From the NCBI RefSeq assembly GCF_030691015.1, contig NZ_JAUYFF010000010.1, positions 62,001 to 126,000 of the forward strand: 64,000 nucleotides of DNA, in the 5' to 3' direction. Shown piece after piece: positions 1-64,000 of the stretch. Within the stretch, counting starts at the first letter, position 1; every line of letters begins with the position of its first letter. A program made the translations under genes and the position numbers. The notes beneath the pieces are model-generated. The model was not told the origin of the DNA. It saw only the letters and a list, made by a program, of their open reading frames with translations, and did not search any database. Source of the DNA: Sulfuricurvum sp. (GTDB lineage Bacteria > Campylobacterota > Campylobacteria > Campylobacterales > Sulfurimonadaceae).

Positions 1-1016
1 ATTTTTTCATCCAAATCCATAAACGGTTGTGACGCATCGAGAACAAGAAGGGCGATATCGGCAGTTTCGAGCATCTCTTCGGTACGCATAAGGGCGTATT
101 TTTCGATTCCAAGAATTTTTCCCCGTTTACGAATCCCTGCGGTATCGATGAAGGTAATTTTTTTATCCCCATACTCCACCATCTCATCGATTGGGTCGAT
201 GGTTGTCCCTGCAACGGAACTGACTACCGAGCGATCTTCTCCGAGCAAAGCGTTAAGCAATGAGCTTTTCCCAACATTGACACGACCGATGATCGCTACT
301 TTCATCTGATTAACGTCACCCGCTTCGTACTCTTTGACGATTCCGCGATACGCCTCTTCGAGTGCTTCGATCGACGTCTCCTCTTCTTCACCATCCTCTT
401 CAGGAATAAAGAACCCATCGTCCTCATCTTCATCAAACTCTTCATCATCCGAAGAGGCTTTCAATGCCGCATCAAATCCGTCCATCTCATCTTCTTCTGC
501 CATTTCGGCTTCAGGTTTAACGATAGCAGATTCAGGGAGTTCAGACGCAATCCAGTTTAGAAGCGGAAGAACCGAACGGTTATGGGAAACGGAAATACCG
601 AAAATACGCTCTGTCCCGAACTCATAATATTCCCAAAGCTTCTCTTGCATCTTGTCATTGTCGATTTTATTAACGACCAATGCAATCGCTTTTCCCATCG
701 ACTCAAGCTCATAAAAAAGCTTTTTATCGTCCTCTTCGGGGAGACTCTTACCATCCACCATAAAGAGAATAATGTCCGCTTCATGTGCCGCTTTGAGAGA
801 TTTTTCTTTGATCCGATCGAAGAGTTCACACCCCTCATCCAATCCACCCGTATCGAGAATTTCGACCTCTTTGTCCACCACTACGGCAACCCGTTTTTTG
901 ACATCGCGTGTAGTACCTGCTTGTTCAGAGGTAATCGCATCACGCTGTTTCAGCAAACGGTTAAAGAGGGAACTTTTTCCGACGTTCGGACGACCGATAA
1001 TCGCTAATTTTTTCAT
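1..1016 (-). CDS. der: Ribosome biogenesis GTPase Der (EngA), C-terminus cut off by window edge
   Basis: Double-domain GTPase needed for maturation of the 50S ribosomal subunit. The minus-strand frame opens at ATG 1016 and stays open for 338 codons to base 1, so the rest of G domain 2 and the KH-like domain are outside the window. G domain 1 has P-loop GRPNVGKSS (residues 8-16) and switch AGTTRD. G domain 2 has GRVNVGKSS (about 244-252, Val instead of the usual Pro) and AGTTIDP. The linker between them (about 165-215) is extremely acidic, mostly Asp/Glu, and longer than in E. coli Der. It is divergent from the phosphoribosyltransferase gene and shares a symmetrical promoter region with it. 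Identity is secure from the tandem G domains. Confidence 0.95.
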   Translation of the reverse strand, partial: MKKLAIIGRPNVGKSSLFNRLLKQRDAITSEQAGTTRDVKKRVAVVVDKEVEILDTGGLDEGCELFDRIKEKSLKAAHEADIILFMVDGKSLPEEDDKKLFYELESMGKAIALVVNKIDNDKMQEKLWEYYEFGTERIFGISVSHNRSVLPLLNWIASELPESAIVKPEAEMAEEDEMDGFDAALKASSDDEEFDEDEDDGFFIPEEDGEEEETSIEALEEAYRGIVKEYEAGDVNQMKVAIIGRVNVGKSSLLNALLGEDRSVVSSVAGTTIDPIDEMVEYGDKKITFIDTAGIRKRGKILGIEKYALMRTEEMLETADIALLVLDASQPFMDLDEK

Positions 1017-1086
1017 AGACTTCCTAGTATTTATGCCTTTGCGAGACGCTAATCTCGATTGGCTGCGCTTATGTTGCGTTTTAGTG

Positions 1087-1119
1087 CTGCGCTATAATTG
1101 ATATTTTATTATAGCGCAG
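1087..1119. promoter_or_regulatory. Symmetrical divergent promoter (12-bp inverted repeat with TATAAT in each arm)
   Basis: Left arm 1087-1098 and right arm 1108-1119 are perfect 12-base reverse complements around a 9-base centre. Each arm ends in a consensus -10 hexamer: TATAAT at 1093-1098 on the plus strand, reading towards the phosphoribosyltransferase, and TATAAT at 1113-1108 on the minus strand, reading towards der. The two promoters therefore overlap and should be mutually exclusive or share a regulator. The repeat and hexamers are seen directly; promoter function is inferred. Confidence 0.65.
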
Positions 1120-1143
1120 ATGCCCTTATGATATGATTTCAAA

Positions 1144-1599
1144 ATGATATACTATGATTATAAACAATTTTGTACCGACATCCAACGTTTGAGTCAACCC
1201 TGCGAATCTTTCCAAGCGGATACCGTGATCGCTATTGCGCGCGGGGGTATGACACTGGGACACGCCCTCGCAATGCGTCTGGATATCCGCAATCTGCAAA
1301 GCATCCGCGTAGAGAGCTACGACGCGGATGTCCAACGTAATGAGGTGAGCATTTTAGGCCAATGCGATCTTTCATCCTCAAAACGGGTTCTTGTCGTCGA
1401 TGATATCGTCGACAGCGGTCAGACACTGTTCGCACTTTTGCCCCTTTTACGTTCAAGCCACCCCCATTGCGAATTTAGAGTCGCAACCCTCTTTACCAAA
1501 CACACGGCTCTTGTTCAACCTGACTTTTTCTTACACGAAGCTACGGAGTGGATCGACTTTTTTTGGGAAAGAGATTTTTTAAAAAGCGATTCGATATAA
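1144..1599 (+). CDS. Purine phosphoribosyltransferase (Gpt/xanthine-guanine type)
   Basis: Type I phosphoribosyltransferase of 151 residues, predicted to join PRPP to a purine base (xanthine/guanine/hypoxanthine salvage). The PRPP-binding signature [14 protein letters not shown] is at about 80-93, an ARGG loop follows the first core strand (about 32-35), and the end WIDFFWERD resembles the base-binding hood of Gpt-like enzymes. Length fits Gpt (about 150 residues). The ATG at 1144 is preceded by TATGAT plus six bases, so a short-leader or leaderless transcript from a second promoter is possible besides the TATAAT at 1093. Substrate preference cannot be told from sequence. Confidence 0.85.
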
Positions 1600-1600
1600 T
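1595..1600 (+). promoter_or_regulatory. -10 box upstream of metK
   Basis: TATAAT lies over the stop codon of the phosphoribosyltransferase gene, 43 bases before the metK ATG. The position suits a sigma70-type promoter; no -35 box is evident, as is usual in Campylobacterota. Confidence 0.55.
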
Positions 1601-1642
1601 CCGCTCAACCACAAAAAAATTATATTTCCGCTAAGGATATTT

Positions 1643-2800
1643 ATGCCTAAAGAATACATTTTTACATCCGAATCTGTCACAGAGGGGCATCCCGATAAAA
1701 TGGCCGATCAAATCAGTGACGCCATTTTAGACTACATCATCGAGCATGATCCAAAAGCTCGTGTCGCTTGTGAAACGCTCGTATCCAACGGCTTTTGCGT
1801 CATCGCCGGTGAGCTTAAAACCACTGCCTATGCTCCGATGCAAGAGATCGCCCGTCAGGTTGTTCGCGAAATCGGATACACCGATGCGACATACGGTTTT
1901 GATTATCGCTCGTGTGCCGTTCTCAACGGTATCGGCGAACAGTCTCCCGATATTAACCAAGGGGTTGACCAAGAAGACGGAGAAATCGGAGCGGGAGACC
2001 AAGGATTAATGTTCGGTTATGCATGCCGCGAAACCGACGTATTAATGCCGTTGCCGATCTACCTTTCTCACCGTCTTGCCGAAAGACTCGCACAGGTGCG
2101 CAAAGAGGGGATTATCCCCTACCTCCGTCCTGATGGAAAAACCCAAGTGAGTATCCGTTACGTCGATGACAAACCGGTCTCTGTCGAAACCGTCGTTGTC
2201 TCCACCCAGCATGCCCCTGAAATTTCTCAGGAGAGACTCCACCTTGATGTTATTAACGAAGTGATCAAATATGTCATCCCATCAGAGCTCATGAGCCCGA
2301 ATATCGTCTACCACATTAACCCGACAGGTAAATTTGTTATCGGCGGTCCTCAAGGAGATGCGGGATTGACAGGGCGTAAAATTATTGTCGATACCTACGG
2401 CGGAGCGTGTCCCCACGGCGGGGGAGCTTTCAGCGGAAAAGACCCGACCAAAGTGGATCGCTCAGCCGCCTATGCCGCCCGCTATGTCGCTAAAAATCTC
2501 GTGGCATCCGGTGCGTGTGAGCGTGCAACAATCCAAGTATCGTATGCGATCGGCGTTGTTAAACCGATCTCCATTATGGTCAATGCACACGGAACCGCTG
2601 TTGTCCCTGAGGAAAAATTGGAAAGCTGTGTTAAAGAGCTCTTTAACCTTACACCAAAAGGGATTATCGAATCGCTTGACTTACTTCGCCCGATTTATCG
2701 TAAAACAGCGGCATACGGCCATTTTGGACGTGAACTACCTGAGTTTACATGGGAAAAAACCGATAAAGTTGATGCAATCAAAGCCTATTTAGGACTCTAA
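1643..2800 (+). CDS. metK: S-adenosylmethionine synthetase
   Basis: Makes S-adenosylmethionine from methionine and ATP in the cytoplasm, supplying methyl groups and polyamine precursors. The 385 residues match the family length. Hallmarks are [15 protein letters not shown] near the N-terminus, the [12 protein letters not shown] signature at about 114-125, and the phosphate-binding loop [17 protein letters not shown] at about 254-270. The start ATG 1643 follows an AAGGA ribosome site. It is transcribed alone or with the following ferredoxin gene; a small hairpin lies after its stop. Confidence 0.98.
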
Positions 2801-2842
2801 CTTACACTTCCGTAACACTCCCACAATAATCTACATTATCCT

Positions 2843-2859
2843 CACCTATTTTTTAGGTG
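2843..2859 (+). terminator. Small hairpin after metK
   Basis: CACCTA and TAGGTG form a 6-bp stem around five T residues, 43 bases after the metK stop. No clear T run follows, so termination is weak or doubtful. Confidence 0.3.
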
Positions 2860-2914
2860 GGTTTAAAATTCTTCTGTTATAGTTACCCCATATTTATCAA
2901 CCAAGGAGAACCCT

Positions 2915-3199
2915 ATGGCAGTAATCATTAATGATACCTGTATTAACTGCGGCGCTTGTATCGACGAGTGCCCAGTAGAAGCGATCGTAGACGAGGACGA
3001 TAACCCAACGGGTGAAGAGATCTATTACGTTCACGGCGACAAATGTGTCGAATGTGTCGGTCACCACGACGAACCGGCTTGTGCAACAGCATGTCCGACT
3101 GAGGGTTGTATCACATGGGATGAGATCGGTGCAAGCCCAGCTCACCGTGATGATATCACAGCAGAAATGCGTTCTTCAAAAGCAAACGTCGTTAACTAA
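2915..3199 (+). CDS. 2[4Fe-4S] ferredoxin, Alvin (Chromatium) type
   Basis: Small electron carrier of 94 residues with two [4Fe-4S] clusters. The first ligand set is C9-x2-C12-x2-C15-x3-C19. The second is C44-x2-C47-x8-C56-x3-C60, the expanded spacing of the Alvin/YfhL subfamily; C65 is an extra cysteine. The protein is acidic, as expected. ATG 2915 has a strong AAGGAG site eight bases upstream, and TATAGT at 2878-2883 is a possible -10. It sits before ndk, an arrangement common in Campylobacterota. Its redox partner cannot be read from sequence. Confidence 0.93.
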   Translation: MAVIINDTCINCGACIDECPVEAIVDEDDNPTGEEIYYVHGDKCVECVGHHDEPACATACPTEGCITWDEIGASPAHRDDITAEMRSSKANVVN

Positions 3200-3221
3200 T
3201 TCTCTATTTATACGACACTCT

Positions 3222-3244
3222 CCAAAGGGGATTTACCCCTTTGG
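3222..3244 (+). terminator. Hairpin terminator after ferredoxin gene
   Basis: CCAAAGGGG (3222-3230) and CCCCTTTGG (3236-3244) form a perfect 9-bp stem with a 5-base loop, starting 23 bases after the ferredoxin stop. The following DNA is T-rich but without an unbroken T tract. Confidence 0.55.
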
Positions 3245-3310
3245 TTACGCTAATTCTTCTTTGTTTTCTTTCTTTCACCATCTTTAATCTTACTTAAATT
3301 ATTGTTTCGC

Positions 3311-3316
3311 TATAAT
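3311..3316 (+). promoter_or_regulatory. -10 box upstream of ndk
   Basis: TATAAT, preceded by a T-rich stretch and GC, lies 36 bases before the ndk ATG. This is a typical Campylobacterota promoter and probably drives the ndk to fabH run. Confidence 0.6.
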
Positions 3317-3352
3317 CCCGTTCTATTTTTTACACACAAAACAGGAGCATTG

Positions 3353-3766
3353 ATGGAACAAACATTGTCAATCATCAAGCCAGACGCCGTAGCAAAAGGT
3401 GTCATCGGTAAAATTTTGGATCGTTTCGAAAGTAACGGCCTTAAAATCGCGGCTATGAAAAAAGTTCAACTCTCACGTCAAGACGCTGAAGCGTTTTACG
3501 CAGTACACGCTGCCCGCCCTTTCTTCAACGACCTCGTTGATTTCATGGTAAGCGGCCCGGTTGTTATCACCGTTCTTGAGGGCGAAAACGCTGTTCTTAA
3601 AAACCGCGATTTGATGGGTGCAACGAATCCTAAAGAAGCGGCTGCCGGAACAATCCGTGCAGATTTCGCTGAAAACATCGATGCTAATGCGGTTCACGGA
3701 AGTGACTCTGCTGAAAATGCGGCAATTGAAATCGCATTTTTCTTTTCAGGACGCGAGATTTCGTAA
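3353..3766 (+). CDS. ndk: Nucleoside diphosphate kinase
   Basis: Equilibrates nucleoside di- and triphosphates by a ping-pong phosphohistidine mechanism. The 137 residues match bacterial Ndk. The N-terminus [15 protein letters not shown] and the active-site block [12 protein letters not shown] (catalytic His115) are diagnostic. The start is taken at ATG 3353, after AGGAG at 3343-3347; an upstream in-frame extension to 3302 has no ribosome site and would overlap the promoter. It is first in a tight run with DUF177, rpmF, plsX and fabH. Confidence 0.97.
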
Positions 3767-3771
3767 TCACC

Positions 3772-4143
3772 ATGAAAATAGCATTTAAAAAATTGGGATC
3801 ACTGCCGCTTCATTTTGAGGTAAATAGTGACAATGCTCTTTTTTCAGGTGATTTACTCATGAAAAAAAGCAATCTTGCCCAATTAAACGGTACAATTACA
3901 GGGAGTATTTCGATCCCTTGTGATCTGTGTGCCGAAGAGGTAGAAAACTCTTTGAACGAAGAGATTACTTTTTACCTTAGCGATGGATTATACGAGGGCA
4001 ACGACGAAGAGTTGGATGTCGTCGAAATCGACAAATCGATGATTGATTTAGAAGAACTTCTCAAATCAGAAATCGAGCTGATCAAAAGCGACTATTTTTG
4101 TTGCGAAAACTGCGAAGGAACCTCGTTAGATCGAGAGTTCTAA
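3772..4143 (+). CDS. DUF177 (YceD-like) protein
   Basis: Member of the DUF177/YceD family, linked by family knowledge to 23S rRNA accumulation and almost always encoded just before rpmF, as here (25-base gap). The 123-residue protein is acidic. It has two cysteine pairs: CDLC (about 46-49) in the family core and a second cluster CCENC near 115, which together could bind a metal; that is inference. It starts five bases after ndk. The exact molecular role is not established. Confidence 0.85.
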   Translation: MKIAFKKLGSLPLHFEVNSDNALFSGDLLMKKSNLAQLNGTITGSISIPCDLCAEEVENSLNEEITFYLSDGLYEGNDEELDVVEIDKSMIDLEELLKSEIELIKSDYFCCENCEGTSLDREF

Positions 4144-4168
4144 AACCAAATAGAAAGGACTATAAAAG

Positions 4169-4318
4169 ATGGCAGTACCTAAAAGAAGAGTGAGTCATTC
4201 TCGCGCCGCAAAACGCAGAACTCACTATAAAATTTCTCTTGCTCGTCCCGTAAAAGATAAAGACGGCACGTACAAATTGTCTCACTATGTCAACCCGACA
4301 ACCGGTGAGTATAAATAA
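4169..4318 (+). CDS. rpmF: 50S ribosomal protein L32
   Basis: Ribosomal protein of 49 residues. The N-terminus [20 protein letters not shown] is the family signature. This copy lacks the zinc-binding CxxC pairs of some L32 proteins (C-minus form). AGGAC precedes the ATG. It lies between DUF177 and plsX, three bases before the plsX start, in the classic arrangement that ties ribosome and fatty-acid synthesis genes together. Confidence 0.97.
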
Positions 4319-4321
4319 TCG

Positions 4322-5311
4322 ATGATTAGAATTGCAATTGATGCAATGGGCGGGGACTTCGGTCCCGAACCGATTGTTAAAGGGACACTTGAAGCTCTAA
4401 AAGAAGTAAAGTTTCAACCAATTCTAGTTGGTAAAAAAGATGAGATCTTATCTTTATTACCCAAGGGCTATAAAGATAAGATTTTAATTGTCGAAGCATC
4501 TGACGTTATCGATATGGGTGATGCGGCTACCGATGCACTTAAGCGTCAAGAGAGTTCCATCTATAAAGCGATCGAACTGGTTCGTAACGGCGAAGCCGAC
4601 GGCGTTGTCAGTGCAGGCCATAGCGGTGCGACCATGACATTGGCGACACTGCGCCTCGGACGACTCAAAAATGTTTTGCGTCCCGCATTGGTAACCTCAA
4701 TGCCGACAAAAAGCGGTAAACGCAGTATCTTGATGGATGCCGGTGCCAATGTCGACTGCAAAGCAGAACACCTTTTCCAATTCGGAATTATGGGATACTA
4801 CTACGCTCAAGATATGTTCAAACTGGAGAATCCGCGCGTCGGCTTACTGGCTAACGGTGAAGAAGATTCAAAAGGGAACGAAGTTACCAAAGAGACTTTT
4901 AAATTGCTCGAAGGGCAAAAAGGGTTTATCGGTAACGTCGAAGGGAATAATATCTTTGACGGAAGTTGTGATGTTATCGTCTGTGACGGGTTTATCGGAA
5001 ATCTTGTTCTCAAGGCTTCTGAGGGTGTAGCATCAACCATAGGCTATTTTATCAAAGAGTACATCCGGAAATCACCGGTGGCGATTACCGGCGCGCTCTT
5101 GATGCGTAAGGTCTTTAAACTTCTTAAGAAGCAGATTGATTATGCTGAAATCGGCGGAGCACCGTTAGTCGGTATCAAAGGGTGTGCTATCGTAAGTCAC
5201 GGAAAAAGCAACCCTAAAGCGATTAAAAATGCAATTTTTCAAGCCATTCGCTATGTTAATACCGGCGTAAATGAGCATATTGAGAATCGTCTCGAAGAGC
5301 TTAAAAAATAA
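4322..5311 (+). CDS. plsX: Phosphate acyltransferase PlsX
   Basis: Converts acyl-ACP to acyl-phosphate, the acyl donor for PlsY in phospholipid synthesis. It is a peripheral membrane enzyme of 329 residues, normal length. The N-terminus [20 protein letters not shown], the SAGHSGATM block near 96-104, and the C-terminal [13 protein letters not shown] motif are characteristic. It is joined to rpmF by a three-base gap and followed by fabH, so it is probably co-transcribed from the ndk promoter. Confidence 0.97.
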
Positions 5312-5337
5312 ACTTCGATCCCTTATAAAGGCTAATT

Positions 5338-6336
5338 ATGTACGCTGCGTTTCGTTCTATCGGAGCTTATGTTCCCTCTAAAATCCTTACCAATGCTGAG
5401 CTTGAAGTGATGGTCGATACCACGGATGAGTGGATTACAAAACGTACCGGAATCAAAGAGCGCCATATTGCTGCGGAAAACGAAACAACCAGTGATATGG
5501 GCGTGAAAGCGGCTGAAAAAGCGATTAAGCGAAGCGGAATCGACAAAAGCCAAATCGATATGCTCATTTGCGCTACGATCTCCCCCGATTATTTCTGTAT
5601 GCCCTCAACAGCAACCATCATCGCCACCAAACTGGGGCTGGAAAAAGTTACCGCTTTTGACGTATCCGCTGCATGTACTGGATTTGTCTATGCCCTCAGT
5701 GTTGCAAAAGCATTTATCGAATCGGGAATGAAAAAAAATGTCCTCATCGTCGGGGCTGAACGTCTCAGTACCATTACCGATTATACCGATCGCGGAACCT
5801 GCATCCTCTTCGGTGACGGTGCGGGCGCAGCGGTAATCAGCGCAACAGCCGATAAATCAGAAGCTATCATCGATATCCACACAGGATCTGACGGTTCATT
5901 TGCCGATTTACTTATGACACCAAACGGCGGAAGCGGATCTGCGCATGATGAACTCGATCGTGAAGCAGCTGGATGCTTTATGCGTATGAAAGGGAACGAA
6001 ACCTTTAAAGTGGCTGTTCGTACCCTTACCAGTGATGTTATAGAGATATTAGAACAAAATAATATTGCCTCATCTGCCATTAAACACTTCGTCCCTCATC
6101 AAGCCAATTATCGTATCATTAAAGCGGTCGGGGATGCATTGGAACTCAAAGAAGAACAAGTTGTTCTCACGGTAGAGAAGTACGGAAATACCTCCGGTGC
6201 TTCTATCCCAATGGCGATCAACGATATCTACGAATCGGGTCGATTACAAGAGGGAGATTTAATGCTCCTTGATGCTTTCGGCGGCGGTTTAACATGGGGA
6301 AGCGCACTCGTTCCGTTTGCAGGAAAAGGTATATAA
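5338..6336 (+). CDS. fabH: 3-oxoacyl-ACP synthase III (FabH)
   Basis: Condenses acetyl-CoA with malonyl-ACP to begin fatty-acid synthesis. The thiolase-fold catalytic triad is complete: Cys113 in SAACTGF, His254 in VPHQANYR and Asn284 in YGNTSGAS. Length of 332 residues is normal. It is the last gene of the DUF177-rpmF-plsX-fabH cluster, 26 bases after plsX. A weak hairpin that could act as terminator lies just downstream, before the HIT gene. Confidence 0.98.
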
Positions 6337-6356
6337 CTAAACACTTTTGATACAAT

Positions 6357-6381
6357 AAAAGACTTTTCAATAAGGTCTTTT
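6357..6381 (+). promoter_or_regulatory. Hairpin abutting the HIT gene start codon
   Basis: AAAAGAC (6357-6363) and GTCTTTT (6375-6381) form a 7-bp stem ending exactly at the ATG. The likely ribosome site AAGG (6372-6375) is at the loop/stem edge. TACAAT at 6351-6356 may be a -10 box. It could be a fabH terminator ending in four Ts or a translation-modulating hairpin; the sequence does not decide. Confidence 0.35.
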
Positions 6382-6753
6382 ATGATGTATTCCAACCCTC
6401 TTATCACTATCGAAATCCACGAATCCGAAATCCCTTGGCTAAAAATCTTTACACAAACTCCTCATAAAGAGTTCTCCGAATGCTCAAGTGAAGAGAAAAA
6501 AATGATTTGGGACGCACTCGATATTATCGAAAAAGAGATGCTGGAGTATTTCAAACCTCACAAAATCAATATCGCATCCTTTGGAAATATGTTACCGAGG
6601 GTTCATTGGCATATCATGGCACGCTTTAAAAATGACAGCTACTTTCCGGAACCGATGTGGGGGATGAAACAAAGAGAGGAGTTTGAATTAGAGGCTCCAA
6701 TGGAGCCTTTTTTGGAGAAGGTAAGACGAGAGTTAGACTCCCGCTTGAATTAA
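6382..6753 (+). CDS. HIT-family protein, atypical active site
   Basis: Histidine-triad family protein of 123 residues; members hydrolyse dinucleoside polyphosphates or nucleotidyl linkages. The core NMLPRVHWHIMARF (about 69-82) aligns with the usual N-x-V-P-H-x-H-W-H block, with His75 and His77 kept but the first His of the triad replaced by Arg73. The start could be ATG 6382 or 6385. It ends convergently with the DEAD-box helicase, the stops overlapping by four bases. The substrate is unknown. Confidence 0.8.
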   Translation: MMYSNPLITIEIHESEIPWLKIFTQTPHKEFSECSSEEKKMIWDALDIIEKEMLEYFKPHKINIASFGNMLPRVHWHIMARFKNDSYFPEPMWGMKQREEFELEAPMEPFLEKVRRELDSRLN

Positions 6754-8351
6754 TAACGAGGTTTTGGTTTTTGTCCGCTAAAACTGCGTGAACGATCACT
6801 ACGATCATTTCCACCGCGTTCACCGCCAGAACTACTACGCTCTCCGCCGCCACTACGTTCGCCACTGCCTGAAGCATTACGATCGTTGTTACCACGGTAT
6901 CCGCCTCCGCCACTGCGGTTTCCACCGCTACGGTTACGGTTAAATCCGCCGCTGCGTTGTCCGCCGCGATCACCACGACTTGCCAAATTGCTTAGAATTT
7001 TTTCCAAACGCTCAGCCGCAATACCGATGTTATTCGGTCCAGCAACGGTATTGCGCTCCATCAATACAGAGATCAATTTATAGGCGATTTGCTCTTGATC
7101 ATAATCTTGTTTCAACAAATCAAGCACTTTATGCGCCTCGTCATAGACGTGTTGTTTTTCAATTTCACGAACCAAGCGGCTTACTTGTGCTTCTTTAACA
7201 TCCAATTTACTTGGAATATAAGCGTGTTCCATCGTGGTACCGACTTTTGAGCGGATACGTTGAAGTTCTTTGAACTCGAGTGGAGTAACCAAAGTGATTG
7301 CTACCCCTTTTTTACCCGCACGTCCTGTACGTCCGATACGGTGAACATAGCTCTCAGGGTCAAACGGAATATGGTAGTTGAAAACGTGGGTAACATCATC
7401 AATGTGCAATCCGCGCGCCGCAACGTCGGTTGCGATCAATACGTCAACCGCATCGGTTTTAAGCCCTTTAATAACGCTTTCACGTTGACGTTGCTCCATA
7501 TCACCGTGTAAACCTTTTGCCATATAACCGGCAGCCGAGAGAACATTAGAGAGACGGTCAACCTCTTTTTTCGTACGACAAAATACAACTGTTTTTTTCG
7601 CATCTTCGGAATCCATAAGACGGATAATCGCATCATCACGCTCTGATTCTTCGATAACGTAGTATTGTTGTGTGATATCCGTATTCGTTGTCTCTGATTT
7701 GGTAATAGAGGCAAAAAACGGATTGACCAAAATACGCTCAGCAAGCTGTTTAATCGGAGCCGGCATGGTTGCTGAGAAAAGAAGTGTTTGACGTTCTGTC
7801 GGCAAATAGGTGAAAATCTCATTGATATCGTCCAAAAAGCCCATATCAAGCATTTCGTCCGCTTCGTCCAAAATAACGGTTGATGGGGTAAACCCTTTCA
7901 ACATATTACGGCTCAACATATCAAGTAATCGTCCCGGAGTAGCGATGATAACTTGCGCACCGCGCTCAATTAGATCCATTTGACGGTTGTACGATGATCC
8001 GCCGTAAATGGTTACGGTACGGACACCTAAGTGTTTACCGTATTTGAAAATTTCATCACCTACTTGATTCGCAAGTTCACGTGTCGGTGTGATGATGAGG
8101 GCTTCAATTCCCCCTTTTAAATGCATTTTATTCAATGCTGGAAGACCGAATGCCGCTGTTTTACCCGTACCGGTATGGGCTTGTCCGACAACGTCACGCC
8201 CTTCCATAATAACTGGGATAACCATTTGTTGGATCGGACTTGGAGTTTTGAAACCGGCATAATTGATACTTTGCATAATCTCTTTTCTGAGACCGAAAGA
8301 TTCAAATGTGACCAAATTTTCGTCTGTGATTGCTTCTTCTATTACGTTCAT
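6750..8351 (-). CDS. DEAD-box RNA helicase with RGG-rich tail
   Basis: ATP-dependent RNA helicase of 533 residues, of the CsdA/DeaD-RhlE type used in ribosome assembly and RNA turnover, often induced by cold. Motifs in order: Q motif GFKTPSPIQQ, motif I AHTGTGKT (about 57-64), PTRELA, DEADEMLD, SATMP and HRIGRTGRAG. From about residue 455 the tail is low-complexity Gly/Ser/Arg with many RGG-like repeats, an RNA-binding extension. The start is ATG 8351, with AAAGGG upstream; an open frame continues to 8411 but falls in the structured leader. The mRNA leader is about 155 bases long. Confidence 0.95.
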   Translation of the reverse strand: MNVIEEAITDENLVTFESFGLRKEIMQSINYAGFKTPSPIQQMVIPVIMEGRDVVGQAHTGTGKTAAFGLPALNKMHLKGGIEALIITPTRELANQVGDEIFKYGKHLGVRTVTIYGGSSYNRQMDLIERGAQVIIATPGRLLDMLSRNMLKGFTPSTVILDEADEMLDMGFLDDINEIFTYLPTERQTLLFSATMPAPIKQLAERILVNPFFASITKSETTNTDITQQYYVIEESERDDAIIRLMDSEDAKKTVVFCRTKKEVDRLSNVLSAAGYMAKGLHGDMEQRQRESVIKGLKTDAVDVLIATDVAARGLHIDDVTHVFNYHIPFDPESYVHRIGRTGRAGKKGVAITLVTPLEFKELQRIRSKVGTTMEHAYIPSKLDVKEAQVSRLVREIEKQHVYDEAHKVLDLLKQDYDQEQIAYKLISVLMERNTVAGPNNIGIAAERLEKILSNLASRGDRGGQRSGGFNRNRSGGNRSGGGGYRGNNDRNASGSGERSGGGERSSSGGERGGNDRSDRSRSFSGQKPKPRY

Positions 8352-8374
8352 AATAACCCTTTGTATATACGCCA

Positions 8375-8393
8375 CCAGAAAACCTATTTCCGG
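8375..8393 (-). promoter_or_regulatory. Second leader hairpin, next to helicase ribosome site
   Basis: On the minus strand CCGGAAA and TTTCTGG pair with one G-U wobble around a 5-base loop, ending 23 bases before the helicase ATG. Confidence 0.4.
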
Positions 8394-8457
8394 CCAGTTA
8401 CGCTTGCCCACTCATGGGGGAGAGAAATTTTGGATAAGTTTGGATTCTCATCCGCGA

Positions 8458-8501
8458 GGGCACCTTAGAAAAAGATTCGTCAATCTCTTTAGAAGGTACC
8501 C
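8458..8501 (-). promoter_or_regulatory. Nested 44-base hairpin in helicase mRNA leader
   Basis: Read on the minus strand, GGGTACCTT pairs with AAGGTGCCC (9 bp, one G-U). Inside it AAAGAGATT pairs with AATCTTTTT (9 bp, one G-U) around the tetraloop GACG. The two stems are separated by a symmetrical CT/CT internal loop. It begins about eight bases after the predicted transcription start. Long structured leaders that sense RNA-helicase activity or temperature are known for other DEAD-box genes; such a role here is inference. Confidence 0.65.
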
Positions 8502-8515
8502 AAAATTCAAATGGA

Positions 8516-8521
8516 ATTATA
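8516..8521 (-). promoter_or_regulatory. -10 box of the helicase gene
   Basis: TATAAT on the minus strand (8521 to 8516), preceded by TTCAGC, 165 bases upstream of the helicase ATG. Confidence 0.6.
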
Positions 8522-8668
8522 GCTGAATAATTTATAAAGTACACTGATAGTTATAGGTTAGCAAAAGATAAAGATAACCTTTAGTTTCAAATCGTCCCTA
8601 TTTTAATTGATTTTTTTAATCTTTTAAAACTATACTTCCAAAAATGTATACTTAAATAGGAGTTAATA

Positions 8669-8872
8669 ATGTTCAATGTAAAAATGGAAAAAGAGTGCGG
8701 CTGCTTTAAACGAAGCGGTATGGAAAGTGTTAAAACTTACGAAAACAAAGATGATGCCATGATAGAAGCTGCGCAGTGGGCGGAAGAGATGAACGAAACT
8801 TTTTGTCAAAAACACAATTTTACTATCGTTGAAGAGGGCAATGATCTCATCATCAAAGTAGAGATGAACTAA
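8669..8872 (+). CDS. Small conserved-looking protein of unknown function
   Basis: I do not recognise a named family. The 67-residue protein starts with a CGCFKRSG segment (Cys10, Cys12), continues with an Ala/Glu-rich helix, and ends with a beta-like stretch DLIIKVEMN; a third Cys is near 46. There is a strong TAGGAG site before the ATG and a terminator overlapping the stop, so it is a credible single-gene transcript. Two close cysteines suggest redox or metal binding, but this is a guess. Confidence 0.75.
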   Translation: MFNVKMEKECGCFKRSGMESVKTYENKDDAMIEAAQWAEEMNETFCQKHNFTIVEEGNDLIIKVEMN

Positions 8873-8892
8873 GGGGAAACTTTTTCCCTTAG
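8869..8892. terminator. Bidirectional terminator containing both stop codons
   Basis: CTAAGGG (8869-8875) pairs with CCCTTAG (8886-8892), extended by a G-U and A-T pairs through GGAAA/TTTTT. The plus-strand TAA (8870-8872) and the minus-strand TAA of the cytochrome gene (8891-8889) are both inside the stem, so one hairpin can end both convergent transcripts. Confidence 0.7.
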
Positions 8893-10079
8893 AGCGCTAA
8901 ATTTAACTTCTTAATCACCATTTTCTTCGACCAAATCGGATCTTTCAACTCTAACATTTCCCGCACTTCATCATTCACCAATCGATACGAAACAATCACA
9001 CTAACACTATCCGCACCCACAGCCGTAGGTAACGTAAAGGTTTTTGACCCAAGAGCTGGAATTGAGACACTGCTGATTGTTTTTGCCGCCAAATGAGGAA
9101 CAGTAGCTTTCCCCCGTTTATTGACATAATGGGATGTGAGTGAAAATGTCTCTGTTTTAATAATTTTCTTACCGCTCATATAGTGTGCATCGATCACAAT
9201 TTCCCGTGATCCAAACCCGCTTGGAAGGGAATGGGGCTGAGGATTACTGATCGTCACTGCGATTGCATTAGCGATTTTTTTTGCCTCTACATTGAGCGCG
9301 CCTTGCCACATCGACTCGGTATGCGCCCCTTTGAAGCTATGATCACGAATAAGCCGATTATGTACTTTGCCGTTGGCATCACGCAACGTAGCGGCCACTC
9401 CAACTTTACGCGGCCCCATATGACAATCGACACATTGCTTAGTAGCACTATTAAACTCTGTTTGCATTGAGGTAAAGCGGTGTCCCTCTTCCGAAGTGTC
9501 ATTCGCATGACAGACAAAACAGAGCTGATTGGGGTTAGTATCCATAAAAGGACGCTGTTCAACCTTATGATAGGGGGACTTGGCATCGGCATAAGGACCG
9601 CTCATAATGCCTGATTTCATCCAGCTAACCCGATGGATTCCTCGTTTACTATCGGGAAGCTCATCATGAATTTGATCAATGTTGTGACAAACGACACAGT
9701 TAATCCCCTCAGAGATTTGATCGCTTTTAAGGGCTTTGGTTGCGGCGGAATCTTTATCCAGTTTTAACGAGGCTATGGCTTCATATTCAGCCGTTGTAGA
9801 CGTAACAGAGATACGAGGATTGTGGCAGGCCGCACACTCTATTTTAATCGTATTCAGCGATTTTCGATTATTTTTACGGGCGACATAATCGATTGTTTTT
9901 TGAAAATACTCATCGTTATCGTAATGGGATTTTGCATGCCAAGACTCTTCCCACTGCTTCACAATATGGCTATGACAGGCTTTACATTTGCCGGAATCTT
10001 TAAACTTATCTCCGACTTGAACCGCGATTGCAGCATAAAGACTCACACTGATAATACTCAATAGCCATAGTGAACGCAT
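8889..10079 (-). CDS. Periplasmic pentaheme c-type cytochrome (cytochrome c554-like)
   Basis: A 396-residue exported multiheme electron carrier. A signal peptide covers about residues 1-19. Five CxxCH heme sites are visible: CKACH, CAACH, CVVCH, CFVCH and CVDCH, all in the N-terminal 230 residues. The C-terminal 160 residues have no heme site and look beta-rich. The spacing resembles the cytochrome c554/c-prime family that moves electrons in nitrogen or sulfur metabolism. It starts nine bases after argF with an AAGGGG site and is the last gene of hemB-argF-cytochrome. The physiological partner is unknown. Confidence 0.87.
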   Translation of the reverse strand: MRSLWLLSIISVSLYAAIAVQVGDKFKDSGKCKACHSHIVKQWEESWHAKSHYDNDEYFQKTIDYVARKNNRKSLNTIKIECAACHNPRISVTSTTAEYEAIASLKLDKDSAATKALKSDQISEGINCVVCHNIDQIHDELPDSKRGIHRVSWMKSGIMSGPYADAKSPYHKVEQRPFMDTNPNQLCFVCHANDTSEEGHRFTSMQTEFNSATKQCVDCHMGPRKVGVAATLRDANGKVHNRLIRDHSFKGAHTESMWQGALNVEAKKIANAIAVTISNPQPHSLPSGFGSREIVIDAHYMSGKKIIKTETFSLTSHYVNKRGKATVPHLAAKTISSVSIPALGSKTFTLPTAVGADSVSVIVSYRLVNDEVREMLELKDPIWSKKMVIKKLNLAL

Positions 10080-10088
10080 TTGTACCCC

Positions 10089-11009
10089 TTAACGATGTTT
10101 ATCTAACCAAACCATTAACCCTTTTTGCGCATGAAGACGGTTCTCCGCCTCTTCAAAAATTAAACTCTGCTTCCCTTCCAATACCGCTTCACTCACTTCA
10201 ACTCCACGATATGCCGGAAGGCAATGTAAAAAGATAGCGTCTTCACGTGCAAGTGCCATCAACGCTTCATCTACAATATATCCCTCAAAAGCACGAATAC
10301 GCTGTGCCTTTTCCTCTTCCTGCCCCATAGAAATCCATGTATCTGTGGTTACGACAGTAGCACCTTTAACCGCCTCTTTAGGGTCATTGGTGATCGTTAT
10401 TTTCGCACCGCTGTGTTCAGCAAATGCGAGTGCATCGGCGATAATAGCCGGATCACACTCATACCCCTTTGGGGTTGCGATACGGAGCTCAAAACCGAGT
10501 TTACCGGCAAGCATAAGCCATGAATGGGTCATATTATTGCCATCCCCCACATAGGCCACGATAGGATTTTTATCTTTACCGCACTCCATCATACTCATGA
10601 AATCGGCCAATAGCTGTACCGGATGATAACTATCACTAAGTCCATTGATTACGGGAACTTTAGAATGAAGAGCAAACTCTTCGAGCATCGACTGCTCATA
10701 GGTACGGATCATCACCATATCGCACATCGAAGAGATAACGCGCGCCGTATCTTTAACCGGTTCACCGCGTCCGAGATGGATATCGCGGTTCGAGAGAAAC
10801 AGAGCATGACCGCCGAGCTGATACATCCCTACCTCAAAACTGACACGGGTACGGGTAGAGCTTTTTTCAAAGATCATCGCCAACGTCTGTCCCGCAAGAC
10901 GGGGTTTGAGTACTTTGGCTTTGACCTCTTTTTTTATCTCTAAACCAATCTCTAAAATCTCTAAGATCTCTTCTTTGGTGTAATCTTTTAACGTTAAAAA
11001 GTGTCTCAC
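10089..11009 (-). CDS. argF: Ornithine carbamoyltransferase
   Basis: Forms citrulline from ornithine and carbamoyl phosphate in arginine synthesis. Diagnostic motifs are the carbamoyl-phosphate loop STRTR near residue 50, HPVQ near 129, and the ornithine-loop motif HCLPA near the C-terminus. A GTG start at 11009 is chosen because AAGGA sits six bases before it and it gives [14 protein letters not shown], the usual N-terminus (306 residues); the frame is open six codons further upstream. It is followed within ten bases by the cytochrome gene. Confidence 0.95.
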
Positions 11010-11055
11010 GGTGTTCCTTCGATACAAAAAACAATCATATCATAAAATTATTTCG

Positions 11056-12021
11056 TTAATTTAAAAGTGCTGCTACTTCTTTAGCATGGTAACTGATGAT
11101 GATATCAGCACCAGCGCGTTTAAACCCTACCATCGTCTCCATCATTACACGATTGTAATCGATCAATCCTGCATTACCGGCGAATTTGAGCATCGCATAT
11201 TCACCGCTGACGTTATACACCGCAAGGGGAAGGGAGGATGCTTCACGGATATCACGGATAATATCGAGATACGCCAATGCGGGCTTGACCATCAAGATAT
11301 CGGCACCTTGAGCTTCATCTGCCAAACTCTCTCGTATCGCCTCACGACGGTTTGCCGGATCCATCTGATAGGTAGAGCGGTCACCGAAACTCGGAACCGA
11401 TTCGGCAACATCACGAAACGGTCCGTAATAGCCGCTGGCAAATTTGGTCGAATAGCTCATAATCGGGAGATTGGCATATCCTCCCCCATCGAGGGCATCA
11501 CGCAACGTCGTAATAATCCCGTCCATCATCCCTGAGGGTGCAATCATATCGGCACCTGCACGTGCGTGAACCAATGCCTGCTGCGCCGAAATCCCGAGAG
11601 TCAGATCGTTATCAACCGTCTCATGGACATGATCGAGAATACCGCAGTGTCCATGATCGGTGTATTCGCAAAAACACAAATCGGTGACGACAAACATTTT
11701 AGGAAATGCACGCTTGATGGCGCGAACGGCTGTCGCAATAATCCCGTGATCACACAACGCATCGCTTCCGACCGAATCTTTCACGGCAGGGATACCGAAA
11801 AGGATGATCGAATAGATTCCAAGGGATTGAAGCAATTCACACTCTTTCAAAATCTCATCCAAAGACATTTGATAAACACCCGGCATTGACGAAACTTCCG
11901 TTTTTATCCCCTCACCGGGGCGAACAAATAATGGATATATAAAGTCATTGACCCCTACATGAGTTTCACGAACCAATGAGCGTAGTTGAGGATTTAGACG
12001 GGTACGGCGAAAACGCTCCAT
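11056..12021 (-). CDS. hemB: Porphobilinogen synthase (delta-aminolevulinate dehydratase)
   Basis: Condenses two 5-aminolevulinate molecules to porphobilinogen in haem synthesis. The 321 residues match the family. The metal-site segment [14 protein letters not shown] (about 115-128) has three cysteines, so this is the zinc-dependent type; the Schiff-base region [10 protein letters not shown] is present near residue 247. TTGGAG precedes the ATG, and a minus-strand TACAAT at 12060-12055 is a likely -10. It heads a unit with argF and a five-heme cytochrome, which would need the haem made here. Confidence 0.97.
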
Positions 12022-12101
12022 AAATGTGACTCCAATTAAAAAAATAGTAAGTAGATTGTATCGCCTCTTCGTTTAATAATCCATTTTTTAGAAACACCTA
12101 T

Positions 12102-12107
12102 TATAAT
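12102..12107 (+). promoter_or_regulatory. -10 box overlapping the upstream ribA start codon
   Basis: TATAAT at 12102-12107 includes the A and T of the first in-frame ATG (12106) and lies seven bases before the second (12115). If used, transcription begins at about the second ATG. Confidence 0.5.
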
Positions 12108-12114
12108 GGCACTA

Positions 12115-12705
12115 ATGAAAACAATAACACCACTTTTTGAAAAATCATCCATTGCCAATCTCCCTAGCAAATACGGTCCTTTTAAAATCCGTGTCTACAA
12201 AGAGGGGATTCAAGAGCACTTAGCTATATTCACCGAAAACTTTGAGCGCCAAGAATCGCCGTTGGTTCGGATACATTCAGAGTGTCTCACCGGTGACACC
12301 TTCGGCAGTATAAAATGTGACTGTAACAATCAGTTACATAAAGGGCTAAAATTAATCGCCGAAGAGGGTGGACTGATCATTTACCACCGCCAAGAGGGAC
12401 GTAATATCGGCCTTCTCAATAAAATAAATGCCTACTGCCTCCAAGATCAGGGACGTAATACGATCGAGGCCAATGTCGAACTTGGATTTGCCCCCGATCA
12501 GCGCACCTACGATGTCGTCGGTGAGATTTTCAAAGATTTCGGTCTTCATAAAATCCGTCTCCTTACCAACAATCCTGCAAAAGTCACCGTCGTAGAGGGG
12601 CTAAATGTCGAGATTACGGAACGTGTTCCGGTGATTATCGACCCGAATCCTCATAATGAAGGATATTTAAAAGTCAAAAAAGAGCAGATGGGACACGATT
12701 TATGA
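12115..12705 (+). CDS. ribA: GTP cyclohydrolase II
   Basis: Opens GTP to the first riboflavin precursor. The zinc-binding segment [16 protein letters not shown] (about 60-75) has the three expected cysteines, and RQEGRNIGL is the GTP/arginine active-site motif. It is a stand-alone RibA without a fused RibB domain. ATG 12115 is preferred over ATG 12106, because a TATAAT box overlaps 12106 and neither has a clear ribosome site; the leader may be absent. The rsmG start overlaps its stop (ATGA). Confidence 0.95.
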
Positions 12706-13280
12706 GCCAATTGAAGCAGCTGTTAGCACAGCACAATGTGAACGTTCCCGAAGATTTTTTGGAAAAGATCGGTCAATACAAAGCTCTTCTGGAAAAATGG
12801 AATAAAATTCATAATCTAACGGGAGCCAAAACCCTCCAGCAAATCGATCAGTTTATCCTCGATGCGCTTATCCCGATCACTTTTCTTCCTAGCGTGAAAA
12901 AAGCGATGGATATCGGCACAGGAGCCGGATTTCCGGGGATGATTTTGGCAATCGCCCTGCCACAAACCCATTTTACCCTCGTTGAACCCCTCTCTAAACG
13001 TGCAAGCTTTTTACAGTTTGTAAAAGCGGATTTGGGTTTGAGCAACGTGGATGTCAAAGCACTCAGAGTAGAACAACTCTCAAGCGAGCCGTATGATCTT
13101 ATTACGTCACGCGCCGTTACCGATACCGAAATGCTTTTAAAACTCTCAAAACCGTTTTGCACCGAAGGGAGCCTTTTGCTCTTTTACAAAGGGGAAAAAG
13201 TGTATGATGAAATCGATGAAACACTCGATTACAAAATCATTGAGGCGGAAAATCGCCATTATCTGCTCATAAAGAGATAA
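12702..13280 (+). CDS. rsmG: 16S rRNA (guanine-527-N7)-methyltransferase
   Basis: SAM-dependent enzyme that methylates G527 of 16S rRNA; loss gives low-level streptomycin resistance in other bacteria. The 192-residue protein has the N-terminal [11 protein letters not shown] segment and the SAM motif [16 protein letters not shown] (about 68-83), both diagnostic. It overlaps the ribA stop by four bases, so translation is probably coupled, and it is followed within five bases by the small PP0621-like gene. Confidence 0.95.
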
Positions 13281-13284
13281 GACC

Positions 13285-13491
13285 ATGCTAAAACTACTAT
13301 TATTGATCGGCGTTCTAGTCGGCGTTTATTACCTTTTCTTCAAAAAAAAGGCTCTTACTCCCCCCTCTTCGGATAATTCTCAAGAAGAGGCGATGCTTCC
13401 GTGTGCGGAGTGCGGTACCTATGTACAGGTAAAAGAAGCATTTATGCGTGATGGCAAATACTATTGCTCTCGCGAATGTTTGGAAGGCTAA
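13285..13491 (+). CDS. Small membrane-anchored PP0621-like protein
   Basis: A 68-residue protein with one N-terminal hydrophobic segment (about 2-17), a Ser/Pro linker, and a small cysteine domain: CAEC at about 39-42 and a final YYCSRECLEG. The four cysteines in two pairs suggest a zinc ribbon of the PP0621/TRASH-like kind; family membership is from memory and moderately sure. It is co-directional with rsmG (four-base gap) and the next gene (two-base gap). Function is unknown. Confidence 0.75.
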   Translation: MLKLLLLIGVLVGVYYLFFKKKALTPPSSDNSQEEAMLPCAECGTYVQVKEAFMRDGKYYCSRECLEG

Positions 13492-13493
13492 CA

Positions 13494-13886
13494 ATGCTGC
13501 TATTCGGTCATCCCTATGTCCCATCTGAGCCGTTTTACCATATCGACTCGATTGAGGCGTTGCGTCACACCCCCTCAAATTCCGTCGTTGCCCTTTTTTT
13601 TACCCCTGAAAATCTCGATATTATTGAACATCTACGCCTAAACAGCGTCCGTTTCGCACTTCATGTCGAAACCGCTACCGATGCCGTTATCGCCGAAAAC
13701 TTAGGAGCTTCGTATCTGATTGTTCTCCCAAAACATGGAGTAGAAATTCAAAAAGTAGCAGAACACTATCTTTTTGACGCCAAAGTGTTGGGATATATCG
13801 ATGCGGTAAAAGATTTAGACAATTTGATCGAAATGCGACTTGATGGAGCGATATTTTCAGATGCGATGATTAAGATTAACTCCTAA
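13494..13886 (+). CDS. Conserved hypothetical protein, 130 residues
   Basis: No named family recognised. The start is ATG 13494, two bases after the preceding stop; the frame is open further upstream but that would overlap the previous gene. The sequence MLLFGHPYVPSEPFYHI begins a mixed alpha/beta protein without signal peptide or membrane segment, and the pattern of a TIM-barrel-like or Rossmann half-domain (hydrophobic strand, then helix, repeated) is visible. It is the last gene of the ribA-rsmG run and overlaps the convergent alr stop by four bases. Confidence 0.8.
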   Translation: MLLFGHPYVPSEPFYHIDSIEALRHTPSNSVVALFFTPENLDIIEHLRLNSVRFALHVETATDAVIAENLGASYLIVLPKHGVEIQKVAEHYLFDAKVLGYIDAVKDLDNLIEMRLDGAIFSDAMIKINS

Positions 13887-14899
13887 TCAATCCACTCTCG
13901 TTTAATATCTTTATCCAAACACGCCAAAATCTCATATCCGATCGTCCCGACGGCGTTAGCATAATCATTGGCATTATCAAAAATTTTCAGTTGCTCCGCA
14001 TCGCTTGAAAAACTGGCACTATCCATAGAGATACGACCGCGAAGTGCTATCCCCTCCGGCGTCGTATAACGGTTGGAAGCAAGCCGATCCAGTCCGTTTG
14101 CATATCCCAAATCATAGGTGCTAACAACCTCATCTGCTAAAGCTTCATAAAGACCGTTATACCCTACCCGCTCTCCGGCTTTTAATACCCTTGTCGCCAT
14201 TCTATCTCCCCACAAAGAAAGGACACTTTTTAGAAGCGGTTGCGGCAAGCTTGTATCCATTTGTAAACATCCGTACAATGCGATACCGACTCGTACCATA
14301 TCATCACGGCACTCTGTGGAGCGAAACGTTCCCGCTGAATTGGAGATATGAAAACGTAACTGCCATCCGTACTTTTGAGCCAAAACATCCGCTCTCTTTT
14401 TGATCCCCTCAAAGCTCTGACGCTGCCAAAACCATTCTGAACTGAGGGTATCGGCAGCACGCAAATGGCTCATGACCCCGATACAGATGAGTCCCCGTTT
14501 TGCCATTTTTTCAAACGCTGCTTCGAGTTGTTCGGGGGAAATTCCGTTACGGTGCATCCCCGTATCAATTTTCAGCTCGACTCGCGCTCCGCTCGGATAG
14601 GCGGATATCTCTTCAAGAGAGTTGATGGCATAGCTGAATTTCGGATGGATATGGGTCGGTTTTTGGCCCAATACCAGAACGTTATCGAAGTACTTAACAA
14701 TCTCCTCGGCTTCACGTTCTAAGCGTACCACCGCTTGAGTAACTCCATACTGAGATGCCGCTTCGGCAATCATCTCAGCACCGTGGCCGTAGGCGTTATC
14801 TTTTAAAACGACCGCTATTTTATCTTTTCCACCGACTTGGTGTGCGATAATGTCAAGATTATGAATCAATGCCTTATGGCTTAATTTTATTGTTCCCAT
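13883..14899 (-). CDS. alr: Alanine racemase
   Basis: PLP enzyme that makes D-alanine for peptidoglycan. The PLP-lysine motif VVLKDNAYGHGA (about 32-43; the usual K-A/S-N-A-Y-G-H-G) and the C-terminal catalytic-Tyr region GRISMDS are seen. ATG 14899 is chosen, giving MGTIKLSHKALIHNL and 338 residues. A TTG six codons upstream lies over the -10 box. TATAAT followed by six bases then ATG suggests a leaderless mRNA. Its start is only 27 bases from the divergent agmatine deiminase start. Confidence 0.95.
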   Translation of the reverse strand: MGTIKLSHKALIHNLDIIAHQVGGKDKIAVVLKDNAYGHGAEMIAEAASQYGVTQAVVRLEREAEEIVKYFDNVLVLGQKPTHIHPKFSYAINSLEEISAYPSGARVELKIDTGMHRNGISPEQLEAAFEKMAKRGLICIGVMSHLRAADTLSSEWFWQRQSFEGIKKRADVLAQKYGWQLRFHISNSAGTFRSTECRDDMVRVGIALYGCLQMDTSLPQPLLKSVLSLWGDRMATRVLKAGERVGYNGLYEALADEVVSTYDLGYANGLDRLASNRYTTPEGIALRGRISMDSASFSSDAEQLKIFDNANDYANAVGTIGYEILACLDKDIKREWID

Positions 14900-14905
14900 A
14901 GTGGT

Positions 14906-14911
14906 ATTATA
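14906..14911 (-). promoter_or_regulatory. -10 box of alr, six bases before ATG
   Basis: TATAAT on the minus strand (14911-14906), then ACCACT, then the alr ATG. Transcription would start at about the A of ATG. The -35 region would be inside the divergent agmatine deiminase gene. Confidence 0.6.
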
Positions 14912-14926
14912 TTGCAAGGATTGTTA

Positions 14927-15940
14927 ATGCGTTATTTCCCCGCCGAATTTGAACCTCAAAGTTTTGTACAACTCATTTTTCCCCATCCCCAAAGCGATTG
15001 GGCACCCTATCTCGAAGAGGCGCGAGCATGTTTTGTCAACATCGCCTCTTCTGTTGCCCGCTATCAGCCCTGCCTCATTGTGTGTGACGATGTGAATCTC
15101 GTCAAAAGCTATTTTAACTCTCACGAGAATCTGATTTTCGTAGCCTATCAAAGCGATGACACATGGGCGCGTGATTGCAGTGCGCTAAGTGTTATCGACG
15201 AGGATGAAGATGAGCCTTTACTGCTCGACTTTACTTTTACCGGATGGGGCGGAAAGTTTGATGCCACGCGTGATAATGCGATGAGTTCGGCACTCTCTAA
15301 CGTCTACGGTGCACCCATGGAAAAAGTCAATCTTATCTTGGAGGGGGGCGGCGTCGAAACCAATGCAAACGGCTCATTGCTTACCACAGCCGAGTGCCTT
15401 CTTAATCCGAATCGTAATCCTCATTTAGATAAAAAAGGGATGGAAAAAGAGCTCAAAAAACACTTCGGTGTAGAACAGATTTTATGGCTAAACCATGGCT
15501 ATCTTGCGGGTGATGACACCGACAGCCATATCGATACCCTCGCCCGTTTTATTGATACGGACACTATTATGTATGTCAAATGCGACGATAAAACGGATGA
15601 GCATTACGATGCCCTTAAAAAAATGGAAGAAGAGTTGAGAGCATTACGTGACATCGATGATGAGCCGTTTAACCTCATCGCACTACCGATGTGTTCCCCA
15701 GCGTTTTATGAGGACGAGCGTCTTCCTGCTACCTATGCCAACTTTTTAATCATCAATGATGCCGTTTTGTTACCGATTTACAACGATCCGCATGACAACG
15801 AAGCCATAGAAATTTGTAAAAAAGCATTTTATGGTCGGGATGTCATTCCTATCGACTGCTCCGTCCTTATCCGTCAACACGGTTCCCTCCACTGCGTAAC
15901 GATGCAGTTTCCCGAAGATATATCCTTACGGATGGAATAA
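14927..15940 (+). CDS. aguA: Agmatine deiminase
   Basis: Hydrolyses agmatine to N-carbamoylputrescine and ammonia, a step from arginine to putrescine. It belongs to the peptidyl-arginine-deiminase fold. Seen: DTWARDCSAL near 75-84, LEGGGVETNANGSLLTT near 142-158, GDDTDSHIDTLARF near 197-210, and the catalytic Cys in GSLHCVTMQ near the C-terminus. ATG 14927 has AAGGA six bases upstream; a TTG at 14912 is less likely. 337 residues, normal length. Its own promoter must lie in or very near alr. Confidence 0.93.
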   Translation: MRYFPAEFEPQSFVQLIFPHPQSDWAPYLEEARACFVNIASSVARYQPCLIVCDDVNLVKSYFNSHENLIFVAYQSDDTWARDCSALSVIDEDEDEPLLLDFTFTGWGGKFDATRDNAMSSALSNVYGAPMEKVNLILEGGGVETNANGSLLTTAECLLNPNRNPHLDKKGMEKELKKHFGVEQILWLNHGYLAGDDTDSHIDTLARFIDTDTIMYVKCDDKTDEHYDALKKMEEELRALRDIDDEPFNLIALPMCSPAFYEDERLPATYANFLIINDAVLLPIYNDPHDNEAIEICKKAFYGRDVIPIDCSVLIRQHGSLHCVTMQFPEDISLRME

Positions 15941-16024
15941 AAGGGAAAAGCCCGAGTAGAGGAAATAGCCCGATGCAGCTAGTAAAATAAGGGTTAAAAC
16001 TATTTGTTTGATATTTAATTTCAT
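15926..16024 (-). CDS. Possible 32-residue single-span membrane peptide
   Basis: An open frame MKLNIKQIVLTLILLAASGY... with one strongly hydrophobic segment (about 8-28) fills the gap between agmatine deiminase, whose end it overlaps by 15 bases, and the TonB receptor. There is no clear ribosome site. The composition is that of a genuine small membrane protein, but chance cannot be excluded. Confidence 0.35.
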   Translation of the reverse strand: MKLNIKQIVLTLILLAASGYFLYSGFSLLFHP

Positions 16025-16102
16025 GGACAAAAGTATAACGACTTAACACTAATGTAACACTTCTTTCTTACAATTCTTCATATTTACTTAAGGATTAAAA
16101 GT

Positions 16103-18103
16103 ATGAAGAAATTTAGCCTCCTCTCGTTGGCTGCTGTTGCTGCACTTGCCACTGAACCTGTTACTATCCAAAAAATCACCGTTGAAGCCTCTGCCCCTAA
16201 AGCTGATGGTAAAAACATCGTTGCCGATGAGATGGTCAAATTCTCTCGCCAATCCGATCTGGGAGAAATGCTCTCAGGTTCGCTCCCGGAAATCACCCAC
16301 GTTCGTACCAGTGCCATCGGTAACGATATTGTATTACGCGGTTTCAAAAAAGATAATATTAATGTGACTATCGACGATGCAAAAATCTGCGGTGCATGTC
16401 CAAATCGTATGGACCCTCCTGCGATGCACGTCTCTTCCAGCCAAATCGCAGAGGTAGAAGTGCAAGAAGGTCCGTTTGACGTTACTCAGTTCGGAAGCCT
16501 CGGAGGGGCGATTAACGTCGTCACGAAAGACCCGTCCAAAGGTCTGCACACAGAAGTTTCCGCAACCCTTGGAAGCTATGATTATCGTAAAATTTCTACC
16601 ACGGTAGAGGGGGGTAATGATGTTGTTCAAGCTTTGATCGGATATAGCCGTGAAACCAGCGGCCAGTATAAAGACGGCGACGGCAAAACCTTAACACAAC
16701 AAGCAGACAATGCGTCAATGGCCGTACAGCGTTATTCAACGGCACATAAAAACGATGATGCCTACGAACGCGAAAACTTCTGGGCAAAAATTGTCGGAAA
16801 TATCAGTGATAATCAAAAGCTGACCCTCAGCTACTTCGGTGACCGTGCTGATAACGTCCTCTATCCTCGTTACGGAATGGATGCCCTCAAAGATGATACC
16901 GACATGTTCAAAGCCAAATATCAGCTCTTTGCTTTGGGAGAATACTCGGATGAACTGAGCATCGAAGCCTATCATTCGAAAGTCGAGCATGACATGGGGA
17001 ACGATTTTAGAGCCTTTATGGCCTCCAGTGTTTCTTTGGTTGATGCAACCATCAAAGGGGTACGTGCCGAAAACACTGCCTCTATTGCCGAAACGGAGAT
17101 CACATTCGGTCTTGATCTCTCTAAGCGTAATTGGAACGGAACCAAAGGGACCCGTGCTAACCCTTACACGATAATCCAACTCCCCGATGCCGATACCGAG
17201 AATATCGGTGTCTATGCAAAAGCACTCAAAACACTTGGTTCGCTTGATCTAAGCGGAGGTCTTCGCTATGACGATACTACCATTGATGCGGATCAATCAT
17301 TAACCGGAATGTCAACGACTAAAGACCGCGATTACACGAATGTCAGCGCCAACGTATTGGGACGATACCACTACAGCGCAAATGGTAACTTTTTCGTCGG
17401 TGCGGGACAATCCTCTCGTGTCCCTGATGCACGAGAACTCTATTTTGCCGGAGCCGGCAATACAAACCTCAATGAGACGATTAACCGCGAAATTGATATG
17501 GGAATAGAACATACACTTGGGAATTTACACCTCAAAGGGACACTGTTCTACAGTGATTTAAAAGATTATATTTATGCCTACAAAGTAGTTGGGTCTACTA
17601 CCTCATTTGCAAACATTGACGCCCGTATTGTCGGTGGAGATATTACGGCCGATTACGCCCTTAATAAAGAGTGGACTATCGAATCGGGTGTTGCCTACCA
17701 AAAAGGGACCAAAAAAGATGTTGCTCAACTCGATTCTCTAGCAACCCTAGCGCAAACAGATAAAGACCTCGCGGATATCCCGCCGCTTAAAGGACGTGTA
17801 GCACTTGTGTTTGATGACTCAAAAAACTACGCTGAAGCCGAGTTAATTGCCGCCAGACACCAAACGTATGACGTAAACAATGGTGAACAGGCGATTGGCG
17901 GATACGGTATCCTCAATCTCAAATACGGCACTGAACTGGGTAACGGTTTCTCTCTAACTGCAGGAATCAATAACTTCTTTGATCGCACCTATGCTGTGAG
18001 CAACAGCTATATCGGGCTAACCACAATTATGGAAGGAGCGCAACCTCTTGTTCTTAACGAACCGGGACGCAACTTCTACACTACCCTTAGTTACAAATTC
18101 TAA
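16103..18103 (+). CDS. TonB-dependent outer-membrane receptor, copper-receptor (OprC/NosA) type
   Basis: Outer-membrane beta-barrel importer of 666 residues driven by TonB. There is a short signal peptide (1-16), a possible TonB box ITVEA (25-29), a plug domain to about residue 145 with EVEVQEGPFDVTQFGSLGGA, and a barrel ending in Phe (YKF), as outer-membrane proteins do. The plug carries CGACPNRMDPP: Cys99-x3-Met103 matches the CxxxM copper ligand of OprC, and His296-x-Met298 (EHDMGN) matches its HxM ligand. Copper as the substrate is an inference from these ligands. AAGGA lies before the ATG. It is a single transcription unit. Confidence 0.9.
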   Translation: MKKFSLLSLAAVAALATEPVTIQKITVEASAPKADGKNIVADEMVKFSRQSDLGEMLSGSLPEITHVRTSAIGNDIVLRGFKKDNINVTIDDAKICGACPNRMDPPAMHVSSSQIAEVEVQEGPFDVTQFGSLGGAINVVTKDPSKGLHTEVSATLGSYDYRKISTTVEGGNDVVQALIGYSRETSGQYKDGDGKTLTQQADNASMAVQRYSTAHKNDDAYERENFWAKIVGNISDNQKLTLSYFGDRADNVLYPRYGMDALKDDTDMFKAKYQLFALGEYSDELSIEAYHSKVEHDMGNDFRAFMASSVSLVDATIKGVRAENTASIAETEITFGLDLSKRNWNGTKGTRANPYTIIQLPDADTENIGVYAKALKTLGSLDLSGGLRYDDTTIDADQSLTGMSTTKDRDYTNVSANVLGRYHYSANGNFFVGAGQSSRVPDARELYFAGAGNTNLNETINREIDMGIEHTLGNLHLKGTLFYSDLKDYIYAYKVVGSTTSFANIDARIVGGDITADYALNKEWTIESGVAYQKGTKKDVAQLDSLATLAQTDKDLADIPPLKGRVALVFDDSKNYAEAELIAARHQTYDVNNGEQAIGGYGILNLKYGTELGNGFSLTAGINNFFDRTYAVSNSYIGLTTIMEGAQPLVLNEPGRNFYTTLSYKF

Positions 18104-18122
18104 TCTCAAACTGTTTCGTCAT

Positions 18123-18142
18123 TTCCCGCATTAGTGCGGGAA
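18123..18142. terminator. Hairpin between convergent genes
   Basis: TTCCCGCA and TGCGGGAA form a perfect 8-bp stem around TTAG, filling the 39-base gap between the TonB receptor stop and the Nudix gene stop (18143). It lacks a T run on either side, so it may be an imperfect bidirectional terminator. Confidence 0.5.
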
Positions 18143-18703
18143 CTACAATTTATTCTCTAAGAACCATCCGAAGCCGAACATTAACCCCGGTGTTTTGGCT
18201 TTGGTCTCATCCATTGAAAATGCTTTCGCTTCACACACAGGTAGCTCAATCACTTCAATCGATTCGACACCTACACCGCCACCCTCATTTACACGCATCA
18301 TTTCATTCACACTAGCATAATAAAGGGTCTGTACCGATCCTGCAAATCCTACTGCCGTATAAAAAGAGGTTATTCGCTCTATCTTCTCCAGCGGAACATG
18401 ATATCCGCACTCTTCAAGTATCTCTTCGTGAGCAATCTCAACTAATGATTTATCTTTATCGATGATACCGGCACACAACTCATAGGTATAACCGTCATTG
18501 TTTTTAAGATACACAGGGGGACGGAACTGCCGAACGACAACAAGCGCTTCATGCTCTTCATGGTACAAAAGGATTGCTACACTGTCATGCACGTCCACCA
18601 TATCCCATACTTTGGAAATACCGGTTTGGGAATATTTTATCCGTTTCGGTTTCACAAAATCAGAGTTTTCACACGGTACGATCGTGACATCGGTAATCAT
18701 CAT
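18143..18703 (-). CDS. Nudix hydrolase, UDP-sugar/ADP-ribose diphosphatase-like
   Basis: Nudix-fold pyrophosphatase of 186 residues. The segment ELCAGIID...EEILEECGYHV followed by ITSFYTAVGFAG resembles the NUDT14/NudF group acting on UDP-glucose or ADP-ribose. Compared with the Nudix box, the metal-binding Glu residues of EEILEE are kept, but the Arg before them is Glu and the first Glu of the box is Lys. It is followed upstream-wise by the M23 peptidase gene, only six bases away on the same strand, so both are likely one transcript. Substrate uncertain. Confidence 0.85.
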   Translation of the reverse strand: MMITDVTIVPCENSDFVKPKRIKYSQTGISKVWDMVDVHDSVAILLYHEEHEALVVVRQFRPPVYLKNNDGYTYELCAGIIDKDKSLVEIAHEEILEECGYHVPLEKIERITSFYTAVGFAGSVQTLYYASVNEMMRVNEGGGVGVESIEVIELPVCEAKAFSMDETKAKTPGLMFGFGWFLENKL

Positions 18704-18709
18704 TACTCT

Positions 18710-19903
18710 TTAAAAAGGTTTCGGTTTAAACGTCTGAGAGTCAACATAATAGGTTTCATGAAAATCAAAATACGGTTTACGTAACGGTTTCTCTTGAAGC
18801 GCTTTTCTAAACTTTCTGTCCATTTTATCCCGAATAGCAATAAACGTTCTACGCTCTTTTCCGCTAAAGCCTTCGGTTTTTTTCTTCATAACACCTAACG
18901 GATCAATAGCCGTACTTCCACGATACATTCCAAAATGAAGATGCGGGCCGGAAGAGAGTCCCGTATTACCGACATATCCGATCATTTCACCTTGTTTTAC
19001 TTTCATCCCTGAATGTATCCCTTTTTTAAACGCTTTTTGATGAGCATAAAGACTGACAAGACCATTGTCATGACGTATTTTTATCGTTTTTCCATAACCG
19101 GTTGAATAGCCGGCGAAGCTCACACGTCCCTCTCCGGTAGAGAGGATAGGGGTTCCGGGTCGCGCTCCGAAATCAACCCCCAAATGGGCACGATAACGGT
19201 GAAGTACCGGATGATAACGGCTCTTTGTAAATCGAGAGGTTATACGAGGATTACGCATCGGAAGTTTAAACAAAAACTTCTCATACTGTCCCCCTTTCTC
19301 ATCGTAAAAACGACCGTCACTGTGGCGATAAACGCGGACACGCTTTCCATTAATTTCAACCATTGCCCCATGCACTTCCGGCATTGAAAACGGTTTTCCC
19401 AAACGATATTTTTGTGTGTATACCATAATGATAGGATCACCTTTTTTGAGCCCTTTACGAAAATCGACCTTCCCTTTAAACATTTTGACAAAAATAGAGG
19501 CTAAATTTTTCGATCCGGTTGTTTTCAAAATATCATCATAAGGGATTGTTTGAATAGGGACATAAAGGGTTTCCGTATACTCTTCACTCACGATCGGAAT
19601 GACTTTCGTTTCATACCGTCGTTTCGGAGTAAGATAAATCTGAAGCTGCAGTTCATCATTGACCGGAATCAAAATTTGATGAATAAAATTTTTATTATCA
19701 ACGACCATTTGGCAATTTGCGCTGTAGGGGATATCTTCGGTAAGTTTTTGATCCTCTTTATCGAGGTTGTAATAGACTCTTAAGGGGAGTTTTTTGCGCT
19801 CTAAAAAGGTAAGAAAACTTTCACCGTCTTTCCATTTAAAATGTTTAACGGTGCCGCCAAAAAGGAGAAGGGGCAATAAGAGTAATGCAAAAAAACGACC
19901 CAT
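18710..19903 (-). CDS. M23 peptidase (Csd3/Pgp3-like peptidoglycan endopeptidase)
   Basis: Periplasmic zinc metallopeptidase that trims peptidoglycan cross-links or stem peptides. A signal peptide spans about 1-16. Residues 20-230 form the N-terminal regulatory region seen in HdpA/Csd3. The LytM domain (about 235-335) has the zinc motif HLGVDFG, then SLYAHQ and HLHFG. The length of 397 residues fits the Helicobacter Csd3/Campylobacter Pgp3 group that controls helical cell shape; that orthology is inferred. The C-terminus has a basic tail. Confidence 0.88.
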   Translation of the reverse strand: MGRFFALLLLPLLLFGGTVKHFKWKDGESFLTFLERKKLPLRVYYNLDKEDQKLTEDIPYSANCQMVVDNKNFIHQILIPVNDELQLQIYLTPKRRYETKVIPIVSEEYTETLYVPIQTIPYDDILKTTGSKNLASIFVKMFKGKVDFRKGLKKGDPIIMVYTQKYRLGKPFSMPEVHGAMVEINGKRVRVYRHSDGRFYDEKGGQYEKFLFKLPMRNPRITSRFTKSRYHPVLHRYRAHLGVDFGARPGTPILSTGEGRVSFAGYSTGYGKTIKIRHDNGLVSLYAHQKAFKKGIHSGMKVKQGEMIGYVGNTGLSSGPHLHFGMYRGSTAIDPLGVMKKKTEGFSGKERRTFIAIRDKMDRKFRKALQEKPLRKPYFDFHETYYVDSQTFKPKPF

Positions 19904-19988
19904 TCCTATCCTTGACCAAAATACACATTACGAAAGTGAAAAAGATTTAAATGATAGCAAAAATTCCATTTACAAAGAGGTGTTTGGC

Positions 19989-19994
19989 TATAAT
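19989..19994 (+). promoter_or_regulatory. -10 box upstream of PgbA-like gene
   Basis: TATAAT preceded by TTTGGC, 31 bases before ATG 20025. Confidence 0.6.
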
Positions 19995-20024
19995 CATTCC
20001 TATATACTTTACCAAAAGGTTACC

Positions 20025-20822
20025 ATGATGCGCATCTGGATTATTACTCTTATCGCTTGTAGCGTCTTAAACGCTTCCTCCATCACTGCTCCTTTACTCG
20101 ATATCAAAGAATCTCGCGCAACGATAGTAGCTGAGAATTTACGTGAGGGGATGAGCGGTTTTATCGTTCGAAAATTTGATGCCACTCACAGTACCATTAT
20201 TGCCAATGCACGAGTCGAAAAGACAAATCCTGCCAACAACCGTGCCATACTGCAGCTCAGCGAATACAGCGGACTACGCCAAAACGCTCTTCCCAACGGT
20301 AACTGGACACCAAAACCATCCGATATTGCCATATTAGCGTATGATTATGAGCGTGCTCTTTTAATCGCCCCGAATGATGATACCTATGATGCTATTACTA
20401 AAAGTATCTCCGGTGTTGAATGGATTCACCCCGACAACTATGCAACATTTCTCTCCTATGAAGGGCATCAAACCCCTCTAGTCGATGATTTCAAACGCTA
20501 TTGCACCGCCAATTCAGTTGGGTTGCTCTATATCCAAAGTGCGAATCATCTTTTTACCCTCGATTGCAAAAGTTTTACGGTGCTCCAAACTGCCTCATTT
20601 GCCAAGGTATCAGAGAAAGAACAAACTCCTTTTTACACCCGTATTCCAACGATCCGAGGAGCATGGTGGGGAGAGGGAAGTTCCAGCTTGGACAGCTATG
20701 AACCTTACTATCTTGAAGAGATCGCTTTAAACAATTCAAAAAACAAAGAACTATATGAGCTCTACAAAGCAAAATTTAGCGATAAAAGCGCACTATTACA
20801 CAATTTTGATCTGAAGGAATAA
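20025..20822 (+). CDS. PgbA N-terminal domain protein (periplasmic)
   Basis: Exported protein of 265 residues. A signal peptide (about 1-17, ending in LNASS) is followed by a domain like the N-terminal part of Helicobacter PgbA (plasminogen-binding protein A): LREGMSGFIVRKF near 40-52 and DIAILAYDYERALLIAPN near 104-121. It lacks the Lys-rich C-terminal region that binds plasminogen in Helicobacter, so the ancestral role is probably not host binding. The start is ATG 20025, with AAGG upstream; a second ATG follows at once. glcD begins two bases after its stop. Confidence 0.8.
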   Translation: MMRIWIITLIACSVLNASSITAPLLDIKESRATIVAENLREGMSGFIVRKFDATHSTIIANARVEKTNPANNRAILQLSEYSGLRQNALPNGNWTPKPSDIAILAYDYERALLIAPNDDTYDAITKSISGVEWIHPDNYATFLSYEGHQTPLVDDFKRYCTANSVGLLYIQSANHLFTLDCKSFTVLQTASFAKVSEKEQTPFYTRIPTIRGAWWGEGSSSLDSYEPYYLEEIALNNSKNKELYELYKAKFSDKSALLHNFDLKE

Positions 20823-20824
20823 CG

Positions 20825-22210
20825 ATGCTCGCATCCGGTGCCATCGACTTTTTTACCAACTTACTCGGCCAAGAAAACGTCTACAGCGACAAAGCGCATC
20901 TCATTGCCTACAGCTACGATGCGACACGAGAGCGTTTTGAGCCGGAAGCGGTTCTTTTTCCACGTCACGAACAAGATGTCAGCGATATCTTAAAATATTG
21001 TAACGAGCACCGAATCGTTATCGTCCCTCGCGGTGCGGGAAGCGGATTTACCGGCGGAGCCCTCCCCTCATCCGGCGGGATCGTCTTGGCGTTCGAAAAA
21101 CATATGAATAAAATCCTCGAAATCGATATGCAAAACATGGTGGCTATCGTCCAGCCGGGTGTCGTCAATATGGAACTCCAACGTGCCGTTGAAGAGGTGG
21201 GGCTTTTCTATCCGCCCGATCCGGCAAGCCAAGAGTACTCCACTATCGGTGGAAACGTTAACGAAAATGCCGGCGGTATGCGCGCGGCCAAGTACGGTAT
21301 TACCAAAGACTACGTTATGGCAATGCGGGCGGTACTCCCAAACGGCGATATTATCAAAGCAGGCAAACGGACGATTAAAGACGTTGCGGGCTATAACATC
21401 ACGGGGATTTTGATCGCGTCTGAGGGGACATTGGCCGTTACGACCGAAGTAACCCTCAAACTCCTCTCTAAACCAAAAATGACCAAAACGGCAATGGGTA
21501 TTTTCCCAACCGTTCATACAGCGATGGAAGCAGTCTATAAAACAATGGCCAGCGGCGTCACTCCCGTAGCTATGGAATTTCTCGATAACCTCACTATCCG
21601 CTCCGTAGAACAGGTCTATCATAAAGGGCTTCCGACCGAAGCGGGTGCTATATTGGTTACCGATGTGGACGGTAATCTCGAAGAAGATCTCGATTTTCAA
21701 CTCTCAATAATCCAAAAAGTCTTTCAAGAAAACGGCTGTAGCGAATTTAAAATCGCCCAGAATAAACAAGAAGCAAGCGATCTTTGGTTTGCACGCCGCA
21801 ATGCTAGCCAATCGCTCTCCGTGTATGGAAGTAAAAAGATCAATGAAGATGTCACGGTACCTCGCTCCGCTCTTCCTGAACTGCTTGAAAAATTTGATGC
21901 TATTGCCAAAAAATACAACATTAATATCCCATGCTTCGGTCACACCGGTGATGGAAATGTCCACACCAATGTCATGGTGGATGGAAAAGATCCTGAGCAG
22001 GTCAAAATCGGCTACGAAGCGATTCGTGAAGTGTTCCAAGCCACTATTGATCTCGGCGGAACGTTGAGCGGTGAACACGGTATCGGGTTGGCAAAAGCCC
22101 CTTATATGTCGATGGCATTTACCCCTGAAGAGATGGCACTGTTTCAATCTATAAAGCGGGCATTTGATCCGAATAATATCCTCAACCCTTCAAAAATGGG
22201 GCTTGAATAA
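20825..22210 (+). CDS. glcD: FAD-linked oxidase, glycolate/D-lactate dehydrogenase subunit GlcD
   Basis: Oxidises glycolate or D-lactate with FAD. The N-terminal FAD-binding domain shows VPRGAGSGFTGGALPS (about 65-80) and the GGNVNENAGGMRAAKYG segment (about 142-158). The C-terminal GlcD-type domain has CFGHTGDGNVHTN and ends with LSGEHGIGLAKAPYM and FDPNNILNPSKMG. 461 residues, normal. GlcE and GlcF subunits are not adjacent. AAGGA lies before the ATG. The next gene starts directly at its stop. Confidence 0.94.
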   Translation: MLASGAIDFFTNLLGQENVYSDKAHLIAYSYDATRERFEPEAVLFPRHEQDVSDILKYCNEHRIVIVPRGAGSGFTGGALPSSGGIVLAFEKHMNKILEIDMQNMVAIVQPGVVNMELQRAVEEVGLFYPPDPASQEYSTIGGNVNENAGGMRAAKYGITKDYVMAMRAVLPNGDIIKAGKRTIKDVAGYNITGILIASEGTLAVTTEVTLKLLSKPKMTKTAMGIFPTVHTAMEAVYKTMASGVTPVAMEFLDNLTIRSVEQVYHKGLPTEAGAILVTDVDGNLEEDLDFQLSIIQKVFQENGCSEFKIAQNKQEASDLWFARRNASQSLSVYGSKKINEDVTVPRSALPELLEKFDAIAKKYNINIPCFGHTGDGNVHTNVMVDGKDPEQVKIGYEAIREVFQATIDLGGTLSGEHGIGLAKAPYMSMAFTPEEMALFQSIKRAFDPNNILNPSKMGLE

Positions 22211-23020
22211 GTGCTAAATCTTAAAGCAACGCTTCGGCATATCCGTCTTTTTTTCCTGATGCTGTTTGATCAGGAAATTACGGTATATGCTTCGAGCCTG
22301 AGCTTTTACACCATATTTACCGTTGTACCTCTTTTGATTATCTCCCTTAGCCTCATCGCAAACGTTCCGGTATTTGAAGAACAATACGCCAAAATCCAAA
22401 TCTTTATTTTTGATAATATCATGCCGGTACAAACGGCGGCTATTGCAGGGTATCTTGAATCTTTTTTTCAAAATTCCGTACAACTGGGAATAATCGGTTT
22501 TACCACAATGATTATCTCTTCACTTCTATTTTTTCAAAACTTTGAACATATTGTCGGTAAAATTTTTAAAGTTTCAAACCGGGGAATTTGGGATGCTATT
22601 ACCACCTATTGGACCCTCATCAGTCTTACCCCCATTGTCCTTATTGCTTCAATGAGTTTAAAAGCCTATTTGGAATCTCATGTCAGCGGATTTGCACTCA
22701 AAGCCTTTTCGATCTTCCCCTTTTTGCTCCTTTGGGGAATCTTTTTCCTGATTTACAAAATTGCTGTAAACGCAGAAGTTTCCACGAAAGCAGCAGGAAT
22801 CAGTTCCTTTGTTGTTGCCGTTGTCTGGGGATTAGCAAAAAACAGCTTCATCCAATATGTCTTTTACAACAAAACCTACGCGACGATGTACGGCTCTTTC
22901 TCCGCACTTATCTTTTTCTTTTTATGGATCTATGTATCATGGATTATCGTCATCTACGGAATGAAACTATGCTATCTGATAAACCGCGCTGCCCAGCGTG
23001 AACATTCCCAAAACACCTAA
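22211..23020 (+). CDS. YihY/UPF0761 family inner-membrane protein
   Basis: Polytopic membrane protein of 269 residues with about six hydrophobic spans. The signature YASSLSFYTIFTVVPLL (about 26-42), the NFEHIVGKIFKVSNRGIW block and the C-terminal SFSALIFFFLWIYVSWIIVIYG segment place it in the YihY family. The family was once misnamed RNase BN; its true role is unknown. It starts with GTG immediately after the glcD stop. Its last 54 bases overlap the convergent comEC gene. Confidence 0.88.
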   Translation: MLNLKATLRHIRLFFLMLFDQEITVYASSLSFYTIFTVVPLLIISLSLIANVPVFEEQYAKIQIFIFDNIMPVQTAAIAGYLESFFQNSVQLGIIGFTTMIISSLLFFQNFEHIVGKIFKVSNRGIWDAITTYWTLISLTPIVLIASMSLKAYLESHVSGFALKAFSIFPFLLLWGIFFLIYKIAVNAEVSTKAAGISSFVVAVVWGLAKNSFIQYVFYNKTYATMYGSFSALIFFFLWIYVSWIIVIYGMKLCYLINRAAQREHSQNT

Positions 23021-24229
23021 AACCCAAAAAGCCTCTTTTCGCCACATCGCCCCTAAAGCCAATACAACGCTAAATATTCCCATCCACATAGGGATTACGA
23101 CCTTATTCATATCTCCTGATTCAAACATTTTGAGCAGATAGGGATCAAACCAATCTCCCCACGGCGTAACATGGAGTACTAATACAGCCGGATAATAAAG
23201 ATTAAAAAGCAATGCAAGAGGAATCGAGCCGATATGCCACCATCCAAATGTCCCAAAAATAGAAAGCGATATAGGTAGTAATACCAAATAGCACCAGATA
23301 TGGAGTGCCAAAAATATCTGCCAAGGCTTCCAATGCTCATAATAACGGATAAAAATAAAGATCGAAAGGACTCCGAAGGAGGAGAACCAAAACCCTAAAG
23401 AGAAAAACAGTGTGGGGAAAAAAGCAAGCAGCACACCGACGGTAATCGAGAGTGTTTGCAGTGAAACAATCTTTATCCCCCGATCATAAAGCCAATACCC
23501 CACCGCAATCATCCCGAACGCCCGTACCATGGGGGGAATAAATTCCAATGCCCATAGATATAAGAAGAGTAGTCCCAAAACCATAAAGAAAAGATCACGA
23601 TTGCCGTGGCGGTAAGGGAAATAACGGTTTTGTAACCACCCATAAGGGCGGCGGAGGATAAAATAGGCGATTAATGAAATAATTCCGTAGTGATAGCCGC
23701 TAATGGAGAGGATATGACTAAGCCCCATTGCACCGACTAATGCCTGAAATTCCTGCGACATCGGGGTGGCCACAAACAATGCTCCATAAAGCTCCCTCAT
23801 CCATTGATCTTCATGGACGGATGCGATACGACGATACCATTGCTCTTTAAGACTCAAGGAGGGATACACTTCGATGATAGTGCCGCGCGTGTGCATCCCT
23901 TTTAAAAAATCTAAAAAGGTCACTTTCGCTACCTGAAGTTCCACTTGAACATCCCGTCCCCTCAGATCGCGCAGATAAGGGCTCATCGCGGCTCGAACAC
24001 TAGCGCCGTTTTCGAGCCGAAGTTTCATAGAGGTCTTAGGCACATCACCGATCAGCCGCACCTCTTGATCGATCACTTCGGCTCGTATAAGCGGATCATC
24101 AAAGGTTTTGAGTTCAGTAAATTGATAGTATTCATACGAAAGGGAAAAGGAGGCGATAAAAAGGAGAAAGAGAAAAAAGAGCGAGCCGCTTTTGTAATCA
24201 AAAAGATCGACACGCTCCAGTTTATTCAT
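22967..24229 (-). CDS. comEC: ComEC/Rec2-type competence channel, short form
   Basis: Inner-membrane channel for single-stranded DNA uptake in natural transformation. The ComEC core shows LSISGYHYGI (about 174-183) followed by many membrane spans. At 420 residues it has an N-terminal OB-like region (about 50-110) and the Competence domain, but no C-terminal metallo-beta-lactamase domain. This short form is usual in Campylobacterota. Its ATG overlaps the dnaB stop by one base, so the two are translationally coupled. Confidence 0.88.
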   Translation of the reverse strand: MNKLERVDLFDYKSGSLFFLFLLFIASFSLSYEYYQFTELKTFDDPLIRAEVIDQEVRLIGDVPKTSMKLRLENGASVRAAMSPYLRDLRGRDVQVELQVAKVTFLDFLKGMHTRGTIIEVYPSLSLKEQWYRRIASVHEDQWMRELYGALFVATPMSQEFQALVGAMGLSHILSISGYHYGIISLIAYFILRRPYGWLQNRYFPYRHGNRDLFFMVLGLLFLYLWALEFIPPMVRAFGMIAVGYWLYDRGIKIVSLQTLSITVGVLLAFFPTLFFSLGFWFSSFGVLSIFIFIRYYEHWKPWQIFLALHIWCYLVLLPISLSIFGTFGWWHIGSIPLALLFNLYYPAVLVLHVTPWGDWFDPYLLKMFESGDMNKVVIPMWMGIFSVVLALGAMWRKEAFWVLGVLGMFTLGSAVYQIA

Positions 24230-25677
24230 CAGATAATCGGCATCGATACCGTTTCATCATTAACGTTCATCGTCGCACTTTTCATATCGATACTCTCATA
24301 AACGATCTGCGCGGCACCGAATGTCGGTTTATCGACAAAGCGGGTGAATTTTTTCTGGAACATCAGTTTGACATGCCCCGTAGGACCGTTACGCTGTTTA
24401 CCGATAATGATCTCGGCTTCCTCTTCCTCTTTCTCGACATATTTGGAGATAAACTCTTTTCCCGCGCTTATCGCCTCTTTCTCCCGCTCTTTTTCCTCTT
24501 TGTAGAGGTAAACGTCATTACGGTAGACGAAGAGGATGATATCGGCATCCTGCTCAATCGACCCTGATTCACGGATATCGCTGAGCATCGGACGCTTATC
24601 GGAGCGTGATTCGAGACCACGGTTGAGCTGAGAGAGGGCGACGATAGGGATTCCGAGTTCACGCGCCAACATTTTAAGCCCACGCGAAATCTCACTCACT
24701 TCAAGGTGACGATCTTTTCCCCCCGTCCCATTCATGATTTGGAGGTAGTCGATAACGGCGACTTCGATCTCAGGATGACGGCTTTTGAGTTTACGGAGTT
24801 TGGAACGGAGCTGATGGATATTGATGGAGCCGTGATCGTCCACGAAGAGCTTGGATCGGCGCATCTTATCGACCGCATCGTTTAGCTGTTTGTACTCCTG
24901 AGGATTCATATCCCCGACACGAAGACGCTGTAGCTGGATCGAGGTTTGGACACTCAAAAGACGCAACATGAGTTGCTCTGCCGGCATCTCCAGTGAGAAA
25001 AAAGCAACCCCCTTCCCTTTATCAAGAAGATTTTGAACCATATTGAGGGCAAACGAGGTTTTCCCCATTGCAGGACGGGCGGCGATAATGACCAAATCCC
25101 CTTTACCGAATCCGGTCGTCATTTTGTTCAGTTCGGCATATCCCGTATCAACACCGACGAGGACGGAATCGCCCCGTGCTTTCATCTCTTCAATATACGC
25201 TAACGTCTCATCGGCGATGGAGGGGGCATCTTTGAAATCGGTTGCTTGAGAGTTCTGAGTAATTTCATAAAGCTTTTGTTCAACCAAATCGACAACATCG
25301 CTTCCACTGAGTTCTTCTTCGAGAGCTACCCGCTTGATCTCAGTTGTAAGGGTGATGAGATGACGCTTTATCGCTTTGTCTTTGATCTCTTGAACGTACG
25401 CTTTAGTATTGGCGATCGGATTGGCGGTAAGAATATCGACCATCACCCGCTCATCGAATTTAGCTTTTGAGGTCAGTTCTTTACGAAGAAACTCTTCATC
25501 GATTGGGAGATCCCGATGGGCTAAGCTCATCATAGAGCGGTATATCTCCTGATGTGCCGAAAGGTAAAAATCCTCAGGAGTTAAAACCGCATCAAATTCA
25601 TCAAACTGAGCCGGATCAAAAATGATGGAGCTGAGGACGGAGCGCTCAAATGCTAAATTGTATAACGATTCTTCCAT
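24229..25677 (-). CDS. dnaB: Replicative DNA helicase DnaB
   Basis: Hexameric helicase that unwinds DNA at the fork. The N-terminal primase-binding domain (about 1-105) starts with LYNLAFERSVLSSIIFDP. The RecA-like motor has Walker A ARPAMGKTS (about 202-210), SLEM, and the DnaB segment VIDYLQIM, then LSQLNRGLESRSDKRPMLSDI. 482 residues is normal. No intein or N-terminal gap is seen. It abuts ispG upstream without spacing and overlaps comEC downstream. Confidence 0.97.
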   Translation of the reverse strand: MEESLYNLAFERSVLSSIIFDPAQFDEFDAVLTPEDFYLSAHQEIYRSMMSLAHRDLPIDEEFLRKELTSKAKFDERVMVDILTANPIANTKAYVQEIKDKAIKRHLITLTTEIKRVALEEELSGSDVVDLVEQKLYEITQNSQATDFKDAPSIADETLAYIEEMKARGDSVLVGVDTGYAELNKMTTGFGKGDLVIIAARPAMGKTSFALNMVQNLLDKGKGVAFFSLEMPAEQLMLRLLSVQTSIQLQRLRVGDMNPQEYKQLNDAVDKMRRSKLFVDDHGSINIHQLRSKLRKLKSRHPEIEVAVIDYLQIMNGTGGKDRHLEVSEISRGLKMLARELGIPIVALSQLNRGLESRSDKRPMLSDIRESGSIEQDADIILFVYRNDVYLYKEEKEREKEAISAGKEFISKYVEKEEEEAEIIIGKQRNGPTGHVKLMFQKKFTRFVDKPTFGAAQIVYESIDMKSATMNVNDETVSMPII

Positions 25678-26739
25678 TTAGTCCTCTTCCTTAGCCATTT
25701 TTTCCACCTCTTCGACAAAACGATCGACGAGTTTATCTTCATCAAGGCGTGCAACGACTTCGCCGCGCACCATTACCAATCCCGAGCCTTTACCGTAGGC
25801 GATAGCTACATCCGCATGCTTCGCTTCTCCGATAGCATTAACGACACATCCCATCACCGAGAGGTCAAGTGGCTTTTTGATATGTTTTGTCCGCTCTTCG
25901 ATCACCGCTACCGCAGAGACCAAATCAGCCTCTATCCGTCCACACGTCGGGCAGGAGATAATATTCGGGCCCTCTTTGGCAACACCGCTGTCTTTGAGGA
26001 TGGCACGACCTACTTTGATCTCCTCTTCGAGTTCCCCCGTGATAGAGACCCGCATCGTATCGCCGATACCCTCCAGTAACAACGTTCCCAATCCGATAGC
26101 ACTTTTGATCGTCGCATGAAAAATCGTTCCCGCCTCGGTCACACCCAAATGAAACGGATAGTTATTTTTTGGACGGAGAAGGCGATACGCTTCGACGGTG
26201 CGCTGAACGTCACTTGCTTTGAGAGAGACTTTAATATCGGTAAATCCCAGATCTTCGAGGTATTTGATGTTGTACTCGGCAGAGGCCACCATCCCCTCAG
26301 CAGTTGCACCGTAACGCTGTTCAAACTCTTTTTCCAAACTCCCCGCATTAACCCCGATCCGTATCGGAATATTACGCTCTTGGCACGCTTTTACGATTTC
26401 GCGAATCCGTGATTTCTCCCCGATATTTCCGGGATTAAATCGGATACAATCCGCCACTTCCGCCGCAATGAGCGCGAGCTTATAGTTAAAATGGATATCG
26501 GCAACGAGGGGAAGGGAAATCTGCTCTTTGATCGCTTTAAGGGCACGTGCGTCTTCCTCATCAGGAACGGCAACACGGACGATATCGCATCCGGCGAAAT
26601 GGAGACGATTGATCTGTTCAACCGTAGCGTTTACGTCTGCTGTGCGCGAATAGGTCATCGACTGCACTGAGATGGGTGCATCTCCGCCGATGGCGACATT
26701 TCCGACAAAAATCTGTTTGGTTGGATAGCGTGTTATCAT
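25678..26739 (-). CDS. ispG: 4-hydroxy-3-methylbut-2-en-1-yl diphosphate synthase
   Basis: [4Fe-4S] enzyme of the non-mevalonate isoprenoid pathway. The N-terminal TIM barrel begins with [20 protein letters not shown]. The iron-sulfur domain has SCPTCGR and [11 protein letters not shown] with three Cys ligands. The start is ATG 26739 (353 residues, MITRYPTKQ); an upstream TTG at 26757 lies over the -10 box. TATAAT then CGCCCA then ATG implies a leaderless mRNA. It ends directly at the dnaB start. Confidence 0.96.
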
Positions 26740-26745
26740 TGGGCG

Positions 26746-26751
26746 ATTATA
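26746..26751 (-). promoter_or_regulatory. -10 box of ispG, six bases before ATG
   Basis: TATAAT on the minus strand (26751-26746), in the 18-base gap between the priA stop and the ispG ATG. The expected transcription start coincides with the ATG. Confidence 0.6.
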
Positions 26752-26757
26752 CCACAA

Positions 26758-28623
26758 TTACGTGAACTCGATAGGATCCATATCGATCTCGCAAAGCGGT
26801 GATTTAACATGCTTTATCGCACGGATAAGATCGGTACTTTTATCGCTTCGCAATAAAATTTGGAACCTATATTTATCGGCGATCTTCTCAATAGGAGAAG
26901 CCCCGTATCCGACAATTTGTACATTAGCCATCTGCTCGATTTGCTGCAGTGCCCTCTCCATTTCACCTTTTGCTTTCATGCCGTTTTTATGGGCATAAAG
27001 AAGCCGTGAGAGCTTTTTACTCGGGGGATAGCGCCCCGATCGTATTCGCATCTCATCGATCAAAAATTTCTCATAATCATCAAGATAATCGCGAAAAAAT
27101 GACTCATTAAAACTCTGTACTAAAACGAGAGCATCTTGCTTTCGTCCGCTTCGCCCCGCAATCTGCACCAGAAGCGATAATGCCTTCTCCCGTGCACGGT
27201 AATCGCTTTGGGAGAGGAGATTATCGATCCCCATCACGACTGCGAGGGTGATATCGTGATAATCATGCCCCTTAGAGAGCATCTGCGTCCCCACCAGTAA
27301 ATCGATCTCGTGTTTATTAAACGCTTCGAGTACTTTAATCAGCTTATTTTGCGTCGTAATGATGTCACGGTCAAACTGCTGTACACGCAGATTCTCACTC
27401 AGTTTTCCGAAATGCTCTACCGCCTCAGCCGTTCCGAGCCTTGCGGTACGAAGTGCGCCGCTTTGACATTTCGGACACACTTTCGGCACTACTTCAGTGT
27501 AGTTGCAGTAGTGACATTTCAGGGCGCGTGAGTTTTTATGTTGGCTCATTCCGACACTGCAAAACGGACACTCCACATGGTACCCGCATGACTCGCACAC
27601 CGTGTATTTGAAATTAGCTCGGGTCGGTATAAATACGATCCCCTGATGTGCAGAAGCAAAATTTTCCATCACCGCACCATCGATTGAAGGGGTTAACGCT
27701 TCCAATGAGGGTTCAAACACAAACGTCCGTTTGGATTCAAAATATCCCCCGCGAAGTCGAAAAAACGGATATTTTGCATAGCTCGTCAGCGAGGGGGTAG
27801 CACTCCCTAGCACAACGGGGATTTTCAGTAGCGTGCCGACATAGACTGCCATATCCCGTGCATTGTAGCGGGGACGGGAAGAGGATTTATAACTCTCATC
27901 ATGCTCTTCATCCACAACAATCAGTCCCAAATCCCGAATCGGTAAAAAGAGTGCCGAACGGGGGCCTACAATAATATGAGCCGAACCGTTATAGATTTTT
28001 TCCAACGTCACTTTTTTTTGTTTCGGAGTCATTTTCGAATGCCATAGCACTACTGATTCACCGAAATGATTTTTAAATCGCGTCTCCATTTGAGGGGTTA
28101 GCGAGATTTCAGGAAGAAGCAATAAACACCGCTTCCCCTCACTGAGTATTTCATCCATACGGGACATATAGATTTCGCTCTTCCCCGCCCCCGTATCCCC
28201 GAATAACAGTGATACGTTATGAGCGCGGATAAAGTCGAGGGCTTGAGCTTGTGCAGATGAGAGGGTGATATTGAGAGAAATTTTGTCATCCCGAACTAGA
28301 TTCGGGATCTCAGATTGCGGATCGAGTCCGCAATGACATTGATAGGGAACAAATAAGTTTAGTGCTTCTCCCAATGAACACCCATAATACTCCGCCATAA
28401 ACTGCGCATTCTGAATTTGGGTATCGGAATAAAACAGATCGCTTATTTCACCTATCGGCTGTGTCGTAAAAGCGGGTTCTTCGCATTGCGCGATAATAAC
28501 TCCACGCATACTACGGTTAGAGAGGGTTACTTCAACTTCACTCCCTATAACAAGGGGAGTTTGTGAATGATAGGTAAGGGAATCTAGAGGGGAGCCTAGA
28601 AGAGCAATTTGATAAAAAAACAC
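26758..28623 (-). CDS. priA: Primosomal protein N' (replication restart helicase PriA)
   Basis: Superfamily 2 helicase that reloads DnaB at stalled forks. N-terminal 3'-DNA-binding domain (about 1-95), then Walker A GDTGAGKSE (about 143-151), DEEH, and a zinc domain with eight Cys (CESCG..CPFC..CHYC..CPKC). 621 residues is short for PriA but usual in Campylobacterota. It starts with GTG 28623, nine bases after the pilin1 stop. Residues 96-114 (CHCGLDPQS...RDDK) are translated from an inserted palindromic element and sit between the DNA-binding and helicase domains. Confidence 0.94.
   Translation of the reverse strand: MFFYQIALLGSPLDSLTYHSQTPLVIGSEVEVTLSNRSMRGVIIAQCEEPAFTTQPIGEISDLFYSDTQIQNAQFMAEYYGCSLGEALNLFVPYQCHCGLDPQSEIPNLVRDDKISLNITLSSAQAQALDFIRAHNVSLLFGDTGAGKSEIYMSRMDEILSEGKRCLLLLPEISLTPQMETRFKNHFGESVVLWHSKMTPKQKKVTLEKIYNGSAHIIVGPRSALFLPIRDLGLIVVDEEHDESYKSSSRPRYNARDMAVYVGTLLKIPVVLGSATPSLTSYAKYPFFRLRGGYFESKRTFVFEPSLEALTPSIDGAVMENFASAHQGIVFIPTRANFKYTVCESCGYHVECPFCSVGMSQHKNSRALKCHYCNYTEVVPKVCPKCQSGALRTARLGTAEAVEHFGKLSENLRVQQFDRDIITTQNKLIKVLEAFNKHEIDLLVGTQMLSKGHDYHDITLAVVMGIDNLLSQSDYRAREKALSLLVQIAGRSGRKQDALVLVQSFNESFFRDYLDDYEKFLIDEMRIRSGRYPPSKKLSRLLYAHKNGMKAKGEMERALQQIEQMANVQIVGYGASPIEKIADKYRFQILLRSDKSTDLIRAIKHVKSPLCEIDMDPIEFT
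28284..28338. repeat. 55-bp palindromic element inside priA
   Basis: Two perfect 8-bp hairpins stand side by side: ATCCCGAA/TTCGGGAT (28288-28308) and ATTGCGGA/TCCGCAAT (28314-28334). They are enclosed by terminal inverted repeats TGTCAT (28284-28289) and ATGACA (28333-28338). The element covers exactly the codons for residues 96-114 of PriA. It resembles protein-coding palindromic elements (as in Rickettsia) and small dispersed GTCAT-ended repeats; the comparison is from memory. Only one copy is in the window. Confidence 0.75.
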
Positions 28624-28631
28624 TGCTATTA

Positions 28632-29114
28632 TTAGTCAATCAACTTTCTACAAAGACTTTCTGACTTAGTATTACCGACATTGTCACATCCGAATCTACC
28701 ACTCGTACTATTGTAATCAAAGTTGATATCAGTGCCCATCACATGAAAAATATAACGCCAATTCCCATTTACTTTCGCTACCGTATTATCCCAATGACCT
28801 TCAGAACTATTCTGTGTTGCGATACCATATTGTAAAAGAGCATTTTTTGCTGTTCCATTGTTATCGAATAGGATAGATTTATCACCGGCAACACCGCTAT
28901 GAAGTTGATTGATATATCGAGTACTTCCTTGCAATAAACGGGTTTGCCGTTCACTCACAATCGCTGCACGTATGGCGGCTACATCACTACGACCTCTTAC
29001 TAACTGTGCATCATCACGAGTAGCAGCGAATTTCGGTATGGCTATAGCCGCAAGTATACCCAATACCACGATAACAAATACAAGTTCAATCATGGTAAAA
29101 GCAAAACGTTTCAT
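28632..29114 (-). CDS. Type IV pilin/pseudopilin-like protein (pilin1)
   Basis: A 160-residue protein with the class III signal FTMIELVFVIVVLGILAAIAIPKFA: short basic leader, prepilin peptidase site before Phe, Glu5, and a long hydrophobic helix. The mature domain begins with TRDDAQLVRGRSDVAAIRAA and has two Cys near the C-terminus (CDN..CRK) that may form the D-region disulfide. It is a paralogue of the neighbouring pilin2 and lies just before priA. It may belong to a type II secretion/competence pseudopilus or a type IV pilus. Confidence 0.88.
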   Translation of the reverse strand: MKRFAFTMIELVFVIVVLGILAAIAIPKFAATRDDAQLVRGRSDVAAIRAAIVSERQTRLLQGSTRYINQLHSGVAGDKSILFDNNGTAKNALLQYGIATQNSSEGHWDNTVAKVNGNWRYIFHVMGTDINFDYNSTSGRFGCDNVGNTKSESLCRKLID

Positions 29115-29225
29115 AATTATAATCCTAATTGTCCTGATTTTTACGATTGTCCTACAATCTCAAAAATCAAATCAATTTTGCATTCCCACTCAGGAGAGTG
29201 AGAACAAGAAAGATGAATACTTAAC

Positions 29226-29699
29226 TTAGTAGGTTAAATTTGAATCACCGCCGAAATTTACTTTTACAGGAGTTGCATTAAGATCTTTCATTTTAAGTGA
29301 AGAAGCTACGATTCTTCTCATTCCACTACACTCGCCACTCGTTCCACCACCAGTAATGGTAATATTCCCATCATCAACGTTCGTCGTAGTAATAGTGACA
29401 CAATCTTGCGGAGTTGAAGAAGTATCTTGAATAGTCAAAGTACCATTATTAGCCAAAGTAACCGTTCCAGCTTCTTTCGTTTTAACATTAGTAATTTCAC
29501 TAATTTGAGCAGCGAGCGTACCGTGCGCCGTATAATAAGTACCCAATTCTGTAATAAGACCGGTAATTTCTTGTCCTTTTACGGTTGCTTTCGCATCATC
29601 ACGTGTTGCTGCAAGTTTTGGAATCGCAACTGCTGCCAAAATACCCAAAATAACGATAACGAAAATTAATTCGATCATAGTAAAACCTGAACGTTTCAT
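29226..29699 (-). CDS. Type IV pilin/pseudopilin-like protein (pilin2)
   Basis: A 157-residue prepilin: MKRSGFTMIELIFVIVILGIL with the same cleavage site and Glu5, then PKLAATRDDAKATVKGQEI, nearly identical to pilin1 over the first 40 residues. The C-terminal domain is Thr/Gly-rich with a Cys pair (about Cys99 and Cys119). AAGGAG precedes the ATG. An intergenic region of 111 bases with a weak 5-bp hairpin separates it from pilin1. It may be the major subunit, as it is first and has the stronger ribosome site; that is a guess. Confidence 0.88.
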   Translation of the reverse strand: MKRSGFTMIELIFVIVILGILAAVAIPKLAATRDDAKATVKGQEITGLITELGTYYTAHGTLAAQISEITNVKTKEAGTVTLANNGTLTIQDTSSTPQDCVTITTTNVDDGNITITGGGTSGECSGMRRIVASSLKMKDLNATPVKVNFGGDSNLTY

Positions 29700-29793
29700 G
29701 GTTTACTCCTTGAAGTTTTTAATAGTGATTACTCTTGTAACCCTACTGTCATTATGAATGGGTTTGTCTTATAATCTGATTAAACTCATAAAC

Positions 29794-29799
29794 TATAAT
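29794..29799 (+). promoter_or_regulatory. -10 box upstream of NifX-like gene
   Basis: TATAAT 59 bases before ATG 29858. A 10-base direct repeat TTCAAGGAGA (29813 and 29844) follows it, the second copy being the ribosome site. Confidence 0.5.
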
Positions 29800-29857
29800 T
29801 TCGTACGGCCGTTTCAAGGAGAGTATGGCATAATTTTGACAAATTCAAGGAGAACAA

Positions 29858-30250
29858 ATGAAGATTGCCGTACCTGTAATGGATGAAAGTCTGAAAATGG
29901 CCGGAAATGCCGGACACACCCCTTATTTCGCTGTATTTAACCTCACAGGCGGAATGTTTAAAAGCTTTACATTAGAAGGGCTTCGCCTCAATCCTAAAGC
30001 TGCCGGAGATGATCATCACGATCACGACGAGCATCACACCTGTGATCATGATGCGGGTGATATTGAACATATCAAAGCACATGACACGATGGCAGACGCA
30101 ATCGAAGACTGTGATTATCTCGTTGTGAAAATGGCGTGTAAAAATACCGCTAAAAGTATGAGTAACGTCGGTGTAAAACTCCAAAAATACAATGGAAGTG
30201 AAGTACTTGCGCCCAAAATTTTGACGGAATTAGCCTCACAATTCAAATAA
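29858..30250 (+). CDS. NifX/NifB-C-terminal-like protein with His-rich insert
   Basis: A 130-residue protein of the dinitrogenase iron-molybdenum cofactor (NifX/NafY) fold: KIAVPVMDESLKMAGNAGHTPYFAVFNL at the N-terminus and a C-terminal DYLVVKMACKNTAKSMSNVGVKL segment. Between the two lies a His/Asp-rich loop (about 51-66, DDHHDHDEHHTCDHD) that should bind metal ions. No nif genes are nearby. The family also has members outside nitrogen fixation. It is a single gene with a strong AAGGAG site. A metal-carrier role is inferred. Confidence 0.85.
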   Translation: MKIAVPVMDESLKMAGNAGHTPYFAVFNLTGGMFKSFTLEGLRLNPKAAGDDHHDHDEHHTCDHDAGDIEHIKAHDTMADAIEDCDYLVVKMACKNTAKSMSNVGVKLQKYNGSEVLAPKILTELASQFK

Positions 30251-30286
30251 ATATCTAGTTTAATTCTCGTTTATAAATTGAAGGCG

Positions 30287-30292
30287 TATAAT
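30287..30292 (+). promoter_or_regulatory. -10 box upstream of pckA
   Basis: TATAAT 81 bases before the pckA ATG. The leader contains an 11-base odd palindrome TGTACAGTACA at 30333-30343. Confidence 0.5.
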
Positions 30293-30372
30293 TCGCACCG
30301 TTAATGAAGCATAGGCTTTAAATCTTCACCGTTGTACAGTACAGCGATGAACCCTAAAAGGTAAAACAAACC

Positions 30373-31962
30373 ATGATTTCCGCAGAGATTGAGACGCTAG
30401 GCATAAAAAACAGTGGAAAACTATTCCATAACCTCAGTTACGACGAGTTGATCCGGCACGAATTGGATAACGGTGAATGTAAACTCGCCAGCAACGGTGC
30501 GACAATGGTCGATACAGGTATTTTTACCGGTCGAAGCCCAAAAGATAAGTATTTTGTCAATCAAGAGCCTTCAAATAAATATATCGCATGGGGAGATGTC
30601 AATAAAAAAATCGATAAAGCGATTTTTGATGAACTCCTCGTTGTTGCCCGAGAGCAACTCTCCGGAAAAGATCTCTACATTACCGACGTATTCTGCGGAT
30701 CAAGTGCTTCAAGCAAACGCTCTGTCCGTTTTGTCTCTGAAATCGCATGGCAGGCTCATTTTGTAAAAAATATGTTTATTCGTCCTAGCGAAACGGAACT
30801 CGAAACGTTCAAACCCTCTTTTACCGTACTCAATGCATGTAAAGCGGTCAATGAAAAATGGGCAAACCATGGATTAAACTCTGAAGTTTTTGTCCTCTTT
30901 AGCGTCGAAGAGAATCTCTGTATTATCGGAGGGACATGGTATGGCGGAGAGATGAAAAAAGGGATTTTCTCCATGATGAACTACTGGTTGCCGCTCGAGG
31001 GGAAACTCTCCATGCACTGTTCAGCCAATGTCGGAGCTGCAGGTGATACCTGCTTATTTTTCGGCCTTAGCGGTACCGGTAAAACTACCCTCTCCACCGA
31101 TCCGAAACGTGCGCTCATCGGAGATGATGAACACGGATGGGATGACGAAGGTGTTTTCAATTTTGAAGGGGGATGCTATGCAAAAGTTATCAATCTCGAT
31201 CCCTCAAGCGAGCCAGAGATTCATAATGCTATCCGTCCTAACGCACTGCTAGAGAATGTCGTTTATGACGAAGACGGAATCGTCGATTATACCGACGGTT
31301 CTAAAACAGAAAACACCCGTGTCTCTTATCCGATCGAACATATTGAGAATCACCAGCCTTCACTTATGGCTTCACATCCAAAAAATATTATTTTTCTATC
31401 TGCCGATGCGTTCGGAGTCCTCCCTCCGGTAAGTAAACTCACCAAAGAGCAAGCGATGTACTACTTCCTCAGCGGCTACACGGCAAAAGTTGCCGGCACG
31501 GAACGCGGTATTACTGAACCGGTTGCAACGTTTAGTTCATGTTTCGGAGAAGCGTTTCTTCCTCTTCACCCTACGGTATACGCCAAGCTTTTAGGGGAAA
31601 AAATCGATGAACACGCTGTTAATGTTTATCTTGTCAATACCGGATGGACCGGCGGCGGATACGGCGTCGGAAAACGGATGAGTATCAAAGATACCCGTGC
31701 TTGCATCAATGCTATTTTAGATGGCAGTATCAACGAAAGTGAGTTTGATACCACCAACACATTTGGTTTCCATATCCCGAAAACACTCGGTTCCATCGAT
31801 CCTGTAATCCTCAATCCTCGTAATGCATGGGCGGATCGTGATGCATATCTCGTTCAGCGCGATAACTTGGCTGCGTTGTTTATCAAAAATTTCCAAAAAT
31901 ATACCGACGGACAAAGTGAGTTTGACTACTCTGCTGCCGGACCGCACCTTCCAACCGCATAA
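30373..31962 (+). CDS. pckA: Phosphoenolpyruvate carboxykinase (ATP)
   Basis: Interconverts oxaloacetate and phosphoenolpyruvate with ATP; in an autotroph with a reductive TCA cycle it links oxaloacetate to sugar synthesis. The P-loop [11 protein letters not shown] (about 230-240), the [22 protein letters not shown] block, and the N-terminal [11 protein letters not shown] confirm the ATP-type enzyme. 529 residues, normal. It stands alone between its promoter and a hairpin. Confidence 0.97.
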
Positions 31963-31971
31963 CTTTTTTTT

Positions 31972-31995
31972 CTTCCCAACATCTCTCTTGGGAAG
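31972..31995. terminator. Hairpin after pckA
   Basis: CTTCCCAA and TTGGGAAG form an 8-bp stem with an 8-base loop, ten bases after the pckA stop. An eight-T run precedes rather than follows the stem on the plus strand, so it is not a textbook terminator. Confidence 0.35.
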
Positions 31996-32093
31996 AGACT
32001 CCTCTACATAATTCTGCAATCATTTGATAACAAAACAAATCTATAGTTTGAATGAAATATTTATAGGGAAAATAGGGAGATTTTAGAGAAGAG

Positions 32094-32121
32094 TTGACGC
32101 AAGCAAAAATGCTTGTGTCAA
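32094..32121 (-). terminator. Terminator of glnA
   Basis: A 12-bp stem with one G-U (TTGACGCAAGCA/TGCTTGTGTCAA on the plus strand) around AAAA, starting seven bases after the glnA stop and followed on the minus strand by a T/C-rich stretch. Confidence 0.6.
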
Positions 32122-32128
32122 AAAGAAT

Positions 32129-33559
32129 TTAGCAAGAGTACGTTGTTTTAAATTCGAACGCTGTAGGACGCGCTTCATACGGCCATACTTGAGTTTCGAA
32201 TTTGTAGTGTTGGTATGTATCAATGAACAACGGAGTCATAACCGGTTGTAAAAACTCATTGTCACGCACTAATGCTTCTAAAGCACCGCGTAGTGTGTGT
32301 GGCATTTGTGGAATACCTTTTTCACGAATTTCATCAAGGCTGAGTTCGAACAAATCTTCATCCATCGGGCCAACCGGAACCATTTTGTTTTTGATACCGT
32401 CAAGTCCTGCGAGCAACATAGCCGTAAACGCAAGGTATGGGCATGAAGTTGAATCCGGGAAACGCATTTCAATACGTGTCGCTTTTTCACCCGCACCGTA
32501 AGGAACACGGCAAGATGCAGAGCGGTTTTGGCTTGAGTACGTCAAGATAGACGGTGCTTCAAATCCAGGAATAAGACGTTTGTATGAGTTGGTCGATGGA
32601 TTCGTGAACGCTGCAACCGCACGTGCATGGTGAAAAATTCCACCGACGTAGTGGAGCGCATCTTCGCTCAGGTTGCCGTAGCCGCCCTCTTTATAAAATG
32701 TGTTTTTACCGTCTTTCCAGATTGATTGGTGAACGTGCATACCGTTACCGTTGTCTCCGTAGAGTGGTTTAGGCATAAAGGTAACCGTTTTACCGTTTAG
32801 GTGTGCTACCATTTTGATAACGTATTTAAGTTTTTGTACATTGTCCGCTGCTTCAACAAGGGTGCCGAAAACGATACCGATTTCCCCTTGACCTTGTGCA
32901 ACTTCGTGGTGACCGAGAACAACTTCAAGACCTACTTGCTCTAGTGCCAACATCATCTCTGCACGAAGATCAACCATTGTATCAATCGGAGCTACCGGAA
33001 AGTAACCGCCTTTAGTACGTGGGCGGTGACCCGTATTGAAACCGTCTTTAAATGATTTCGAATCATTCCATTCACCCTCTTCGGTGTCTACTTCATAATA
33101 TGAACAGTTTGCTTCATCGCGAATTTTGACATCATCAAATACGAAAAATTCATTTTCAGGACCGAAATAAGCAACATCACCGACACCTGCGTTTGCAAGA
33201 TGCTCAAGCGCTTTTTTTGCAATTGCACGCGGGCATTTTTCGTACATTTGGCCTTTGTAAATATCATACACATCACAGAATACAATGATGGTAGGATCCG
33301 CAGTAAATGGGTCCATAAATGCCGATTCAGCATCCGGTTTAAGGAGCATATCTGAACGGTTAATCGGTTGCCAAGCATCGATAGACGAACCGTCAAACGG
33401 AAGACCGCCTGTAAATTGACCAGCGTTAACTGCACTCATACGGTAGCTAACATGATGCCATGTCCCTTTCATATCGGTGAAGCGAAAGTCAACGAACTGA
33501 ACGTCATTCTCTTTACAAAAACTGAAAAACTCGTCGACACTGTTTACGAATTTACCCAT
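32129..33559 (-). CDS. glnA: Glutamine synthetase, type I, without adenylylation Tyr
   Basis: Makes glutamine from glutamate, ammonia and ATP. 476 residues, dodecameric type I. Beta-grasp N-terminus with DGSSIDAW, catalytic [20 protein letters not shown], and the ATP region [11 protein letters not shown] are all present. At the position of the adenylylated Tyr (NLYDLPPEE in E. coli) it has DLFELSLDE, near residue 400, so GlnE-type control is not possible. The start is ATG 33559 with AGGAG upstream; an open frame to 33610 is upstream DNA with TATACT at 33596-33591. Confidence 0.96.
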
Positions 33560-33631
33560 GCGAATCTCCTGAAAATAATTAAAGTATCGCAGTATAGCAA
33601 AAGTTGCCAAAAACTGAAACGTTTAGAATGA

Positions 33632-34411
33632 TTAAAATTTAATCATTTCCCGATCTCTCCCCCGATAAAGTGCACATTTATCATACCCAAATGAACGTGC
33701 AAGGGTTTCAGCATCCTCACCAAATAATCCGATTTGTTCAACACAATGAGCATCTGACCCGAACGTAATCGGTATATCAAGTTCAGCTATTTGCTCTATC
33801 AAAAGGGGGGAAGGATACGCTTCGCCGATAGGTTTTCGATACCCTGAAGCATTGATCTCAATAGTCATATTTGCCTGTTTAATCGCTTTTAATGCATTAT
33901 TCGCCAAGAGACGAATATCCCCTGTCGGAAGATATTTAAACACTTTGAGCAAATCCAGATGACCGACAATATCAAACGCTCCGCTTAGTGCCATCGCTTC
34001 AATCAGCCCGAAATAGCGTCGATAGACATTATCAATATCCACCCCTGCATAACGGCCGATAAATTCAGGATTATCAAATCCCCAGTCATCAATAAAATGG
34101 ACACTTCCTATGAGATAATCGCACGGACGTGACAACACGTTTTCATCCATATAACCGGGAAGATAATCGATCTCATACCCCAATAAAACGGTGATTTTAT
34201 CCGCGTAACGCTCCGCAGCCTCTTTGACCCAAGACTCGTACAGTTCCATTTGATCAAAACCCATTCGATACTTGGGATCATAATGCATCGGAGCATGGTC
34301 TGAAAATCCAAAAAACTGTGTGCCGCATTCGATGGCGGCTTCCACATACTCCGCGACCGTTCCGGTAGCATGATTGCATAAAATGGTATGGTTGTGAAGA
34401 TCGACTCTCAT
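33632..34411 (-). CDS. PHP-domain histidinol-phosphatase
   Basis: Polymerase-and-histidinol-phosphatase domain enzyme of 259 residues, predicted to dephosphorylate histidinol phosphate in histidine synthesis (HisK/HisJ type). Metal-site motifs: DLHNHT at 4-9, SDHAPMH near 37-43, a YEID near 79-82, GSVHFID near 103-109, VGHLDLLKVF near 149-158 and the C-terminal GSDAHCVEQIG. Single gene upstream of glnA with a 72-base gap. Other PHP phosphatases share these motifs, so the substrate is probable rather than proven. Confidence 0.88.
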   Translation of the reverse strand: MRVDLHNHTILCNHATGTVAEYVEAAIECGTQFFGFSDHAPMHYDPKYRMGFDQMELYESWVKEAAERYADKITVLLGYEIDYLPGYMDENVLSRPCDYLIGSVHFIDDWGFDNPEFIGRYAGVDIDNVYRRYFGLIEAMALSGAFDIVGHLDLLKVFKYLPTGDIRLLANNALKAIKQANMTIEINASGYRKPIGEAYPSPLLIEQIAELDIPITFGSDAHCVEQIGLFGEDAETLARSFGYDKCALYRGRDREMIKF

Positions 34412-34484
34412 GAATGCACCCTAAGTAAAAATAATGGTTTTAATGTTATTATAGTGCAATTTTAAATCGTTGAGGATAGAGATC

Positions 34485-35201
34485 ATGACGCAAGAAGAGT
34501 TAGATGCGCTAATGAATGGTGATATAGATTTGGACGTAGGATACGAAGAAGAGGAAAAAGAAGATTTAGCCGAAGCTCCTGTATCTGCGGATGAAACACT
34601 CAGCGACGAGCCTTACAATGAGATGGATCCTGATAAATACCGTGTTTCCGCAATGCACAGCTGGCCGCCGCCTCCACCGACGGATGATAATAAAATGGTA
34701 CATCAGCTGGACGATGTCACCAAAGAGAGCGAACAAAAAGCAACGGAGATATTTGACCTTATCGAAGGTATCAGCAATGAATTAGGCCAAGGTGAAAAAG
34801 ATATCAAAGCGCTTAAAACGATCATCGGGGGAAATATCACCCTTTTTACTACGTTGAGTACAAAATTTCCTCATGTAGATACCTTTAAGACCCAATTAAG
34901 TGAAAATGAAAAGGCTATGGAGAATCTCGAAGGGATTCTTGAAATGCTTCAAAACGGCGGTGACACCATTATGAACGTAATGGATATTATGCAATACCAA
35001 GATATACACCGTCAAAAAATCGAGCGGGTTATCAACGTTATGCGTGCCCTCTCAACCTATATGAATCATCTATTTGCCGGAAAAATCGACGATAGCAAAC
35101 GGGTTAGTTCTGCCGTCCATCTCCCTGGAGACAGCACAACGGAAGATGTTGTCAACAGCGATGATATTGAGGCATTATTAGCTTCATTTGGGAAAAAATA
35201 A
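34485..35201 (+). CDS. cheZ: CheZ-type chemotaxis phosphatase
   Basis: Speeds dephosphorylation of CheY-P. The 238-residue protein has a long central helical hairpin (about 75-195) with the catalytic pattern MQYQDIHRQKIERVIN (Asp and Gln of the D-x3-Q motif, near 172-176). The C-terminal peptide SDDIEALLASFGKK is the CheY-binding tail. The N-terminus MTQEELDALMNGDID resembles the CheY-binding start of FliM/FliN. A SWPPPPPTDD stretch (five prolines) needs EF-P to translate well. ATG 34485 is chosen after GAGG/GATAGAG; TTG 34470 is less likely. Confidence 0.88.
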   Translation: MTQEELDALMNGDIDLDVGYEEEEKEDLAEAPVSADETLSDEPYNEMDPDKYRVSAMHSWPPPPPTDDNKMVHQLDDVTKESEQKATEIFDLIEGISNELGQGEKDIKALKTIIGGNITLFTTLSTKFPHVDTFKTQLSENEKAMENLEGILEMLQNGGDTIMNVMDIMQYQDIHRQKIERVINVMRALSTYMNHLFAGKIDDSKRVSSAVHLPGDSTTEDVVNSDDIEALLASFGKK

Positions 35202-35250
35202 ATAAAGAAAACGATACAATTCGCCCACTTATGTTGTAAAGAGAGTCGTA

Positions 35251-36543
35251 TTGAAAAAAGTGGAGCTTCTTTCCCCTGCAGGGAATTTAGAAAAACTAAA
35301 AATTGCCATTGACTTCGGTGCTGATGCCGTATATGGGGGAGTGAGCCATTTTTCGCTCCGTATACGCTCAGGCAAAGAGTTCGATTTGGAAAGCTTCAAA
35401 GAGGGGATTGACTACGCCCACGCACGGGGACGTAAAGTCTATGTTACCATCAACGGTTTCCCCTTTAACTCCCAGTTAAAACTTCTCAAAGAGCATATCG
35501 CTACTATGGCATCCTTAGAGCCGGACGCTTTTATCGTGGCAACACCGGGTGTCCTTAAACTCGCTCACCAAATTGCCCCCCATATCCCACTGCATCTCTC
35601 GACGCAAGCCAATGTTATGAACGTCCTCGATGCGCAAGTCTATTATGATATGGGTGCACGCCGTATTATCGCCGCACGGGAAATTTCACTGAAAGATCTG
35701 GGGCAAATCAAAGAAGAACTCCCCGATTTGGAGATCGAAGTATTTGTCCACGGTTCCATGTGTTTTGCCTACAGCGGCCGCTGTTTAATCTCGACACTTC
35801 AAAGCGGTCGGGTTCCGAACCGTGGCAGTTGTGCCAACGATTGCCGATTTCCCTATGAGATGTACGCCGCCAACCCTGAAACAGGTACTCTTTTCAAGTT
35901 GGTCGAAGATGAGGGAATCGGCACCTATATCATGAATTCGAAAGATCTCAATCTTGCATCCCACATTCAGGAGATCATAGATAGCGGATGTATCGACTCT
36001 CTCAAAATAGAAGGGCGCACCAAGGCCCCTTATTATGCCGCTATTACCGCTAAAGTGTATCGCCGTGCCATCGATGATTATTACGCGGGGGAAAGTGATC
36101 CTGAACGTTATCAAAAAGAGTTAAACACGATGCAAAATCGCGGATTTACCGATGCCTATCTGATCAACCGCCCTTTTGAAAAACACGATACCCAAAATCT
36201 CGATTTCTCTATGATGATGGGAACCCATCAGGTGAGCGGGATTGTGGATGAATCGGGCGAATATTTCGAATGCAAATATAAAACATTTCCGAACGATACG
36301 ATGGAACTCGTTTTTCCTGAGGGGAGTCCTATCGAAGCGGTTGATAATGAAATCGGAAAAATTTGGGAAGAAAATGGGGAATGGCATATTTCGTTTAAAC
36401 AACTTCTTGCCGAAAACGGAAAAGTATGGGATCAAGTTCATAGCGGAAATCTCAACCGCTTTAAACTCCCCGCATCATTGCCTCCGTTCACTTTTTTCCG
36501 TATCCCTGCTACAGAAGATATGGGGACCATCACCAAATGTTAA
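35251..36543 (+). CDS. U32-family protein (TrhP/YegQ-like tRNA hydroxylation)
   Basis: Listed as peptidase U32, but family members TrhP/RlhA make hydroxylated pyrimidines in RNA from prephenate; that assignment is family knowledge. ELLSPAGNLEKLKIAIDFGADAVYGG opens a TIM barrel. The U32 signature EVFVHGSMCFAYSGRCLIS (about 162-180) and the following SCANDC cysteines probably hold an iron-sulfur cluster. 430 residues from TTG 35251, which follows AAAGAGAG; no ATG is available near. It lies 26 bases before purE. Confidence 0.88.
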   Translation: MKKVELLSPAGNLEKLKIAIDFGADAVYGGVSHFSLRIRSGKEFDLESFKEGIDYAHARGRKVYVTINGFPFNSQLKLLKEHIATMASLEPDAFIVATPGVLKLAHQIAPHIPLHLSTQANVMNVLDAQVYYDMGARRIIAAREISLKDLGQIKEELPDLEIEVFVHGSMCFAYSGRCLISTLQSGRVPNRGSCANDCRFPYEMYAANPETGTLFKLVEDEGIGTYIMNSKDLNLASHIQEIIDSGCIDSLKIEGRTKAPYYAAITAKVYRRAIDDYYAGESDPERYQKELNTMQNRGFTDAYLINRPFEKHDTQNLDFSMMMGTHQVSGIVDESGEYFECKYKTFPNDTMELVFPEGSPIEAVDNEIGKIWEENGEWHISFKQLLAENGKVWDQVHSGNLNRFKLPASLPPFTFFRIPATEDMGTITKC

Positions 36544-36568
36544 TTTTAAAACCTAAGGAGTCAATTCA

Positions 36569-37063
36569 ATGAAATTCGTATCTATTATTATGGGAAGCAA
36601 AAGCGATTTTGACGTTATGCAATCATGTTCACAAACCCTCGAAGAGTTCGGTGTACAGTATGAGCTCATCATCTCATCGGCGCACCGAAGTCCTGAACGT
36701 ACTAAAGACTACATTGTCAAAGCGGAAGCCAAAGGGGCACAGATCTTTATTGCAGCAGCAGGTATGGCGGCACATTTGGCGGGTGTTTTAGCCTCTAAAA
36801 CGATCAAACCGATCATCGGTGTACCGATGAGCGCCTCAGCATTAAGCGGGATTGATGCTTTGCTCTCGACTGTCCAAATGCCGGCAGGTATGCCGGTAGC
36901 AACGGTCGCCATCGGCAAAGCGGGAGCGATCAATTCAGCCTATTTAGCTATGCAAATCTTAGCACTCGAGAACGAAGAGTTACGGATGAAACTTCAAGAG
37001 GATCGCATTGCAAAAGCTAAAAAAGTGGAAATGGATTCATTGGAGATTGAGACTATCCTGTAA
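36569..37063 (+). CDS. purE: N5-carboxyaminoimidazole ribonucleotide mutase
   Basis: Purine synthesis enzyme of 164 residues. The N-terminus IIMGSKSDFDVMQ and ISSAHRSPER, then AAAGMAAHLAGVLASKT and GVPMSASALSGIDALLSTVQMP are classic PurE class I motifs. AAGGAG precedes the ATG. The usual partner purK is not adjacent. It follows the U32 gene closely and may be co-transcribed with it. Confidence 0.97.
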   Translation: MKFVSIIMGSKSDFDVMQSCSQTLEEFGVQYELIISSAHRSPERTKDYIVKAEAKGAQIFIAAAGMAAHLAGVLASKTIKPIIGVPMSASALSGIDALLSTVQMPAGMPVATVAIGKAGAINSAYLAMQILALENEELRMKLQEDRIAKAKKVEMDSLEIETIL

Positions 37064-37111
37064 CAAGGTACGCATTTTGCTATAGTATTTAAAATTTGAA
37101 GGCGGTGAAGT

Positions 37112-37585
37112 ATGCAAGGGTGGATGAGTATCGATGACTACGCACAAATGACAAATATGGAGCGTAGTGATGTTGAAGCCTTAATAGTACGCGGCAAACT
37201 CACTACCCTTATCGAAGACGGAGAGGTAATCATCGACCCGGGCCAAGGGATGGAGGGGCTTGTCCCCGCAACGATGCAGGAACTTAGTGCCTCTCATGCG
37301 GATATTACCTTGGGTGCCAGTTTTGTGGAAAAAACCATCGGTACCATTATCAATCTTCATGAAAAAGTACTCGTTGCCAAAGAAGAGACGATCGAATCGA
37401 TCAAAAATGAGAATGAATTTCTCAAAGATGCCCTCTCCTCTCTCCAAGAACTCTATGAAGAGGATCGCAATACGATTGCCACCCTCACCGAACAGCTCAA
37501 ACTCTCTCAACAAGAGGTTGAATTTATGCGTCGTAAATACAAACTGATGTGGGGCAAAGTCATCGACGATCACGCTTCTCAATGA
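37112..37585 (+). CDS. DUF3972 protein, coiled coil
   Basis: A 157-residue protein of the DUF3972 family, found (from memory) mainly in Campylobacterota. The N-terminal 45 residues (SIDDYAQMTNMERSDVEALIVRGK) look like a MerR/excisionase-like winged helix that might bind DNA. From about residue 75 a long coiled coil runs to the end (EESIK..EQLKLSQQEVEFMRRK type heptads). The downstream DUF89 gene overlaps its stop by four bases (ATGA). Function is unknown. Confidence 0.82.
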   Translation: MQGWMSIDDYAQMTNMERSDVEALIVRGKLTTLIEDGEVIIDPGQGMEGLVPATMQELSASHADITLGASFVEKTIGTIINLHEKVLVAKEETIESIKNENEFLKDALSSLQELYEEDRNTIATLTEQLKLSQQEVEFMRRKYKLMWGKVIDDHASQ

Positions 37586-38439
37586 CCATACAGCCTGAGT
37601 GTATTAGCTGCATTGCGGCTCAAAGTAAACGTGTTTGCGAGGCGATTCATGCCGATGAAATGCTTAGTGAAAAAATAATCAGCTACGTCGAAGCTGCCCT
37701 TCACGATGCCGATTTTACCCTCTCACCACCCCTCATCGCCGCACCGCTATACGAGCAAATGGCACTTCTCGCTCAGAGCGATGATTTGTACAAAGAGCAA
37801 AAACAACACGCCTCAGAGCAGGCTAAAACCTATATCCCTTTTTTAGAAGAAACAATCCAAAGCAGTGATGACCCGCTCATAGCCGTTCTCAAAACAGCCG
37901 TCGTCGGCAATGTGATCGATCTCGCCGCCGAAGTGACTTTTGATCTGCACGATGCAATTATGTCGGTCTTTAATACCCCATTTGCTCACGATGATACTCA
38001 ACTATTACGCGCTTCTCTCACACATGCCAAAACACTCCTTTATATCGGGGACAATGCGGGAGAACATATCTTTGATGCGTTAGCGATCCGCTTCCTCCAA
38101 AAACTCTATCCTCAACTATCGATTACCTATATGGTACGGGGAAATCCCATCATCAATGATGTCACTTTGAGAGAAGCGCATGAAGCGGGGATAGAGAAGA
38201 TATGCTCTGTGATGAATAGCGGTGTCCCTACTCCCGGATTTGTCTACAATCTCGCATCCGCTGAAGCTCAAGAACTTTTTGACAATGCTGATCTGATTAT
38301 CGCTAAAGGGATGGGGAACTATGAATGTATGACGCCTCAGCAACGGCACGATATCTGTTTTTTACTCAAAGTCAAATGTTCCGTCGTGGCGATGTCGCTC
38401 CATCAAGAGATAGGTGATATTATCTGCAAACTCTCTTAA
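37582..38439 (+). CDS. DUF89 (ARMT1-like) damage-control phosphatase
   Basis: A 285-residue member of the DUF89 family, metal-dependent phosphatases that clear damaged phosphometabolites. The N-terminus PECISCIAAQSKRV carries the CxxC of the bacterial subfamily. The core has YIGDNAGEHIFDALAIRFL (Asn/Asp near 155) and MVRGNPIINDVTLREAHEAG, then IAKGMGNYECM, the catalytic-metal motifs. The start is ATG 37582, overlapping the preceding stop. It ends convergently with the diguanylate cyclase, overlapping by four bases. Confidence 0.88.
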   Translation: MTIQPECISCIAAQSKRVCEAIHADEMLSEKIISYVEAALHDADFTLSPPLIAAPLYEQMALLAQSDDLYKEQKQHASEQAKTYIPFLEETIQSSDDPLIAVLKTAVVGNVIDLAAEVTFDLHDAIMSVFNTPFAHDDTQLLRASLTHAKTLLYIGDNAGEHIFDALAIRFLQKLYPQLSITYMVRGNPIINDVTLREAHEAGIEKICSVMNSGVPTPGFVYNLASAEAQELFDNADLIIAKGMGNYECMTPQQRHDICFLLKVKCSVVAMSLHQEIGDIICKLS

Positions 38440-40697
38440 GCGATACAGATTCGGTTTCTCCCCTCTGCTTTAGCCTGATACAAAGCACTATCGGCACGCC
38501 CTACCACATTTTCAATCCGATCACCCTTCCGGCTTTCACTGATTCCAAAACTGCACGTCATTGTATGGATATGGGGGAAATCGTACTTCTCAATGACCGA
38601 TTGCATTTTCTCTGCCAACTGTTTTCCCCCTTCAATTTCAGTTTCGGGGCAAATTATCATAAACTCTTCGCCTCCCCATCGTCCGAGCGTATCAATATGA
38701 CGAATATTGTCACTCAATAGTTGCGTCAGTGCAACCAATGTTTTATCTCCGATCAAATGGCCATACGTGTCATTGACCCGTTTAAAATAATCCAAATCAA
38801 TCATAATGACGCTAAACACGCGTCCGGTACGTTCATAGAATTGATGACATTCAAGTAACCTTTCATCCAAACGGATGCGATTTGCCAATCCAGTCAAAGG
38901 ATCGGTTGTCGCCATTTTCAAAAGCCGTTTATGGTATTTTCCCATTTCAAATTGACGATAAATAAAAATCGAAATAATGATAAAAGCGCCCATAACAACA
39001 ACATATGCCCATGTATAATCAACTCTATCCTCATACGTTATCGCAATATAGCGATTCAAAATTCTTTGTCGCTCCGCAATCGTAATCGAATCGATCGCTT
39101 TATCAACAATTGTTTTAAGTTCAGGATAATCATTGCGTATCATCATCCGAACGTCAAAATCAAATTCGGTGGTTCCCGAAATTTTAAGATTAACCTGGTG
39201 ATCGGCATTGATAAGATAGGCAACGACAGGGAGAATATCGACCACGGCATCAACGCGTCCCGAACTGAGGAGTTTTAGCCCCTCGCGGGTATCTTCAACC
39301 CCTACAATCGTAATATTTGAATATTTTGCACCGATCGCTTCCGCGACGCTATACCCTTCCGTTATCGCAATCCGTTTCCCCTCCAGTGCTTTAAGTCCCG
39401 GGATAAAATCTATCGTTTTTCCCGTAACAATGACATTCGGAAACGACGCATACGGTTTCGAAAACAGGGCATAGGGTTCTTTCTCTTTAGAGATAGAGGT
39501 TCCCAAGGTAATATCAGCCGTTTTTGTTTTAATGGCGTCCAATACACCGGACAACGTGGATGAGGGGATAAAAGAGCTCTTCATTCCGGTTCGTTCACTA
39601 ATCAGTTTCCAAAAATCAACCGCAATCCCCTGAAGCTGCGGAGGGCTACTCTCTGAGAGAAAATTAAAAGGGGGCCAAGTCAATGTCGAGGTATAGCGAA
39701 TGGTATTCATGTGTAAAAAAGAGCGTTCATCCACATTCATCAAGACGGTCTGATGGGTATCATCATAAACAAACCCTTCTAACCGTTTTTCATTTTGCTC
39801 AATCCCCATTACTTTGTAAATATCCGAAATACGACGAAATTTATCGACCGTTATTGATCCCAACGGCTGATTTCTTCGGTACGCCAGTGTCTTGAGAACC
39901 TCTCCTTCATAGATAAGAGATTCTAACGACTTATTTTGAGTGTTGTAACGCTCTCGTATAAGCTGTGCCGTTTCAGGAATATGCTCAAATGCATACTCCC
40001 ACCCCTTAAGGGTAGCATCGACAAAAGCGCGTACCCTCTTAGGGTGATTTCGCACTTCAGCTTCAGACGTAAAAAGAATATCACTGTAAAAATCAAAACC
40101 GTACGCTTCAGGACTGATAGCATTGGTCTCAATCCCTTTTTCTTTGAGAACAAACGGCTCATTGGAGATATAGCATGCCATAACATCAGTTTTTCCGTTA
40201 ATAATATCGATCGGATTAAAGCTGTGCTCTATGATTTTCAGTTGATCCAGTCGAATATCTTGCGAATTCAGCATTGCACGAACCGAAATCGTATCTTGGA
40301 AATCTGAGGTCATCATCACCCGCTTCCCCTTCAAATCCCGCGGTGTTTTGATATCTGCCGATTTTTGGGATAGGAGAACAAAAGGGGAACTTTGAAAAAT
40401 TGCGGACAAAGCAACAACATTTTTCCCCGCCATTCGATCATTCAGCAAGGAGGATCTCCCGATTCCGTACGTGCTACGCCCTGCCATCACTTCGTCGACC
40501 GAGAGTTTTTTCGGATCAAATTTTTGGAGAGTTACCTCCAATCCGGCATCACGGTAAAATCCTCTTTCTTTTGCCACATAATATCCCGCAAATTGAAACT
40601 GATCCGCCCACTGCAACTGAACGGAAACTTTTTCACTAGGCGGCTGTGCATAAAGGGATGCAAAGCAGAAAAAAAACAAAAATAAATACTGTTTCAT
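38436..40697 (-). CDS. Sensor diguanylate cyclase with two substrate-binding domains
   Basis: Membrane enzyme that makes c-di-GMP in response to an extracytoplasmic ligand. Order: signal peptide (1-17); an NMT1/SsuA-type binding domain (about 20-250, QLQWADQFQFAGYYVAKERGFY); an SBP_bac_3 domain (about 335-555); one membrane span (about 562-583); GGDEF domain (591-753). The active site is GGEEF (675-679), with an intact RHID inhibitory I-site five residues before it, so it is probably an active, product-inhibited cyclase. 753 residues. The ligands are likely small amines/amino acids, but this is not readable from sequence. Confidence 0.92.
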   Translation of the reverse strand: MKQYLFLFFFCFASLYAQPPSEKVSVQLQWADQFQFAGYYVAKERGFYRDAGLEVTLQKFDPKKLSVDEVMAGRSTYGIGRSSLLNDRMAGKNVVALSAIFQSSPFVLLSQKSADIKTPRDLKGKRVMMTSDFQDTISVRAMLNSQDIRLDQLKIIEHSFNPIDIINGKTDVMACYISNEPFVLKEKGIETNAISPEAYGFDFYSDILFTSEAEVRNHPKRVRAFVDATLKGWEYAFEHIPETAQLIRERYNTQNKSLESLIYEGEVLKTLAYRRNQPLGSITVDKFRRISDIYKVMGIEQNEKRLEGFVYDDTHQTVLMNVDERSFLHMNTIRYTSTLTWPPFNFLSESSPPQLQGIAVDFWKLISERTGMKSSFIPSSTLSGVLDAIKTKTADITLGTSISKEKEPYALFSKPYASFPNVIVTGKTIDFIPGLKALEGKRIAITEGYSVAEAIGAKYSNITIVGVEDTREGLKLLSSGRVDAVVDILPVVAYLINADHQVNLKISGTTEFDFDVRMMIRNDYPELKTIVDKAIDSITIAERQRILNRYIAITYEDRVDYTWAYVVVMGAFIIISIFIYRQFEMGKYHKRLLKMATTDPLTGLANRIRLDERLLECHQFYERTGRVFSVIMIDLDYFKRVNDTYGHLIGDKTLVALTQLLSDNIRHIDTLGRWGGEEFMIICPETEIEGGKQLAEKMQSVIEKYDFPHIHTMTCSFGISESRKGDRIENVVGRADSALYQAKAEGRNRICIA

Positions 40698-40742
40698 TAT
40701 ATCCCTCTATTTCTTGTTCTCATAATAGGGTGAATTCCTTTA

Positions 40743-40767
40743 AAAAACCCTTTGAGGATGGGTTTTT
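40743..40767. promoter_or_regulatory. Hairpin over the -35 region of glyQ
   Basis: AAAAACCC and GGGTTTTT form an 8-bp stem with a 9-base loop and end three bases before the TATAAT of glyQ. There is no plus-strand gene upstream to terminate. It may be an operator or affect the divergent leader of the diguanylate cyclase. Confidence 0.35.
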
Positions 40768-40769
40768 GG

Positions 40770-40775
40770 TATAAT
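40770..40775 (+). promoter_or_regulatory. -10 box of glyQ
   Basis: TATAAT preceded by TTTTTGG, 32 bases before the ATG. Confidence 0.6.
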
Positions 40776-40801
40776 GACGCAATTTATTTAATGGGATTGT
40801 T

Positions 40802-41683
40802 ATGATTACGTTCGGGGATATGCTTTTAAAACTTCAACAATTTTGGAATGAGCAAGGGTGTGCGATTGTTCAGCCCTATGACATTGCCGCAGGTGCCGGG
40901 ACATTTCATCCTGCCACCTTTTTACGCTCACTCGACTCACAGCCGTGGTCGGTAGCCTATGTCGCCCCAAGCCGCCGACCGACAGACGGACGATACGGTG
41001 AAAACCCGAACCGTTTGGGAAGCTACTACCAGTTTCAAGTCCTTATAAAACCTTCTCCTGAAAATATCCAAGAACTCTATCTTAAAAGTTTGGAGTACCT
41101 CGGGCTTAACCTCAAAGATCACGATATCCGTTTCGTTGAGGACAACTGGGAATCACCGACACTCGGTGCGTGGGGTTTAGGTTGGGAAGTATGGCTTAAT
41201 GGTATGGAAGTGACCCAATTCACCTATTTTCAGCAAGTGGGCGGCGTGAGCTGTGATCCCGTCGCTGTTGAAATCACCTATGGAACAGAGCGTCTTGCGA
41301 TGTATTTGCAAGGGGTCGATACAGTATTTGATATCGTGTGGAGTGAGAATAAATTCGGCAAGACTCTCTACCGTGACATCCACAAAGAGGGTGAAATTGA
41401 ATTTAGCAAATACAACTTTGAAATCGCCGATACGGCAATGCTCTTCGCCGAATTCGAAGCCAAAGCTACCGAGTGCAAACGGTGTCTTGATGCAGAGCTT
41501 CCCCTCCCTGCGTATGATCTGTGTATGATGGCGTCTCATACATTTAATACCCTCGATGCGCGTAAAGCGATCTCCGTTACCGAACGGGCAAACTACATCC
41601 TCAAAATCCGCGAATTAGCCAAAGGGTGCGCGGAATTGTATAAATCACAAGAAGAGGAAAGAAACCTCCGCGTAAAAGCCTAA
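40802..41683 (+). CDS. glyQ: Glycyl-tRNA synthetase alpha subunit
   Basis: Catalytic subunit of the tetrameric glycyl-tRNA synthetase, charging tRNA-Gly. 293 residues with the class II fold: [29 protein letters not shown] at the N-terminus and the [15 protein letters not shown] motif (about 59-73). The beta subunit gene glyS is not in the window. The recD2 start codon overlaps its stop by one base (TAATG). Confidence 0.97.
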
Positions 41684-43926
41684 TGCAAACCCTTATCGGT
41701 CAAATCGATCGGATTATCTACCAAAACAACGGTTTCTTTATCGCCGCTTTGAAAAGCGGTGATAAAATAAGCGCCCACTATTACGAAAGCGACGTTGATC
41801 ATCTCAAAGACGCAGCAATCACACTCAAAGGCTCATGGGAAGAACACCGCCAACACGGGCGAACCTTTAAAGCCCACGCTCTCATCGTCAATCAAAACGA
41901 ACTTTTCTTTTTTCTCAACCGTGTCGTTAAAGGGTTTACCAAAAAACTCACCGCAGATCTGATCGAGAAATACGGCACCGACGGTCTCATCGATATTTTG
42001 GATAACGATATCGAACGTCTGATGGAAATCAAAGGGATGAATGAAAAACGTCTCCTCAAACTCTCAAATGGGTGGAAACAGTTTCGTTCGATGCGTCTTT
42101 TAGGGGAGTTTTTAGCTCCGTTAGGGGTTACCCCCGCTTTGTTACGCCTCATTGCAGGGGCTTTGAGGGAGGTCAAAGATCCCATTGAAACAATCAAACA
42201 TAATCCCTACGGCTTGATGCGGATTAACGGAATCGGATTTAAAAAGGCCGATGAAATCGCTCTGAATATGGGAATCCGACGTGACGATGACCGTCGTATC
42301 CAAGCGGCGATGGAGTACACCTTGAGCGAATATTGCGATTCCGAGGGGAACAGCTGTATCGACCGAAATGCTTTGTTTGATAAACTTGATCAACTCTTGG
42401 CTCTGGGAGCACACGATCGATATGATGAAGCACTTGAAGATCGTCTAAGGGAAGGGAGTATTACCCTTCTCCCCAGTACCAAACTCTCACCGACCCGTAT
42501 TTATGAAGCCGAAACACTGCTGATTAACGAATTCAAACGTCGGGGAAAAAGGTCCCATGAACCTCTCACCGATAATCTGGAAGCTTTTTGTGAGACCCAT
42601 TCGCTGAAATTGGGAGAACAGCAATATTCTGCGCTGGAGCTGATCAACAAAGGATGCGGCCTTATTCTTCTCGTGGGGTATGCCGGTACAGGGAAAAGTA
42701 CTACAGCCAAAGCACTCCTCGATCTTCTATCATCCCGACATGAGCCAAGCCTTATTATGACCTGTGCTCTGAGCGGGATTGCGTCTCAACGGATACGCGA
42801 GCGCAGCGGCTATCAAAGTGCCACGATCCAAAGCTTGCTGGTGCGGTTCGAATCACATGACACTATGCCCTATAAGGTGATCTTGATCGATGAAGCCTCT
42901 ATGATCAACTCTCTCCTCTTTGCCAGATTGATGGCAAAAATCGAGCGCGATGCCACGGTTATTATCGTCGGAGATGACGCCCAGCTCCCCCCTATCGGTG
43001 CGGGAAGCCCTCTGAGTGATGCGATTGCCCTAAACCTTGCTCCGACGATTATGCTAACCCAGATTTATCGTCAAAGTCCCGATCAGGCTATCGCCTTGAT
43101 CGCTAACGATATTCGCCGAGGAATCATCCCTCAGTATCAAGAAAGCTATGAAGATTTCACTTTTCATGCGGTGGAGATTCTCAATCGACACGCTCTGAAA
43201 AACTCCCTTAGTGCGAGTGAGTTCGAAGAGGTACTTAAAACCCATGCCCACAATACCCTCGCCGCCGTTGCTTCCGTCACACTGGAATATCTCCCCGAAT
43301 CTCGTGAAAAGCTTCATTCCAAGCAAATCCGAGAATATCTCAGTGCCTTTCAGGTCATCTCCCCGATGCGCGCCAATGCTTTGGGTGTCGATAATCTCAA
43401 TATTCTCTTGCAAAGCTATTTCAATCCCAACCCGAAAAAAACACTTAAAACGTTTAAGGGGGAGTTTCGTCTGATGGATAAAGTGGTTCACACTAAAAAT
43501 GAAAACCTCCCCTCTACCACCCCCGAAGAGTTTAAAGAATCGTGTGAGCCGAGTGAACGGCGAATTTTCAACGGGATGTGCGGACTCATTTTTCGCCTTG
43601 ATGAAGAGGAGGAACTCTGTTATGTCTATTACCCGAATGAAGAGCTCATTGTCCACTATAAATATGATCAAATTAGCGATTATCTCAGCCTCTCTTATGC
43701 ACTGAGCGTTCATAAAGTTCAAGGGATGGAGTATGAGCGGGTTGTAATGATCATGAGTTTTTCACACCATATAATGCTCAATACCAAACTCCTCTATACG
43801 GCTCTCACACGGGCAAAAAAACATTGTATCGTAGTAGGAGAACCGGGGGCATTTGAGTCGGCGTGCAGGCGATTGGAACACTCCAGACGTTTCACCGTTA
43901 TGCAAGAGCTTGAGTTAACTAAATGA
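41683..43926 (+). CDS. RecD2-like superfamily 1 DNA helicase
   Basis: A 747-residue 5'-3' helicase like stand-alone RecD2, acting in DNA repair without RecBC. N-terminal OB region (about 1-75), helix-hairpin-helix motifs (KGMNEKRLLKLSN near 119; GIGFKKADEIALNMGI near 184), Walker A GYAGTGKST (about 331-339), DEASMI motif II (about 404-409), IVGDDAQLPPIG and the C-terminal SH3/2B module ending in SVHKVQGMEYERV. It is about average length for the family. Its translation is coupled to glyQ. Confidence 0.9.
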   Translation: MQTLIGQIDRIIYQNNGFFIAALKSGDKISAHYYESDVDHLKDAAITLKGSWEEHRQHGRTFKAHALIVNQNELFFFLNRVVKGFTKKLTADLIEKYGTDGLIDILDNDIERLMEIKGMNEKRLLKLSNGWKQFRSMRLLGEFLAPLGVTPALLRLIAGALREVKDPIETIKHNPYGLMRINGIGFKKADEIALNMGIRRDDDRRIQAAMEYTLSEYCDSEGNSCIDRNALFDKLDQLLALGAHDRYDEALEDRLREGSITLLPSTKLSPTRIYEAETLLINEFKRRGKRSHEPLTDNLEAFCETHSLKLGEQQYSALELINKGCGLILLVGYAGTGKSTTAKALLDLLSSRHEPSLIMTCALSGIASQRIRERSGYQSATIQSLLVRFESHDTMPYKVILIDEASMINSLLFARLMAKIERDATVIIVGDDAQLPPIGAGSPLSDAIALNLAPTIMLTQIYRQSPDQAIALIANDIRRGIIPQYQESYEDFTFHAVEILNRHALKNSLSASEFEEVLKTHAHNTLAAVASVTLEYLPESREKLHSKQIREYLSAFQVISPMRANALGVDNLNILLQSYFNPNPKKTLKTFKGEFRLMDKVVHTKNENLPSTTPEEFKESCEPSERRIFNGMCGLIFRLDEEEELCYVYYPNEELIVHYKYDQISDYLSLSYALSVHKVQGMEYERVVMIMSFSHHIMLNTKLLYTALTRAKKHCIVVGEPGAFESACRRLEHSRRFTVMQELELTK

Positions 43927-43949
43927 TAAAAATTTTCCTTTAGTTAACT
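43913..43949. repeat. 11-bp inverted repeat upstream of the peroxidase promoter
   Basis: AGTTAACTAAA (43913-43923) and TTTAGTTAACT (43939-43949) are perfect reverse complements 15 bases apart. Each arm contains the 8-base palindrome AGTTAACT. The right arm ends five bases before TACAAT (43955-43960), the probable -10 of the peroxidase gene. It could be a regulator site or a terminator for recD2, whose stop codon is at the end of the left arm. Confidence 0.55.
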
Positions 43950-43954
43950 TGTGC

Positions 43955-43960
43955 TACAAT
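43955..43960 (+). promoter_or_regulatory. -10 box of cytochrome c peroxidase gene
   Basis: TACAAT, 35 bases before ATG 43995, adjoining the inverted repeat. Confidence 0.5.
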
Positions 43961-43994
43961 TTCACTTCTAATCCATAAACAACAAGGATTCACA

Positions 43995-45014
43995 ATGAAA
44001 ACACTAATGATCTCCGCACTTCTCGCTTCAAGCGTTATGGGGGCTTCACTTGCAGATGAAGCGAAAATAGCCGGTTTAAAACCGATTCCATCTAACGCAA
44101 AAGCACTCGAAAAGCTTACCTCCAACCCTAAAAATCCGACTACTGCGGCTAAAGTAGAACTCGGAAAAATGCTTTACTTTGAGCCACGCCTCTCAAAAAG
44201 CGGTTTAATCAGTTGTAATACCTGTCACAACCTCTCACTCGGGGGAACGGATGGTATGTCTGCCGCTATCGGACACAAATGGACGGCCAATCCTCACCAT
44301 TTGAGCTCTCCGAGCGTTTACAACGCCGTATTCTATAGCCAACAGTTTTGGGACGGACGCTCTCCTCACCTCGAAGACCAAGCCCAAGGGCCTATCCAAG
44401 CGGGACCTGAAATGGCAGCTCCTAAAGAGTTCGTGACAGATGTTGTCAACTCTATCCCCACTTACGTCAACGCCTTCAAAAAAGCATACGGCAAAGACGT
44501 CAAAGTAACTTTTGAGAAAGTTGCCGATACCATTGCCGTATTCGAGCGTACTCTCGTTACCCCATCACGCTACGATGCATTCTTGAACGGGAATAAAAAA
44601 GCGCTTACCTCCGCAGAGCAAAAAGGGCTTAAAACCTTTATCGACAAAGGGTGTGCAACGTGTCATAACGATATCGCACTCGGTGGAACGATGCAGGCAT
44701 TCGGTGCGGTTGCTCCGTATAAATATATGAATGTGGGTGATTTTAAAGGGGACAAAAACGGAATGGTACGCGTACCGACATTGCGTAACGTCACCGAAAC
44801 CGCTCCGTATTTCCACAACGGCCAAATCGCAACGCTGAGCGAAGCGATTAAAGAGATGGGTCGTATTCAACTCGGTGTTGATTTGAATGACAAAGAGACG
44901 GAAGAGATTGAAACGTTCCTAAAAGCGTTAGAAGGTAAAAAACCGACGGTTATCTATCCGATGTTGCCGGCTTCTACCGCTAAAACACCTAAAGTAGATG
45001 TTGTTAATAACTAA
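43995..45014 (+). CDS. Diheme cytochrome c peroxidase
   Basis: Periplasmic enzyme that reduces hydrogen peroxide with electrons from cytochrome c. Signal peptide about 1-20. Two c-type heme sites: CNTCHN (about 75-80) and CATCHN (about 221-226). ELGKMLYFEPRLSKSG, PSVYNAVFYSQQFWDGR and VPTLRNVTETAPYFHNGQ are CcpA/MauG-family blocks. 339 residues, normal. Ends four bases from the convergent L,D-transpeptidase stop. The strong inverted repeat upstream suggests regulated expression. Confidence 0.95.
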   Translation: MKTLMISALLASSVMGASLADEAKIAGLKPIPSNAKALEKLTSNPKNPTTAAKVELGKMLYFEPRLSKSGLISCNTCHNLSLGGTDGMSAAIGHKWTANPHHLSSPSVYNAVFYSQQFWDGRSPHLEDQAQGPIQAGPEMAAPKEFVTDVVNSIPTYVNAFKKAYGKDVKVTFEKVADTIAVFERTLVTPSRYDAFLNGNKKALTSAEQKGLKTFIDKGCATCHNDIALGGTMQAFGAVAPYKYMNVGDFKGDKNGMVRVPTLRNVTETAPYFHNGQIATLSEAIKEMGRIQLGVDLNDKETEEIETFLKALEGKKPTVIYPMLPASTAKTPKVDVVNN

Positions 45015-45018
45015 AAAC

Positions 45019-45699
45019 CTACTCACATACAATACCGGGAAACTCTTCTCGGTATTTTCCACACTCACTTTTCATTATCTGTAGTATCTGCGGCTTTTTC
45101 ACGGGGTCAAACCATTTTAGAAGTTCGATTAACGGGGCTTCATCCATTGCGGTACATCCCGACGTAGGACGCTTGTCACTCTGATTGAGATGGATAAAGA
45201 TACATGAACCGCGTCCTTTTACTCCCGAATCATTGTACCCTATTACCGCTCCGTAGCGATAGACTCCATCAGGGCGTCGCATCACTTCATAACTTGAGGG
45301 GAGAGAACTTTTTTCATATATGCGAAGAATTTTGTTATAGCGCGAATCATTCCTATCATCAATACAGTACAAATTTTCATCCGCATGCCAATAAGGAAGT
45401 TTGAATGTTAGGTTGTTATCGTAACCGAAAGTTGACGTTATCGGAAAAAGTCCTGATGGTGAACGTCCGTCACCCTCATTTTTCAGAGGCTCTTTAAACG
45501 CGGCATATCCCAAGCCGTTACGACCCAAGGTAACGGGGATTTTATCCCCTATTTTTACCCATTGATCGTGTTGTTCATACCGCTGCATCGACACTTTGGT
45601 CGCGTTTAGCTCCGGAGAAATCACTACTATAAGTTGCTGTGCTGCAAGGGCCGAGGAAAGGAGACAGGAAAGAGAAAGGGCTAAAGTTATTTTCAACAT
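45019..45699 (-). CDS. Periplasmic L,D-transpeptidase (YkuD) family protein
   Basis: A 226-residue exported protein; the signal peptide ends near AAQQ at residue 20. The catalytic motif IHLNQSDKRPTSGCTAMDE (about 172-190) gives the His and the S-x-G-C cysteine of YkuD enzymes, which form or edit 3-3 peptidoglycan cross-links or attach proteins. It is much shorter than Helicobacter Csd6 and lacks its extra C-terminal domain. It is a single gene, facing away from the GNAT operon. The actual reaction is uncertain. Confidence 0.87.
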   Translation of the reverse strand: MLKITLALSLSCLLSSALAAQQLIVVISPELNATKVSMQRYEQHDQWVKIGDKIPVTLGRNGLGYAAFKEPLKNEGDGRSPSGLFPITSTFGYDNNLTFKLPYWHADENLYCIDDRNDSRYNKILRIYEKSSLPSSYEVMRRPDGVYRYGAVIGYNDSGVKGRGSCIFIHLNQSDKRPTSGCTAMDEAPLIELLKWFDPVKKPQILQIMKSECGKYREEFPGIVCE

Positions 45700-45768
45700 C
45701 TCATTTTTCTTAGTTTATTTTAAAGTTAGGTAGTATAGCATATAGAAAATTTGGCAAGTGAGGCAATA

Positions 45769-46392
45769 ATGGCAATAGCGGTTCGTAAAGCATCCGAGGG
45801 AGATATTGACATCATTGCCCAAGCATTGCTGGAGAGTTCGAGAGGAGGTAAAAGAATAGGATTGTTTGATCTTGTGTTCAATACCTCCGAAAATGAGGTG
45901 TTACTCTCTCTCCTCAAACGTTTAGCCCTCACAAGCACCAAGAGCTATTGCCATTTTTCCAATTTCTTTGTTGCCGTCGAGAATGGAACAACACTCGGAA
46001 CGATCTGCGGCTATGAACCCCGTATAGCAACCCATGAAATTTTTTCCAAAGCACTCGAAGAGATCGGATTTGATGAAACCTACCACGAACGGATCGCCGC
46101 ATATCTGCTGTGTGAGGGTGATGTTGACAATAAAACATTTGTTTTGGATTTTATGTTGGTCAAGCCGGAGTTTAAAAGTATCGATGTCTACAAAGAGCTG
46201 ATCGGAAAAAGTATGCTCACTGCACGTCTTAAAGGGTATCGTAAAGTCCAAACGCCCGTCGAAATAGGTTCAGTAGAGAATGAGCTCATATACAAAAAAC
46301 TAGGATTTGAAGTAATTGACGAAAAACGGAGCGAATATTACAAAGAACAATTCGATCGTTCCGGAATTATGCGCCTTCAAATGATTTTATAA
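45769..46392 (+). CDS. GNAT-family N-acetyltransferase
   Basis: A 207-residue protein with the GNAT layout: N-terminal IAVRKASEGDIDIIAQALLES, a central strand FVAVENGTTLGTICGYE, FVLDFMLVKPEFKSIDVYKELIGKSM for the motif A region, and ENELIYKKLGFEVIDEKRSEYY near the end. The acetyl-CoA loop is not a clean Q/R-x-x-G-x-G/A, so catalysis is not assured. The start ATG 45769 follows a GAGG site; TTG 45751 is less likely. The antiporter's coding sequence follows in the same frame after its TAA. Confidence 0.82.
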   Translation: MAIAVRKASEGDIDIIAQALLESSRGGKRIGLFDLVFNTSENEVLLSLLKRLALTSTKSYCHFSNFFVAVENGTTLGTICGYEPRIATHEIFSKALEEIGFDETYHERIAAYLLCEGDVDNKTFVLDFMLVKPEFKSIDVYKELIGKSMLTARLKGYRKVQTPVEIGSVENELIYKKLGFEVIDEKRSEYYKEQFDRSGIMRLQMIL

Positions 46393-46401
46393 GGATCTGC
46401 T

Positions 46402-47775
46402 ATCGAATACGGTCTATTAGGGTTACTCCCGCCCCTCATTGCTATTCTTCTCGCTTTTTTTAGCCGTTCCGTCTTTATTGCGTTAGCCATGGCCGTCGTT
46501 GTCGGTGAATTTATTATTGCCGATTTCAGCCCCCTTAGTGCACTAATGCTCATGATAGAACGTTTTATTTCCCTCTTAAGTGAAGGATGGGTACTCAAAA
46601 CCCTCGCGTTTGCCATTATGGTCGGTTCGGTTATGACCCTCATCGAACGAAGTGGAGGAGTAAACGGTCTGGTACACGAACTGAGCGTCAAACGCTCTCT
46701 CGTTAAAAGCAAACGGGGCGCCCTGATGCCCAGCTTTATCGCGGGAATTATTGTCTTTATCGAATCGTCCATCACATCACTCGTTGCAGGAGCTATCGGA
46801 CGCCCTTTTTGTGATCGATACGGTATCAGTCGTGCCAAACTTGCCTTTGTATGCGATTCCACTTCCGCTCCCGTCTGCTCCCTTATTCCGCTGAACGGTT
46901 GGGGAGCGCTGTTACTGGGGCTTATCGGTGGACAAATCACGGCAGGATTGATTGCGGGTGAGAGTGCGACGTGGCTACTTCAATCAATCGCATTTAACTT
47001 TTACGCATTTATGGCCCTGCTCGTCACCTTTATCGCAATATGGTATGAGATTGATATAGGTCCTATGCGCCATGCTGCCATTACACCTCCCGACATCGAA
47101 TGCGAAGATGCCAAAGGGGGTATTGGGCTCTTTTTATGGCCGATGGTATGGATGATCGGGGGAGTTATCGCGTTTATGGTTATTACCGGAAATGGCAATA
47201 TCTTTAAAGGCTCCGGTTCCACCTCTATTTTTTATACCCTTCTCATTACCTTAGGTTTGATGTTGGTATATTATCGACTCAAAAATGTCCTCACCATCTC
47301 TGATTTTTTTGATGCGGCATGGAGTGGTGCACGTTCTATGACGCCCATTGCCCTTATTCTCCTTTTTGCTTTTGCAATCGGCGGGGTGAGTTCAGATATG
47401 CAAGTGGGACAATACTTAGCTTCGTTTATCGGAGATTACCTTCCATCAGAGTATCTAGCAGGTGCTATTTTTGTTCTGGCGGCGATTATCGCCTTTGCGA
47501 CAGGGACGAGCTGGGGTACATTTAGTATTATGCTCCCCATCGCCATTCCTCTCGCCGTCGGTCTTGATGCTCCGATAGCTCTCGCTATGGGAGCGGCGAT
47601 ATCAGGCGGGGTCTTCGGAGATCACTGTTCACCCATCTCCGATACGACGATCATCTCTGCTATGGCAAGCGGATGCAGTGTCCAAGAACATACCAAAACC
47701 CAACTCCCTTATGCCCTGATCTCTGCAGGCTTCGCCTTTATACTCTTCATTATTTTTGGAATCGTCCTAACATGA
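46402..47775 (+). CDS. NhaC-family Na+/H+ antiporter, probable AUC start
   Basis: Polytopic antiporter of about 457 residues with about 11 membrane spans. The frame encodes the family N-terminus IEYGLLGLLPPLIAILLAFF right after the GNAT stop, but between that stop (46390-46392) and ATG 46489 there is no ATG, GTG or TTG in frame. ATC 46402 sits six bases after AAGGA (46391-46395) and is the likely start. ATG 46489 would remove the first conserved membrane helix and lacks a ribosome site. Later blocks include FAIMVGSVMTLIERSGGVNGL, CDSTSAPVCSLIPLNGWG, and GVFGDHCSPISDTTI. Coupled to the response regulator by ATGA. Confidence 0.85.
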   Translation: MEYGLLGLLPPLIAILLAFFSRSVFIALAMAVVVGEFIIADFSPLSALMLMIERFISLLSEGWVLKTLAFAIMVGSVMTLIERSGGVNGLVHELSVKRSLVKSKRGALMPSFIAGIIVFIESSITSLVAGAIGRPFCDRYGISRAKLAFVCDSTSAPVCSLIPLNGWGALLLGLIGGQITAGLIAGESATWLLQSIAFNFYAFMALLVTFIAIWYEIDIGPMRHAAITPPDIECEDAKGGIGLFLWPMVWMIGGVIAFMVITGNGNIFKGSGSTSIFYTLLITLGLMLVYYRLKNVLTISDFFDAAWSGARSMTPIALILLFAFAIGGVSSDMQVGQYLASFIGDYLPSEYLAGAIFVLAAIIAFATGTSWGTFSIMLPIAIPLAVGLDAPIALAMGAAISGGVFGDHCSPISDTTIISAMASGCSVQEHTKTQLPYALISAGFAFILFIIFGIVLT

Positions 47776-48440
47776 CAAAAGCTTCCCTTCTCCTCCTCGA
47801 AGACGATCCGAATCTCTCAGAAAGTGTCAGCGAATACCTTGAAAACTGCGGCTACAGCGTTACCTGTGTCTATGATGTCTCAGCGGCTGAAGATACCCTC
47901 TACGAGCGGAAATTTGATCTACTGCTTCTGGATGTCAATGTCCCAGGAGGAGACGGGTTCTCCCTCCTCAAAGCAAGCCGAAAAGAGGGAAATGTCACCC
48001 CCGCTATTTTTATTACCTCACGCAATTCGATGAAGGATGTCGAAGAGGGGTTTGAGAGCGGCGGGGATGATTATATCCGTAAACCCTTCGCACTCAAAGA
48101 ACTGCTTCTGCGGATTCAAACCATTCTAAAACGAAATTTTTATCACAATCCTACCGATGTTTTGAAGCTCGCAGAGGGGATTACCTATGATAGTGATAAT
48201 CAGGTGCTCCTCATAAACGGAGCAACTCAAAATCTCCAACTTAAAGAACATAAGCTCCTCAAACTCTTTATCCAACACCGCCATGAGCTCCTCTCCCATG
48301 AAATGATTTTGGAGCATCTGTGGGATTATGATGAAACACCAAGCGATGGAAGTTTGCGTACCTATATCAAAACACTCCGTAAACTTCTCGGAAAGGATTC
48401 CATTGTCAGCCACAAGCGCCTCGGGTATCAGTTTCGCTAA
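47772..48440 (+). CDS. OmpR-family response regulator
   Basis: A 222-residue two-component transcription regulator. Receiver domain (1-115) with acidic pair LEDD, phospho-acceptor Asp in LLLLDVNVPG (about 52), ITSRN and the Lys in IRKPF. C-terminal winged helix (about 130-222) with the OmpR pattern LKEHKLLKLFIQHRHELLSHEMILEHLWD and SDGSLRTYIKTLRKLLG. ATG 47772 overlaps the antiporter stop by four bases. The kinase gene starts inside its end. It may control the antiporter or envelope genes; inferred. Confidence 0.93.
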   Translation: MTKASLLLLEDDPNLSESVSEYLENCGYSVTCVYDVSAAEDTLYERKFDLLLLDVNVPGGDGFSLLKASRKEGNVTPAIFITSRNSMKDVEEGFESGGDDYIRKPFALKELLLRIQTILKRNFYHNPTDVLKLAEGITYDSDNQVLLINGATQNLQLKEHKLLKLFIQHRHELLSHEMILEHLWDYDETPSDGSLRTYIKTLRKLLGKDSIVSHKRLGYQFR

Positions 48441-49587
48441 ATATCGTACTCTTAGAGGTTTTTTAGCCCTCTATGCCGTAATGAGCATCCTCATCTTGGC
48501 ACTTATGGCAACCCTCTATTATGAATCCCTGAAAGCCCAAATGCTCTCCTCTCATCGTCTTGCTATGCAGTTGCAAAGCGAGAACTATGTCCCCCGTCTA
48601 AAAACATGGCTGGAAAGCGGTCATAACCTTGCTACGTTTCCCACCGATCTCGCCTATAAAACAGCCCTTTACGGATACGACAAAGATCTTCTCGTCGGCA
48701 ATCTGGAACAAAAACATCATAATTTCAGCGAAAATATCGCCCTTCATAATGGCTATATCCACCTTATTGTCCCCCTCTCACCTTACGGTTTAGGGGAATA
48801 CTATCTGGTTTTCGAAACCCAAGACGATGAGCTATGGCGCCACCAAGCCCTCATCAACTCTCTGATCTTCGGGTCTGCCCTCTTCTTCATCCTCGGACTC
48901 ATCGGGTTTAGCCTCTCACGAATGTTTTTACGTCCGATGAACGAAGCGATTGCTCTACTCGATGATTTTATCAAAGACACTACCCATGAACTCAATACCC
49001 CCGTTAGCGCGATCCTCACCAATATTGAAGCGTTACAGGAGATACCCCTCCCCCCTTTGGTTGAAAAAAAACTTCGACGGATTGAAATCGCTTCCCGTAC
49101 CATCTCGACACTCTATGATGATCTCACCTACCTCATTCTCAACCACGATTTGGCAGTAGAGAATAAAGAGCTTAATCTGAGTAATCTTTTACATGAACGG
49201 CTTGAGTATTTCCGCCACCGCATTGAGCAAAAAAAGATTACCCTCTCCCTTACAATCAAACCTAACATTACACTCACGATCGATCACACCAAAGCGACCC
49301 GTCTCATCGACAATCTCCTCTCCAATGCCATCAAATACAATAAAATGGAGGGGGAGATTACCATTACCCTTACAGATGGGACGTTATGTATCGAAGATAA
49401 CGGCATCGGGATACCCGATGGTATGATCGATCGGGTATTTGAGCGTTATACCCGTGCCGATAAGAGTGTGGGAGGGTTTGGAATCGGTCTGAATATTGTC
49501 GCTATGATCGCACGCGAGTATCATCTGAAAATCACGATAGAGTCGGAAGAAAAAGTGGGGACGAAGATTTGTGTAGCGTGGGAATAA
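48403..49587 (+). CDS. Membrane sensor histidine kinase
   Basis: Partner kinase of the preceding regulator. The start is TTG 48403, five bases after AAAGGA and 38 bases inside the regulator gene; it gives MSATSASGISFAKYRT. Two membrane spans (about 18-40 and 152-172) bracket a periplasmic sensing domain of about 110 residues. HisKA domain: DTTHELNTPVSAILTN (phospho-His). ATPase domain: NLLSNAIKYNKMEGEI, EDNGIGIP, GFGIGLNIVAMIA. 394 residues. No HAMP domain is obvious. Ligand unknown. Confidence 0.92.
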   Translation: MSATSASGISFAKYRTLRGFLALYAVMSILILALMATLYYESLKAQMLSSHRLAMQLQSENYVPRLKTWLESGHNLATFPTDLAYKTALYGYDKDLLVGNLEQKHHNFSENIALHNGYIHLIVPLSPYGLGEYYLVFETQDDELWRHQALINSLIFGSALFFILGLIGFSLSRMFLRPMNEAIALLDDFIKDTTHELNTPVSAILTNIEALQEIPLPPLVEKKLRRIEIASRTISTLYDDLTYLILNHDLAVENKELNLSNLLHERLEYFRHRIEQKKITLSLTIKPNITLTIDHTKATRLIDNLLSNAIKYNKMEGEITITLTDGTLCIEDNGIGIPDGMIDRVFERYTRADKSVGGFGIGLNIVAMIAREYHLKITIESEEKVGTKICVAWE

Positions 49588-49600
49588 TCCCCGCTATCTT

Positions 49601-49894
49601 TTACTTAAGTCCAGCGATATGATCTGCAATAACTTTCATATCGGTGTCGCTTAACGCGGCGGTTTGCCCTTTCATCAAAGCACCCATCCCTTTGGTATTA
49701 CGGGTTCCCGCTTTATACCCTTTTAGTGCTTCAAGTGTTTTAGCCGAATTCCATCCTGCAATTACTTCCGATTTTCCGAGTGCCGCTTTTTCACCTTTAA
49801 GACCGTGACACGCCGCACATTTTTGATACAGAGCCGCTCCATCAGCGGCACCGAGCATTGCTGTAAGTCCAAGAATCGCAATTAACGTTTTCAT
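49601..49894 (-). CDS. Small monoheme cytochrome c (c553-like)
   Basis: A 97-residue periplasmic electron carrier: signal peptide about 1-17, one heme site CAACH (about 26-30), distal Met region MGALMKG (about 71-77), and a C-terminal helix VIADHIAGLK typical of class I cytochromes. Could pass electrons to cytochrome c peroxidase or the terminal oxidase. Transcribed after the 109-residue gene with a 40-base gap and converging on the histidine kinase. Confidence 0.93.
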   Translation of the reverse strand: MKTLIAILGLTAMLGAADGAALYQKCAACHGLKGEKAALGKSEVIAGWNSAKTLEALKGYKAGTRNTKGMGALMKGQTAALSDTDMKVIADHIAGLK

Positions 49895-49934
49895 AGTAAA
49901 TCCTTTTTATTTTTTTATCGTATTCGAGCGGAAA

Positions 49935-50264
49935 TTATCCGCAACTTGGCACATTGCCGCTATCAGAACCGTATTCTTTAGCAAAGTCTCCGATATCTTG
50001 AAGCTTCTCTTTCATACTCGGATTCGTAAGAACCGGAACCGAAGAGGGAAAGCGCTCCCCGTACTCTTTAACAAACCCTTTTGCATCATCCGCAAAAAGC
50101 TCTTCCCATTCCGCTACCGTATGTTCAGCGGCAAATTTGGTACCGTTCATATTAAATTTCGCTTTGAGCGTTTTCAAATAGACTTTTTGACCCGCTTTAG
50201 CATCTGCTGAAGCAACGGTAGCACTGAGTGCTGCAATTAACAAGATTGAAAGTAACTTTTTCAT
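49935..50264 (-). CDS. Exported small protein of unknown function, no heme site
   Basis: A 109-residue protein with a clear signal peptide (1-20, SADAKAG). The mature part has GQKVYLKTLKAKFNMNGTKFAAEHTVAEWEELF and ends with a SDSGNVPSCG tail. Although such proteins are sometimes labelled cytochrome, no CxxCH is present; the only Cys is near the C-terminus. Similar proteins are, from memory, widespread in Campylobacterota next to cytochromes. Function is unknown; it may be a periplasmic partner of the adjacent cytochrome. Confidence 0.8.
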   Translation of the reverse strand: MKKLLSILLIAALSATVASADAKAGQKVYLKTLKAKFNMNGTKFAAEHTVAEWEELFADDAKGFVKEYGERFPSSVPVLTNPSMKEKLQDIGDFAKEYGSDSGNVPSCG

Positions 50265-50325
50265 CTTAAACTCCTTTTTATGAGAGCAGTATAAAAAGTT
50301 ATTGTGAAGTGATCGTGAAAGGGGA

Positions 50326-50547
50326 TTAGGGGATTTGAATCTGCTCGATCAGTTTGAGTGTTTGCTTCTCTTGTTCGTAGAGAGCGAAGTTTTTACGGAC
50401 ATAGGCTTGAAGGAGAAGTTTGATATCGTTATTCCCCTCGAAGTTAAAGTCCTGTTTCATCTGCAGGGTTAAAAATTGGGCAAAATCTTCCTCTACATCA
50501 ATGTCGTAGCGTTTGGCATTGAGAGTGAGGGATACTTTCATTTTCAT
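50326..50547 (-). CDS. Small conserved-looking protein, 73 residues
   Basis: No recognised family. A beta-hairpin-like start (VSLTLNAKRYDIDVEEDF) is followed by a helical region with Gln/Glu/Leu spacing (LLLQAYVRKNFALYEQEKQTLKLIEQI). The ATG overlaps the stop of the coiled-coil gene by four bases, so the two are coupled. The pairing of an N-terminal beta hairpin and coiled coil with an upstream coiled-coil gene recalls ZapA/ZapB partners of FtsZ, a guess only. Confidence 0.7.
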   Translation of the reverse strand: MKMKVSLTLNAKRYDIDVEEDFAQFLTLQMKQDFNFEGNNDIKLLLQAYVRKNFALYEQEKQTLKLIEQIQIP

Positions 50548-50816
50548 CCAAGCAAGCTTTCGATTTTGGAAACAATCGTCTCAATCTCGGCATCTTTGGC
50601 GGAGAGTTCATCACTGTACATTTTAATCTCTTCATCTTTCGAAGCAAGTGCCCCCTGCAGACGTTGAATCTCAGCATCTTTGTTTTGCTCATTACCGCGA
50701 ATCGAAGCACTCTCAGAGCGAAGCGTTTCGATTTCCGCTTGGAGAGCAGATTGTTTTTCAATTAAATCGGTAATAAGTGTAGTCAATTTTTCCAACGGAG
50801 TAGGATTAAATAGCAT
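50544..50816 (-). CDS. Small coiled-coil protein
   Basis: A 90-residue protein, almost all heptad-rich coiled coil (EKQSALQAEIETLRSE, DAEIQRLQGALASKDEEI). No membrane segment or signal. It overlaps the next gene by four bases (ATGA) and is divergent from the PAS kinase. ZapB-like architecture is possible but not shown. Confidence 0.72.
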   Translation of the reverse strand: MLFNPTPLEKLTTLITDLIEKQSALQAEIETLRSESASIRGNEQNKDAEIQRLQGALASKDEEIKMYSDELSAKDAEIETIVSKIESLLG

Positions 50817-50897
50817 AATGAACCTTGCGTACTAGAGTCTTTATCCTAATTTTAACATAAATTCTTAATGGCTTTCCCTTTTACCGATATTTATATG

Positions 50898-50903
50898 TAT
50901 AAT
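50898..50903 (+). promoter_or_regulatory. -10 box of the PAS kinase gene
   Basis: TATAAT, 64 bases before ATG 50967. Confidence 0.5.
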
Positions 50904-50966
50904 CTATCAATTTATATTTTAGCTTTTTGATGGGTGCAGCATATAACAAATCTTGGAGAAACGTTC

Positions 50967-53303
50967 ATGAATGATGTGGATTTGAAAAATGCGTTAGAGC
51001 GGATAGCAACTCTTGAAATAGAGCTTTCTAAGTATCAGCGAATCGAAACAAAGCTGCGTGAGAACGAAGAAAAATTTCGTCTTCTTGTTGAATCGACAAG
51101 TGACTGGATATGGGAAGTTGACGCGCAAGGAAACTATAGCTATGTCAGCCCGCAAGTCGAAATGCTGTTGGGGTACTCTCCTGCGGAAGTCGTGGGTAAA
51201 TCACCGTTTAACTTCATTCCCTCGGAAGAGATTCAGCACGTCGGCAGCAAATTCAAAAAATGCATTGAAAATCGTTTGCCGATTATTGCCCTTAGAAATA
51301 CCAATATCTGCAAGGACGGCAGTCTGAAAATTTTGGAGACGAACGGAGTCCCATTTTTCGACAAAAAAGGGGATTTTGCAGGCTACCGAGGGATAGACCG
51401 AGATATAACCGAACGTGTACTGATTGAAACTATGCTGAAACAAGAACGAGATTTTTCCAACCGATTGGTAGAAACCGCGCCACTCATCATTGTGATACTG
51501 AGTCCGGAAGGTAAGATTATCCGCGTTAATAACTACATGGAGAGCATATCAGGATACTCTTTGAAGGAGGTGGAAGGAAAAGATTGGTTCGATATTTTCC
51601 TTCCGGAATCTCAAAGGGAAAAAACAAAGAAATTATTTATGACTGCCATCGACGATATCCAAACCATTGGTAATATCAATACAATTCTTACAAAAGACGG
51701 TAGTAAAAAATTAATTGAATGGTACGATAAAACATTGAAGGATGTAGCAGGCAATACGGTTGGGCTCCTTTCCATAGGACTGGATGTCACCAACCGCAAG
51801 GAAGACGAGGAAAAACTAAAACTCTTTCGATTACTGTTGGATCACTCCAGTGACGCTATCGAAATAATAGAGCCCTCGACAATGCGTTTTTTGGATATCA
51901 ATGAAACTGAATATAAAACATTAGGCTACACCAAAGAAGAGATGCTCTCTATGAGTGTTTTTGACATTGATCCGATGTTAGATACTGATTCAATGAAAGA
52001 AATAAATCATCAGATTCTTCAAAAAGGAAGCTTACAAACCGAACGTATGCATCGCCGTAAAGACGGCTCAATATTCCCCGTGGAAGTCAACGTAACGCTT
52101 GTCAAACATGACAAATCCTACATGTTGGGTATTGCACGAGACATTACCGAACGTAAAATTGCAGAACAATCACTGCGTGAAAGTGAGGAAAAATTTCACA
52201 GTATCACCGCTTCCGCACAAGATGCTATTTTAATGATGGACGATGAGGGGAAGATTACGTACTGGAACAAATCCGCCGAAAAAATATTCGGTTATTCGGA
52301 AAACGAAGTCATGGGATGGCCATTGCATGAGCTGCTTGCACCGAAGCGGTTTTTAGCTGCCCATCACATAGGTTTCGAACATTTCAAAAAAACCGGAGAA
52401 GGTGCGGCTATCGGGAAGACCGTTGAACTGGCCGCTTTGAAAAAAGACGGAACAGAATTCCCTATAGAACTGTCTCTCTCAACCCTCCTCAAAAACGGTC
52501 GATGGAGTGCCATCGGCATACTTCGCGATATCACCGAACGCAAAAAAATGGAAAAAGAGATCAAAGAGAAAGATGAAATGATGCTTACCCAATCAAAACA
52601 AGCGGCAATGGGGGATATGATCGCAATGATCGCCCACCAATGGCGGCAGCCTCTTGCCATAATGGGGATGGACATTAACAACCTAATCATGTCCATTTCA
52701 TTAGAGGAGGAGATAACCACCGATTATCTTGTAACATTCTCAGAAGCACTTAACGAACAAGTGCAGCAACTCTCTACGACGATTGACAACTTTAGAAATT
52801 TTTTCATGCCGAACCAATCTAAAGTAGAAATAACAATAGATGAGGTTATAAACAATACCCTTAACATCATCGGTTCAAGTTGTGAAAATAATAATATTAG
52901 CCTAACCATTCACGATACTTCCAAAAGCTCTTTATTTATTAACAAAAGCTCCTTGATACAGGTTTTACTCAATCTTTTGGGAAATGCAAAAGATATGCTT
53001 TTAGCCAACAAAATCGCACACGCCGCCATCACCATAACCGTTACAGAGACAAATGAGGTCATTGTCATCTCTATCTGCGATAATGCGGGGGGGATTCCTG
53101 AATCTATCATGCATAAAATCGGTCAACCCTATTTTACAACCAAACAAGAGTTTAACGGCACCGGATTGGGATTATACATCTCTCGAAGTATTATCGAAAA
53201 ACATCTTTTCGGAACTTTGACATGGCACAACAAAGAGAGTGGTGCCTGTTTTGTGATTACCCTTAAGATAAAACCGGACAAAGAAGAAGTGACGCCGGAA
53301 TAA
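50967..53303 (+). CDS. Soluble PAS sensor histidine kinase with four PAS domains
   Basis: A 778-residue kinase without membrane spans, so it senses something in the cytoplasm. Four PAS domains lie at about 36-150, 160-280, 285-400 and 412-530; several have PAC-like DITERK ends. A HisKA-like segment AAMGDMIAMIAHQWRQPLA (about 548-566) carries the phospho-His. The ATPase domain (about 640-770) has LLNLLGNAKDML, CDNAGGIP and GTGLGLYISRSIIE. ATG 50967 follows GGAGA. No response regulator is adjacent (orphan). The PAS cofactor (haem, FAD or none) cannot be told. Confidence 0.92.
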   Translation: MNDVDLKNALERIATLEIELSKYQRIETKLRENEEKFRLLVESTSDWIWEVDAQGNYSYVSPQVEMLLGYSPAEVVGKSPFNFIPSEEIQHVGSKFKKCIENRLPIIALRNTNICKDGSLKILETNGVPFFDKKGDFAGYRGIDRDITERVLIETMLKQERDFSNRLVETAPLIIVILSPEGKIIRVNNYMESISGYSLKEVEGKDWFDIFLPESQREKTKKLFMTAIDDIQTIGNINTILTKDGSKKLIEWYDKTLKDVAGNTVGLLSIGLDVTNRKEDEEKLKLFRLLLDHSSDAIEIIEPSTMRFLDINETEYKTLGYTKEEMLSMSVFDIDPMLDTDSMKEINHQILQKGSLQTERMHRRKDGSIFPVEVNVTLVKHDKSYMLGIARDITERKIAEQSLRESEEKFHSITASAQDAILMMDDEGKITYWNKSAEKIFGYSENEVMGWPLHELLAPKRFLAAHHIGFEHFKKTGEGAAIGKTVELAALKKDGTEFPIELSLSTLLKNGRWSAIGILRDITERKKMEKEIKEKDEMMLTQSKQAAMGDMIAMIAHQWRQPLAIMGMDINNLIMSISLEEEITTDYLVTFSEALNEQVQQLSTTIDNFRNFFMPNQSKVEITIDEVINNTLNIIGSSCENNNISLTIHDTSKSSLFINKSSLIQVLLNLLGNAKDMLLANKIAHAAITITVTETNEVIVISICDNAGGIPESIMHKIGQPYFTTKQEFNGTGLGLYISRSIIEKHLFGTLTWHNKESGACFVITLKIKPDKEEVTPE

Positions 53304-53314
53304 AACTCGCGCGC

Positions 53315-53331
53315 CACACTCCTACAGTGTG
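53315..53331. terminator. Hairpin between PAS kinase and RND gene
   Basis: CACACT and AGTGTG form a 6-bp stem around CCTAC, 11 bases after the kinase stop and overlapping the end of the convergent RND gene. It could act on both transcripts. Confidence 0.4.
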
Positions 53332-56300
53332 TTTCGCTCATACAACCTCCGTAAAAATGCATCAAGCGGATACATCATCCGATAGAGTACCGGAACGATA
53401 AAAAGGGCAAGAAGGGTTGAACTGATAAGCCCTCCGATAACGGCAATCGCCATCGGGGCATTGCTCTCATGACCTGCTCCGCCGCCGAGAGCGAGAGGGA
53501 GCATCGCAAAAATCATCGCGAAAGTCGTCATCAAAATCGGGCGAAGACGTTTCTCTCCCGCATCGAGGAGTGCTTCATTGACATTTTTTCCTTCTTTAAT
53601 CGCGTTGTTCGCAAAATCGACCACCAAGACGGCATTTTTTCCCACCATCCCCATCAGCAAAATAATCCCGATCATAACAAAAATACTAAACGGGTTTCCG
53701 GTGAGATAGAGCGAGAGGATAACCCCCGTAAAACTCAGCGGCATCGCCACCATAATGATGAGAGGCTGAATCAACGACTCATAGAGTGCGGCAAGAATCA
53801 GATAGATCAAAACAACTGCCAGCAATACGGTAAAACCGAACGCTTCCATCGTCTCTTGCATCCGTTCGATATCTCCGGTGTAACGATAATGGTACCCCTC
53901 TCCTAAAATCGAGGGAAGGGCGCTGTCTATTTTGTTGACGAGGCTATCCAAAGGGGCACCGTCGAGGTTGGCCGTAACCAAAATTTTACGCTCACGGTCA
54001 AATCGGTTGATCGATGCCGCCCCTTCGGTCGTCTCGAGAGTGATAAGACCATCCAGCATAACCATTTCACCCGTCTGTGTCTGAACCTGCATCTTTTTAA
54101 GATCATCGATCACACTTCGATATTCATCTGAGGCTCGGAGGGTGATATCAAATTGGCGGCCGTTTTGTTCAAAATTGGAGATAGCGCTGTCACTCGAGTA
54201 GGTTGATCCGATCGATTTGGCGATTTGCTGAGCCGAAATACCCAAACGTTGAGCACTTTCTCGGTTGATACCGATACGCACTTCCGGTTTTCCCGGTTCG
54301 AAATCGGTATCGATATCGATCACCCCCTCGCTCTCTTGCAGGAGTTTAACCAAAGCGGCCGATTTTGTCTCAAGTGTCTCCAAATCAGCTCCCGTAAGGA
54401 CGATTTGAACCGGAGCATTGCTCTCCCCCGTATCGATAGGGGGGACATCTTCGACACTGATAATCAAATGCTTATACGATTTAAATTTTTCTCGGTAAGC
54501 GTTGATAACCGACTCCAGCCCTTCTCGCTCTCCCACCGGCAAAAGCTTGGCATAGATCATCGCCTTGTGTGATTCTTGTGCCGCGTTGTAGCCGATAGAG
54601 AGGACGACCTTTTGGAACTGTTTATCCTCCTGCATCGTTTTAACGAGCGGTGCCATCTCTTTTTTCATCGCCTCCAGAGAGATCCCTACGGGAGCCTTGA
54701 TCATTACCCTCATTTCCGACATATCTTCCATCGGTACAAAGGTTCCCCCTACTTTACCGGCAAGGGCAAAAGAGGAGAATAAAATCACCAAAACCGCCGC
54801 GAGGGTGATCCATTTATAGTGAAGTAATTTCGCAAGAACCGCACGATAGTAAAGATCGAGTTTTTGGAAAATCGGCTCTGTTTTCTCCCAAAATCGGCTC
54901 TCAGTTCCGCTCAAAAGACGTGCACCGAGGGTAGGGATAAACATAATCGCAACCATATAGGAGATCAATACCCCCGAAGCAACGGTCATGGCAAAGGAGT
55001 TAAAAAACTTTCCGACGATCCCCCCCATAAAAGCTACGGGGACAAAAACCGCCAAAAGCATTGAAGAGATGGCGAGGATTGAGAAAGAGATCTCTCTCAC
55101 CCCCTCGAAAGAGGCCTCCAAAGGTTCCATCCCGTGTTCCATTTTTTTGGAGATATTTTCAATGACAACAATCGCATCATCAATAAAAATACCGATCGCC
55201 AAAGTCAAACCGATAAGGGTAAGGCGGTTAAGATCGTACCCCAAATAATCGATCAGTCCGAAGGTTCCGATAATGGAGGTGGGGATAGCGATTGCCGAGA
55301 TAATCGTAGCAGTAAGGTTGCGGAGGAAGAAAAAGACGATCAGCACCGCCAGTATAGACCCGTAGAGAAGGTCAAATTTGACATTATCGATGTTGATAAG
55401 AATTTTCTCCGACTGATCTTCCACCAGTGTCAAGGAGTACGATTTTCCGGCAAGCGTTGCAAGGGAGGGGAGCGTCTTTTTGACCCCTTCAATCACTTCA
55501 AGATCGTTCGATCCGGCAATCTTTTGAACTTCCAGCAACACCCCCTCTTTTCCATTATAGGAGGAGTAGCTTGTCGTATCTTTGAGGCCGTCTTCCACCC
55601 GTGCGATATCGCTCAAGCGTACCCCCGGAGCAATACTAAGGCTCTTCAACTGCTCCACGCTCGTAGCATCGGAGCGTGTTTTTAGGATCAGCTCGTTATT
55701 CGCAGAAATGAGTTTACCCCCTCCTGCGCGGACATTTTCGGCACTGATACGTGATTGGAGAACATCCGAAGAGATGGCGTATTTGTTAAGGAGGAAGGGA
55801 TCGGTAAAAATCCGTATTTCGCGATCCCGATAGCCGACGATATCGATTTTGGCTACCCCCGCAATACGTTGAAGGCGAGGCTTGATCTGCTCATCGGCAA
55901 AACGCATCAAAGCGATCTGATCACCCTGCTCGGTGGTGATGAACAGTTTGATAGAGGCCGCCCCCGAAGCGCTCACTTTTTGAACGGAAGGGGATTCGAC
56001 CTCCGCATCAAGGTTAAGCGTTCCGATCTTATCACGGACATCATTCGCCGCCTCTTCGATATCTTTGGTAAGTTCAAACTGTACGGTGACCACGCTCAGT
56101 CCGTCATAGCTGGTGGAGATGAGTTTGTCTATCCCGTCAATTCCCGATACCGCCTCTTCGATCTTATCGGTTACTTTGGATTCAACACTCTCAGGATCGG
56201 CTCCCGGATAAGCGGTCTGAATCGTCACAATCGGAAAATCGATATTAGGGAATAGGGCAACGGGCATAGAGCGAAACGACATTATTCCGAATACAATAAG

Positions 56301-56354
56301 TGTCATTACGAGCATCAGCGTGGTAATAGGACGATTAATGGCAAATTTGTACAT
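53322..56354 (-). CDS. RND-family efflux transporter, inner-membrane pump
   Basis: A 1010-residue AcrB-like proton-driven pump. N-terminal FAINRPITTLMLVMTLIVFGIMSF is the first membrane span; GADPESVESKVTDKIEEAVSGI begins the periplasmic porter; TLAIGIFIDDAIVVIENISK (span 4, with the proton-relay Asp pair) and GIILLMGMVGKNAVLVVDFAN (span 10-11) are diagnostic. Last gene of the tolC-adaptor-pump operon; the adaptor stop is two bases upstream. Substrate range unknown. Confidence 0.95.
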   Translation of the reverse strand: MYKFAINRPITTLMLVMTLIVFGIMSFRSMPVALFPNIDFPIVTIQTAYPGADPESVESKVTDKIEEAVSGIDGIDKLISTSYDGLSVVTVQFELTKDIEEAANDVRDKIGTLNLDAEVESPSVQKVSASGAASIKLFITTEQGDQIALMRFADEQIKPRLQRIAGVAKIDIVGYRDREIRIFTDPFLLNKYAISSDVLQSRISAENVRAGGGKLISANNELILKTRSDATSVEQLKSLSIAPGVRLSDIARVEDGLKDTTSYSSYNGKEGVLLEVQKIAGSNDLEVIEGVKKTLPSLATLAGKSYSLTLVEDQSEKILINIDNVKFDLLYGSILAVLIVFFFLRNLTATIISAIAIPTSIIGTFGLIDYLGYDLNRLTLIGLTLAIGIFIDDAIVVIENISKKMEHGMEPLEASFEGVREISFSILAISSMLLAVFVPVAFMGGIVGKFFNSFAMTVASGVLISYMVAIMFIPTLGARLLSGTESRFWEKTEPIFQKLDLYYRAVLAKLLHYKWITLAAVLVILFSSFALAGKVGGTFVPMEDMSEMRVMIKAPVGISLEAMKKEMAPLVKTMQEDKQFQKVVLSIGYNAAQESHKAMIYAKLLPVGEREGLESVINAYREKFKSYKHLIISVEDVPPIDTGESNAPVQIVLTGADLETLETKSAALVKLLQESEGVIDIDTDFEPGKPEVRIGINRESAQRLGISAQQIAKSIGSTYSSDSAISNFEQNGRQFDITLRASDEYRSVIDDLKKMQVQTQTGEMVMLDGLITLETTEGAASINRFDRERKILVTANLDGAPLDSLVNKIDSALPSILGEGYHYRYTGDIERMQETMEAFGFTVLLAVVLIYLILAALYESLIQPLIIMVAMPLSFTGVILSLYLTGNPFSIFVMIGIILLMGMVGKNAVLVVDFANNAIKEGKNVNEALLDAGEKRLRPILMTTFAMIFAMLPLALGGGAGHESNAPMAIAVIGGLISSTLLALFIVPVLYRMMYPLDAFLRRLYERNTL

Positions 56355-56356
56355 GT

Positions 56357-57094
56357 TTATTTTCCAATAATATAGGCTTCACCAAAAAGCCCAGGAGCAA
56401 TATTCGTTGTCAAAACTTCCGCCGTCGCTTTTCGGTTTTTCGCATTGACGGAAGGATAGATTTTTGAAATAGATCCGATTTTCTCCTTACTCTGACCATC
56501 CACTCGGTAACGAACTTTAGAACCGACTTTGAGAGCGTGTAGATATTTCTCGTCAAAATTTAAAATCAGTTTTACCTCCGGCGAACTGATCAGACGAAAA
56601 AGAGAGGATGCCCCTACGACACTGTCCCCCACTTCGATGTTACGTCCGGCGATGATACCGCTAAAAGGGGCACGAAGACGTGTTTTTTCCAACAATGTCT
56701 CCTGATAGCGCAAAGAGGCTTTGGCCTCGGACGTCGCAGCAGAGGCTTTTTTGTACGCGAGGGTGTGCTGATCCATCAACTCCGCATCAATCACACTCTT
56801 CACCTGAGCGTAACGATCATACGTCAATCGAGCAAACTCCTCTTCTATTTTTGCTTTTTTGAGCTTCTCACGTGCGAGATCGATACCGGCGGCGAGATCA
56901 TCATTATCGATTTCGAGCAAAACCGCCCCTTGTTTCACACGACTTCCCACATCGACATTCAGGTGTTTAACAATCCCCTGCGTCGTCAGGTTCAGATTCG
57001 CCTCTTTACGCGCAACGACATCAAACGTGGCATAAATTTCTTCCCCCATCAGCGAAGCGGTGAGTAAAAGTGCTATCCATAGTGTTTTGATCAT
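56357..57094 (-). CDS. RND efflux periplasmic adaptor (membrane fusion protein)
   Basis: Short adaptor of 245 residues bridging pump and outer-membrane channel. Signal peptide about 1-17; lipoyl/barrel-sandwich halves (VKHLNVDVGSRVKQGAVLLEIDN near 42 and TRLRAPFSGIIAGRNIEVGDSVV near 138); a hairpin with coiled-coil between them; beta-barrel domain to the end. It lacks a membrane-proximal C-terminal part, so it is shorter than AcrA (about 400). Its ATG overlaps the TolC-like stop by four bases. Confidence 0.92.
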   Translation of the reverse strand: MIKTLWIALLLTASLMGEEIYATFDVVARKEANLNLTTQGIVKHLNVDVGSRVKQGAVLLEIDNDDLAAGIDLAREKLKKAKIEEEFARLTYDRYAQVKSVIDAELMDQHTLAYKKASAATSEAKASLRYQETLLEKTRLRAPFSGIIAGRNIEVGDSVVGASSLFRLISSPEVKLILNFDEKYLHALKVGSKVRYRVDGQSKEKIGSISKIYPSVNAKNRKATAEVLTTNIAPGLFGEAYIIGK

Positions 57095-58314
57095 CGTACA
57101 AACTCCTTGGGATCGAATCCCGCATAAAAATAATAGGCCGCGTAGGCATAATAGAGCATCCGTTTTGCACGGCTAAGCTGGTTGGTGGCATCGGTGAGGG
57201 TATGAAGGGCATCGAGATAGGTGACGTAATCGACGATTCGCGCCTCATACTTCTTTTTGACCGCATCAAAGGTTTTTGTCGCCGCATCATAGGTTTTTTC
57301 CGAACTATCGATCAAAATACGGGTGCGCTCAATGTAACGGCTGGCCAAGAGACGGTTATGTTCCACCTCTTTGGCAGCGTAAGCCAATTCGCTGCTTTGG
57401 GCCTGTGCTTGTACCATCAGTGCTTGTTTCGCTGTCGATGCAGCCGAAAAATCGACCAAATTCATACTGAGTGAAGCGATAAATTTATTTTGCGTATCGA
57501 CCCGCATCTGGGCAATCGGATCATTTTTATAGTCGTAAAAACTGTACTGATCTTCCAGCTTGATCGTCGGAAGATTAGAGGCATCTTTTTGCTTTGCTTC
57601 ATGCACTTTGGCATCACGGGTGTATTTCAGCGCATTGAGTTTGTCCAACTCTTGCATCTGCACCTCTTTTGGGGGGAGCACTTCGGAAGATTCGAGCTCG
57701 GTTATCGTTTGATTCGTAATCGTCTCCAACTCCCTTTTTTGACGTTCCGCACGATACTCTAAATCTTCAATACCGTAGCGGGCATTCGAGACTTCCGAGC
57801 GTAGACGCATAAGGGCATCTTCACTCGCAAGCCCTGCTCTTTTAAACATCTCCAAACGCTCCAGTTGCCCCTCAAGCTGCTCTGACATTGTTCGATAGGT
57901 CTTGATCTCATCTCGCGTATTTTGGAGTTCAAAATAGCGTTGTATGACATCGAGAGAAAGCTCTTTTTTGGCACCGTAGAGGGTATGTTGGGCGGCATTT
58001 TCGAGTGCTTTGTTTTGATCCAAAAGATTCTCTCTCCGAAAGCCGTCATAGACGATAAACTCTCCTCTAAATCCTGCACTGTAGGTCTGCTTCGCATCAA
58101 ACCCTCCCGTATGATCGACAAAAGAGGCATTGCCGAATCCGTCGATTCGCGGGAAATAAGAGTATTTAGCCGCATCATACCCCAGTTTTGCAGCACTAGA
58201 TTGGTGAGCATAACTCTCGATGCGCCCGTTTTTTTGAGCAGAATCGAGCAGGGAAGGAAGCGATGTCTGGGCGTTCAATGCACACGCCGCCATCAGAAAA
58301 TAGAGTATTCGCAC
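57091..58314 (-). CDS. TolC-family outer-membrane efflux protein
   Basis: Outer-membrane trimeric channel of the RND system. Start GTG 58314 is taken because AAGGA lies six bases upstream; it gives MRILYFLMAACALNAQ, a signal peptide, and 407 residues. The mature protein has two TolC repeats, with heptad-rich helices (ENAAQHTLYGAKKELSLDV; ELETITNQTITELES) and an amphipathic barrel region. It is the first gene of the operon, divergent from pgaB. Confidence 0.9.
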   Translation of the reverse strand: MRILYFLMAACALNAQTSLPSLLDSAQKNGRIESYAHQSSAAKLGYDAAKYSYFPRIDGFGNASFVDHTGGFDAKQTYSAGFRGEFIVYDGFRRENLLDQNKALENAAQHTLYGAKKELSLDVIQRYFELQNTRDEIKTYRTMSEQLEGQLERLEMFKRAGLASEDALMRLRSEVSNARYGIEDLEYRAERQKRELETITNQTITELESSEVLPPKEVQMQELDKLNALKYTRDAKVHEAKQKDASNLPTIKLEDQYSFYDYKNDPIAQMRVDTQNKFIASLSMNLVDFSAASTAKQALMVQAQAQSSELAYAAKEVEHNRLLASRYIERTRILIDSSEKTYDAATKTFDAVKKKYEARIVDYVTYLDALHTLTDATNQLSRAKRMLYYAYAAYYFYAGFDPKEFVR

Positions 58315-58514
58315 CGTTATTCCTTTTTGAAGGTAACTATGTACCATTTTACAAGGGGTAGTATAGAACCTAAATATTTAATAATGAATTAAGTTCATAT
58401 ATTTTTTTGATCCTATTGCTCTTTCCTAAGAGAGTTATATCCGTTCCAACTGCTTTGTGCGTTCATAACTTTCCAGAAAACAAGATATATAGCGACTCTA
58501 AAGTGGGTCTAATG

Positions 58515-58520
58515 TATAAT
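58515..58520 (+). promoter_or_regulatory. -10 box upstream of pgaB
   Basis: TATAAT, 37 bases before the pgaB ATG. The 242-base gap to the TolC-like gene holds no other recognised feature. Confidence 0.55.
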
Positions 58521-58556
58521 ATTTTATTAAAAATTTAAAGCAAAGCAGTCTAATTT

Positions 58557-60584
58557 ATGCTCAAACCAATAGTAAAATTTATTGTTGTAGTAACAGCGGT
58601 TGCAAGTAGTTACCTTATGGCAAATGACTTCCCTAATAAGTGCAGTCGAGATCAAAATGTCAACGAATTTACGATCCTAAGCTATCACGAAATAGCCGAT
58701 AAAAGTGAAACTCTTGATCCGACGTACGCGGTAACTCCATCAAATTTTGAGCAACAGATACAGTGGTTAATGTCTAACGGATACCATTTTATCGGTATAA
58801 ATGATATCTTAGCGTATCGAAACAATGGAAAAACATTACCGAAAAAAGCCGTTTTAATGACATTCGATGACGGGTATCAATCCGTATATGCCAATGCGTA
58901 TCCGATTATAAAAAAACATAAAATTCCTGTTGTCATCGCATTGGTCGGTAGTTGGCTTCAAGCCAAAGAGAAAGTCGATTTTGATGGACAAAAGATTCCC
59001 CGCGAAAAGTTTTTGAACCAGAGTGAGATTAAAGAAATGGTGAACAGCGGTCTGGTAGAGATTGCCAGCCATAGCTATTTTTTACACAAAGGGATTCAGG
59101 GGAATCCTCAGGGCAATATGCAGCCTGCCGTGATCACACGCCAATGGCTGAGCGATAAACACGCCTATGAAGATGAAAAAAATTATCAGCAGCGCATCTA
59201 CAAAGACTTATCGGAAAACAACACTTTTTTAAAGCACTATACCGGACAAAAACCCCGTGTCATGGTTTGGCCGTATGGGTATTACAATAAAGAATCACGC
59301 ACCATTGCAGAGCGTTTAGGGATGAGCATAGGGCTAACCCTGGATGATGGGAGTAATACACGCCTTACCCCTTTATGGGGAATGCGACGTATCTTGGTCG
59401 ATAAAAGCATGACACTCAAAGTATTAGAGCACGATATAGGATCGCGCAATGCGAATTTAACCGATAACGACAGAGTGACCAAAGCGGCACATATCGATTT
59501 GGATTACATGTATGATCCTGATCCTGCTCAGCAGGAGAGAAATTTGGGTGATTTGCTCGATCGGATCAAAAAATTGGGGGTCAACACGATCTATCTGCAA
59601 GCTTTTGCCGATCCTGACGCCAACGGTGCGGCCGATTATGTCTATTTCCCCAATCGAAATATACCGATGCGTGCCGACTTGTTTAATCGGGTGGCTTGGC
59701 AAATCGCAACGCGTACACAGGTAAAGCGTATTTATGCGTGGATGCCGATGCTCGCGTGGCAATTGCCCCATAGCAATGCAGCCGCTAAAGATACGGTAGT
59801 AACATTGCAGGTTGATTCGACCCATCTCAATATGGGATACCCGAGATTATCCCCATTTTCTCCCAAAGCGCAAACGGTGATCAAAGAGATTTATGAAGAC
59901 TTGGCCAAATCGCCCCGTATTGACGGAATATTGTTTCATGACGATGTCACCCTCTCCGACTATGAAGATGACAGCATCTTTGCCCGCAAGCAGTATAAAA
60001 AATGGGGATTGGCACAAAATGTTACTAAAATTCGAGCAGATAGAGAGCAGTACGAGAAATGGACGAATCTCAAAACGGATTACTTGGACCGTTTTGCGAT
60101 GCAATTGGCTCAAATCATAAGAAATGAACACCCTGGCCTCAAGACAGCCCGTAATTTGTACGCGCAGGTGGCCTTAAATGAGTATGCTCAAGAGTGGTAT
60201 GCTCAAGGATTGAGTGAGTCGATCAAACACTACGACTATACTGCCATTATGGCGATGCCGTATATGGAACAGGCGAGTGATACACGGCAGTTTTACGATA
60301 AGATCGTTGAACGGGTAAAGCAAGAAGAGTGCGGTCTGGATCGTACGGTGATGGAACTGCAAACCATCAATTGGAGAAAAAATGATGAACCGCTTTCATC
60401 TGAGGAGTTGAGTGATACAATATATCATTTGTATGGGCTAGGTGTTCATCATATAGCGTATTATCCGGATAGCGTATTTAAAAATATCCCTGATGCCGAT
60501 ACGATAAAAAAAGCTTTCGGACAAAAACCGGTCTATAAGCATACGTTAACACCCGCTAATACCATCCCGACGAGTCAAGAGTAG
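58557..60584 (+). CDS. pgaB: Poly-beta-1,6-N-acetylglucosamine N-deacetylase PgaB
   Basis: Periplasmic enzyme that partly deacetylates PNAG before export. Signal peptide about 1-22 without a lipobox, unlike E. coli PgaB which is a lipoprotein. Polysaccharide deacetylase domain (about 35-270): ILSYHEIAD, MTFDDGYQSVYANAYP (catalytic Asp-Asp), ASHSYFLHKG. C-terminal PgaB domain (about 300-640) starts with AHIDLDYMYDPDPAQQERNL, a GH13-like barrel that cleaves or binds dPNAG. 675 residues, normal. First gene of pgaBCD. Confidence 0.94.
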   Translation: MLKPIVKFIVVVTAVASSYLMANDFPNKCSRDQNVNEFTILSYHEIADKSETLDPTYAVTPSNFEQQIQWLMSNGYHFIGINDILAYRNNGKTLPKKAVLMTFDDGYQSVYANAYPIIKKHKIPVVIALVGSWLQAKEKVDFDGQKIPREKFLNQSEIKEMVNSGLVEIASHSYFLHKGIQGNPQGNMQPAVITRQWLSDKHAYEDEKNYQQRIYKDLSENNTFLKHYTGQKPRVMVWPYGYYNKESRTIAERLGMSIGLTLDDGSNTRLTPLWGMRRILVDKSMTLKVLEHDIGSRNANLTDNDRVTKAAHIDLDYMYDPDPAQQERNLGDLLDRIKKLGVNTIYLQAFADPDANGAADYVYFPNRNIPMRADLFNRVAWQIATRTQVKRIYAWMPMLAWQLPHSNAAAKDTVVTLQVDSTHLNMGYPRLSPFSPKAQTVIKEIYEDLAKSPRIDGILFHDDVTLSDYEDDSIFARKQYKKWGLAQNVTKIRADREQYEKWTNLKTDYLDRFAMQLAQIIRNEHPGLKTARNLYAQVALNEYAQEWYAQGLSESIKHYDYTAIMAMPYMEQASDTRQFYDKIVERVKQEECGLDRTVMELQTINWRKNDEPLSSEELSDTIYHLYGLGVHHIAYYPDSVFKNIPDADTIKKAFGQKPVYKHTLTPANTIPTSQE

Positions 60585-60587
60585 AGC

Positions 60588-61886
60588 ATGATGACATTTG
60601 AACTATTTTGGCATTCACTTTGGCACTTTGTACTGGCGTATGTCTTTTATTATCCGCTATTTATGTCCACTTTATGGATTATCGGAGCAATCTTTTTTTA
60701 TTACAAAAATGAAAAGCCTTATCTCAAATATATAATTCCCCCACTCAGAGGCAATGAGAGCTGGCAAGGGGTGAGCATTTTGATCCCGTGCTACAATGAA
60801 GGACAAAATGCCATTGAAACCATTACCTATGCCCTCAATGTGGACTACCCTGAATTTGAAGTCATCGCCATTAACGACGGAAGTAAAGATGATACGCTAG
60901 AAATATTGATCGCTCTGGCAAAAGATCATCCAAAGTTAAAAGTCGTTAATTTAGCCGAAAATCAAGGTAAAGCATTAGGGCTTCAAGCCGGTGCATTATT
61001 AGCCAAGTATGAGTATCTTATCTGTATCGACGGCGATGCCTTAATTGATAAATATTGTGTCCATTGGATGGTCAAACATTTTATCCGCTATCCGGAAGTT
61101 GCTGCGGTAACGGGTAATCCAAGAATTCGTAATCGAACCAGCCTGTTAGGTAAAATTCAGGTTGGCGAATTTTCATCGATAGTGGGGATGATTAAGCGAG
61201 CACAGCGTAGTTTCGGGCGGTTATTTACCGTATCAGGGGTCATCACCGGATTTAGAAAAGCAGCGGTGCATGAGGTGGGCTATTGGAGCCCGGATATGCT
61301 GACTGAAGATATTGATGTTACCTGGAAACTGCAGCGCAACGGTTGGGATGTACGCTTTGAGCCTCGGGCTTTGGTATGGATTTTGATGCCGGAAACATTG
61401 AGCGGACTTTGGAAACAGCGGTTGCGTTGGGCCATGGGCGGTGTTCAAGTAATGCTTAAAAACTTTAAAGTTTTATTTATGCACAAACAAACCCATCTTT
61501 GGGGTCTTATGACCGAGCTTATGCTCAGTACCCTTTGGGCCTATAGTATGCTTTTGGTGTTTGTTATTTGGTTCATTAGCTTATTTTTCCCTATTGGCTA
61601 TTTAATGCCGCAGCAATCGCCGATACTGCCCGATCAGAGCAGTGTTATTTTAATCGGTGCATGTTTGATACAGTTTGCGGTCAGTAAATGGTTGGACGGC
61701 CATTATGACGAAGGAATGGGGAAAAACTATTATTGGATGATCTGGTATCCGTTTGCTTATTGGCTGTTGAATCTTTTTACCGCCGTAACTGCTTTGCCTA
61801 AAGTTTTATTTGGTAAAAAAGGTCGAGCCAGATGGGTTAGCCCAGACCGCGGTGTCCATCAACAAGTACCAAAGAAAAAGAGGTAA
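60588..61886 (+). CDS. pgaC: Poly-beta-1,6-N-acetylglucosamine synthase PgaC
   Basis: Inner-membrane processive glycosyltransferase (GT2) that polymerises UDP-GlcNAc into PNAG. N-terminal two spans, then the GT-A domain: LIPCYNEGQ, INDGSKDDT, DGDALID, TEDIDVTW, and QRLRW (the QxxRW motif), followed by three C-terminal spans. 432 residues. Starts three bases after pgaB. Needs PgaD and, in E. coli, c-di-GMP; the latter is family knowledge. The GT motifs are complete. Confidence 0.95.
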   Translation: MMTFELFWHSLWHFVLAYVFYYPLFMSTLWIIGAIFFYYKNEKPYLKYIIPPLRGNESWQGVSILIPCYNEGQNAIETITYALNVDYPEFEVIAINDGSKDDTLEILIALAKDHPKLKVVNLAENQGKALGLQAGALLAKYEYLICIDGDALIDKYCVHWMVKHFIRYPEVAAVTGNPRIRNRTSLLGKIQVGEFSSIVGMIKRAQRSFGRLFTVSGVITGFRKAAVHEVGYWSPDMLTEDIDVTWKLQRNGWDVRFEPRALVWILMPETLSGLWKQRLRWAMGGVQVMLKNFKVLFMHKQTHLWGLMTELMLSTLWAYSMLLVFVIWFISLFFPIGYLMPQQSPILPDQSSVILIGACLIQFAVSKWLDGHYDEGMGKNYYWMIWYPFAYWLLNLFTAVTALPKVLFGKKGRARWVSPDRGVHQQVPKKKR

Positions 61887-61893
61887 TAGCTCT

Positions 61894-62337
61894 ATGGAAA
61901 CGTTAATTATCAATAAACGTCATGAACAGCCCAAGCGAAAAAGATGGCTTTGGGATGCACTAACGATTGGGCTTTGGTTAGGCTTTATCTATTTGTGGAA
62001 GCCTTTACTCATTGTATTTTATGGAATCATTACCCTCAAAGTACCTGCTGATGAAATATCAGATTGGATATATGAAAATATTCACAGTGTTACATTTGAG
62101 CATGCTGTCTATATGTTAGTCGGAACACCTATTGTTCTCTTTATATTGTCAAGACTAAACAGACACCGAGCGCCAAGTGAGCATTTGCTCTATAAATCCA
62201 CCGATTACTCAAATTATTTTCACTTAGATGATGCCCAGTTGCATGAGTGTGCAAACAGTCAGTTTGTGACGGTTTACCACAATGAACTTGGTCATATTAT
62301 TCGTCTTAATAATCACATTACAAAAAGCAACGAATAA
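61894..62337 (+). CDS. pgaD: PgaD-like PNAG synthase accessory subunit
   Basis: A 147-residue membrane protein with two spans (about 19-43 and 66-85), a basic N-terminus (NKRHEQPKRKRWLWDALTI) and a soluble C-terminus. Position after pgaC, size and WLWDALTIGLWLGFIYLWKP fit PgaD, which with PgaC forms the c-di-GMP-binding synthase in E. coli. Start ATG 61894; an in-frame opening further upstream overlaps pgaC. PgaD proteins diverge strongly, so identity relies partly on context. Confidence 0.87.
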   Translation: METLIINKRHEQPKRKRWLWDALTIGLWLGFIYLWKPLLIVFYGIITLKVPADEISDWIYENIHSVTFEHAVYMLVGTPIVLFILSRLNRHRAPSEHLLYKSTDYSNYFHLDDAQLHECANSQFVTVYHNELGHIIRLNNHITKSNE

Positions 62338-62349
62338 AAAAGGGATTTT

Positions 62350-62799
62350 ATGCTCCTCTCTGATCTTATCGGTACATTACAATTGGCAGTTGGCCCTGTC
62401 ATCCTTATTTCGGGAATCGGTTTAATCCTTTTAAGTCTAACCAACCGTTTCGGGCGGATAGTTGATAGGACTCGTCAACTCTCGGTTGAGTACCGTAATA
62501 CTTCGGAGGCAGATCAAGAGCGTATTTTACAAGAACTCGAAATACTCACAGTAAGAGCAAAAGTGATTAGAAGCAGTAATTTTTTAGCCGTACTAAGCGT
62601 TTTACTGGTTTCATTTATTATTATCGGTCTATTCGGGTCTGCACTGTATCATTTTACTATGACCTATATCCTCAGTATCTTGTTTATTTCCAGTATCATC
62701 AGCTTGATCCTTTCGCTTTTTTTGTTTATCTACGATCTCGATCTCTCATTAAAAGCCCTTTGGATCGAACTTCCAAAAGGATTAGCCAAATCTGTTTGA
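62350..62799 (+). CDS. DUF2721 membrane protein
   Basis: A 149-residue protein with three spans: about 8-30, 78-99 and 103-128. GPVILISGIGLILLSLTNRFGRIVDRTRQL is the DUF2721 signature. It follows pgaD by 12 bases with AGGGA, so it is probably co-transcribed. Family function is unknown; a link to polysaccharide export is not supported by sequence. Confidence 0.85.
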   Translation: MLLSDLIGTLQLAVGPVILISGIGLILLSLTNRFGRIVDRTRQLSVEYRNTSEADQERILQELEILTVRAKVIRSSNFLAVLSVLLVSFIIIGLFGSALYHFTMTYILSILFISSIISLILSLFLFIYDLDLSLKALWIELPKGLAKSV

Positions 62800-62879
62800 G
62801 ATGCTACTACCTTTTAAGTATAAGTCGTATACTATCTGTAAAGAGTTATACGATTAACACATCCAAAGAAAGGGATATT

Positions 62880-62975
62880 ATGGCAAAAGGTCAAGATTCA
62901 AAAAAAGCAGTTAAAAAAGCACCGACTAAAACGTTAAAAGAAAAACGCAACGACAAAAATTCGAAAAAAAGTTAA
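62880..62975 (+). CDS. Tiny Lys-rich protein, 31 residues
   Basis: MAKGQDSKKAVKKAPTKTLK-type peptide, about 40% Lys/Arg. Similar 30-40 residue basic proteins occur, from memory, in many bacteria, which argues that this is a real gene. AAAGGG lies before the ATG. It is too short for domain calls; it may bind RNA or DNA. TATACT at 62829-62834 is a possible -10. Confidence 0.6.
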   Translation: MAKGQDSKKAVKKAPTKTLKEKRNDKNSKKS

Positions 62976-63054
62976 GCATTAGGGATAATTCAAAAACTCA
63001 CCTTAACTCAGTAGTCTACAGGCAGTCATCCATAATGAAAAACAGCATTTGCGG

Positions 63055-63060
63055 TATAAT
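63055..63060 (+). promoter_or_regulatory. -10 box of uvrB
   Basis: TATAAT, preceded by TTTGCGG, 27 bases before the TTG start. Confidence 0.55.
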
Positions 63061-63087
63061 TTCATAATTTATTCCTAGGGTCACTCA

Positions 63088-64000
63088 TTGCCGATTTTTA
63101 AAGTCCATACACCCTATCAACCTGCCGGTGATCAGCCCGTTGCTATCGATGCTCTCGCATCAGGCATTAAAAACGGAGAGCGCTATGTATCCCTCGAAGG
63201 GGTCACGGGTAGCGGTAAAACCTACACAATGGCGAAGGTGATCGAGAGCGTTCAGCTGCCGACGATTATCATGACCCACAACAAAACATTAGCGGCACAA
63301 CTCTACAGCGAATTTAGAAGTTTCTTTCCCGAAAACCATGTCGAGTATTTTATTTCTTATTACGATTACTATCAACCCGAAGCCTACATCCCCCGCCAAG
63401 ATTTGTTTATCGAAAAAGATAGCTCTATCAACGATGAACTGGAACGGCTTCGCCTCTCTGCCACCGCCAATCTCCTCAGTTACGACGACGTCATCGTGGT
63501 CGCTTCCGTCTCTGCTAACTACGGGCTCGGTGACCCTGAAGAGTATGAAAAGATGGTACAGGTCATCGCCATCAGAGATGAAATCAACCAAAAAAAGCTC
63601 CTCCTTCGCCTCGTAGAGATGGGATACGCCCGAAACGACACCTATTTTGAGGGTGGGCACTTTCGGGTGAATGGGGAAGTCGTCGACATCTATCCCCCTT
63701 ACTGGCAGGATCAGGCGGTACGGATCGAATTTTTCGGGGATGAAGTGGAACGTCTGACATTTTTTGAACCCCTGAGTAACACAATGACCGAAAAGCAAGA
63801 AACGGTCACGATCTACGCTACCAGCCAGTTTGCCGTGGGGCAGGAGAAACTCTCCCGCGCGATCAAGCGGATCGAGGATGAACTCGGAGAACGGCTGAAC
63901 GAGCTCGATAAACAAGGGAAAATCGTCGAAGCACAGCGCCTCAAACAGCGTTGTGAATTTGACCTCGAAATGCTTCAGGCAACAGGGATGTGTAAAGGGG
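63088..64000 (+). CDS. uvrB: Excinuclease ABC subunit B, N-terminal part (cut by right edge)
   Basis: DNA-damage recognition helicase of nucleotide excision repair. TTG 63088 gives [20 protein letters not shown] and the frame is open to base 64000 (304 codons); the remaining C-terminal half lies outside the window. Walker [15 protein letters not shown] (about 41-54), [15 protein letters not shown], the beta-hairpin region [21 protein letters not shown], and [15 protein letters not shown] are diagnostic. Confidence 0.96.

Follow-up and report, generated by a model that had tools for sequence, protein, structure and literature searches.

Evidence for AUA/AUC initiation of an NhaC-like antiporter gene retained across the family Sulfurimonadaceae

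Well-supported examples of conserved non-canonical start codons are few outside infC. The infC gene starts with ATT in E. coli and with ATC in Streptomyces (PMC5472188), and with AUA in S. aureus (PMC13009471). The same study describes AUA and AUU starts in S. aureus that yield about 10-30% of AUG output, with a medium-dependent effect for ccpN, and an AUA start of ccpN that is conserved in both S. aureus and B. subtilis and lowers output. Streptomyces sigR has a conserved GTC start, and its repression by IF3 was shown by experiment (PMC5472188).

Here we describe a sodium/proton antiporter gene of Sulfuricurvum sp., on contig C19 of genome G000, that almost certainly begins at the codon at position 46402 of the window (the whole stretch of 64,000 nucleotides that was analyzed), whatever the reason for that choice. 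It is probable, from the comparisons below, that this initiation occurs at AUC and has been kept by selection for weak initiation. The likeness to infC lies in a near-cognate AUN start under apparent selection; infC, however, encodes a factor that senses the codon, whereas the Sulfurimonadaceae gene encodes a transporter. The antiporter gene resembles ccpN in having AUA behind a clear Shine-Dalgarno sequence, conserved across genera, but ccpN encodes a transcription repressor in Firmicutes, and no mention of AUA/AUC interchange was found for it (PMC13009471). With sigR it shares a clade-conserved non-canonical start and an adjoining partner gene with a canonical start; sigR differs in its codon (GTC/GTT), its product (a sigma factor) and the experimental demonstration of IF3 control (PMC5472188). 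While conserved non-canonical starts are already known from these three genes, the antiporter is unusual as a transporter, in family-wide retention and in the exclusion of AUU. No family-wide transporter gene alternating between AUA and AUC starts was found in the open-access literature searched.

The antiporter gene occupies 46402..47775 on the plus strand (457 codons plus stop), and its frame closes at TGA 47773-47775. Directly upstream on the same strand is a GNAT-type acetyltransferase-like gene (45769..46392), a conserved neighbor, which ends in TAA at 46390-46392 and is followed in the same frame by GGA TCT GCT ATC(46402) GAA TAC GGT. The putative start codon is this ATC (AUC; 46402..46404, plus strand), whose homologous codon in the Sulfurimonadaceae is ATA or ATC. 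A Shine-Dalgarno motif, AAGGA (46391..46395, plus strand), overlaps the GNAT stop codon. The first in-frame ATG is codon 30 (46489..46491, plus strand), which is probably not the start and is the likely pick of an automatic gene caller. A preliminary description of the locus had reported that no ATG, GTG or TTG lies in frame between the GNAT stop (46390) and this ATG, that AAGGA stands six bases 5' of ATC 46402, and that the two genes share a frame; each of these observations was confirmed in the sequence.

That description called the product NhaC. The antiporter matched the Na_H_antiporter family PF03553, which holds NhaC and Tet(35), over its C-terminal two thirds (E=1.3e-48; 166 bits against a gathering cut-off of 23), and the name stands at family level. 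It does not stand at the level of the NhaC equivalog TIGR00931, for which the score was 48 bits against a cut-off of 370; the score for Tet(35) (NF000013) was likewise below cut-off, at 155 bits against 750. 'NhaC-like' appears to be the safer name. The GNAT label of the upstream gene is weak: PF13508 was matched at E=0.006 (17.4 bits against a cut-off of 27) and PF00583 at 13.8 bits against 20.7, both short of the Pfam gathering score for GNAT.

To place the start codon in its family, 30 Sulfuricurvum loci were aligned first and then loci from other genera of Sulfurimonadaceae, a family of sulfur-oxidizing bacteria, 117 species in all. The homologous start codon was ATA in 72 species, ATC in 30, GTG in 6, ATG in 5 and TTG in 4; ATA or ATC was thus present in 102/117 species and a canonical start in the other 15. 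At about 12 loci the local alignment stopped short of the first codon, and the start was set by eye to within 3-4 codons. Among the 92 ATA/ATC species aligned without such adjustment, 86 lacked any canonical codon in the stretch from the in-frame stop to the start. The ATG and TTG starts sit at the homologous codon, except in L107, where the start is one codon upstream. All six GTG starts belong to one genus (L087, L104, L209-L212) and lie a few codons upstream, overlapping the GNAT stop (GTGA). This genus showed no clear Shine-Dalgarno sequence. Several Sulfuricurvum genomes of good completeness (e.g. G045, G070, G076) gave no antiporter match.

Homologs from the order's other families begin with ATG at precisely the codon corresponding to 46402; one family is an exception, its start lying two codons upstream and being TTG or GTG (ATG in one case). 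The query of one order-level search, whose first 30 residues were in part a consensus-like substitute, was used solely to find loci. Among the PF03553 copies examined, the AUA/AUC start was confined to those of the Sulfurimonadaceae. The AUA/AUC of this family therefore occupies the AUG position of other families and has been kept there. The preliminary description had proposed AUC initiation and had taken ATG at this codon in relatives as a sign of error; since that ATG occurs mainly in other families, as a start, what was framed as a refutation becomes support, and AUC initiation at 46402 is strongly supported. Two features that mark a near-cognate start were both found in the antiporter, namely a conserved N-terminus without a canonical start and a near-cognate codon conserved across species.

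Alternative placements of the start were weighed against the pattern of coding constraint. The reading that ATC is a sequencing or assembly error of ATG draws on the rarity of the codon, but the same ATA/ATC recurs in separately assembled genomes of 102 species, with ATG at 5/117 within the family, and we consider an error vanishingly improbable. Together with constraint that sets in at this codon, the recurrence rules out chance or error on the comparative evidence. Across 29 relatives, antiporter codons 2-29 (46405..46488, plus strand; the N-terminal membrane helix and the start of the second) carried 352 synonymous and 118 non-synonymous changes, against 5 synonymous and 59 non-synonymous changes in the four codons upstream of 46402. 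Expressed per changed codon, 75% were synonymous in codons 2-29, where amino-acid identity across the genus was 85%, compared with 8% upstream of the start. By this measure antiporter coding constraint begins at codon 46402, and purifying selection acts on codons 2-29. A protein starting at ATG 46489, with the upstream stretch untranslated, would have the merit of using the first canonical codon in frame; it is nevertheless highly improbable given this constraint, and given that the codon corresponding to 46402 serves as an ATG start in other families. Moreover, 11/30 Sulfuricurvum species and 12/117 Sulfurimonadaceae species carry ATG at codon 30, and besides codon 30 no downstream canonical codon common to the family was found among the 117 species compared. 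The possibility of a 46489 start, raised in the preliminary description, is accordingly set aside. Such a start would also remove the first of two N-terminal helices predicted at residues 4-20 and 24-39, by a structure model of low overall confidence (mean pLDDT 44.7) that was used solely for placing these helices. Gene callers limited to ATG, GTG and TTG would cut the first membrane helix off these antiporters.

The GNAT gene lies directly upstream of the antiporter in nearly all members of the Sulfurimonadaceae, and two further explanations involve it. A GNAT-antiporter fusion, made by stop read-through or by frameshifting within GNAT, was suggested by the shared frame and 9-nt gap found in the source genome and most Sulfuricurvum. 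The distance from GNAT stop to antiporter start, however, ranges over 1-127 nt and all three frames (gaps outside the 9-nt arrangement being 1, 2, 3, 4, 8, 10, 11, 12, 21, 76, 78, 110 or 127 nt), a TAG stands immediately before the ATC in two Sulfuricurvum species (L018, L027), and one locus (L092) retains ATA with no GNAT gene within 300 bases upstream. A fusion is hardly credible on these observations and was rejected as a general mechanism; the start is independent of GNAT read-through. The weak start might instead serve mainly for translational coupling, with ribosomes that terminate on GNAT re-initiating at AUA/AUC to give a fixed low antiporter-to-GNAT ratio. Three features favor coupling: the GNAT stop is at most 12 nt away in most species, the Shine-Dalgarno sequence is weak in many Sulfurimonas whose gap is 1-2 nt, and the GTG lineage has its GTGA overlap. 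Yet the start type and Shine-Dalgarno sequence persist at loci with GNAT at a distance of 76-127 nt (L004, L008, L012, L016, L030), and L092 keeps its ATA with no GNAT just upstream. Coupling is unlikely to be the main reason for the weak start, and at gaps of 1-12 nt coupling to GNAT termination may play a part.

Weak initiation retained by selection is also consistent with the sites upstream of the start. AAGGA or a close variant was found 4-7 nt 5' of the ATA/ATC in Sulfuricurvum species, including those with the GNAT stop 76-127 nt away, and the duplex energy of the antiporter Shine-Dalgarno sequence was -6.0; across 179 genes of the contig the median was -5.4. A Shine-Dalgarno sequence of -3.5 kcal/mol or better was present in 69/102 ATA/ATC species compared with 1/15 species with a canonical start (p=3e-6, a value that ignores relatedness). 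The contrast was not significant on independent pairs or after phylogenetic correction, and with only 2-7 independent contrasts the pattern is suggestive. The combination of a strong site with a weak codon, or a weak site with a strong codon, suggests stabilizing selection for low output.

ATT was not used as a start in any of the 117 species, yet it was the most common of the Ile codons just downstream of the antiporter start (ATT 44%, ATC 30%, ATA 25%). A rough estimate from independent draws puts its absence by chance at 10^-23, which is overstated since the species are related. On a poorly resolved tree of about 95 columns, 13-14 switches between ATA and ATC were inferred, and none to ATT. 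Exclusion of AUU is left unexplained by weak initiation alone. A selective mechanism might prefer AUA/AUC over both AUU and AUG, with antiporter synthesis serving as a readout of one particular condition of the initiation apparatus (IF3, initiator tRNA or ribosome) and as a translational switch controlling sodium/proton homeostasis family-wide; we regard this as a rather improbable proposal. The family-wide interchange of AUA and AUC without AUU offers a natural experiment on near-cognate start function.

To consider how such a start could be read, we examined the initiation machinery. The genome has two ordinary initiator tRNA(CAT) genes, and a pattern search for an initiator tRNA with a changed anticodon returned these two CAT copies only. 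With no variant found, fMet-tRNA acting at a near-cognate codon would be the simplest reading. The initiator tRNA-Met(CAT) genes form a tandem pair (L176; G000:C12:84985-85156) beside a tRNA-Gln gene. In the mechanism we propose, ordinary initiator fMet-tRNA (anticodon CAU) would start the antiporter at AUC 46402, to which AAGGA overlapping the GNAT stop would guide the ribosome. Selection across the Sulfurimonadaceae would retain AUA/AUC instead of the AUG of other families, and the weak start would keep antiporter synthesis low, independently of the neighboring GNAT gene. Synthesis could then respond to the conditions of initiation, for instance to growth state or the level of IF3. The physiological reason for a weak start could be dosage, a response to IF3 or operon coupling; a low, adjustable amount of membrane antiporter is most likely what the start was kept for. 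This pattern yields a directly testable prediction on antiporter dosage control.

An autoregulatory link like that of infC was also considered and rejected. In the Sulfuricurvum genomes compared, infC apparently starts with a conserved TTG, not AUU, AUA or AUC (L171, G000:C4:533924-534133, minus strand, and 18 other Sulfuricurvum loci), and there is thus no evident network of IF3 autoregulation. Control of the antiporter start by IF3 is a tentative possibility, to which we give somewhat less than even weight.

To assess how special the antiporter is within its genome, the 250-kb contig was scanned against a close relative. Among 179 conserved genes, the antiporter was the only clear case of a conserved coding sequence without a credible canonical start. 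Several other apparent cases in the scan were rejected, being accounted for by canonical starts that had not been aligned or by non-coding DNA upstream that was identical. The downstream response regulator gene (47772..48440, plus strand) begins with an ATG that overlaps the antiporter stop (ATGA, 47772-47775), so the weak start could limit the response regulator as well. This overlap is present in most of the 30 Sulfuricurvum species and absent in the remainder.
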